Shown here in pieces: positions 1 through 35,273 of a stretch of DNA of 35,273 bases; position 1 is the first letter of the stretch; each line of letters starts with the position of its first letter. The stretch lies in the NCBI GenBank assembly GCA_903847405.1, contig CAINDP010000090.1:1-35273 (forward strand). The letters are read 5' to 3'. The DNA comes from an uncultured Myxococcales bacterium. GTDB taxonomy: Bacteria; Myxococcota_A; UBA9042; DTJE01. Made by a program: the position numbers and the translations under genes. The notes below the pieces were generated by a model that saw only the letters and a program-made list of their open reading frames with translations, made no database searches and had not been told where the DNA came from.

Positions 1-168
1 GACTCGCACCTGAAGCAGGTCCACCTGCGGACCCGTCTGGCGGTCGCCGAGCTGGTCCGGCAGGGGGTCGACCTCGTCCTCGAACGGTATGCGGATGCCC
101 TGGTGGCGGATCCGGTCGCGGACGCCAAGGCCGCGTTGCTGTCCCCGAATCGTGGACGCAGGACCTGA
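1..168 (+). CDS. C-terminal end of an unrecognised protein (5' truncated)
   Basis: Frame 1 is open from the first base of the window to a TGA at 166-168 and gives the last 55 residues of a protein that begins outside the window. The peptide is charged and looks helical (stretches such as LAVAELVRQGVDLVLERY), with a short basic end. No domain can be recognised. It is followed by 54 bases and then the well-placed ribosome site of the next gene, so the two may be cotranscribed. The reading frame is supported only by being open and by its natural-looking composition. Confidence 0.45.
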   Translation, partial: DSHLKQVHLRTRLAVAELVRQGVDLVLERYADALVADPVADAKAALLSPNRGRRT

Positions 169-222
169 CCATCCGCCCGGCTTCCCCGGGGGTCGGGCTT
201 CCGAATTTTCAAGGAGGACGCG

Positions 223-1158
223 ATGAGGGTTCTGATTACAGGCGGTGCGGGGTTCATCGGTTCTCACCTGTGCGATCGTTTCCTGGGCGACGGCCATGAC
301 GTCATCTGCATGGACAATCTGCTGACGGGCAAGATGGAGAACATCGCCCATCTCTTCGGGAAGGACGGGTTCGTCTTCGTCAAGCAGGACGTGACGAACT
401 ACATCCACGTCCCGGGGCCGGTGGACGCGGTGCTGCACTTCGCGTCGCCTGCCAGTCCCGTGGATTACATGCGCTACCCGATCCAGACCCTGAAGGTCGG
501 GTCGCTGGGCACGCACAAGGCGCTGGGCCTGGCGAAGGAAAAGGGCGCGACCTTCCTGCTGGCCTCGACCTCCGAGGTCTATGGGGATCCCCTGGTCCAC
601 CCGCAGCCCGAGTCCTACTGGGGCAACGTGAACCCGATCGGTCCCCGGGGCGTGTACGACGAGGCCAAGCGCTTCGGCGAAGCCATCACGATGGCGTACC
701 ACCGCTACCACGGCCTGGACACGCGCATCATCCGGATCTTCAACACGTTCGGCCCGCGCATGCGCATCGGCGACGGCCGCGTGGTCCCGGCGTTCCTGTC
801 CCAGATCCTGCGCAACGAACCGCTTTCGCTGTACGGCGACGGCTCCCAGACGCGGTCGTTCTGCTATGTCGCGGACCTGGTGGAAGGCATCGTGCGGCTG
901 CTGGGCTCGACCTGCAGCGAACCGGTGAACGTCGGCAACCCGGAGGAGCACACGATCCGCGAGTTCGCCGAGATCGTGCTGCGACTGTTCGACAGCAAGG
1001 CGGGGATGACCTTCCTGCCGCTGCCCCAGGACGACCCCAAGGTCCGCCGCCCGGACATCACGCAGGCCAAGGAACTGCTGGGGTGGTCGCCGGTGGTGTC
1101 GCTGGAGGACGGGTTGAAGGCCACGTGCGAGTATTTCAGGGCGGAAATCAACCGGTGA
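223..1158 (+). CDS. UDP-glucuronate decarboxylase-type SDR (UDP-xylose synthase family)
   Basis: An extended short-chain dehydrogenase of 311 residues, close to the usual bacterial UXS length. The N-terminal Rossmann loop GGAGFIGSH (residues 7-15) binds NAD. Residues TSE (116-118) and the YxxxK pair Y145/K149 form the expected catalytic set. Family members oxidise UDP-glucuronate at C4, lose CO2 and reduce the 4-keto intermediate to UDP-xylose, a precursor of surface polysaccharide. The start is supported by AAGGAGG at 211-217, five bases before the ATG. UDP-glucuronate decarboxylase is the best match by overall pattern ([21 protein letters not shown]). A UDP-glucose or dTDP-glucose epimerase/dehydratase is less likely. 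It converges on rpoH across an 87-base gap. Confidence 0.88.
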
Positions 1159-1182
1159 AGCCGGCCCGAGCACGGAGGCGTA

Positions 1183-1212
1183 GTCGATGGGTTTCCGAAG
1201 GAAACTCTCGAC
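1183..1212. terminator. Hairpin between convergent genes, possible bidirectional terminator
   Basis: GTCGA (1183-1187) pairs with TCGAC (1208-1212), and inside it GTTTCC (1191-1196) pairs with GGAAAC (1200-1205) around a GAA loop. An outer pair, GGCCCGAG (1163-1170) and CTCGGGCC (1227-1234), encloses the hairpin. There is no T-run on either side, so it may only act as a 3' stabiliser. Its place between two converging stop codons is the main argument for a terminator. Confidence 0.35.
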
Positions 1213-1245
1213 GGAGCCGGAGTCGCCTCGGGCCCCCTCAATGCC

Positions 1246-2232
1246 TCAGCGCCTCAACACCTGCGCCTGCACGAAATCGTCACCCAGTTCCTTCTTCAGG
1301 AACTCCTTGAAGCGCTTCTTGATTCGCTCCTCGACCTGCCGGGCGCGCTCGCGGCTGACGCCGAACTTCTCGCCGACTTCCTGCAGCGTGACGGGATCGT
1401 CCGACAGCAGCCGCTTTTCCCAGATGTAGCGGTCGCGCTCGGCTTCGATGCTCTTCCCGAACTCGGCGATCTTGGTCTTCAGGCGAAGGCCGACCTCGTT
1501 GTGGGCGGTTTCCTCCTCGGGGTTCGAGGTGCCGGCCATCGTGCTGAGGTACGTGGACTTGTCGTCGCCGCTGCCCCGGGGCGCATCCAGGTAGAGGTCC
1601 GGCTGGTCCATGCGCTCCATCATCTCCTTCACCGTGTCCTCGGGGACGGACAGGTTCTGGGCGATGAGGCGCGCCGTGGGGTCGAAGCCCATGTTCACCA
1701 GGCGCTGGCGTTCACGGCGCAGGTTGAAGAACACCTTCCGCTGGGCCTGGGTGGTCCCCAGCTTGACCATGCGGTGGTTGTTCAGCAGGTAATAGATGAT
1801 GTAGGACCGGATCCAGTACTGGGCATAGTGCGACAGGCGGACGCCCCGCAGGGGGTCGAAGTGGTTGACGGCCTGCACCAGCCCGATGTTGCCTTCCTGG
1901 ATCAGGTCCAGGACCTGGGCCGTGAAGGTTCGGTACTCCAGGGCGATCTTGACCACCAGGCGCAGGTTGGCCGACACCAGCCGCGTGGAAAGGCGCGGGT
2001 CCTTCGTGGCGGTGAACTGCCGCGTCAGGCGCTGCTCCTCCTCGGGCGTCAGCAGGGGGTGCCGCTGGATGTCGCGGATGTACCGGTACAGCAGGTCGAC
2101 GCGGGTTTCGCGGGATTCCGCGGCGACGGGGAGTTTCGTGGTTTCGGCCGGTTCGACGGTCGCGTCGAATTCCTCCTCGTCGGGTCGCTGGGACTCTTCG
2201 TTGGGTTCGTCGTTGGATTCGTCGTCCGACAC
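1246..2232 (-). CDS. rpoH: RNA polymerase sigma factor RpoH (sigma-32 family)
   Basis: A group 3 sigma factor of 328 residues, somewhat longer than the usual 280-300 because of an acidic N-terminal extension (about residues 1-40, rich in D and E). Region 2 spans about 45-150, with the core-binding and -10 recognition segment DLIQEGNIGLVQAV (109-122) and YAQYWIRSYI (136-145). The RpoH box, QRKVFFNLR (164-172), separates this family from RpoD. Region 4.2 is the helix-turn-helix EVGEKFGVSRERARQVEERI (285-304). The start is a GTG preceded by GGGAGAG. In relatives RpoH directs heat-shock transcription. The gene lies just downstream of degP on the same strand but has its own strong promoter at 2269-2297. 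Confidence 0.92.
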   Translation of the reverse strand: MSDDESNDEPNEESQRPDEEEFDATVEPAETTKLPVAAESRETRVDLLYRYIRDIQRHPLLTPEEEQRLTRQFTATKDPRLSTRLVSANLRLVVKIALEYRTFTAQVLDLIQEGNIGLVQAVNHFDPLRGVRLSHYAQYWIRSYIIYYLLNNHRMVKLGTTQAQRKVFFNLRRERQRLVNMGFDPTARLIAQNLSVPEDTVKEMMERMDQPDLYLDAPRGSGDDKSTYLSTMAGTSNPEEETAHNEVGLRLKTKIAEFGKSIEAERDRYIWEKRLLSDDPVTLQEVGEKFGVSRERARQVEERIKKRFKEFLKKELGDDFVQAQVLRR

Positions 2233-2268
2233 GGTCTCTCCCGGGTTCTGGATGTTTCCGGAGAATCC

Positions 2269-2297
2269 ACTATATCTTCGGGCCCCGGACCGGTCAA
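2269..2297 (-). promoter_or_regulatory. Predicted sigma70 promoter of rpoH
   Basis: On the minus strand a -35 box TTGACC (plus coordinates 2292-2297, 5 of 6) is followed after exactly 17 bases by a -10 box TATAGT (2269-2274, 5 of 6). Transcription would begin near 2262, leaving about 30 bases of leader before the GTG. This is one of the closest matches to consensus in the window and sits between the degP stop and the rpoH start, so rpoH can be expressed independently of degP. Confidence 0.65.
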
Positions 2298-2334
2298 TGC
2301 GGAGGCCCGCTGCCGGTCCGTGTCCGGGCCCGGG

Positions 2335-3846
2335 TCAGGGCTTCTTCACCACCGCATAGAAGTAGTTCTGGCCCCGCAAAAGGAGCAGCAGGACCGAGTC
2401 GCCCGGCTTGACCGTGCCCACCGCCTCCGCGAAGTCGCCGGGTGAGGCGACGGGGGTCCGGTTGACCTCCATCACGACGTCCCCCTGTCGGATTCCGGTC
2501 GCGGCGGCGGCGCCGTCCTCCGCCACGCCTTCGACCAGGACGCCCTGCCCGGGCTGGAGGTTCAGTTTCTCGGCATCCCGGGCCGCCAGGGGCGCCAGGT
2601 CCAGGCCCAGGCTGCTGGAAGCCTTCCGGACCTCGTCGCCGGCAGGGCCGCCGCCCTTGCGCTCGAAGGCGCCGCCGTCGTCGTCGCGTTCCACGATCCG
2701 GACCTTCAGGGTCATGTCCCGGCCGTCGCGGACGATCTTGAGGCTGTAGTCCCGATCCGGCTCCGCGAGGCCGACGCGGCGGGTGAGGGCGGCTGCTTCC
2801 CCGACCGGCTTGCCGTCGAACTCGGCGATCACGTCGCCGCGCTTGACGCCGGCCTTGTCGGCCGGGCTCTTCGGGAAGACCTGCGACACGACGATCCCGA
2901 TCCGATCGCCCAGGCCCAGGCTCTTCGCCAGGTCCGGCGTCAGTTCCTGGATGCCCACGCCCAGCCAGCCGCGGCTGACCCGCCCCTTGGACAGGACGTC
3001 GCGGACGAACTGCTTCGCCATGTTCACCGGCACGGCGAAGCCGATGCCCTGTGCGGCGGCATGCATCGCGGTGTTGATGCCCACCACGTTGCCCGAGGCG
3101 TCGAACAGCGGCCCGCCCGAGTTGCCGGGGTTGATGGAGGCGTCCGTCTGGATGAAGTCGTCGAACGGGCCCGCGCCGATCACGCGATCCTTGGCCGACA
3201 CGATCCCCGCCGTGACCGTGTGGGCCAGCCCGAAGGGGCTGCCGATGGCGATGACCCAGTCGCCGACCTCGAGGGCGTCGGAGTCGCCCATGGATACCGC
3301 GGGCAGCCTGTCCTTCGTTTCCACGCGGATCAGCGCCAGGTCGTACTTCTCGTCGCGGCCGACCACCTTGGCCTTCATCTCGCGCTCGGGCTCGGTCAGG
3401 CGCACCTTGATCTCGTCGGCGCCCTCGACGACGTGGTTGTTCGTCAGGATGTACCCGTCGGCGTTGATGATGAACCCCGAACCCAGCGAGTTTCGGCGCT
3501 GGGACGGGACGTCCATGCCATCGCCGTCGCCGAAGAAGTGCTTGAACAGGTCGTCCATCGGATCGCCACGGTTTCCGCCCGGGCTGCGGCGGTACAGTTT
3601 GTGTCCCTGGATTTCGGTGGACGTCGAGATGTTCACGACGGTCGGTTGCAGGCGCTTGACCAGGGGAGCGAACGATCGCGTCGGCTGGAAGTCGGCGCCG
3701 ACCGCGGGGGTGGCGTCCGGGCCGTCCGTCCAGATCTTCCAGTCCTTTTCGGGGGCCGCCGGCGTTTCGGCGGTCCGGCAGAAGGTGACCAGGCCCAGGA
3801 CCAGCGTGCCGGCGAGGACCGTTGCGACCTTCACGATGCGGCTCAT
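2335..3846 (-). CDS. degP: Periplasmic serine protease DegP/HtrA with two PDZ domains
   Basis: 503 residues from the ATG that has GGAGGGG just upstream; the frame is open further upstream but without a signal sequence. Residues 1-23 form a hydrophobic export signal (KVATVLAGTLVLGLV). The trypsin-like domain has the triad H138 (TNNHVV), D169 (YDLAL) and S243 (GNSGGP). PDZ1 lies at about 297-385 and PDZ2 at about 418-495, with a glycine-rich linker near 390-403. DegP-type proteins degrade or hold misfolded envelope proteins. The C at position 23 is preceded by TF, so a lipoprotein anchor is unlikely. It is collinear with rpoH, whose start lies 102 bases downstream, and divergent from the lipoprotein-ABC operon across a 292-base region in which I found no convincing promoter. 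Confidence 0.92.
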   Translation of the reverse strand: MSRIVKVATVLAGTLVLGLVTFCRTAETPAAPEKDWKIWTDGPDATPAVGADFQPTRSFAPLVKRLQPTVVNISTSTEIQGHKLYRRSPGGNRGDPMDDLFKHFFGDGDGMDVPSQRRNSLGSGFIINADGYILTNNHVVEGADEIKVRLTEPEREMKAKVVGRDEKYDLALIRVETKDRLPAVSMGDSDALEVGDWVIAIGSPFGLAHTVTAGIVSAKDRVIGAGPFDDFIQTDASINPGNSGGPLFDASGNVVGINTAMHAAAQGIGFAVPVNMAKQFVRDVLSKGRVSRGWLGVGIQELTPDLAKSLGLGDRIGIVVSQVFPKSPADKAGVKRGDVIAEFDGKPVGEAAALTRRVGLAEPDRDYSLKIVRDGRDMTLKVRIVERDDDGGAFERKGGGPAGDEVRKASSSLGLDLAPLAARDAEKLNLQPGQGVLVEGVAEDGAAAATGIRQGDVVMEVNRTPVASPGDFAEAVGTVKPGDSVLLLLLRGQNYFYAVVKKP

Positions 3847-4138
3847 CTTCCCCTCCGAATCCCGGGCTCGAGCGGGCGGCCGATGGTGCCTTCCGCTCGC
3901 CTTCGCCAACCCGGATGATCGGCAACTATTCCCGGGGGGGCAAGCGGACGCCCACAGGCCGCCGTCCGGACACGGGAAGGCATGGCGCGCACGGCTTGTG
4001 CTACCCTTGCGCCGTCGGCGGCCGGGACGCCGGGGGGACGCCCGACCCGGAGTCGCCTGGGACCGGTCAATTGAAGGAATGGTGCGCGTGCAGGAAACCA
4101 GTGACACCGCCCGAGCAGGCAGGCGCGAGCACAAACGC

Positions 4139-5653
4139 ATGACGGGGGCCCGGGTCGCGCTGATGCTGGTCGTCCTGGCGTTCGGGACGGGATGCCGCGG
4201 TCCCGGCATCGATCCCGCCCGCTACCTGCCTTCCGACGCGGACGCGATCGCCGTTCTCCGTTCGACGTCGGCGCTGCGCGACCGGGCCGCATCCCTGTTC
4301 GACCGGCTTCCCGAGGCGGTCGGGGCTGCCGACCTGCTGCGTTCCGCGACGGGCCTGGACCTGCGATCCGACGAGGGAACCCTGGAGCAGGGCCTGGACC
4401 CGCGGCGGCCCTCCGCAATCGCGGCGTGGCACGGCGCGATCATCGTCGCCCTGCCGGTAGCCGACGGCGACGTTGCAGGGCGGCGCCTGGGGCTGCGGTT
4501 GGCGCGCCTGGGGTTCGTCGAGGACGGTCCGGGTGCCGGCCCGATCCGGCGATTCCACGACGTCCGCGATGCGAAGCGCGAGGCCGTCCTGCGCGTGGAG
4601 CGCGACGTTGCGCTGGCCTGCGCGGGGCCCTCGGGGGCCTGCAAGGGCATCGAAGCGCTGGTGCCCGCGGCCGTCGATGCCGATGCCGGGGCGGCGGCGA
4701 GGGCGGCGGCGGTCGAGGCGGGCATGCCCGACGCGGACTTCGCGATGGTGGTCCGCAACGCCGGTCTGCTGGCCTTCGTGAAGCAGGCGTTCGGGATTGC
4801 TCCTCCGGGCGGCGCCGCGGGCATGATGATCCGGGCGACGGTGGGCGACCTCCGCATGGCCGCGTCGCTGGACGGCGGCCTGCGGGTCCGCGGGTTGCTG
4901 GGGCAGGCGGGCGATCCGCTGGCGGGTCCCGGGGATCCGACGCCGCTGCGGTCCGGCGTGCTGGCACGGGCCGACGTGGATCTGGGTTCGCTGCCCGACG
5001 GGATGGTGGGCGCCCTGTGGGACGCCTGTGGCGCCCGGTGCCGGCCCGAGGGTCCCGGCGACCCCACGGCACTGTTGCGGGCCTGGGACGGCCGGGTCAC
5101 GGCCGCGCTGGTCGCCTCGCCGGAGCCCGTGCCGGGCCCGGTGACCGGGGTTCGTGCGTTCCTGCGGCGCGCCGCGGTGGCGGGCGCGATGGGGGTCCGG
5201 ATCCCGGACGGGGCATCGATCGGCCTGTCCGCGGCGTCTTCCCTGGCGTCCACCCTGGGCGTCGCGTTCCTCCCGTGGGTCGATCAGGCCGCCGAGGGTC
5301 GCCGGGCGGACGATGCGGGGCTGGAGGGCGTGGCGGGTCGCGCGAGTGACGGACTGGAAGCCGCGGCCGCGGCCCGCGGGGGCGTGGTGTCGGTGGCGGT
5401 CGGCCGGGGCGCCGAGGCCATCGCCCGGGATCTGGCCACGGGCCGGAGGGCCGAGATCCCCGGCGCGCCGCCGGTCCTGTCCTCGGGGACCCTGCTGCGC
5501 CTGTCCGTCGATCCCAACGGCTGGGTCGATGCGCTGGGGGGCCTGGGCGTCGAGTTCGTGAAGCACCTGGTGTCGTCCGTCCGCATCGTCGGTGCCGAAG
5601 CGTCCCTGCGGGACGGTCGGCTGGCGGTGGACGCGACGATCCGGCTGCGGTGA
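4139..5653 (+). CDS. Hypothetical lipoprotein upstream of an ABC exporter
   Basis: 504 residues, no domain recognised. The N-terminus (MTGARVALMLVVLAFGTGC) is a plausible lipoprotein signal with the modified cysteine at 19. The mature protein opens with YLPSDADAIAVLRS, a pattern seen in bacterial surface proteins of the DUF3352 kind, but I cannot confirm membership. The rest is alanine, glycine and arginine rich with alternating short hydrophobic strands. The start is uncertain. An in-frame ATG at 4079 and GTGs at 4082 and 4088 lie near a better ribosome site (GAAGGA, 4073-4078) and would give a longer, basic N-region. The stop is seven bases before the ABC ATPase gene, so the product is probably a partner of that transporter, perhaps at the outer membrane. 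Confidence 0.7.
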   Translation: MTGARVALMLVVLAFGTGCRGPGIDPARYLPSDADAIAVLRSTSALRDRAASLFDRLPEAVGAADLLRSATGLDLRSDEGTLEQGLDPRRPSAIAAWHGAIIVALPVADGDVAGRRLGLRLARLGFVEDGPGAGPIRRFHDVRDAKREAVLRVERDVALACAGPSGACKGIEALVPAAVDADAGAAARAAAVEAGMPDADFAMVVRNAGLLAFVKQAFGIAPPGGAAGMMIRATVGDLRMAASLDGGLRVRGLLGQAGDPLAGPGDPTPLRSGVLARADVDLGSLPDGMVGALWDACGARCRPEGPGDPTALLRAWDGRVTAALVASPEPVPGPVTGVRAFLRRAAVAGAMGVRIPDGASIGLSAASSLASTLGVAFLPWVDQAAEGRRADDAGLEGVAGRASDGLEAAAAARGGVVSVAVGRGAEAIARDLATGRRAEIPGAPPVLSSGTLLRLSVDPNGWVDALGGLGVEFVKHLVSSVRIVGAEASLRDGRLAVDATIRLR

Positions 5654-5660
5654 GGGTGTG

Positions 5661-6353
5661 GTGATCCGCGTCGAGCACCTCGTCAAGACCTACCCGGGCC
5701 AGGCTGCCGAGGCCGAGGACGGCCGGCTGCCCTCGGCCCTGAGGGACGTGTCCCTGTCGGTGGCGCGGGGCGAGTTCCTGGCCGTCGTGGGGCGCTCCGG
5801 TTCAGGCAAGACGACCCTCCTGAACGTCGTCGGTGGCCTGGACCGCGCCTGGACCGGGCGCGTCGAGGTCGCGGGCCAGGATCTGGCCCGCCTGCCCGAT
5901 CGCGACCTGTCCCTGCTGCGCAACCGGACCCTGGGCTTCGTGTTCCAGGCGTTCCACCTGCTGCCGCACCTGACGATCCTGGAAAACGTGACGCTGCCGG
6001 CCTGGTTCGGGACGTCGGATCGCGATCGGGGCGAGGCCGAGGGGCGTGCCCGCGAGGCCCTGGAACGCGTCGGGCTGGGCAACCGGGCCTCCGATCGCCC
6101 GACGCGCCTTTCGGCCGGGGAACGGCAGCGCGTCGCCGTCGCCCGGGCGCTGTTGAACCGGCCCGCCATCCTGTTGTGCGACGAGCCCACGGGGAACCTG
6201 GACGCCTCGACCGGGGCCGCCGTGCTGGACATCTTCCTGGAACTGAACCGCCGCGACGGGACCACGCTGGTCATCGCGACCCACGAGCCCCGGGTCAGCG
6301 AAGCGGCAGGTCGTCGGATCGTGCTGGAAGCGGGAAGGATGGTGGAGGGATGA
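5661..6353 (+). CDS. ABC transporter ATP-binding protein, LolD/MacB type
   Basis: 230 residues from a GTG with GAGGG (5652-5656) upstream; the earlier ATG at 5592 lies inside the lipoprotein gene and lacks homology. Walker A is GRSGSGKT (44-51), the Q-loop glutamine is 96 (FVFQAF), the signature is LSAGE (150-154), Walker B is ILLCDE (170-175) and the H-loop histidine is 208. NLD follows Walker B, as in LolD and MacB ATPases. This family powers mechanotransmission rather than ordinary uptake, for example lipoprotein release or extrusion from the periplasm. The permease follows after seven bases. Assignment to LolD in the strict sense is not possible, because the partner permease is atypical. 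Confidence 0.9.
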   Translation: MIRVEHLVKTYPGQAAEAEDGRLPSALRDVSLSVARGEFLAVVGRSGSGKTTLLNVVGGLDRAWTGRVEVAGQDLARLPDRDLSLLRNRTLGFVFQAFHLLPHLTILENVTLPAWFGTSDRDRGEAEGRAREALERVGLGNRASDRPTRLSAGERQRVAVARALLNRPAILLCDEPTGNLDASTGAAVLDIFLELNRRDGTTLVIATHEPRVSEAAGRRIVLEAGRMVEG

Positions 6354-6360
6354 CGACCGA

Positions 6361-8142
6361 ATGACGCCACGGGCACAGATCGGCCTGATCGCGCGCTTCC
6401 TGGGGCGCAGCCGGGGGCACTTCGCCTTCGCCGGGGTCGGCCTGGTGGTCGGCAGCGCCACGCTGGCCTTCTTCCTGGCCCTGTCCCTGGGCATCCGCGA
6501 GCGGGTTCTGAACCGCCTGTACCCGGTCAACCAGGCCGAGCTGGTTGTGGAAACGGTCCGACTGTTCGGCCTGGGCATCGAGGTGCCCTCCCGCCTGGAC
6601 GAGGCGTCGCTGGCGGCCCTGCGCACCCTTCCGGGCGTGACCGGCGCCTACCCCAAGCAGCGTTCGCGCTTCCAGGCCGTCCTGTGGGGAGGCCGGGAGG
6701 TCATCGGTCGGGATGCGCGCGTCGAGGCCTTCTTCGACGGCCTGGATCCGGCCCTGATCCGCGAGGAATTGCGTGCGTCCGAAATCGAGGTGATGGGGCC
6801 CGAGCACCCGGGAACCGCCTGCGCGGTCGATGGGGACTGCGGCTCCGGGGGTCGGTGCGACGCGGGAGCGTGCCTTCGCAGGACGTGGTGGGACGGCTTC
6901 CGGGACCCGGGCGGCCGCCTGGCCTGTCGCGCCGATTCCGGGTGCCCGCCGGACTTCGCCTGCCGGGGTGGGCGGTGCGTGGTCCCCTGTGGCGAGGGAT
7001 GCGGCGGGCCATCCGCCGCGGGCGTCGCGTGCGTCCAGGGCGAGTGCCTGCGCACTTGCGCAACGGATGCCTCCTGCGACCCCGGGGAGGCCTGCCAGGG
7101 CGCCGGGGCGGACCGCGCGTGCCGCCGCCTGTCGTGCCGCCTGGACGACCCCCGGGATGCCGAGTCCGACGATGCCGAGCGCCTGCGGGGTCGGGTCGTC
7201 CCGCCGCCCGGCGCCGCGGCCGGAAGCCTGCCCGATCGGTGCCCGGCCGGGACCTATTGCGCCACCGACACGGTCCTCCTGGCGACCGGCGCCTGCGAAG
7301 CCCCGATCCCGGTCCTGCTGTCGCCGTTCCTGCTGGAAATCTACAACCGCGTGGCCGCGACCGCCCTGGACCTGCGGCGCCTGTCGGGACTGGAGGTCCT
7401 GGTGGGCGTCCCCTTCGCGATGAAGTACGGCGAGTCCTACTTCGTCGAGGACGACTCCTGGGAGCGTCGGGCGATCCGCCGGTGCCGCGTCGTCGGCTTT
7501 TCGCAGAAGGCCATGGACTTCGGCGTCACGATGCCCCTGGGTGCGGCCCAGCGCGCCAATGCCATGCTGCGGGGGCGCGACGCGGCGTCCGAGTTCACCA
7601 GCGTCGTGGTCACCACCGCCCGCAACGAGGACCTGCCCCGAATGATTTCGGACGCCCAGGTCCTGGGCCTGGTGCCCGCGCCCCGCAGCGAGGAGGCCCG
7701 CAAGGCGGCCAACATGCTGCTGATCCTTACGCTGGTCTTCGCCCTGGTCAGCCTGGTCATCCTGGGCATCTCGGCCATCAACATCACGCACACCTTCCTG
7801 ATGCTGGTCACCGAGCGCCGGGTCGAAATCGCGGTCTACCGCGCGGTGGGCGCCCGGTTGCTGGACATCCGCCTGCTGGTCCTGGGCGAGGCGGCCGCCC
7901 TGGGGGTCCTGGGAGGCATGGTCGGCGTGGCCGTCGCCTGGACCCTCGGGCGCCTGGTCAACATGGTGGCCGCGTCGCTCCTCGGCCGTGTCCCCGGCGC
8001 GCCCGCGGACCTGTTCCTGTTCACGCCGTGGGTGGTCCTGGCCGGCATGGCCTGCGCCGTGCTGTTCGCGCTGGTGGGCGCCTGGGTGCCTGCCGGTCGC
8101 GCCGCCCGGACCGACCCCGCCACGGTCCTGTCCCAGGGCTAG
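6361..8142 (+). CDS. ABC permease, FtsX/MacB fold, with a cysteine-rich periplasmic insertion
   Basis: 593 residues. There is one N-terminal membrane helix (about 22-44), a long periplasmic region (45-450) and three C-terminal helices (about 452-481, 505-530, 552-576) of the FtsX domain, as in LolC/E and MacB. Residues 154-312 are unusual: they hold 20 cysteines in a repeating CxxDxxCxxGxxCxxGxC-like spacing, then a proline and glycine stretch, and interrupt the normal MacB-type periplasmic domain. The flanking parts (GIEVPSRLDEASLAALRTLPGV before, LEVLVGVPFAMKYG after) look like ordinary permease. Such cysteine modules are typical of secreted Myxococcota proteins and are probably disulphide bonded. 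It pairs with the ATPase just upstream. The substrate is unknown. Confidence 0.85.
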   Translation: MTPRAQIGLIARFLGRSRGHFAFAGVGLVVGSATLAFFLALSLGIRERVLNRLYPVNQAELVVETVRLFGLGIEVPSRLDEASLAALRTLPGVTGAYPKQRSRFQAVLWGGREVIGRDARVEAFFDGLDPALIREELRASEIEVMGPEHPGTACAVDGDCGSGGRCDAGACLRRTWWDGFRDPGGRLACRADSGCPPDFACRGGRCVVPCGEGCGGPSAAGVACVQGECLRTCATDASCDPGEACQGAGADRACRRLSCRLDDPRDAESDDAERLRGRVVPPPGAAAGSLPDRCPAGTYCATDTVLLATGACEAPIPVLLSPFLLEIYNRVAATALDLRRLSGLEVLVGVPFAMKYGESYFVEDDSWERRAIRRCRVVGFSQKAMDFGVTMPLGAAQRANAMLRGRDAASEFTSVVVTTARNEDLPRMISDAQVLGLVPAPRSEEARKAANMLLILTLVFALVSLVILGISAINITHTFLMLVTERRVEIAVYRAVGARLLDIRLLVLGEAAALGVLGGMVGVAVAWTLGRLVNMVAASLLGRVPGAPADLFLFTPWVVLAGMACAVLFALVGAWVPAGRAARTDPATVLSQG

Positions 8143-8402
8143 GTCCTCCACGCCAGTTTTTCTCCATTTTCCGCCATGGCACCCCGGCAGTTCCGGTCCG
8201 GCCCCCGGCCGCCCCGGCGCCGACCCCGTCCCGGACCCCCCGGGGCACCCGTCCGAGCATCCCGGAAGATCCATTTCCCTCCAGGGAGTTGCCCGCTTCC
8301 GGCGGCCTTTGGTGCCCCCGTGGCGGTCCCGCCGGCTCCCGAATCCGTCCCGATCGGGTGCGCGGATTTCTTGACGGACCGTCGGATTCACCCCGGGGGG
8401 TC

Positions 8403-8435
8403 ATGTCGCAGGGGGTATTTGGTGATTTGCGACAT
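8403..8435. repeat. Perfect 8-bp inverted repeat, possible operator
   Basis: ATGTCGCA (8403-8410) is mirrored by TGCGACAT (8428-8435) with 17 bases between, so the centres are 25 bases apart. As DNA this would suit a dimer of dimers or looping regulator; as RNA it would be a hairpin with a 17-base loop. No known binding site is recognised. Confidence 0.45.
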
Positions 8436-8522
8436 CAGGAAGCATGGAAAAACATGAGGTTGCGCGTGTCTTTGAACAGGGCGTGACGAAGCAATGCGGG
8501 TGAGCCGCTGTCCCGAGAGGTG

Positions 8523-8537
8523 ATAACATCCTGTTAT
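8523..8537. promoter_or_regulatory. AT-rich palindrome, possible operator
   Basis: ATAACA-TCC-TGTTAT is a perfect 6-bp inverted repeat around three bases, about 53 bases upstream of the -35 box of the predicted mraZ promoter. It stands out in a GC-rich setting. The size and symmetry fit a dimeric helix-turn-helix regulator. The regulator is not identified. Confidence 0.4.
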
Positions 8538-8589
8538 ATTGCAACAAAAGTTCTGATTAGACAGGCCGCAGGGCCCTCGGAGCGCCGAA

Positions 8590-8617
8590 TTGCCCTACCC
8601 GATGTGAAAATTATAAC
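8590..8617 (+). promoter_or_regulatory. Predicted sigma70 promoter of the dcw cluster
   Basis: TTGCCC (8590-8595, 4 of 6) and TATAAC (8612-8617, 5 of 6) are separated by 16 bases. Transcription would begin near 8624 and give a leader of about 92 bases before mraZ. The position at the head of a long collinear cluster and the AT-rich surroundings support it. Confidence 0.5.
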
Positions 8618-8623
8618 TGCCGG

Positions 8624-8689
8624 AAACTACACATTTTGGGTCACTATGGTTCTGTGCAGGTAGGATTTCGCCTTGTCTAGGTGTAGTTT
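8624..8689 (+). promoter_or_regulatory. Leader inverted repeat spanning the mraZ 5' UTR
   Basis: AAACTACAC (8624-8632) at the predicted transcript 5' end is the perfect complement of GTGTAGTTT (8681-8689), which ends about 14 bases before the GAGG ribosome site of mraZ. The 48 bases between include the possible MraZ box. As RNA the pair would close a large stem-loop close to the translation start and could affect initiation at the weak TTG codon. This is inference from complementarity only. Confidence 0.4.
8637..8661 (+). promoter_or_regulatory. Possible MraZ box (10-bp spaced repeats)
   Basis: TGGGT (8637-8641), TGGTT (8647-8651) and CAGGT (8657-8661) recur every ten bases, so they lie on one face of the helix. 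The E. coli MraZ site is TGGGN repeats separated by five bases, downstream of the -10 box. The first unit matches fully and the next two are degenerate. Position just after the predicted transcription start would suit autorepression by MraZ. Confidence 0.35.
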
Positions 8690-8715
8690 TGCAGTGCTGA
8701 GGCGAGGTCTGGATC

Positions 8716-9225
8716 TTGACCAGTGCCGACGACATCGACGGGCTGTTTGGAACCTTCGACGCGAAGGTGGACCTCGGCTCGGGGCGCGTGAGCGTCTCCA
8801 CCGATCTGACGTTGCTGAAGGGCAAGCAGGTCATGGTCACCATCGAGCCCCTGAAGCGCTACCTCGAGGTTAGAACCCTCGGGGTGTTCAACGAGTTCCA
8901 GGCTCGCGTCCTGGCCCGGGCGGACGAACTGCCCATCGCCATCGCGAACGCCGTGCGCGTCAATTATCTGGGCACCGCGGCGCTGGCGCAAGTAGACAAC
9001 AGTTTCCGTCTGGTACTCCCCAAGAAGACTCGTGAATTCCTGGGGACCAAGGGCGACGTGGTCCTGGTCGGCGTCGGCGATTCGCTGCAGATCTGGCAGG
9101 CGGAGCGCTGGGCCGAGGCCCACGCGGAAATGGAACTGGCGCTGGCCGACAACTACGCGGCCTACGCAACCGAGATTCACCGGTCGGGCCGGCGCGATGC
9201 GCCGACCGCCACCCAGGGGGCCTGA
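8716..9225 (+). CDS. mraZ: MraZ transcriptional regulator / cell division protein
   Basis: 169 residues, longer than the usual 140-150. Two SpoVT/AbrB-like halves are seen: residues about 10-35 (LFGTFDAKVDLGSGRVSV) and about 94-130 (VDNSFRLVLPKKTREFLG, then VVLVGVGDSLQIW). The second half keeps the D-FR-LP pattern and the final W of MraZ, while the first is divergent from the usual LDxKGR. MraZ binds upstream of itself and represses the cluster. The start is a TTG: a stop at 8698-8700 closes the frame upstream and the first internal ATG (8833) would remove the first half. GAGG at 8704-8707 is the likely ribosome site. rsmH follows after three bases. Confidence 0.82.
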   Translation: MTSADDIDGLFGTFDAKVDLGSGRVSVSTDLTLLKGKQVMVTIEPLKRYLEVRTLGVFNEFQARVLARADELPIAIANAVRVNYLGTAALAQVDNSFRLVLPKKTREFLGTKGDVVLVGVGDSLQIWQAERWAEAHAEMELALADNYAAYATEIHRSGRRDAPTATQGA

Positions 9226-9228
9226 GCA

Positions 9229-10122
9229 GTGGATGGCGTGCATGTCACGGTCCTCCTCGAAGAGGTAGCGGCCGCGTGCACCGATCTCACTTCCGGGTGG
9301 GTGGTGGACGGAACGGTCGGCCAGGGGGGACACGCCGAGGCCATCCTGTCCCGCACTCCCCCCGCCGTTCGACTGATGGGTTTCGATCGGGATCCGCAGG
9401 CGCTGGAGGCTTCCTCCTTGCGCCTTGCCGCGTTCGGGGACCGGTTCGTGCCGATCCACCGGGGGTACGATTCGATGCGGGAGGTCCTGGACGAGGCGGG
9501 CGTGGCGGTCGTGGACCGGGTCTGCCTGGACCTGGGCCTGTCGACCACCCAGCTGGACTCGGACCGGGGCTTTTCGTTTGCGGGCGACCAGCCCCTGGAC
9601 ATGCGCTTCGATCCCACCGAGGGCCTGACGGCCGCCGAACGCCTGCACGAAATCAGCGAATCCGAACTGGCGAACGTCCTGTTCCTGTTCGGCGAGGTCC
9701 CGGCGTCCCGTCGGCTGGCCCACCGGATGAAGGAGGAGGCCCGCGCCAACCGCATGGAAACGACCGCGGACCTGGTCCGCGTGTGCCGCGAGGTCCTGGG
9801 GCCGATGGTCCGCAAGATGCCCAGCCCGGTCCTGCCGGCGCAGGCGCTGCGGATCCTGGTGAACGGGGAGTTCGAGCGCCTGGACACGTTCCTCGCGTCG
9901 ATTCCGTCGATCCTCGCCCCGGGCGGCCGGGTCGCGGTGATTTCGTTCCACAGCGGCGAGGACCGTCGCGTCAAGCAGGGGTTCAAGGCCCTGGCGACGA
10001 CGAAGGAATTCAGGCTGCCCCAGCGCAAGCCCATCGGGCCCACCGAGGAAGAGCAGCGCCGCAACCGTCGTTCGCGGGCGGCCCATCTGCGGATCCTGGA
10101 ACGTCCGACGGAGGAGTCGTGA
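9229..10122 (+). CDS. rsmH: 16S rRNA (cytosine(1402)-N(4))-methyltransferase RsmH
   Basis: 297 residues from a GTG three bases after the mraZ stop. The N-terminus HVTVLLEEV and the S-adenosylmethionine loop DGTVGQGGH (27-35) are the RsmH signature. Further family blocks are LGLSTTQLD, FDPTEGLTA, NVLFLFGEVPASRRLA, LPAQALRILVNGE and VISFHSGEDR. It methylates N4 of C1402 in the decoding centre of 16S rRNA in the cytoplasm. It sits second in the dcw cluster as in most bacteria. Its TGA shares an A with the ATG of the next gene, so translation is probably coupled. Confidence 0.96.
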   Translation: MDGVHVTVLLEEVAAACTDLTSGWVVDGTVGQGGHAEAILSRTPPAVRLMGFDRDPQALEASSLRLAAFGDRFVPIHRGYDSMREVLDEAGVAVVDRVCLDLGLSTTQLDSDRGFSFAGDQPLDMRFDPTEGLTAAERLHEISESELANVLFLFGEVPASRRLAHRMKEEARANRMETTADLVRVCREVLGPMVRKMPSPVLPAQALRILVNGEFERLDTFLASIPSILAPGGRVAVISFHSGEDRRVKQGFKALATTKEFRLPQRKPIGPTEEEQRRNRRSRAAHLRILERPTEES

Positions 10123-10442
10123 TGACGGGGCTTCGCATTCGGACCCGTCGCACGAACACCGGGTGGGCGGTCCTGGGCATCGCGTTCGCGATGTCGATCG
10201 TCACCGCCGCGGGCGTCTTCCACGTCTGGAACGCCCAGCAGAACCTGGCGCTGCGCCGGGCGATCTGGAAGGAACTGGGCACTTCCCGAGCCCTCGAAAA
10301 CGAGCGGACCCTGCTGCGCCAGGAGCAGGCCCGGATCATGGCCGTCCCCCGTGCGACGGTGAAGGCCCAGGTGATGGGGCTGCGTCCGCCCCGTGCGGAC
10401 CAGGTGATCCAGGCGGACGAGATCGAGGAGGCGGCGCCGTGA
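10122..10442 (+). CDS. ftsL: FtsL-like cell division protein
   Basis: 106 residues with a basic N-terminus (RIRTRRTNTG), a single membrane helix (about 15-36) and a periplasmic segment likely to form a coiled coil (about 38-75). The end (ATVKAQVMGLRPPRADQVI) has the pattern seen after the FtsL heptads. FtsL joins FtsQ and FtsB and activates FtsWI. Sequence identity in this family is low, so the call rests on topology, size and place between rsmH and ftsI. It overlaps rsmH by one base and the next gene by four. Confidence 0.8.
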   Translation: MTGLRIRTRRTNTGWAVLGIAFAMSIVTAAGVFHVWNAQQNLALRRAIWKELGTSRALENERTLLRQEQARIMAVPRATVKAQVMGLRPPRADQVIQADEIEEAAP

Positions 10443-11188
10443 CGAAGACGCGATTCGCTGCCGTCATTTGCGGGATGGTCGCGCTGACGGCGCTGGCCGC
10501 CTGCGGCGCGTCGCAGTCCTCCGACGACACGGCGAAATCCGATTTCCATTACCGCCTGTCCCGGAACTACTACAACGACCGGAACCTGGCGATGACCCAG
10601 CGGGAACTGCACGAGTCGCTGAGGCTGGATCCCCGGAACTTCGAGGCCCTGCACCTGCGCGGCTTCGTGCGGATGGGGCTGAACGACCAGGCCGGCGCCG
10701 TGGCGGATTTCCGGGCCGCGCTGGCCGCCAAGCCCGACTTCCAGGAATGCCGCAACAACCTGGGCAGCGCGTTGCTGGCCCTGGGGCAGTTCCAGCAGGC
10801 GATCGAGGTCCTCAAGCCCCTGCTGGAGGACCCGCTGTACCCGACCCCGGCCTTCGCCCAGGGAAACGTCGGATGGGCCTACTACGAACTGAAGGATTTC
10901 GAGTCGGCCCGCCGCCACCTCGAAATGGCCGTCTTCCTGAGCCCCCGCTTTTGCGTCGGACACAACAATCTTGGGCTGTTGCATCGGGATACCGGGAACC
11001 TCAGGGCAGCGCGCGAAGCCTTCGAGAAGGCGACGCGGACGTGTCCCACCTTCGCCGAGCCCTGGTACCACCTGGGCGTGATGCTGCAGGAATCGGGCGA
11101 TTCAAAGGGGGCCGACGAGGCCTTCAAGAAATGCGCCGAGGCGGCACCGGAAACGGCGATGGGACAGCGTTGCGCTGCGCGGCGCTGA
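10439..11188 (+). CDS. TPR-repeat lipoprotein within the dcw cluster
   Basis: 249 residues from a GTG that overlaps the ftsL stop by four bases (GTGA). A lipoprotein signal ends in LAAC with the modified cysteine at 22. About five or six tetratricopeptide repeats fill residues 35-235, with typical A/G-8 and A-20 spacing (for example ALHLRGFVRMGLNDQAGAVADF, AWAYYELKD-type helices). The architecture resembles PilF/PilW and NlpI-like adaptors. No such gene is part of the standard dcw order. The four-base overlap suggests it is made together with FtsL and FtsI, perhaps as a scaffold for periplasmic cell wall enzymes. That role is inference. Confidence 0.85.
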   Translation: MTKTRFAAVICGMVALTALAACGASQSSDDTAKSDFHYRLSRNYYNDRNLAMTQRELHESLRLDPRNFEALHLRGFVRMGLNDQAGAVADFRAALAAKPDFQECRNNLGSALLALGQFQQAIEVLKPLLEDPLYPTPAFAQGNVGWAYYELKDFESARRHLEMAVFLSPRFCVGHNNLGLLHRDTGNLRAAREAFEKATRTCPTFAEPWYHLGVMLQESGDSKGADEAFKKCAEAAPETAMGQRCAARR

Positions 11189-11269
11189 CCGGCAGGGGCC
11201 GGCGGTGATCGCGAACGGGGTTCCGCGGGAACGCGTGTGGCGAGGCGGACGCTCGTCGGGAGGGCCTCC

Positions 11270-13129
11270 ATGGACTACAGGTCGGCGTGGGTACGCGTGC
11301 GACGCGCCGTGACCGGGACGGATGACGCCCGGGACGGAGGCGTGGTGCTGCGCATGGCCTTCGTCACCGGCCTGATCCTCGGCGGGTTCGTCTGGGTGTC
11401 GGCCCAGGCCGGCTGGTACCAGTTCGACGAGGCGGGCGTCCGGGATGCGCGGGACCTTTCGGCCATGACCGGTTCCGAGGAAGTCCAGGGACGGCGGGGC
11501 GAGATTCGCGATCGCACGGGCCGTCGGGTCCTGGCGATGACGGTCCCGGATCCCGAGGTCGTGTACTTCGGCGCCTCCTGGGACGTGGACCGCATCGAAC
11601 TGTCGTACACGCTGGCGTCGGCCCTGCACCTGGACCCGGGTGAAGTCCTGTCGTCCGTGGTCACGGCCGGCGAATTCGCGCGCATCAAGTCCCACGCGAC
11701 CCCCGAGGAAGTCCAGGCGCTGAAGGTCATGGACGTGGACGGCGTGCGGATCGATATGAAGCCGCGGCGCTTCTACCCGAACGGCGACAGCCTGGGCCCG
11801 GTGATCGGCTTCGTCAGCCAGGCGAACCCGGCCGAGGAGGCCCGTGGCGTGCGCTTCCTGGGCCGGATGGGCGTCGAAGGCAAGTACGACCAGGAACTGC
11901 GCGGCGAGGTCCGGGACGTCGCGCTGCTGCGCAGCAAGGGCCGCGAGGGCTTCTACAAGGACGCCCTGGGCATCGCCTGGGAACTGGACGGCAACGACCT
12001 GGTCCTGAACGTGGACGCCCAGATGCAGGCGGTCCTGGACGGCGAGTTGATGGCCCAGATGGAAGCCGAGGACGCGCCGGCGGCCATGGGCGTGATCCTG
12101 GACGCCCGGACCTTCGAGGTGCTGGCGATGTCCAGCCTGCCCGCGATGGATCCGAACAACTTCGAAACCGCGTGCAAGCCGGATCCGAAGCACGCGGCCG
12201 AACTGGGCCTGCCCGAACTGCTGCTGAATCCCTGCGCCAACAAGGTGGTGGGCTATCCCTTCGAGCCGGGCAGCATCGGCAAGATCGTCACGATTGCAAC
12301 GGCCATCGACGACGGGACCGCGACGCCGGACACGATCCTCGACGGGCATGGCGGCCAGTGCCCCCTGGGTGGGCGCTGGGTGAAGGACGTCCATGCGGTG
12401 GGCCGTCTGCCCCTGAGCGACGCGTTCAAGTTTTCGTCCAACTGCGCCCACCTGGACCTCGCCATGATGATGGGCCCGGAAAAGATGTTCGAGGGCCTGA
12501 AGCGCTTCCGCGTCGGCCGCACCACCGGGATCGACCTGCCCGGCGAAGTCGGCAGCGCCTTCCAGGGCGCCGACGACTGGCGCAAGACCGGCTTCCGGAC
12601 GGCCGGGTTCGGGTACGGGTACACGGCGACGCTGCTGGAAATGGCCAACGTCGTCGCGACGATCACGAACGACGGTCAGCGGATCCCCCCGCGGGTGGCC
12701 CGGGAACTGCGCAGCGTCGAGGGCGCGGTCGTCCGGACCTTCGACGCGGCCGAGCCGATCCGCGTGATTTCGGCCGAGGCGGCCCGGCAGGTCCGCGACG
12801 TCATGCGCCTGGTGGTGATGGACGACCGCGGCACCGGGAAGCGGGGACGTCCGGTGGGGTACACGGCGGCCGGCAAGACCGGAACCGCGCGCCTGCTGGT
12901 CCCGGGCCAGGGGTACTCCGAGGACAAGTACCTGTGCAGTTTCGTCGGCTACGCCCCGGCGGAAAACCCCCGGATCGTGGTGGCCCTGACGATGGTCAAT
13001 CCCCGCGTCCACAAACTGGCTGGTGCCGTGGCGGCGCCGGTGTTCAAGAACGTCGTGGAACGCAGCCTGCCGATCCTGGGCGTGATGCCCGTTGTCCCGG
13101 CGGCCCTGACGCAGATGGCGGAGCGATGA
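11270..13129 (+). CDS. ftsI: Peptidoglycan D,D-transpeptidase FtsI (PBP3)
   Basis: 619 residues from the ATG with GGGAGGG (11258-11264) five bases upstream; an in-frame GTG at 11237 lacks a site. One membrane helix (about 26-47) is followed by a pedestal domain (RRGEIRDRTGRRVLA, 75-89) and the transpeptidase domain. The catalytic motifs are S335-x-x-K338 (PGSIGK), S389-S-N391 and K536-T-G538. The class B PBP cross-links septal peptidoglycan with FtsW. Two cysteines in the 302-322 segment and C364 are unusual in number for the family. The gene ends in ATGA overlap with murE. Confidence 0.95.
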   Translation: MDYRSAWVRVRRAVTGTDDARDGGVVLRMAFVTGLILGGFVWVSAQAGWYQFDEAGVRDARDLSAMTGSEEVQGRRGEIRDRTGRRVLAMTVPDPEVVYFGASWDVDRIELSYTLASALHLDPGEVLSSVVTAGEFARIKSHATPEEVQALKVMDVDGVRIDMKPRRFYPNGDSLGPVIGFVSQANPAEEARGVRFLGRMGVEGKYDQELRGEVRDVALLRSKGREGFYKDALGIAWELDGNDLVLNVDAQMQAVLDGELMAQMEAEDAPAAMGVILDARTFEVLAMSSLPAMDPNNFETACKPDPKHAAELGLPELLLNPCANKVVGYPFEPGSIGKIVTIATAIDDGTATPDTILDGHGGQCPLGGRWVKDVHAVGRLPLSDAFKFSSNCAHLDLAMMMGPEKMFEGLKRFRVGRTTGIDLPGEVGSAFQGADDWRKTGFRTAGFGYGYTATLLEMANVVATITNDGQRIPPRVARELRSVEGAVVRTFDAAEPIRVISAEAARQVRDVMRLVVMDDRGTGKRGRPVGYTAAGKTGTARLLVPGQGYSEDKYLCSFVGYAPAENPRIVVALTMVNPRVHKLAGAVAAPVFKNVVERSLPILGVMPVVPAALTQMAER

Positions 13130-14625
13130 GCATGTTCCGATTCGACAGCGCGCTGCGGGTCGAAGTGGGCGCCCGCGGGTTCACCCCCGGGGCGGACCTG
13201 GCGGCGTGGTCCCGCGTGACGTCCGACTCGCGGAAGGCGGGTCCGGGCGTCGCGTTCGTGGCGGTCCGGGGCGAGCATGCCGACGGCCACGACTTCCTGG
13301 AGGCCGCCCTGGCCGCGGGTGCGCCGGTGGTGGTGGTCCAGGAGGACCGGGCCCCGGCAGGCGCGCCCTGCGTCACGGTCGCCGACAGCCGCCTGGCCCT
13401 GGCGATCCTGGCGGCCCGGGTCGAAGGCGATCCGTCGCGCGGGTTCCTGATGGCGGGCGTGACCGGTACGGACGGGAAGACCTCGACCGCGATGCTGCTG
13501 GAAGCCGGCTTCCTGGCGTGCGGGCTGGTGCCGGGGCTGATCGGCACGGTCGAGTACCGCTATGCCGGCGTCCGGGAATCCTCGGGCATGACGACGCCGG
13601 GCCCGCTGGAACTGCAGGCCCTGTTCGGCCGGATGCGGGATCGGGGCGTGAACGCGGTCGCCATGGAGGTTTCGTCCCACGCCCTGGACCAGCGCCGCGT
13701 GGAGGCGATCCGCTTCGCGGTCGCGATCCTGACCGTCCTGACCCGGGACCACCTGGACTACCACGGCACCATCGACAACTACCGCGGCGCCAAGGAGCGC
13801 CTGTTCACGGAACTGCTGCCCGCGAACCCCGACGCGAAGGGCGCGGTGGTGAACGGCGACGACGCCTTCGGCCGTCACCTGAAGACCGCCTGTCCGCTGC
13901 CGGTCGTCACGTTCTCGCTGGCCGTGGGCGGCGGGGACCTGTGCCCCGAGGCCGTGACGTACGACCTGGAGGGCATCCGCGGCCGCATCTGCACGCCGTG
14001 GGGTTCCTTCGACGTGGACAGCCCGCTGATCGGGCCGCACAACCTGGCGAACCTGCTGGCGGCCATCGGCGCTGCCGGGTTGCTGGGCCTGGACCTGGTT
14101 CCCTTCGTGGCCGGCGTCTGCGCGGTTTCGCGGATCCCGGGGCGCCTGGAGCGCGTCCGGGGCCGGCGCAACGTCCGGGTCTACGTGGATTACGCCCACA
14201 CGCCCAAGGCCCTGGAAAACGTCCTGACCGTGCTGCGGCCCATGGTGGGCGCGTCCCGCCTGACGGTCGTGATGGGCGCGGGCGGGGATCGGGACCGGGG
14301 CAAGCGGCCCCTGATGGGCCGTGCCAGCGCCCTGCTGGCGGACCGGGTCGTCGTGACGTCCGACAACCCGCGCAGCGAGGACCCCGACGCCATCATCGAG
14401 GCGATCGTGGCCGGGATCGTGGCCGCCCGGGACGAGGGCCTGGCCGTTGCGCCCTTCGAGGTCCAGCCGGATCGGCGGGCCGCCATCGAGCGCGCCATCC
14501 TGGGCGCATCGGACGGCGACGTGGTGGTGGTGGCCGGGAAGGGGCACGAGGACTACCAGATCCTGGGCGCCCGGAAGGTCCATTTCAGCGACGTCGAGAC
14601 AGCAAAGGAGATCCTGGACGCATGA
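13126..14625 (+). CDS. murE: UDP-N-acetylmuramoyl-L-alanyl-D-glutamate--2,6-diaminopimelate ligase MurE
   Basis: 499 residues, the usual length. The ATP loop TGTDGKT lies at 113-119, the carbamylated lysine at K223 (GAKERLF), the HNLAN block at about 305-309 and DYAHTP at about 355-360. DNPR (413-416) marks enzymes that add meso-diaminopimelate; lysine-adding enzymes differ here. The GKGHEDYQ block is near the end. The enzyme works in the cytoplasm on UDP-MurNAc-L-Ala-D-Glu. The start overlaps the ftsI stop (ATGA) and the stop overlaps the murF start, so the three are probably coupled. Confidence 0.96.
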   Translation: MSMFRFDSALRVEVGARGFTPGADLAAWSRVTSDSRKAGPGVAFVAVRGEHADGHDFLEAALAAGAPVVVVQEDRAPAGAPCVTVADSRLALAILAARVEGDPSRGFLMAGVTGTDGKTSTAMLLEAGFLACGLVPGLIGTVEYRYAGVRESSGMTTPGPLELQALFGRMRDRGVNAVAMEVSSHALDQRRVEAIRFAVAILTVLTRDHLDYHGTIDNYRGAKERLFTELLPANPDAKGAVVNGDDAFGRHLKTACPLPVVTFSLAVGGGDLCPEAVTYDLEGIRGRICTPWGSFDVDSPLIGPHNLANLLAAIGAAGLLGLDLVPFVAGVCAVSRIPGRLERVRGRRNVRVYVDYAHTPKALENVLTVLRPMVGASRLTVVMGAGGDRDRGKRPLMGRASALLADRVVVTSDNPRSEDPDAIIEAIVAGIVAARDEGLAVAPFEVQPDRRAAIERAILGASDGDVVVVAGKGHEDYQILGARKVHFSDVETAKEILDA

Positions 14626-16067
14626 CGCGGACGTCAACACTGCGCCTGTCGGGGGAATTCATCGCCGAGTCCACCTCGGGTGACCTCGTCCTGGGCTCGG
14701 GCCTGTACGCCGAGGGTGGCGCCTCGATCGACTCGCGCACCGCCGGGACCGGCGAGGTCTTCTTTGCCATCCAGGGGCCGCGGTTCGACGGGCACGAGTA
14801 CCTGCTGCAGGCGGTCGAGCGGGGCTGTGCCGGGCTGGTGGTCCGGAGGGGCCGCGAGACCGACGCGATGCGCGCGGCCGCCGCGAACCCGGCCCGCGTG
14901 TTCATCGTTGCCGTGGACGACACCGAAACGGCCCTGGCGCGTACGGCCGCCGCCTGGGTGGAAGTGCTGTCGCCGATCGTCGTGGCGCTGACCGGTTCGG
15001 TGGGCAAGACCACGACCAAGGACCTGGTCCGGGCCGTGTCGTCGTCGGGTCGCGAGACCCTGGCCACGGTCGGGAACCGGAACAACCGCCTGGGCCTGTC
15101 GCTGACGTGCCTGCGCCTGCTGCCCAGCCACGAGGTCCTGGTGGTCGAGATGGGCATGAACCACCCCGGCGAGATCGCGGACCTCTGCCGCATCGCGCCG
15201 CCGCGGGTGGGGATCGTGACGATGGTGGCCGCGGTGCACCTGGAGGGGATGGGGACGCTGGAAGCGGTGGCCGAGGCCAAGGCCGAACTGGTCCGGGCCC
15301 TGCCGCCCCACGGGACGGCGGTCCTGAACGGGGACGACCCGCGCGTGGCCGCGATGCGGTCCCTGACGACGGCCCACATCCTGACGTTCGGGACCGTGGC
15401 GACCGCCGACGTGCGCATCGAGTCCGTGGAACTGGACTCGGACGGCCGGGCGTCGGTGACCTTCGAGATCGCCGGCGCCTTCCACCAGACCCGCCTGTCC
15501 CTGGTGGGTGCGCACCACGCGATGAACGCCGCGGCGGCCGTGGCTGCCGGGATGGCGGTCGGCATCGCGCCCGAGAAGGCCTGCGCGGCCCTGGGCGCCG
15601 TGACGCCGGGGCGGCACCGCATGGAAGTCGTTTCGGCGGGGACGATCCGGATCCTGGACGACTGCTACAACGCGTCGCCGAAGTCCCTGCGAGCCGCGCT
15701 GGACGCCCTGGTCGCGGTGTCCGGCGGCCGCCGGGTGGCGATCCTGGGGGACATGCTGGAACTGGGCGAGGCCACCGAGGACGCCCACCTCGACGCAGGA
15801 CGCGCCGCGGCCCGGGCCGGTGTCGGCCTGCTGATCGCCGTGGGCCGCCAGGCGGGGTTGATCCGCCGGGCCGCCGTGGAAGCGGGCGTGCCGTCCGGCG
15901 CCGTCTTCGAAACGCCGGACGCCATCGCCGCAGCCACCGTGGCCCAGGCGGTGGTGGTTGCAAGGGATACGGTCCTGGTCAAGGGCAGTCGGGGCGTGGG
16001 CCTGGAACTGGTCGTCGAGGGACTGGCCGCCCGCTTCAAGCAGGGCGTGTCGGACACCGGAAACTAG
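14622..16067 (+). CDS. murF: UDP-N-acetylmuramoyl-tripeptide--D-alanyl-D-alanine ligase MurF
   Basis: 481 residues. The ATP loop TGSVGKT is at 124-130, followed by the family blocks NRNNRLGLSLT, EMGMNHPGEI, LNGDDP, HHAMNAAAA and DDCYNASPKS. MurF adds D-Ala-D-Ala to the UDP-MurNAc tripeptide and completes the cytoplasmic precursor. It overlaps murE by four bases (ATGA). The D-Ala-D-Ala ligase gene (ddl) that supplies its substrate is not in the window. Confidence 0.96.
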   Translation: MTRTSTLRLSGEFIAESTSGDLVLGSGLYAEGGASIDSRTAGTGEVFFAIQGPRFDGHEYLLQAVERGCAGLVVRRGRETDAMRAAAANPARVFIVAVDDTETALARTAAAWVEVLSPIVVALTGSVGKTTTKDLVRAVSSSGRETLATVGNRNNRLGLSLTCLRLLPSHEVLVVEMGMNHPGEIADLCRIAPPRVGIVTMVAAVHLEGMGTLEAVAEAKAELVRALPPHGTAVLNGDDPRVAAMRSLTTAHILTFGTVATADVRIESVELDSDGRASVTFEIAGAFHQTRLSLVGAHHAMNAAAAVAAGMAVGIAPEKACAALGAVTPGRHRMEVVSAGTIRILDDCYNASPKSLRAALDALVAVSGGRRVAILGDMLELGEATEDAHLDAGRAAARAGVGLLIAVGRQAGLIRRAAVEAGVPSGAVFETPDAIAAATVAQAVVVARDTVLVKGSRGVGLELVVEGLAARFKQGVSDTGN

Positions 16068-16080
16068 CGCGGGGTGACGG

Positions 16081-17190
16081 ATGCTGTTCCACCTGGCAGA
16101 ACTCCTTCGGGACCAGTTCAGTTTCCTGAACGTGGCCCGGTACGTTTCCTTCCGCGTCATGGCGGCGTTCATCACCTCGCTGGTCATCTGCCTGGTGCTG
16201 TTCCCCTGGCTTATCGCGACTTTGCGCGAAAAGGACGTCGGGCAGGTCATCCGGGACGACGGCCCCAAGTCGCACCATTCCAAGGCCGGCACCCCGACGA
16301 TGGGCGGCGTGCTGATCCTGCTGGCCATCCTGGTGTCGTCGCTGCTGTGGTGCCAGTTGACCAACAAGCTGGTCCTGATGACGCTGGGCCTAGGGGCCTC
16401 CTTTGCGGCCGTGGGCTTCGTGGACGACGTCCGCAAGCTGCGCGAGAAGCACTCCAGGGGCCTGTCCGGCAAACTGCGGCTGGCGATCGAGTTCGCCCTG
16501 ACCCTCGGGATCCTGGGCGGATTCATCTACTGGTTCGGGCCGTCGGTGCACTACGACCTGCGCCTGTTCATCCCGTTCATGTCGGCCGAGCGCTACTGGA
16601 TCGACCTGCCGTTCCTGGTGTACCTGGGCCTGGCGGCCTTCGTCGTCGTCGGGACCTCCAACGCGACGAACCTGACCGACGGGCTGGACGGCCTGGCCGC
16701 GGGTCCGATCGCCATCGCGTCCGCCGTTCTGCTGATCCTGGCCTACGTGTCCGGCGCCAAGCTGGGTTCCCTGGACCTGTCCCGCTACCTCCTGATCCCC
16801 AGCGTCGTGGGCGGCCAGGAACTGTCGATCATCGCGTCGGCCATGATGGGCGCCACGATCGGCTTCCTGTTCTACAACTCGTATCCCGCCGAGATCTTCA
16901 TGGGCGACACGGGCAGCCTGGGCCTGGGCGCGCTGCTGGGATCGATGGCCGTCCTGACCAAGAACGAGATGCTGTCGATCATCATCTTCGGCGTGTTCGT
17001 GTTCGAGGCCCTCAGCGTGATCGCCCAGACCACGTCGTTCAAGCTGACGGGCAAGCGCATCCTGCCCATGGCGCCGGTTCATCATTCGTTCGAAAAAATG
17101 GGCTGGAAGGAACCGAAGATCGTCGTCCGGTTCTGGATCGCGTCCCTCCTTCTGGCCATGGTCGCCCTGGCTTCGATCAAGGTGAGGTAG
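16081..17190 (+). CDS. mraY: Phospho-N-acetylmuramoyl-pentapeptide-transferase MraY
   Basis: 369 residues with about ten membrane helices. The family motifs are GTPTMGG (70-76), VDDVRK (with D115 and D116), NLTDGLDGL (197-205) and the HHSFE block near the C-terminus. MraY transfers phospho-MurNAc-pentapeptide to undecaprenyl phosphate in the inner membrane and forms lipid I. It starts 13 bases after murF. In many bacteria murD lies next, but here ftsW follows after four bases. Confidence 0.97.
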   Translation: MLFHLAELLRDQFSFLNVARYVSFRVMAAFITSLVICLVLFPWLIATLREKDVGQVIRDDGPKSHHSKAGTPTMGGVLILLAILVSSLLWCQLTNKLVLMTLGLGASFAAVGFVDDVRKLREKHSRGLSGKLRLAIEFALTLGILGGFIYWFGPSVHYDLRLFIPFMSAERYWIDLPFLVYLGLAAFVVVGTSNATNLTDGLDGLAAGPIAIASAVLLILAYVSGAKLGSLDLSRYLLIPSVVGGQELSIIASAMMGATIGFLFYNSYPAEIFMGDTGSLGLGALLGSMAVLTKNEMLSIIIFGVFVFEALSVIAQTTSFKLTGKRILPMAPVHHSFEKMGWKEPKIVVRFWIASLLLAMVALASIKVR

Positions 17191-17194
17191 CCCG

Positions 17195-18418
17195 ATGCGC
17201 TTCAGCGCCACCCGCCTGGTGTCCTCCATCCGCCGCCTGCGGCACGCCCGGCCCCTGACCGCCCTGCCGGCGGGGGGGGAGTTCGACCTCGCCATGTTCG
17301 GCGCGGCGGCGGCGCTGCTGAGCGTTGGCACCATGGTGGTGTTTTCCGCCACCGTCCACATGGGCCCCGGGGGCTCCGAGGACGTGATGCACACGGGCGC
17401 GCTGCTGCGCCATCTGATCGCCATCGCGGTCGGGGGCCTGCTGTTCTACGCCGCGGTGCACGCCTCCGCGAACGTCATCCGTTGGACGGCCCGGTGGATG
17501 GTGTGGCTGGCCGTGCCGCTGCTGCTGGCCGTGTGGCTGCCGGGCATGGGCAAGGAGGAACTGGGTTCGGCCCGCTGGATCAACCTGGGCTTCATGACGA
17601 TCCAGCCGTCCGAGGTCGCGAAGGTCGGCGTGGCGCTGTACCTGGCCCGCTATCTGGCGAACCGCAAGTCGGTGCTGAAGGACTGGAAGATCGGGCTGCT
17701 GCCCGGCGCCGGCGTGCTGGCCGTGATCATGGTCCTGCTGCTGATCCAGCCCGACGTGGGCTCGGTGTTCCTGATCGCGATGCTGGCGGTCCTGATGGTC
17801 CTGGTGGGCGGGACGCGCCTGCGCTACATCGCCTGGCTGGCGCTGGCGGGCGTGGGCGGCCTGGCCCTGATCTTCGTGTTCAACAGCGTCAAGTTCGCCC
17901 GCCTGGTGGGCTGGCTGTACCCGAACCTGACCTTCCTGGGCGTCGGCCACCACCCGCACTTCGCGATGCGCCTGGCGACCGCCGGCGGCCCCTTCGGCTA
18001 TGGCCTGGGCGAGGGGCCGGGGCACTCCCTGGGCTTCCTGACCCAGTCCTCGACGGACTTCATCTTCACCGTCCTGAACGAGGAACTGGGCTTCGTCGGC
18101 GTCGTGTGCGTGGTGCTGCTTTACATGGTCATCGCGATCCGGGGATTCGCCCTGGTCCGTCGCTGCCAGGACGACTTCGTGCGCTTCGCCGCCTTCGCGC
18201 TGACGCTGCTGCTGATCCTGCCCGCCCTGGTCCACATGATGGTGGACCTGGGAATGATCCCGACCAAGGGCATCGCCTGTCCGTTCCTGTCCTTCGGCGG
18301 CACCTCGATGCTGATGACGCTGGGCAGCCTGGGTCTGCTGCAGCGCATCCATCTGGAGGTCACGGCCCAGGAGGCGTCGCGGGGGATGCCCAGGGCGATC
18401 ACGGAGGACGGGGAATGA
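17195..18418 (+). CDS. ftsW: Septal peptidoglycan glycosyltransferase FtsW (SEDS family)
   Basis: 407 residues, about ten membrane helices with a basic cytoplasmic N-terminus. SEDS motifs are GSARWI (124-129), QPSE (137-140), TDFIF (287-291, with D288 matching the catalytic aspartate of E. coli FtsW) and PFLSFGGTS near the end. It polymerises lipid II into septal glycan together with FtsI. RodA is the alternative family member, but the position between mraY and murG favours FtsW. The stop overlaps the murG start. Confidence 0.93.
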   Translation: MRFSATRLVSSIRRLRHARPLTALPAGGEFDLAMFGAAAALLSVGTMVVFSATVHMGPGGSEDVMHTGALLRHLIAIAVGGLLFYAAVHASANVIRWTARWMVWLAVPLLLAVWLPGMGKEELGSARWINLGFMTIQPSEVAKVGVALYLARYLANRKSVLKDWKIGLLPGAGVLAVIMVLLLIQPDVGSVFLIAMLAVLMVLVGGTRLRYIAWLALAGVGGLALIFVFNSVKFARLVGWLYPNLTFLGVGHHPHFAMRLATAGGPFGYGLGEGPGHSLGFLTQSSTDFIFTVLNEELGFVGVVCVVLLYMVIAIRGFALVRRCQDDFVRFAAFALTLLLILPALVHMMVDLGMIPTKGIACPFLSFGGTSMLMTLGSLGLLQRIHLEVTAQEASRGMPRAITEDGE

Positions 18419-19521
18419 CGGCCGCCGTCCGCAATCGCCGTGCCCTGCTGACCGGCGCCCAGACCGGGGGACACCTGTACCCCGCGGTGGCGCTGGGGCG
18501 GTGGCTGGCCGATCGCGGGATCGAGGTCGTTCTGGTGGCGTCGGGCGAGGCGGCCGAGGCCGACGTGCTGAAGGGCGTCCCGTTCCAGGTCGAGCGCCTG
18601 CGCGTCGGCAAGTTGAAGGGAATGGGCTGGCGGACGCGGGTCCAGGGCGCGGCGTCGCTTCCGATGGGACTGGTCCGGGCGACGGCGCTGGTCCGGCGTC
18701 TGGACCCGGGCGTGGTCGTCGGATTCGGCGGCTACACGACGGGGCCGGTGGTCCTGGCGGCGGCGTTGCTGGGCGTGCCCACGGCCATCTGCGAGGAGAA
18801 CTCGATCCCCGGCCTGACGAACCGCCTGCTGGCGGGGGTCGCGCGGCGGATCTTCGTGGCCTATGACCAGGCGGGGGCGATGCTTTCGTCCCGCAAGTCC
18901 CTGCTGACGGGCGTGCCGGTGCGGCCCGCGATCCTGGACGTGCCGGCCCGGACCTACGCGGGGCCCGGCCGGAAGATCCTGGTGTTCGGCGGATCCCAGG
19001 GGTCGCGATTCCTGAACCGCCGGGTGCCGGGCGTGCTGAAGCGCCTGGCCGCAGGCCTGGGCGGGATTTCGGTGCTGCACCAGGCGGGCCGCGGGAACGG
19101 CGACGAGGTCCGTGCGCTGTACGCCGACCTGGGCCTGGCGGCGGACGTCCGGGACTACGTGGACGACATGCCGGCGGCGTACGCGTGGGCGGACTTCGCG
19201 GTATCGCGATCGGGTGCGGGCACCGTGTCGGAAATGTCGGCCATCGGCCTGCCGGCGCTGTTCGTGCCGTTCGCCGCCGCGACCGACGACCACCAGGCCG
19301 CCAACGCCCGGCCCCTGGTGGCTGCGGGCGGGGCCTTGATGATTCGGGAAGAGGCCTTCGACGAGGTCGCCGTGGCCGGTGCGCTGATCGAAATCGTGGC
19401 CAGCCCCGATCGGCTGGCGGCAATGGCGATGGCCAGCCGGGGCCAGGGGCGCCGCGATGCGCTGGACGTTCTGGGGGCGGAAGTGGCCGTGATGCTGGGT
19501 GCAGGAGGGGGAAGCCGATGA
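18415..19521 (+). CDS. murG: UDP-N-acetylglucosamine--lipid I N-acetylglucosaminyltransferase MurG
   Basis: 368 residues, GT-B fold. The second half has the UDP-GlcNAc signature SRSGAGTVSEMSAIGLPALF and the DDHQAANA block. The first glycine-rich loop is AQTGGH (15-20), whereas most MurG have GGTGGH; the catalytic-site histidine H20 is kept. GFGGYTTGPVV and CEENSIPGLTNRLLA are also family blocks. It acts at the inner face of the membrane and makes lipid II. It overlaps ftsW and ftsQ by four bases each. murC and murB, which usually follow, are absent. Confidence 0.94.
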   Translation: MTAAVRNRRALLTGAQTGGHLYPAVALGRWLADRGIEVVLVASGEAAEADVLKGVPFQVERLRVGKLKGMGWRTRVQGAASLPMGLVRATALVRRLDPGVVVGFGGYTTGPVVLAAALLGVPTAICEENSIPGLTNRLLAGVARRIFVAYDQAGAMLSSRKSLLTGVPVRPAILDVPARTYAGPGRKILVFGGSQGSRFLNRRVPGVLKRLAAGLGGISVLHQAGRGNGDEVRALYADLGLAADVRDYVDDMPAAYAWADFAVSRSGAGTVSEMSAIGLPALFVPFAAATDDHQAANARPLVAAGGALMIREEAFDEVAVAGALIEIVASPDRLAAMAMASRGQGRRDALDVLGAEVAVMLGAGGGSR

Positions 19522-20390
19522 AACGATGGGGAGGCAACCGCAAGCGTACGACGGTCCGGCAGCGGTGGTCGTGTGCCTGCTCCACGACCCGTCGGAAGGC
19601 CTGCGCCGCCGCTGCGCCCGTGGCGTCCCTGCTGGCCGGTTTCGCGATGGTGGTGGGCGGCAACGGGACCTGGTCCACGGTGCGCGACAGTCCCCACTTC
19701 CGGCTGCAGCGCCTGGACGTCGTCGGCGCCGTGACGATGCCCGAGGACGAAATCCTGGCCTCCTGCGGGCTGGTTCGCGGCGGGACCCGCGTGCTGGGCC
19801 TCGACCCGTCCGACGTGGCGGCGACGTGCGAGGCGGATTCGCGGATCCGCTCGGCACGGGTCGAATCGTTCCTGCCCGACCGGGTCCGCGTGCAGATCGA
19901 AGAGCAGCGGCCCGTGCTGGCCGTCGCGACCGACCAGGGCGTGTGGCTGGTGAACGCGTTCGCCGAGGCCTATGCCCCCTGGGATCCCCTCGACGTCCGG
20001 GACCTTCCCCTGATGGTCGGCTCCTCGGAAACCGCCACGGCGGTCCAGCGGGAGCCCCTGCTGCGGGAAGCGGTCGCGCTGCTGCGGACGACGGGCCGGG
20101 ACGCGGGTCCCTGGGAAGGGCAGGGCCTGTTGATCGAGCACGACCCGACGCTGGGCTTCACGGTCGCCCCGGCGGCGCGCGGCATGTCGGCGCGGTTCGG
20201 CGTGGGCCCGTTCCCGGCCAAGATGAAGCGATTGAAGACGGCGCTGGAGGTCGTGAAGAAGCGGGGCCTTCCCGTGGCCGAAGCGTTCCTGGACGACGGG
20301 ATTCGGCCGGGCCGCGTGACGTTGCGGCTGGGCGGCTTCGGGCCGTTCGCCGACGCGGATCGCGGCGACCGGCTCGGGAGGGTGCCATGA
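19518..20390 (+). CDS. ftsQ: Cell division protein FtsQ/DivIB
   Basis: 290 residues from the ATG that overlaps the murG stop. A basic N-terminal cytoplasmic part (RKRTTVRQRW) is followed by one membrane helix (about 31-50). The POTRA domain begins at about 62 (FRLQRLDVVGAVTMPEDEIL) and leads to the FtsQ beta domain with RVESFLPDRVRVQIEE. FtsQ bridges FtsA/FtsZ and FtsL/FtsB in the divisome. The tail RGDRLGRVP overlaps the ftsA start. A cysteine-containing N-terminus (CACSTTRRKAC) is unusual. Confidence 0.9.
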   Translation: MKRWGGNRKRTTVRQRWSCACSTTRRKACAAAAPVASLLAGFAMVVGGNGTWSTVRDSPHFRLQRLDVVGAVTMPEDEILASCGLVRGGTRVLGLDPSDVAATCEADSRIRSARVESFLPDRVRVQIEEQRPVLAVATDQGVWLVNAFAEAYAPWDPLDVRDLPLMVGSSETATAVQREPLLREAVALLRTTGRDAGPWEGQGLLIEHDPTLGFTVAPAARGMSARFGVGPFPAKMKRLKTALEVVKKRGLPVAEAFLDDGIRPGRVTLRLGGFGPFADADRGDRLGRVP

Positions 20391-21619
20391 AGAACCGCAG
20401 CGAGATCGTCGCCGCCGTCGATTTCGGGACCACCAAGATTTCGGTCCTGGTGGCCCAGATCGACGACAACGGGCTGACGGTCCTGGGCGTCGGTACGGCC
20501 GAGTGCGAGGAGGGCCTGCGCAAGGGTATGGTCATCGCGATCGGCAAGGTCGTCGAGGCCATCCGGCAGGCGCGCCACGACGCCGAGCAGATGTCCGGCT
20601 GCATCGTGTCCGACGTGCTGGTGGGCGTGGGCGGGACCCACATCGTCGGCGTGAACAACCAGTCGATGGTGTCCCCGAAGGCGCGCGAAATCACGGAAAT
20701 GGACGTGACGCGGGTCCTGGACATGGCCAAGGCGCTGTCGATGCCGGTGGACCGCCAGGTCATCACGATGCTGCCCAAGCAGTACGCGGTGGACGAGCAC
20801 GACGGCATCAAGGATCCCGTGGGCATGGCCGGGGTGCGCCTGGACGCCGAAGTGCATCTGGTCACGGCCGCCCGCTCGGCCCTGGACAACCTGCGCCGCT
20901 GCTGCGAGCGGTCGGGCCTGCGCGTGGTGCAGTTCGTGGCGAACCCGGTGGCGTCGGCCCTGGCGGTCCTGGAAGACCACGAGCGCGAACTGGGCGTGGT
21001 GGTCCTGGACCTGGGCGGCGGGACCGGCGACCTGACGATCTGGCACGGCGGCCGCCTGGTCCACACCGGCGTCATCGGCGCCGGCGGCGAACTGATCACG
21101 CGGGACATCGCGACCGGCCTGCGCACGCCGATGTCGCGTGCCGAGGAGATGAAGGTCAAGCACGGTTGCGCGTGGGGCGAACTGGTCAACGCATCGGATC
21201 AGATCGAGGTGCCCGGCGTGGGCGGCCGCGAGGACAAGGCGCTGTCCCGTCGCGTCCTGACCGAAATCATCGAGCCGCGGGTGATCGAGATCTTCAGCAT
21301 GGTCAAGCGCGAGATCCAGAAGACGCAGTACGACGACAACCTGGCCGGCGGCCTGGTGCTGACGGGCGGGGCGTCCCAGATGCCCGGGATGGTGGAACTG
21401 GGCGACGAGATCCTGAACCTGCCGGTGCGCCTGGGGCAGCCCCGGGGGATCCAGGGGCTGAAAAGCATCCTGGAAAGCCCGGCGCTGGCGTCGGTGTACG
21501 GCCTGGCCGTGTTCGCGGCGCTGTCGTGGCGCGCGGACATGCCGAAGTCGATGCTGCCCGTGACGGACGTTCAGCCGTCGGTCGGGTGGCGGGGATTCCT
21601 GAAACGGATCGGATGGTGA
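20387..21619 (+). CDS. ftsA: Cell division protein FtsA
   Basis: 410 residues of the actin fold. The phosphate 1 motif is DFGTTKIS (from D12), phosphate 2 is LDLGGGTGDLT and the adenosine motif is LTGGASQMPG. The 1C domain lies between the first two. The C-terminal helix GWRGFLKRIGW is amphipathic and would anchor the protein to the membrane. FtsA tethers FtsZ polymers. It starts inside the ftsQ stop (ATGA) and ftsZ follows after 78 bases. Confidence 0.95.
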   Translation: MKNRSEIVAAVDFGTTKISVLVAQIDDNGLTVLGVGTAECEEGLRKGMVIAIGKVVEAIRQARHDAEQMSGCIVSDVLVGVGGTHIVGVNNQSMVSPKAREITEMDVTRVLDMAKALSMPVDRQVITMLPKQYAVDEHDGIKDPVGMAGVRLDAEVHLVTAARSALDNLRRCCERSGLRVVQFVANPVASALAVLEDHERELGVVVLDLGGGTGDLTIWHGGRLVHTGVIGAGGELITRDIATGLRTPMSRAEEMKVKHGCAWGELVNASDQIEVPGVGGREDKALSRRVLTEIIEPRVIEIFSMVKREIQKTQYDDNLAGGLVLTGGASQMPGMVELGDEILNLPVRLGQPRGIQGLKSILESPALASVYGLAVFAALSWRADMPKSMLPVTDVQPSVGWRGFLKRIGW

Positions 21620-21697
21620 TTCCGGGTCCGGCCGCGTGGTCCAAGGGGGGACGTCGCGGCAGGTCGCGGAGGACAGATATACCGGAGGGGGGACACG

Positions 21698-22981
21698 ATG
21701 GACCGACTGTTCGAAGTGGTCAATGAAGTGGACGAGCTGGCGGACTTCCAGGTGGACGAGGCGGTCATCAAGATCGTAGGCGTCGGATCCGGTGGCGGCA
21801 ATGCCGTCAACTCGATGATCGACCACAAGGTCGCCGGCGTTCAATATATCGCCGTGAACACGGATCTGCAGGCGCTGCGCCAGTCGCGCGCGGAACAGCG
21901 CATCCTGTTGAAGGGCCCGACGAAGGGCCGCGGCGCGGGCGGCGATCCGATCGTGGGCAAGGAGGCCGCCGTCGCCGACCGCCAGCGCATCGACGCGCTG
22001 CTGGAAGGCGCGGACATGGTCGTGCTGGCGACGGGCCTGGGCGGCGGCACCGGGACGGGCGCCTCGCCGGTCATCGCGGAAATCGCCCGCAGCAAGGGCA
22101 TCCTGACCATCGCCGTCGTGACGCTGCCCTTCGCGTGGGAAGGCCGCGCCAAGGGCCAGAAGGCGTGGGACGGCCTGGAAGGGCTGCGCAAGGTCGTGGA
22201 CGCCTACATCGTCATCCCGAACGACAAACTGTCGCGGGTGGCGCCGGAAAACCTGCCCACCGTGCAGGCGTTCCGCATGATCGACCAGGTCCTGTGCGAT
22301 TCGGTGACCGGCGTCGTGGACCTGATTTCCCGCCCGGGCTTCATCAACCGCGACTTCCGGGACGTCAAGGCGGTCCTGTCCGGCTGCGGCCAGTGCGTCA
22401 TGGGCACGGGCGTGTCGTCCGGCGAGGGGCGCGCGCTGTCGGCCCTGGAGCAGGCCATCAGCAACCCGCTGCTGGAGGACACCCCCATCGACGGCGCCCG
22501 GTCGATCCTGGTCAACGTGGTCCAGGGCCCCGACGGCACGAACGCGGAAAACGGCCTGATCGGCGAGCGCGTCAACGAACTGCTGGCGGCCGACGGCAAC
22601 CTGACGTTCGGGCTGGCCTTCGACGAGTCCCTGGGCGACCGGATCAAGGTCACGGTCATCGCGTCGGGCCTGGAGGACATCGAGGTCGTCCGGGCGGGCG
22701 TGGACCTGCAGGAGCAGTCCTCCGGGATCGTCCGGCAGGTATCGACCGTGTCGTCCAAGTTCGACCGCTACGGCGCGCGCCCCAGTCTGGCCGAAGCGGA
22801 GGAGCCTGTCGCACGGCCCTTTCGTGGGACTGCCGCCAATCCCTCGACGGTGAACGAGTCCGTGTTCGGGACCCCCGTGTTCAACCCCCTCGACGGTGAG
22901 AGCGAGCTGGAGCAGACCCCCGCCTACCGCCGCATCGCCCCCTGGTCCCGCGGCTTCACGGCCAAGGCCGAGCAGCCGTAG
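21698..22981 (+). CDS. ftsZ: Cell division protein FtsZ
   Basis: 427 residues of the tubulin fold. The nucleotide loop is [11 protein letters not shown] (28-38) and the GTPase motif [11 protein letters not shown] is at 113-123. The T7 loop reads NRDFRDV, keeping both aspartates of the usual NxDFADV. The segment [12 protein letters not shown] departs from the common LTRGLGAGGNP. A linker of about 60 residues leads to the conserved tail TPAYRR, which binds FtsA and other partners, followed by IAPWSRG. GGAGGGGGG lies just upstream of the ATG. It assembles the Z ring at midcell. Confidence 0.97.
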
Positions 22982-23039
22982 GCTTCCCTCCCGACGATCA
23001 CCGCGCGACAATCCCCTCATCACCGCCGGAGGCTCGCCC

Positions 23040-23459
23040 GTGAAATCCCTGACCGAGCACCTGGAACTGAGCATCCCGACGCGCCGGGCCTTCGTGAACA
23101 TCACGTCGAAGGTCGAGGAGGCCGTGCGCCGCAGCGCCGTCCAGGAAGGGCTGTGCCTGGTCAACGCCATGCACATCACGGCCAGCGTGTTCATCAACGA
23201 CGACGAGCCGGGCCTGCACCAGGACTACGACGACTGGCTGGAAACGCTGGCGCCCCACGATCCCACGTCGCACTACCGCCACAACCGCACCGGCGAGGAC
23301 AACGGCGACGCGCACCTGAAGCGCCAGATCATGGGCCGCGAGGTGGTCGTGGCCATCACCAAGGGACGCCTGGATTTCGGACCGTGGGAACAGATCTTCT
23401 ACGGCGAATTTGATGGGCGGCGGAAGAAGCGCGTCATGATCAAGGTGATCGGGGAGTGA
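23040..23459 (+). CDS. yjbQ: YjbQ/UPF0047 family protein (thiamin phosphate synthase-like)
   Basis: 139 residues from a GTG with GGAGG at 23028-23032. The family blocks are [12 protein letters not shown] (with H45), the acidic stretch [27 protein letters not shown] (D90 and H92), [18 protein letters not shown] and the basic end. UPF0047 proteins can substitute for thiamin phosphate synthase in E. coli, but the natural role is unsettled. The gene lies 58 bases after ftsZ with no terminator seen, so it may be the last gene of the dcw transcript. Confidence 0.9.
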
Positions 23460-23498
23460 CCTTTGCGCCCGATGCCTTGGCCACCTGGCGTGCGCTCA

Positions 23499-23533
23499 CG
23501 AGGCCTACGACAGGGTGTCGTCCCAGGGCCTCG
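23499..23533. repeat. Nested hairpin downstream of yjbQ
   Basis: CGAGGCC (23499-23505) pairs with GGCCTCG (23527-23533), and inside CGACA (23508-23512) pairs with TGTCG (23516-23520) around GGG. It begins 40 bases after the yjbQ stop. No T-run follows, so a 3' end stabiliser or Rho-dependent end is as likely as an intrinsic terminator. Confidence 0.5.
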
Positions 23534-23578
23534 GTGTCGGTCTGGACGTAGCGCTCGTGGCGGCCCCTTCCGAAGGAT

Positions 23579-23675
23579 TGCCTTGAAACTTCGGTTGCGG
23601 CAGCAGGGATTTCAAGGCAGAAAAGGCGTGCAGGCCACGCCTTGCGGTACACCCGACCACGGTCGGCCCTGCCTT
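23579..23675. ncRNA. Possible structured RNA with two mutually exclusive stems
   Basis: Stem A pairs TGCCTTGAAA (23579-23588) with TTTCAAGGCA (23610-23619), ten perfect pairs around a 21-base loop. Stem B pairs AAGGCAG (23614-23620) with CTGCCTT (23669-23675) and encloses two local hairpins, AAGGCGTG/CACGCCTT (23623-23643) and CCGAC/GTCGG (23653-23666). Stems A and B share 23614-23619 and cannot form together. A further pair, GGTACA (23646-23651) and TGTACC (23692-23697), crosses the right edge. The strand is not decided by the sequence, and no known RNA family is recognised. Confidence 0.35.
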
Positions 23676-23841
23676 TCCGTTGCGGGCGCGATGTACCATT
23701 GACGGCATTCCGGGGCCGCAGGTCGGGATGACGGCGTTCATGCCCACCAATACGGACTGGGTCGACAAGTGACTGCGGCAAGGAGTGCTGCCGTGCGCGG
23801 AGCAGGGTGAAGGGTCCGAGTCCACCGGTCAGGCGACACCG

Positions 23842-23894
23842 GGCATCCGGGGACCGGGAGTCCGCCAGACGAAACCGTTGACGTCCCGGATGCC
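23842..23894. repeat. Long inverted repeat with a bulge
   Basis: GGCATCCGGG (23842-23851) pairs with CCCGGATGCC (23885-23894), ten perfect pairs. With one bulged G at 23852 the stem extends by two pairs, AC (23853-23854) with GT (23883-23884). The loop is about 28 bases. No T-run follows. It lies 45 bases upstream of the -35 box of the predicted transketolase promoter. Confidence 0.45.
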
Positions 23895-23938
23895 GATCAG
23901 CCAAAGAAGAACAGTCTGATTGACCGATTTTTACCCCC

Positions 23939-23968
23939 TTGACCAGTGACGCAACGCGGCGGTACAAA
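23939..23968 (+). promoter_or_regulatory. Predicted sigma70 promoter of the transketolase operon
   Basis: TTGACC (23939-23944, 5 of 6) and TACAAA (23963-23968, 4 of 6) are 18 bases apart. Transcription would begin near 23975 with a leader of about 47 bases before the ATG at 24022. If correct, the structured elements upstream are not part of this leader. Confidence 0.45.
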
Positions 23969-24021
23969 CCTTCCTTGACCGTGCGGACCCATTCCACCCT
24001 CTGAAACGAGGAGACCGTCCC

Positions 24022-24852
24022 ATGCTCGACGCCGGGGAACGAAAGCGGCTGAAGGACAAGGCCCGCGAACTGCGTGAAAAGATCATCGAGGTGGCCTTCA
24101 CCTGCGGTGGTGCGCACGTGGGGGGGGCGTTCAGCCAGCACGAGATTCTGGTCGCGCTGTACTACAAGGCGATGAAGATCGATCCGAAGCGCCCGACGTG
24201 GGAGGACCGCGACCGGTTCATCCTGTCCAAGGGCCACGGGGGCGTCGGCCACGCCGTGATCCTGGGCGACCTGGGGTTCTACGACCCGGCGCTGTTGAAG
24301 GACTTCAACAAGACCGGGTCGCCTTTCGGGATGCACCTGGACCGCCTGAAGGTTCCGGGCGTGGACTTTTCCACCGGTTCCCTGGGCCACGGCCTGGCCC
24401 TGGGCCTGGGCGCGGCGATGGGCGCCCGGCAGACCGGCCAGTCCTGGCGCACCTTCGTGGTGATGTCGGACGGCGAGTGCGCGGAAGGCTCCGTCTGGGA
24501 AGCCTGCATGGCGGCCGCCAACTTCAAGGCGTCGAACCTGACGGCCTTCGTGGACCGCAACCGGCTGTCGCTGGACGGCCCGACCGAATCGCTGATGAAA
24601 CTGGATCCGCTGGACAAGAAGTTCGAGGCCTTCGGCTGGCGCACGCTGGTCATCGACGGGCACGACTTCGACGCGATCCTGGACGCGATCGAAATCGCCC
24701 GGGCGGAAAAGGACCGGCCGGTGATGATCGTGGCCAATACGATCAAGGGCAAGGGCGTCGATTTCATGGAAGAAAAGACCGCCTGGCACTACGGCGGACT
24801 GGACGAAGCCACCCGCGACGCGGCGCTGGCCAGCATCCGGAAGTCGAAGTAG
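24022..24852 (+). CDS. Transketolase, N-terminal (pyrophosphate-binding) subunit
   Basis: 276 residues, the usual length of a split N-subunit. The ThDP diphosphate motif runs from SDGE (149-152) to the asparagine of DRN (178-180). H72 (SKGHGG) and SLGHGLALGLG (120-130) match the transketolase core. Together with the C-subunit it would make one ThDP enzyme that moves two-carbon ketol units between sugar phosphates, or an unusual relative. Archaea and some biosynthetic clusters use such split enzymes. GAGGAG (24008-24013) precedes the ATG. The C-subunit gene follows after 15 bases. Confidence 0.93.
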   Translation: MLDAGERKRLKDKARELREKIIEVAFTCGGAHVGGAFSQHEILVALYYKAMKIDPKRPTWEDRDRFILSKGHGGVGHAVILGDLGFYDPALLKDFNKTGSPFGMHLDRLKVPGVDFSTGSLGHGLALGLGAAMGARQTGQSWRTFVVMSDGECAEGSVWEACMAAANFKASNLTAFVDRNRLSLDGPTESLMKLDPLDKKFEAFGWRTLVIDGHDFDAILDAIEIARAEKDRPVMIVANTIKGKGVDFMEEKTAWHYGGLDEATRDAALASIRKSK

Positions 24853-24867
24853 CGCGAGGAGGCGGAC

Positions 24868-25880
24868 ATGGCAAAGGCGCAGGGACTCACCTGGACCATC
24901 GATGACGCGGATCACATGACCCAGGCCGAAATCTACGGGGAAACGCTGACCCAGATCGGGCTGAAGGACAAGCGCGTCGTGGCGCTGACGGCCGACCTGG
25001 CGCGGTCCACCAAGATCGGCAAGTTCGAGGAAAAATCCCCGACCGCTTCTACAACGTCGGCATCGCGGAAGCGAACATGATCGCCATCGCGGCGGGCATG
25101 ACGGAAGCCGGGCTGATCCCGGTCGTGTCGACCTTCGCGGCCTTCGCGTCCATGCGGGCGGCGGAATTCGTCCGGACGGACCTGTGCTACCAGAAGCGCA
25201 ACGTGAAGATCATCGCGACGCACTCGGGGACGTCGTTCGGGCAGGCGGGCACCACGCACCACTGCACGGAAGACATCGCCATCATGCGGTCCTTCGCGGG
25301 CATGACGGTCATCGCGCCGGCGGACGCCTACGAAACGGCCCGCGCGGTGGCGGCGGCCATCGACCATCCGGGCCCCGTGTACATCCGCATCGGCCGCGGC
25401 TTCGAGCCGCCGATGCACAAGTCCATGGATTTCGACTTCGAGATCGGCAAGGCCATCAAGCTGCGGGACGGCCGCGACCTGACGATCATCGCGACCGGCG
25501 TCACGGTCCTGCACGCCATGGAAGCCGCCGAGCGGGCGTCCCAGAACGGCGTGTCGGTGCGCGTGCTGGACATGCACACCATCAAGCCCCTGGACGAGGA
25601 AGCCGTCCGCGAGGCGCTGCTGGACACGCGGCGCATCATCACGGTCGAAGACCACACGGTCATCGGCGGCCTGGGCGACGCGGTGGCGGACGTCATCGCC
25701 CGTTCGGGCAAGGGATGCGCCTTCAAGAAGCTGGGCTACCAGGACACCTTCGCGATGGTGGGCTACTACGAGGACCTCCTGCACCACTACGGGATCGACG
25801 CGGACGGCATCCTCGACGCCATCGGCGTGGTCCTGAAGGCCGAGTTCGAGCAGGACGAGGACTGGGAGGACGAAATCTGA
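24868..25880 (+). CDS. Transketolase, C-terminal subunit, broken by a one-base frameshift
   Basis: The first 56 codons (24868-25035) read MAKAQGLTWT to GKFEEK. That frame then runs out of homology and stops at 25080. The rest of the subunit continues in the -1 frame from 25035 to 25880 (KIPDRFYNVGIAEANM and onward), so one base is missing near the run AAAAAT at 25031-25036. The joined protein would be about 337 residues. It has the conserved GIAE glutamate, the pyrimidine-binding region, THSGTSFGQAG and the C-terminal domain with IITVEDHTVIGGLGDAV. A lost A or T in a homopolymer (sequencing error), a real mutation or translational slippage are all possible. The next gene overlaps its TGA by one base. 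Confidence 0.88.
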
Positions 25881-26650
25881 TGGCAGATGCACGGGAGGAA
25901 CTGAAGGCGCGAGTCTTCCTGCGTTCCGCTCTGCCACTGGTGAAGGTGGTGCTGGCGGAACGTCCGCAGTACCGGCACCTGCTGCATCGCGCCAACGGCG
26001 TCCTGCAGTTCGCCGCGCGCGACAGCGAGCAGGGCGCCTGGGTCGGCATGACGGAGGAGGGGATCGAGGTCAAGCCCGGGATGCATCCCGAGCCGTCGAT
26101 CACCCTGACCTTCAAGACGCTGAAGGATCTGAACACGTTCTTTGCCGGGGGCATGGCGCTGCCGGGGGTCCACGGCCTGCGGGGCCTGCCCACGCTGGTG
26201 CGCTTCCTGCCGTTCATGCTGAAGCTGAAGATCCTGATGCCGACGGCGATGCCGGAAGACCTGGACGGCAAGGCGCTGAAGGTCCGCATGCTGATGCAGA
26301 TGATCGCGTCGGGCCTGTCGCAACTGGTCAAGGGCGGCGACGAGGTCCTGGGCGGCTATGCGAAGAAGAGTCCCGACCGCGTGTTCCAGTTCACGGTCCG
26401 GGGCGGGCCCGCGTGCTACCTGCGCGTCAAGGCGGGGAAGTCCAAGGCCGGCCTGGGGACCTACGCGCGGCGGCGGCCCTACGTCCACATGATCTTCAAG
26501 GACATTCCGGCCGCGTTCGAGGTGTTGACGCAGCGCGTCGGCACCGTGGAAGCGGTCAAGAACGGGTACCTCACGGTCGAAGGCGCGATGGAAGGCAGCA
26601 AGGATGTCGGGCTGTTCATGCAGCACCTCGATTCCTTGACCATGGGCTAG
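25880..26650 (+). CDS. Protein with two SCP2-like (sterol carrier) halves
   Basis: 256 residues, no signal peptide or membrane helix. Two similar halves are apparent. The first, about 28-110 (FAARDSEQGAWVGMTEEGIEVKPG, then SITLTFKTLKDLNTFFAGGMALPGV), and the second, about 165-250 (VFQFTVRGGPACYLRVKAGKSKAGLG, then VHMIFKDIPAAFEVLTQRVGTVEAV), both follow the SCP2 order of strands and the dl..l..G turn. SCP2 folds bind lipids or other hydrophobic ligands. The start shares an A with the transketolase stop. The next gene encodes a similar protein. The assignment is by pattern, not by search. Confidence 0.72.
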   Translation: MADAREELKARVFLRSALPLVKVVLAERPQYRHLLHRANGVLQFAARDSEQGAWVGMTEEGIEVKPGMHPEPSITLTFKTLKDLNTFFAGGMALPGVHGLRGLPTLVRFLPFMLKLKILMPTAMPEDLDGKALKVRMLMQMIASGLSQLVKGGDEVLGGYAKKSPDRVFQFTVRGGPACYLRVKAGKSKAGLGTYARRRPYVHMIFKDIPAAFEVLTQRVGTVEAVKNGYLTVEGAMEGSKDVGLFMQHLDSLTMG

Positions 26651-26663
26651 GCAGGAGGGAGTC

Positions 26664-27467
26664 ATGTTCACGCCGATGCTGACCCGGTTGGGGCTGTATA
26701 CCCCGCCCTCGGTGCGGGATCGCGTCCGCGCCGGGATGCACCTGCACGCGGTGCTCGGGGCCATTCCGCACCTGGTGCGGCTGGACGAGGAGGCCGCCGC
26801 CACCGCCCGCCAGATGGGCAAGGTGGCCCTGGAGTTCCGCGTCTTCGACGGCCCGCGGTCGGTCCTGGCCTTCGACGGCGGGAAGGCCACGCTGTCCCGC
26901 GAGGGTCACGGGAACGTGGGCCTGTTCTTCCCGTCCTGCGACGCGCTGAACCGCATGTTCGACGGGGAAAAGGTCACGCCGATCCCGTTCCGGGCCTTCC
27001 CGCTGCACCTGAAGGCCCTGCAGTTGCTGCCGAAATTGACCGACCGGCTGACGACGTTCCTGAAGCCGCCTGCCGGCATGCTGGACGACCGGGACTTCCT
27101 GGCCAAGCACGTGGAACTGTCGCTGCTGGTGGGCATGATGGCCACGCGCGACCTGGTGGACTACGACCCGAAGGTCGTGCGGATCGCCCACGACCTGCCC
27201 AGCGGCACCGTGGTCTTCGAGGTCGTCGGCGGGCCCCAGGCGCACGTCAAGATCGACCATGGCGTCATCGAGGCGGGGGCCGGGGCGCTGCCCGACCCGT
27301 CGACGACGGTCACGATCAAGACCCTGGACCTGGCCCTGGGCCTGATCCAGGGCACCGTGGACACGTTCGCCGCGAACGGCAGCGGCGATATCCGGGCGTC
27401 GGGTTCCCTGGCGCTGGTGGACGAGTACTTCAACCTGTTCGATCGCGTGGGCCTTTACCTGAAGTAA
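26664..27467 (+). CDS. Second SCP2-like double-domain protein, paralogue of its neighbour
   Basis: 267 residues from an ATG with AGGAGGGAG upstream. It repeats the neighbour's plan. A first half (about 50-105, VALEFRVFDGPRSVLAFDGGKATL, then VGLFFPSCDALNRMFDGEKVTPI) is followed by a second (about 170-260, HDLPSGTVVFEVVGGPQAHVKI, then TTVTIKTLDLALGLIQGTVDTFA). No signal peptide is seen. It lies 13 bases after its paralogue and 16 before the aminotransferase. The pair may form a heterodimer or bind different ligands; that is inference. Confidence 0.72.
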   Translation: MFTPMLTRLGLYTPPSVRDRVRAGMHLHAVLGAIPHLVRLDEEAAATARQMGKVALEFRVFDGPRSVLAFDGGKATLSREGHGNVGLFFPSCDALNRMFDGEKVTPIPFRAFPLHLKALQLLPKLTDRLTTFLKPPAGMLDDRDFLAKHVELSLLVGMMATRDLVDYDPKVVRIAHDLPSGTVVFEVVGGPQAHVKIDHGVIEAGAGALPDPSTTVTIKTLDLALGLIQGTVDTFAANGSGDIRASGSLALVDEYFNLFDRVGLYLK

Positions 27468-27483
27468 CCCATCGGAGGCGGAC

Positions 27484-28722
27484 ATGGCTCTCTACAAGTT
27501 CGACAAGTCCAACGAGCTGTTCCAGCGTGCGACCGCGGTGATCCCCTCGGGGATTTCCGGCAACAAGAACCCGGCCTTCGCGGTGCCCGGGTCCTTCCCC
27601 TACTACGCCGTCAGGGGCGAGGGGTGCCGGTACTGGGACCCGGACGGCAACGAGTACATCGACTACCTGGCCGGGTACGGGCCGATCGTGCTGGGCTACA
27701 ACGACCCGGTCGTCGACGCGGCGGCCGACGTCCAGCGCAAGCTGGGCACGGCGTTCAACCACCCGACCCCCCGGGCGGTGGAACTGGCCGAAAAACTGGT
27801 CGGCATGATCCCGCTGATCGACTGGTGCGCGTTCGGCAAGAACGGGACGGACGTCACCGCCTACGCGGTCCAGACGGCGCGGGAGCACACCCAGCGCCGC
27901 AAGATCCTGAAGGCCCACGGCGCCTACCACGGCAGCCAGTCCTGGTGCCGCCACGGCCTGGGCGGCATCATCGACACCGACTTCGAGCACGTCCACGACT
28001 TCATCTGGAACGACGCGACCAGCGTGGAGGACTACTTCAAGAAGTACCCGGGCGACGTGGCGGGCGTCATCATCACGCCGTACCACCACCCCGCCTTCGC
28101 CAACCAGGTCATGCCCAAGCCGGGATTCCTGCAGGACCTGCGGCGCATCTGCGACAAGTACGAAGCCGCGCTGATCCTGGACGACGTGCGGGCGGGCTTC
28201 CGCCTGGACATCAAGGGATCCCACGAGTACTTCGACTTCAAGCCCGACATGACCTGCTACTGCAAGGCCATGGCGAACGGCTACGCGATTTCGGCGGCCT
28301 GCGGCACCAACAAGTACAAGCCTGCCGCATCGAAGGTGTTCTTCACGGGCACGTACTACACGTCCGCGGTCGAGCAGGCCGCGTCGCTGGCGTGCCTGGA
28401 CGAACTGCAGAAGCCGGAAACGCTGACCCACATGATGGCGATGGGTACCATGCTGCAGACGGGCCTGAAGAAGGCGGCCGAGGACCGGGGCCTGCAGGTC
28501 ACCATCAGCGGCCCGCCGACGCTGCCCTTCATGACCTTCACCAACGAAACGAACTTCCGCCGCAGCCAGTTGTTCGGCGGCGAGGCGGCCAAGCGTGGCG
28601 TTCTGCTGCACCCGCACCACAACTGGTTCATCATGCGGTCGCACACCCCGGCGGACATCCAGAAGACGCTGGACGTCGCGGACGACTGCTTCAAGCTGGT
28701 CAAGAAGGAGTTCGGGGGCTAG
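27484..28722 (+). CDS. Class III PLP aminotransferase, glutamate-1-semialdehyde aminomutase-like
   Basis: 412 residues of fold type I. K261 (YCKAMANGY) is the expected Schiff-base lysine. LDDVRAGFR (232-240) holds the aspartate that binds the pyridine nitrogen, and NGTDVTAYAV (120-129) is the phosphate-binding region, where GSA aminomutases usually have NSGTEA. The family moves amino groups on semialdehydes or omega-amino acids. hemL in the strict sense is doubtful, because NSGTEA is replaced and the operon has no haem genes. GGAGGCGG precedes the ATG. A role downstream of a transketolase product is possible but not shown. Confidence 0.87.
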   Translation: MALYKFDKSNELFQRATAVIPSGISGNKNPAFAVPGSFPYYAVRGEGCRYWDPDGNEYIDYLAGYGPIVLGYNDPVVDAAADVQRKLGTAFNHPTPRAVELAEKLVGMIPLIDWCAFGKNGTDVTAYAVQTAREHTQRRKILKAHGAYHGSQSWCRHGLGGIIDTDFEHVHDFIWNDATSVEDYFKKYPGDVAGVIITPYHHPAFANQVMPKPGFLQDLRRICDKYEAALILDDVRAGFRLDIKGSHEYFDFKPDMTCYCKAMANGYAISAACGTNKYKPAASKVFFTGTYYTSAVEQAASLACLDELQKPETLTHMMAMGTMLQTGLKKAAEDRGLQVTISGPPTLPFMTFTNETNFRRSQLFGGEAAKRGVLLHPHHNWFIMRSHTPADIQKTLDVADDCFKLVKKEFGG

Positions 28723-28744
28723 CCCCTGACCCAGGGGTAGAACC

Positions 28745-29962
28745 ATGGACCGCCTCTTCGATCTGCACGCCCATCCCAGCCTGAAGATGTACTACCTGCC
28801 GTACCTGACGCGGACCTTCCACGCCGCGCTGGCGCAGGAGCGCTTCTGGAACCCCCTGAACTTCCAGACGCAATACGGGAACCTGAAGGGCAGCCCGGTG
28901 CGCGCCATCTGCTGCGCCCACTACGTGATCGAGTCGAAGTTCCTGGCCAGCGGCATCAAGCAACTGGGGCGCACGCTGGCCTGGGCCCTGGCTCCGGCGC
29001 ACTACAGCCGCATGCGCAAGGCGGACCCGTGGGTCACCTTGCAGGGCATGATGGAAACCCTCGAGGACGCGATCGCCAACACGAACCGCCGGGTCAAGGC
29101 CGGGGAAAAGCGCCTGCGCCTGGCCACGCGGTTCGCGGACCTCCAGGGGCTGACCGGGGACGAAATCGCGGTGATGCACGCCATCGAGGGCGCCCACGCG
29201 CTGGGGGACCGGGCGCCGGGCGTGTCCAGGGAGGCGTTCTGGGAGCAGACGAAACTGCGGCTGGCGGAACTGAAGCAGCGCGGAGTCTGCATGATCGGGC
29301 TGTCGCACTTCTTCGACAACGAGTTCGCGCCGCAGATCGACAGCACGGAAATCATCCCGAAGGTGAAGGACGGCCACGTCGTCGCGGTGCGGGACGACCA
29401 GTTTTTCGAAATGAAGCGCGCCACGTGGACCTGGGGGGATCCGGAGCACCTCAGCGAGGAGTTCGCCCGGGAGTGCCTGCGCCTGGGGATCGTGCTGGAC
29501 CTGGTGCACGTCCAGGAGCACGCCCGCTGGAAGGTCTACGAGTTGTGCGCCCAGGCCGGGAGGCCCGTCGTCCTGTCTCACAACGGCCTGCAGCACTTCT
29601 TCAACCACGAGTACAACCTGTCCGACGCCGAGGTGCTGCGGATCCGCGAACTGGGGGGCGTGATCGGGCTGATCCTGTGCAAGCGGTGGCTGCTGTCGCC
29701 CGAGGAGTGCCACAACAGCGGCGCCGACGGCCTCCACGACCTGATCGAGGTGATGCGGTACGTGCGGGACCTGACGGGCGACGTATCGGTGATCGGGATC
29801 GGGACGGACTTCGACGGCCTGACGCATCCCTTCACGGACTGCTGCAAGCCCGACGAACTGGGCCGGCTGGCGTACCACATGCGCAAGCACTTCACGCCGC
29901 GGGAAATCGACGACATCCTGTGGGGCAACAGCCTGCGGGTGTTCGAGCGGGGCTGGGTGTAG
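28745..29962 (+). CDS. Membrane dipeptidase-like metallohydrolase (M19 family)
   Basis: 405 residues, TIM-barrel amidohydrolase fold. Likely metal ligands are H8 and H10 (FDLHAHP), E148 (HAIEGAHALGD), H255 (DLVHV) and H279 (VLSHNG), with D355 in GTDFDG near the end. M19 usually opens with HND, so HAH marks a variant branch. There is no signal peptide, so the enzyme is probably cytoplasmic. M19 enzymes hydrolyse dipeptides, often with a D-residue or dehydro residue at the C-terminal side. It is the last gene of the six-gene run and converges on rubrerythrin with 21 bases between stops. Confidence 0.85.
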   Translation: MDRLFDLHAHPSLKMYYLPYLTRTFHAALAQERFWNPLNFQTQYGNLKGSPVRAICCAHYVIESKFLASGIKQLGRTLAWALAPAHYSRMRKADPWVTLQGMMETLEDAIANTNRRVKAGEKRLRLATRFADLQGLTGDEIAVMHAIEGAHALGDRAPGVSREAFWEQTKLRLAELKQRGVCMIGLSHFFDNEFAPQIDSTEIIPKVKDGHVVAVRDDQFFEMKRATWTWGDPEHLSEEFARECLRLGIVLDLVHVQEHARWKVYELCAQAGRPVVLSHNGLQHFFNHEYNLSDAEVLRIRELGGVIGLILCKRWLLSPEECHNSGADGLHDLIEVMRYVRDLTGDVSVIGIGTDFDGLTHPFTDCCKPDELGRLAYHMRKHFTPREIDDILWGNSLRVFERGWV

Positions 29963-29983
29963 GCCGACCGGGCGCGGGGACCG

Positions 29984-30550
29984 TCACCACGTCATGACTT
30001 CGAAGTATCCCTGGGGATGGGCGCACGCCGGGCAGGCCGTCGGGGCGTCGGGACCCTCGTGCACGTACCCGCAGTTCAGGCAGCGCCACGTGGTCGGCTG
30101 GTCCTTGTGGAACACGTGGTCGCGCGTGACCTCGTCCAGCAGTTCCAGGTAGCGGCGCTCGTGGTTCTTTTCCGCCACGGAAATCGCGTCGAAGATGAAG
30201 GCCGCCGTGGGGAAGCCCTCCTCCCGGGCGATGGCCGCGAACCCGGGGTACATCGAGGTCCACTCGTGGTTTTCGCCGGCCGCCGCGGCGCGCAGGTTTT
30301 CTTCCGTCGTGCCGACGACGCCGGCGGGGAAGGTCGCGGTCAGCGTGACGTCGCCGCCCTGCAACTGGTTGAAGAAGCGCTTGGCGTGCTCCTTTTCCTG
30401 GTCGGCGGTTTCCTCGAACACCTGGGCGATCCGGACGAATCCTTCCTTGCGGGCCTTGGACGCGAAGTACGTGTACCGATTGCGGGCCTGGGACTCGCCG
30501 GCGAAGGCGGCCAGCAGGTTCAGTTCGGTGCGGGAGCCCTTGAAGTCCAT
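29984..30550 (-). CDS. Rubrerythrin
   Basis: 188 residues from the ATG with GGAGGAATGTC upstream; the frame is open further upstream but without homology. The ferritin-like domain (1-145) has the diiron ligands E19, E52, H55, E94, E127 and H130 in two E-x-x-H sets. The C-terminal rubredoxin domain has C157, C160, C173 and C176. Rubrerythrin reduces hydrogen peroxide in the cytoplasm of anaerobes and microaerophiles. The domain order is the classical one. It is divergent from the DUF188 gene. Confidence 0.95.
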
Positions 30551-30660
30551 GACATTCCTCCAGTGAAGGGAAGGGCCTGGGTCCTGGCCGAGGATAGCAC
30601 AAGGCGGGGGGGGCCACAGCGGAAGCGAGCCCTGCGACCCCAAGTGCGGTACAGTTCCCG

Positions 30661-30711
30661 GGAAATGGGGACAGACACCGATTTTCGGAAATGGGGACAG
30701 ACACCGATTTC
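30661..30711. repeat. Tandem 26-bp repeat with GGGGACAGACACC core, REP-like
   Basis: Two copies start at 30661 and 30687 with a period of 26. The first 24 bases of each unit are identical and contain the core GGGGACAGACACC; the last two differ (TC, CG). Each unit is an imperfect hairpin: GAAAT and ATTTC close copy two, with GG/CC inside. It lies between the divergent rubrerythrin and DUF188 genes. I recall GGGGACAGAC elements near REP-associated transposases in other genomes, but no transposase is present here and I cannot verify the link. Confidence 0.75.
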
Positions 30712-30720
30712 GAGGTGCAC

Positions 30721-31188
30721 GTGACGCTGTGGATCGATGCGGACGCCGCGCCGCGGGACGCGAAGGACATCGTGTACCGGACGGCGAAGCGCCTGGGGCT
30801 GGAAACGGTGCTGGTGGCGAACCAGCCGCTGGCCGTGCCCCGGCACCATCCGACGGTCCGCTCCGTGGTGGTGGCGGGCGGCCCCGACGTCGCGGACCGC
30901 TACATTGCGGAGCACGCGGTCGTGGGCGACGTGGCGGTCACGGCGGACATCCCCCTGGCGGCGATCCTGGTGGAGCGGAAGGTGATCGTGCTGGACCCGC
31001 GAGGGCGCGAGTACAGCGAGGCCAACGTCGCCGAGCGCCTTTCGGTGCGGGATTTCATGGACGGCCTGCGTTCGTCGGGGATCGAAACCGGCGGGCCCCG
31101 ACCCTATTCGCCCAAGGACCGGCAGGCATTCGCATCGGCGCTGGACCGGGTGCTGACGCGGCGGATGCGGGATGTTCCGGCGCGGTAG
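30721..31188 (+). CDS. YaiI/YqxD family protein (DUF188)
   Basis: 155 residues from the GTG with GAGG (30712-30715) five bases upstream. An in-frame ATG at 30691 lies inside the tandem repeat and adds ten residues with no homology. DUF188 opens with WxDADACP; here it is LWIDADAAP, with the cysteine replaced by alanine. The blocks [25 protein letters not shown] and [16 protein letters not shown] are family marks. The fold is PIN-like and the function is not established. The protein is probably cytoplasmic. Confidence 0.88.
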
Positions 31189-31228
31189 ACGCGGATTTCG
31201 TGCGATCGCTTTCTGATTGGGGGTGCGC

Positions 31229-32812
31229 GTGAAAGAGATCAGGACCCGACCGCTGTGTTCGATCCTGATTGTCGACGACGATCCGGCGCACGTCGTGGCC
31301 ATCGAGCGGGTTCTGCGCGGGACCTATCCGGGCATCACGATCGAGATCTGCGAGACCCTGGCGGCCTACCGGAGCGCCGCGGATGCCCGGCCACCGGACA
31401 TCGCCCTGGTGGACCTGAACCTGCCGGACGGTCGGGCGATCGACATCCTGCGAACTCCGGCCGAGCAGGGGATGTTCCCCGTCGTCGTGATGACCAGCCA
31501 GGGCAACGAAGAGGTGGCCGTCGCGGCGATGAAGGCCGGCGCCCTGGATTACGTGGTCAAGTCGGCAGACACCTTTGCCGGGATCCAGCACACCCTCCAG
31601 CGCGTCCTGCGGGAATGGGACCTGCGCAAGGGGCATCGGCACGCCGTGGAGGCGTTGCAGGCCAGCGAAACGCGACTCCGCGCACTCTACGAAGACTCGC
31701 CTCTCGGTTATCAGTCCCTGGACGCGGAAGGCCTTCTCCTGGACGTCAACCCGCGCTGGATCGAAATGCTTGGCTACTCGCAGGAAAAGGTCCTCGGGCG
31801 ATGGTTCGGGGACTTCCTGGCAGAGGAGGACCCGGTTTCGTTCAGGGAGAGGTACCTTGGTTTCCTGGCGGCCGGTCGCGCCGAGGGCGAGGTGCTGCAT
31901 CTTCGACGAAAGGATGGTGCCCTGCTCATCGTTTCGCTGGATGGACGGGTGGGGCTCCACCCGGACGGCAGTTTCTGGTGCATGCACTGCCTGCTGCGCG
32001 ACGTGACCGAAGAAACGCGGTTGGTTGCCGAGCGGGCGCGGTTCGAAGAGGCGGTGCGACAGCGACAGAAACTGGAATCGATCGGGATCCTGGCGAGCGG
32101 TGTCGCGCACGAGATCAACAACCCGCTGAATATCATCATGAACTACGGCCAATTGATCCTGGACGACCCAGAGAACCCGATCACCGTGAAGGAATTTGCC
32201 GACAACATCGTGAAGGAAAGCGAGCGAGTCGCCGTCATCGTGCGCAGCCTGCTGAAGTTCGCCCGCCAGGAGAGGGAATCCCACGGACCCACGCAACTGG
32301 CCGCCGTGGTCGAAATCACCCTGTCCCTGCTGCACGGGTTGCTGCGGAAGGATCAGATCACGGTGGAGTGCGCCGTTCCCGCGGACCTCCCGACCGTCCG
32401 ATGCCGGCCGCAGCAGATCCAGCAGGTCCTGATGAACCTCCTCACGAACGCCCGGGACGCCGTGAACCTGCGATTCCCGACGCCTTCGGCCGACAAGACG
32501 ATCCGGATCGAGGCGTCCGCCTTCCTGAAGGACGGGGTGTCCTGGGTGCGACTGACCGTCGCGGACAACGGCATCGGAATCCTGCCGGGAGTTGCGGGCA
32601 AGGTGTTCGACCCGTTCTTTTCCACGAAAACCCGGGACAAGGGTTCCGGTCTGGGGCTTTCGATCAGTTACGGCATCGTGAACGAGCACGGGGGCGAACT
32701 CCGCTTCGAAAGCGAGCCCGGTGCCGGGACGCGCTTCCATGTCGAACTCCCGACGCAGGGCGAGGGGCCGGCAGGCAACCTGGACGTGCTGGACCCGGAG
32801 GAAGAAGGGTGA
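31229..32812 (+). CDS. Hybrid sensor: receiver, PAS and histidine kinase domains
   Basis: 527 residues from the GTG at 31229, with GGGGG upstream; starts at 31217 (TTG) or 31223 (GTG) would add a few residues. An N-terminal receiver (about 11-125) has D62 as phosphoacceptor (LVDLNLPDG) and K111. A PAS domain follows (about 148-262). The HisKA histidine is H294 (VAHEINNPL), the N-box includes N407 (LLTNARDAV), G1 is DNGIG (446-450) and G2 is GSGLGLS (472-478). It has no membrane helix, so it senses a cytoplasmic signal. The receiver-first order is seen in kinases that are themselves targets of another kinase. It has no adjacent separate response regulator. Confidence 0.93.
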   Translation: MKEIRTRPLCSILIVDDDPAHVVAIERVLRGTYPGITIEICETLAAYRSAADARPPDIALVDLNLPDGRAIDILRTPAEQGMFPVVVMTSQGNEEVAVAAMKAGALDYVVKSADTFAGIQHTLQRVLREWDLRKGHRHAVEALQASETRLRALYEDSPLGYQSLDAEGLLLDVNPRWIEMLGYSQEKVLGRWFGDFLAEEDPVSFRERYLGFLAAGRAEGEVLHLRRKDGALLIVSLDGRVGLHPDGSFWCMHCLLRDVTEETRLVAERARFEEAVRQRQKLESIGILASGVAHEINNPLNIIMNYGQLILDDPENPITVKEFADNIVKESERVAVIVRSLLKFARQERESHGPTQLAAVVEITLSLLHGLLRKDQITVECAVPADLPTVRCRPQQIQQVLMNLLTNARDAVNLRFPTPSADKTIRIEASAFLKDGVSWVRLTVADNGIGILPGVAGKVFDPFFSTKTRDKGSGLGLSISYGIVNEHGGELRFESEPGAGTRFHVELPTQGEGPAGNLDVLDPEEEG

Positions 32813-32826
32813 CCGGGACTCCCCGG
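32813..32826. terminator. Small hairpin between convergent genes
   Basis: CCGGG (32813-32817) pairs with CCCGG (32822-32826) around ACTC, directly after the kinase stop and 11 bases before the methyltransferase stop. There is no T-run, so terminator function is doubtful. Confidence 0.25.
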
Positions 32827-32837
32827 CGGCAGTCTCG

Positions 32838-34016
32838 TCAGGCGTCCTGGGGCTCGTCGACCTTGGGGCGCCACGCGCGGATTTCGTAGACCAGCAGCCA
32901 GGCGGGGATCGTGCCGTTCATCAGGGCGATCTTGCGGTTCGGTTTCAGGCCGACGAACTTGTGCGGGGAGTCCTGGGCCACCAGGAGGGCCGCGGTCCAG
33001 CCCTGGAAGTGGCGCTTCAGGGTGTCGCCGATGTCGCTGTACAGTTGCTTCACGTCGTCGGCCGCGCCACCGATGCGCGTGCCGTAGGGCAGGTTCGCCA
33101 CCAGCAGGCCGGCAGGCAAAGGTGCCCGCTGGTCCTGGAACGACCCCACCGAGAACTGGATGTCCCGCTCGACCCGGGCCCGCAGCGCGTCCTTGCGCGC
33201 CAGGTCCACGAACTTCGGGTCGATGTCGGACGCGAAGATGGGGGCAGGCGGCGCCGGAACCCGCTGGGCGCGCAGGCGTTCCTCGGTCGCGCGCCACAGG
33301 TCCTTGTCGAAATCCGCCATCCATTCGACGCCGAATTCGCCCTTGCCCCGGTGGATCAGCGGGGGCTTGCGCAGGGCGATCATCGCCGCCTCGATCGGGA
33401 ACGTCCCGCTGCCGCACATGGGGTCCAGCAGGGGCATCGTGCCGTCGTAGTCCAGCATGCGCAGGATGGCCGCGGCCAGGGTTTCCTTCAGCGGCGCGGG
33501 GTGGCCCTCCAGCCGGTAGCCGCGCTTGTCCATGCTCTTGCCGGAGGAGTCCAGGGCGAACGTGCAGCGGCCCCGCTGGACGTAGGCGACGATCGTCACC
33601 TTCGGCGCCTCGGCGTCGACCAGGGGCGGCTTCAACTGCCGGCGCGTGAACGACTGCATCACGCCCTCGCGGACCCGGCGCAGGATTTCCGCCGGCGACA
33701 GCGCCGACTCCTTGCCGTCGGCGGCGATGGGATCGATCGCGAAACTGCGCGTCACGTCGAACAGGTCCGGCCAGGGGATGCGGCTGGCCTGGTCGTACAG
33801 CATCTGCGAGGTCGCCGCGGCCGATTCGCGCACCACGCGCAGCAGGCGGCTGGCCGTGCGCAACTGCCGGTGCGCAGCGTAGTAGACCTCCTTCGTCGCC
33901 TGGAAATGGACGGCCTTGTAGACCGACCGGATGTCGGTGCCGCCCAGTTCGGCGATTTCGGTGGCCAGGATCGGGACCAGTTCGTCGGGGCACGTGGCGT
34001 ACAGGTGGAAATCCAT
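32838..34016 (-). CDS. RlmL-like 23S rRNA methyltransferase (THUMP plus SAM domain)
   Basis: 392 residues. The N-terminal part (about 1-160) matches the ferredoxin-like and THUMP domains that bind RNA. The SAM domain has DPMCGSGTF (198-206), FASDIDPKF (261-269) and the catalytic NLPYG (308-312), a form of NPPY for amino-group methylation. In E. coli RlmL is fused to RlmK (about 700 residues); here only the RlmL half, which makes m2G2445, is present. It follows the SrkA gene after 32 bases on the same strand. It could modify another guanine, since paralogues are common. Its stop faces the kinase stop. Confidence 0.85.
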   Translation of the reverse strand: MDFHLYATCPDELVPILATEIAELGGTDIRSVYKAVHFQATKEVYYAAHRQLRTASRLLRVVRESAAATSQMLYDQASRIPWPDLFDVTRSFAIDPIAADGKESALSPAEILRRVREGVMQSFTRRQLKPPLVDAEAPKVTIVAYVQRGRCTFALDSSGKSMDKRGYRLEGHPAPLKETLAAAILRMLDYDGTMPLLDPMCGSGTFPIEAAMIALRKPPLIHRGKGEFGVEWMADFDKDLWRATEERLRAQRVPAPPAPIFASDIDPKFVDLARKDALRARVERDIQFSVGSFQDQRAPLPAGLLVANLPYGTRIGGAADDVKQLYSDIGDTLKRHFQGWTAALLVAQDSPHKFVGLKPNRKIALMNGTIPAWLLVYEIRAWRPKVDEPQDA

Positions 34017-34048
34017 CGCAGGGTTGCCTTCGTGTGGGGGAATGAACG

Positions 34049-35182
34049 TCAGGGCTGATCCTTGTCCGGGGCATCACGATCGGACGGTTCCGGTTCCCGG
34101 GCATTTCCGGAGGCTTCTGCCTGCCCCGCGGCCTCGGACGGGCCGTCCCAGTCCCAGAACAGATCCGCGTTGGTCAGGGCCTCGCCTTCGTCCCGTCCCT
34201 GCCCGGTCGCGACGCCGCCCGACGTTACGTGGGCCAGGACGTCCTCGAGGTCGGTGGTTTCGGCCGTCCACCAGTCCTCGGTGCCGAACTGCGGCCACGT
34301 GGCCGGGAAGATCGGGTCGTGCCAGCGCCGGGCCAGCCAGGCCGCGTAGTGCACGCGCCGCATGCCGCGCAGGGGTTCGATCAGGTCCAGCGTGGTCCGG
34401 TCGAACGCCCGGAACTGCTCGTAGGCCTCCAGGAAGACCTCGCGCTGTCGGATCGTGTGGCTGTCGCGGCCGGGCAGCAGCAGCCACAGGTCCTGCACCG
34501 CCGGGCCGACCACCATGTCGTCGAAATCCAGCACGTGGAAGCGGCCTTCCCGGACCAGGAGGTTGCCGGCGTGGAAATCCCCGTGGATGCGGAAGGTCGG
34601 CACGTCCTCCAGGAGGCGGTCGGCCAGGTCCGCGATGGCGTTGGCCGATTTCGCGAACCGGTCGGCCAGGTGCGCGGGCAGCAACCCGTTCAGGGACAGC
34701 CACGCGAGGTCGTCGCGGATGTACGTGTCGGCCGTGATGCGGACGCGGGCGGGGGCGTCGCGGCGGGCGCCCACGTTGTGGATCCGGGCCGCCATCATGC
34801 CCAGGCGCTCGACCGTTTCGTCGTCCAGATCCTCGGGGGCCCGGCCGCCGAAACGGTCGTAAAGGCAATACCAGACGTCGTCGATGCGCTTCAGCGTGGT
34901 GCCGTCCGGGAACGGCCGAACGCCGCAGATCGGCACCTCGTCATCGACCAGTTCGGCCATGAAGGCGTGCTCTTCCAGGATCTGTGCCTGGGACCAGCGG
35001 CCGGGGCGGTAGAACTTGGCGACGATGCGGCTGCCGTCCCGGAGGAGGACGTCGTAGACGCGATTCTCGAAGGAATTCAAAGGGTGGCACACGGGCGCGC
35101 AGTCCAGGCCCGCGGCCTCGACGGCGTCCAGCACCCGTTCCGGGGTCAGGGAAAGGAACAGGTCCGTGATTCGGCTTTCCAT
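34049..35182 (-). CDS. srkA: SrkA/YihE-like stress response kinase
   Basis: 377 residues from the ATG giving MESRITDLF; the frame is open further upstream without homology. It matches YihE closely in order and content: NSFENRVY (36-43), FYRPGRWSQAQILEEH (57-72), HGDFHAGNLL (200-209, catalytic D202), LDFDD (218-222) and PAVQDLWLLL. The fold is that of choline/aminoglycoside kinases, and SrkA phosphorylates proteins and protects cells from stress-induced death in E. coli. The last 45 residues or so are an acidic, low-complexity tail not found in the 328-residue E. coli protein. A weak ribosome site lies upstream. Confidence 0.9.
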   Translation of the reverse strand: MESRITDLFLSLTPERVLDAVEAAGLDCAPVCHPLNSFENRVYDVLLRDGSRIVAKFYRPGRWSQAQILEEHAFMAELVDDEVPICGVRPFPDGTTLKRIDDVWYCLYDRFGGRAPEDLDDETVERLGMMAARIHNVGARRDAPARVRITADTYIRDDLAWLSLNGLLPAHLADRFAKSANAIADLADRLLEDVPTFRIHGDFHAGNLLVREGRFHVLDFDDMVVGPAVQDLWLLLPGRDSHTIRQREVFLEAYEQFRAFDRTTLDLIEPLRGMRRVHYAAWLARRWHDPIFPATWPQFGTEDWWTAETTDLEDVLAHVTSGGVATGQGRDEGEALTNADLFWDWDGPSEAAGQAEASGNAREPEPSDRDAPDKDQP

Positions 35183-35273
35183 GGCTGCACCATAGTCCGA
35201 TGCGCGCCCGGGCGCAACGAGGGGGACCGCCAGGACGCCTTGCACCCCGCGCCGAACGCGACAACAATTCCCC

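What the first reader, a model, noticed from the sequence alone, without database searches (positions are those of the whole stretch)
24022..29962. Six-gene cassette of split transketolase, paired SCP2-like proteins, aminotransferase and dipeptidase
Six plus-strand genes lie head to tail with gaps of 13 to 22 bases or a one-base overlap, behind one promoter-like site. The parts are a ThDP two-carbon transfer enzyme, two lipid-type ligand binders, a PLP aminotransferase with a changed phosphate loop and an M19-type hydrolase with HAH instead of HND. I know of no described pathway with this set. A sensible reading is a route that builds an amino-carbon skeleton on a carried hydrophobic ligand and releases it from a dipeptide, but this is inference from gene content only.
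Basis: partly seen in the sequence, partly recalled or inferred. Interest (0 to 1): 0.72.

Follow-up and report, generated by a model that had tools for sequence, protein, structure and literature searches.

The report
Lipid-carrying transketolase–aminotransferase gene module
The six genes are real, and five of them form a gene set kept together in at least five bacterial phyla that probably joins or splits a two-carbon unit and an amino group on a greasy molecule, perhaps a way to make or break sphingolipid-type backbones without the usual first enzyme.

Summary
The cassette is real. Five of its genes (split transketolase tktN/tktC, two tandem SCP2-fold proteins, a class-III aminotransferase) form a conserved module. 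All five sit together in 30 of 80 related loci from Myxococcota, Desulfobacterota, Spirochaetota, Clostridia and Hydrogenedentota. The sixth gene (M19) belongs only to this Myxococcota family.

The window's tktC lacks one base that relatives have, so it is frameshifted. No promoter-like site was found.

The aminotransferase is closest to FumI (39% identity), which deaminates hydrolysed fumonisin, a sphingoid-base analogue. The transketolase keeps its ThDP and ketol-binding residues, but the acceptor-side Asp (E. coli D469) is Ala or Gly in all 30 module copies checked. Other transketolases read in the same genomes keep Asp, and D469 changes let E. coli transketolase accept aliphatic aldehydes. 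Both SCP2-like proteins model confidently as lipid-binding folds.

Best reading: hydrophobic aldehyde + C2 unit ↔ 1,3-dihydroxy-2-ketone ↔ 2-amino-1,3-diol, a sphingoid-type head group, without serine palmitoyltransferase (SPT). None of 28 module-bearing genomes in two phyla had an SPT-like enzyme, against 104 of 553 without the module (uncorrected for phylogeny). Substrate and direction are inferred.

The parts
24022..24852 (+). tktN: N-terminal (ThDP/pyrophosphate-binding) subunit of a split transketolase, 276 aa
   Evidence: Pfam Transketolase_N 2e-41; best solved relative is the Carboxydothermus split transketolase N chain 6yak, 4e-70; H26/H66/H100/D155/N185 of E. coli TktA conserved
24868..25880 (+). 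tktC: C-terminal (Pyr + C domain) subunit of a split transketolase, interrupted in this assembly by a one-base deletion near 25036
   Evidence: Transket_pyr 3e-32 and Transketolase_C 1e-31; relatives have one continuous frame of about 337 aa; one base missing in the window; D469-equivalent is Ala
25880..26650 (+). scpA: tandem SCP2-fold lipid-binding-type protein, 256 aa, partner of the transketolase
   Evidence: Pfam SCP2 4e-6; AF2 pLDDT 94, Foldseek hits to SCP2 proteins and the SCP2-like domain of SdsA1 alkylsulfatase; travels with tktNC when the module is split (L033)
26664..27467 (+). scpB: second tandem SCP2-fold protein, 267 aa, partner of the aminotransferase
   Evidence: No Pfam hit; AF2 pLDDT 95.7, Foldseek hits to SCP2 (including a C16 fatty-acid-bound SCP2) and UbiJ; lies directly 5' of the aminotransferase in 64 of 80 loci
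27484..28722 (+). AT: class-III PLP aminotransferase, FumI-like, 412 aa
   Evidence: Aminotran_3 1e-43; best solved relative is aminopentol aminotransferase FumI 6hbs, 8e-97 over the full length, 39% identity, against 6e-56 for the best GSA aminomutase
28745..29962 (+). M19-type metal-dependent amide hydrolase, 405 aa, accessory and confined to this family
   Evidence: Peptidase_M19 1e-37; Glu, His, His, Asp ligand positions kept, first motif HAH; homologues at 47-72% in 9 of 12 module-bearing genomes of the family, absent from two related genomes without the module

Best explanation
The five-gene core is a lipid-handling transketolase-transaminase module. scpA presents a hydrophobic (probably long-chain) aldehyde to TktNC, which adds a ketol C2 unit from a sugar phosphate or hydroxypyruvate to give R-CH(OH)-CO-CH2OH. 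scpB hands this dihydroxyketone to the FumI-like aminotransferase, which aminates C2 to R-CH(OH)-CH(NH2)-CH2OH, a sphingoid-type 2-amino-1,3-diol. The chemistry is reversible. I slightly favour synthesis (SPT-independent sphingoid-base formation) over breakdown. In this Myxococcota family an M19-type amidase acts on an amide of the same amine. Shown: gene content, conservation, pairing, family relationships, residue pattern and SCP2 folds. Inferred: the substrate, the order of steps, the direction and the role of M19.
For: (1) The aminotransferase is far closer to FumI than to GSA aminomutase. FumI moves the C2 amino group of hydrolysed fumonisin B1, a 2-amino-3-hydroxy long-chain base, to pyruvate. 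(2) TktNC keeps H26, H66, H100, S385, E411, H461, H473 and R520, so ketol chemistry is plausible. The D469 position is Ala in 29 of 30 and Gly in 1 of 30 module copies, but Asp in E. coli TktA, human and Carboxydothermus enzymes and in the six other transketolases of module-bearing genomes where the motif was read. D469T is described as a propanal-accepting mutation that gives a hydrophobic surface (PMC10787763). (3) Both SCP2-like proteins are confident SCP2-type folds. (4) All five genes occur together in 30 of 80 loci from at least five phyla. In one genome the module is split into scpB-AT and tktNC-scpA, which pairs each carrier with one enzyme. (5) In L048, L052 and L060 the aminotransferase is followed instead by an acetolactate-synthase-type ThDP carboligase, a second ThDP partner. 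(6) SPT-like enzymes are absent from all 28 module-bearing genomes of two phyla against 104 of 553 others (pooled Fisher p = 0.005). (7) The genome has a separate transketolase with the normal GEDG motif, so this one is not the housekeeping enzyme.
Against: No substrate evidence exists. FumI's known physiological direction is deamination. TetR regulators, an OYE-type reductase and a VOC protein beside the module in other phyla, and an amide hydrolase here, fit breakdown as well or better. No aldehyde-forming enzyme or N-acyltransferase lies in the operon, and the acyltransferase linked to SPT in related genomes is missing from nearly all module-bearing family members. The SPT exclusivity is not corrected for phylogeny and is not significant in either phylum alone (p = 0.14, 0.08). 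Module-bearing genomes also lack the other alpha-oxoamine synthases, so lineage effects are possible.
Confidence: 0.38

Rival explanations
1. Same chemistry in reverse: an anaerobic sphingoid-base (or similar amino-diol) degradation module. An amidase frees the amine, the aminotransferase deaminates it with pyruvate, and TktNC splits the dihydroxyketone into a fatty aldehyde and a C2 unit that enters the pentose phosphate pool.
For: FumI runs as a catabolic deaminase with pyruvate. DesAB of Clostridium scindens is a split transketolase-like pair proposed to cleave the cortisol dihydroxyketone side chain and feed the C2 unit to pentose phosphates (PMC3735941). TetR, OYE and VOC neighbours occur in other phyla and M19 here. 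The distribution is patchy, 13 of 297 Desulfobacterota.
Against: Kept in 12 of 13 sampled genomes of the window's family. No fatty-aldehyde dehydrogenase or sphingolipid hydrolase was seen to recur in the operon. Mutual exclusion with SPT is not predicted by catabolism.
Confidence: 0.3
2. Same enzyme logic on a different hydrophobic substrate: a steroid-like or polyketide-like ketone, an isoprenoid, or another amino-ketol natural product.
For: SCP2 folds bind many lipids. DesAB is a split transketolase acting on a steroid. The family includes scpB-aminotransferase pairs without transketolase in Verrucomicrobia and Actinobacteria, so the aminotransferase has several contexts. FumI's substrate is itself a polyketide.
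Against: No steroid, polyketide or tailoring genes recur beside the module among the neighbours examined. One conserved gene set over five phyla suggests a common metabolite.
Confidence: 0.25
3. Ordinary pentose phosphate transketolase with unrelated neighbours; the cassette is a chance grouping.
For: Split transketolases occur in ordinary sugar metabolism (PMC7661550).
Against: Conserved five-gene linkage in 30 of 80 loci and at least five phyla; a separate standard transketolase in the same genome and a module-specific residue change.
Confidence: 0.02

Closest known systems
FumI aminopentol (hydrolysed fumonisin B1) aminotransferase, Sphingopyxis sp. MTA144 (PDB 6hbs)
   Same: Class-III aminotransferase family, 39% identity over the full length, same N-G-[ST]-D-x-T loop
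   Different: FumI belongs to a fumonisin catabolic cluster; its gene context was not compared here. Substrate of the window enzyme unknown.
Carboxydothermus hydrogenoformans split transketolase (6yaj/6yak)
   Same: Two-gene split transketolase, closest solved relative; takes bulky aldehydes such as phenylacetaldehyde (PMC7661550)
   Different: Keeps the GEDG motif (Asp at the E. coli D469 position), which is GxAG or GxGG in the module
DesAB steroid-17,20-desmolase of Clostridium scindens
   Same: Split transketolase-like pair proposed to cleave an alpha,alpha'-dihydroxyketone side chain from a hydrophobic molecule (PMC3735941)
   Different: No aminotransferase or SCP2 genes in desABCD; sequence relationship to the module not tested
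SPT / bCerS / CerR bacterial ceramide pathway
   Same: Would end at the same head group if the sphingoid reading is right
   Different: Uses serine (or alanine) + acyl thioester with an alpha-oxoamine synthase; the module has none of these enzymes and does not co-occur with SPT-like genes in the samples
Engineered transketolase D469 variants and transketolase-transaminase synthesis
   Same: D469 substitution opens transketolase to non-hydroxylated aldehydes; PMC10787763 mentions spisulosine, a sphingoid-type base, among the target compounds
   Different: Man-made enzymes, no SCP2 carriers; here the substitution is natural

Membership tests
Transketolase (ThDP ketol transferase) | Transketolase N, Pyr and C domains on one or two chains | tested here: met
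   Pfam; split into two genes; frameshift in the window copy only
Transketolase (ThDP ketol transferase) | ThDP activation Glu and ketol-binding His set (E. coli E411, H26, H66, H100, H473) | tested here: met
Transketolase (ThDP ketol transferase) | Polar acceptor-side Asp (E. coli D469) | tested here: not met
   Ala in 29/30, Gly in 1/30 module copies; Asp in the paralogues read. It belongs to the transketolase superfamily but with an altered acceptor site, so it is not claimed to be a sugar-phosphate transketolase
FumI-type aminotransferase | Full-length similarity above all other solved class-III aminotransferases | tested here: met
   328 bits FumI against 193 bits best GSA aminomutase
FumI-type aminotransferase | Activity on a 2-amino-3-hydroxy long-chain base | not testable with these tools
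   needs enzyme assay
SCP2 lipid-binding fold | SCP2 alpha/beta fold | tested here: met
   AF2 pLDDT 94-96, Foldseek hits to SCP2 structures, two fold repeats per chain
SCP2 lipid-binding fold | Binding of a lipid ligand | not testable with these tools
   needs binding assay
Peptidase M19 (membrane dipeptidase) | Domain match and metal-ligand motifs | tested here: inconclusive
   Pfam 1e-37; later ligand positions kept, first motif HxH instead of HxD
Peptidase M19 (membrane dipeptidase) | Dipeptidase activity | not testable with these tools
   needs enzyme assay
SPT-dependent sphingolipid pathway | SPT-like alpha-oxoamine synthase in the genome | tested here: inconclusive
   G000 has one alpha-oxoamine synthase at a contig edge, 318 bits against a cut-off of 500; 0 of 28 module-bearing genomes reach the SPT-like range used here, best E <= 1e-110
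DesAB steroid desmolase | Sequence clade of DesA/DesB and desCD neighbours | not tested
   DesAB sequences were not fetched and the module loci were not searched for desC or desD

The most novel reading that the evidence does not exclude
A serine-palmitoyltransferase-independent biosynthesis of sphingoid-type long-chain bases in bacteria: fatty aldehyde + sugar-derived C2 unit by a split transketolase, then transamination, with each step served by its own SCP2-type carrier.
Probability: 0.22. Interest if true: 0.92.

Novelty: new variant of a known kind. Interest (0 to 1): 0.64.

Why it matters
SPT is treated as the gateway to sphingolipids; for example, a Black Sea study counts sphingolipid producers only by Spt-like genes (PMC11334938), and one full module copy here (L036, isolate name BS150m) appears to come from a Black Sea genome. 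A second, unrelated route to the same head group, or an anaerobic way to dismantle it, would change how producers and consumers are recognised in sediments and guts. It would also be a natural counterpart of the engineered transketolase–transaminase route. Cultured carriers (Desulfosarcina widdelii, Lutispora saccharofermentans, Oceanirhabdus seepicola) make it testable now.

Tried and rejected
Dipeptide-release role for M19: rejected as part of the core. Chance grouping: rejected. Housekeeping transketolase: rejected. Pyrimidine genes next to scpB-AT in several Oscillospiraceae (dihydroorotase-like, DHO dehydrogenase, OMP decarboxylase): seen in a handful of related loci, treated as neighbours rather than partners. 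Codon bias as a measure of expression: tktC and AT exceed all 154 background genes, but ribosomal genes average the same as background in this genome, so the test does not discriminate (the ftsA value in that call was read out of frame and is void). Alpha-oxoamine synthase loci checked by neighbours are biotin type (G031) or threonine-degradation type (G284, G291), so they do not speak for SPT. Paper searches for a described SCP2/transketolase/aminotransferase cluster or a transketolase route to sphingoid bases found none; subscription papers are mostly not held.

Full report
Observation. Two corrections matter. The tktC gene is frameshifted in this assembly: relatives, including a same-genus genome about 96% identical over this protein, have one more base at the site, and the frame after it is well kept, so the break is recent or an assembly error. 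The consensus scan found no promoter-like site.

Anatomy. Pfam and solved-structure searches give a split transketolase closest to the Carboxydothermus split enzyme, a class-III aminotransferase closest to FumI, and a distant M19 hydrolase. The 'changed phosphate loop' of the aminotransferase (NGTDVT) is shared with FumI (NGSDAT). The third protein has a weak SCP2 hit; the fourth has no family hit. AlphaFold models from alignments of 30 and 32 sequences are confident (pLDDT 94-96), show two SCP2-like repeats per chain, and Foldseek matches SCP2 proteins, UbiJ and the SCP2-like domain of long-chain alkylsulfatases.

Conservation. In the phylum sample, the fourth protein occurs in 15 of 284 genomes, including 12 of 13 sampled members of the window's family. 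In the retrieved loci of that family the five core genes keep the window order apart from contig ends. A scan of 84,980 species genomes with the aminotransferase profile gave 80 loci. In 64 an scpB-like gene lies directly 5' of the aminotransferase (median gap 35 bases between matches), and in 30 all five genes are together, 29 of them in the permuted order scpB-AT-tktN-tktC-scpA. Record titles place these in Myxococcota, Desulfobacterota, Spirochaetota, Clostridia and Hydrogenedentota. The 80 are the best matches of 584, chosen by the aminotransferase, so the fractions are not prevalences. In genome G009 tktN-tktC-scpA and scpB-AT sit at different places, which assigns one carrier to each enzyme.

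M19. The window's M19 type is adjacent to the aminotransferase in G000, G011, G036 and G040. In G176 a contig break falls inside the aminotransferase, and M19 follows the rest of that gene on the other contig. It is elsewhere in the genome in four more family members and missing from three; two related genomes without the module lack it. It is a family-level accessory. Two relatives have an M28 peptidase behind the aminotransferase instead.

Transketolase site. Aligned to E. coli TktA, catalytic and ketol-binding residues are kept, but D469 is Ala. This holds in 29 of 30 module copies, with Gly in the last. Human and Carboxydothermus enzymes keep Asp. In the same genomes, the two other split and four full-length transketolases in which the motif could be read also keep GEDG. 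D469T in E. coli transketolase is reported as the propanal-accepting mutation giving a hydrophobic surface for nonpolar acceptors (PMC10787763). The natural change to Ala therefore points to an acceptor without the usual hydroxyl. That is an inference from engineering data.

Chemistry. A C2 ketol unit added to R-CHO gives R-CH(OH)-CO-CH2OH, and transamination gives R-CH(OH)-CH(NH2)-CH2OH, the sphingoid head group. FumI removes such a C2 amino group from a long-chain 2-amino-3-hydroxy compound with pyruvate (PMC2933618). In three other loci the aminotransferase is followed by an acetolactate-synthase-type ThDP carboligase, so two unrelated ThDP ligases partner this aminotransferase family; with pyruvate the second would give the 1-deoxy version. 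DesAB is a precedent for a split transketolase acting on a hydrophobic dihydroxyketone (PMC3735941).

Direction. For synthesis: none of 28 module-bearing genomes has an SPT-like enzyme (best E <= 1e-110), against 54 of 269 Myxococcota and 50 of 284 Desulfobacterota without the module (pooled Fisher p = 0.005; each phylum alone p = 0.08 and 0.14). Most module-bearing genomes lack any alpha-oxoamine synthase (9/15 against 24/269; 12/13 against 70/284) (module presence was scored by scpB in Myxococcota and scpA in Desulfobacterota, and the counts were taken by hand from the tables). The one sampled family member without the module (G065) and the order-level relative G106 both carry an SPT-like gene beside an acyltransferase-like gene. 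None of this is corrected for phylogeny. For breakdown: FumI's role, the TetR, VOC and OYE neighbours in other phyla, the amide hydrolase here, and the patchy distribution. I give synthesis a slight edge and mark it as open.

Novelty. No paper describing this gene set was found in the held library. The enzymes are known kinds; the conserved combination with paired SCP2 carriers appears undescribed. If the sphingoid reading is right it would be a new route; I rate that at about one in five for synthesis.

Noticed in passing
window 25030-25041: One base is missing in tktC compared with relatives, breaking the frame in this assembly only.
   Followed up: partly
L048:1572-3266, L052:2013-3707, L060:11299-12699: An acetolactate-synthase-type ThDP enzyme lies directly 3' of the FumI-like aminotransferase where the transketolase is absent.
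   Followed up: partly
L077, L106, L090, L074 (3' of scpA) and other module loci: Recurrent VOC/glyoxalase-like protein, OYE-type oxidoreductase and TetR regulator beside the module in Clostridia, Spirochaetota and Desulfobacterota.
   Followed up: partly
G065:C257 (L130), G106:C76 (L131): Relatives without the module carry an SPT-like gene followed by an acyltransferase-like gene (a bCerS candidate from memory), which nearly all module-bearing family members lack.
   Followed up: partly
Myxococcota and Desulfobacterota samples: Module-bearing genomes often lack the whole alpha-oxoamine synthase family, not only SPT.
   Followed up: partly
L073, L075, L082, L083, L107: Gammaproteobacterial FumI-like aminotransferases sit behind a POT-family (peptide-type) transporter, with no SCP2 gene.
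   Followed up: no
window 19499-22981: By reading only: an FtsA-like and an FtsZ-like gene lie just upstream of the cassette, followed by a YjbQ-like gene; a rubrerythrin-like gene is downstream on the minus strand.
   Followed up: no
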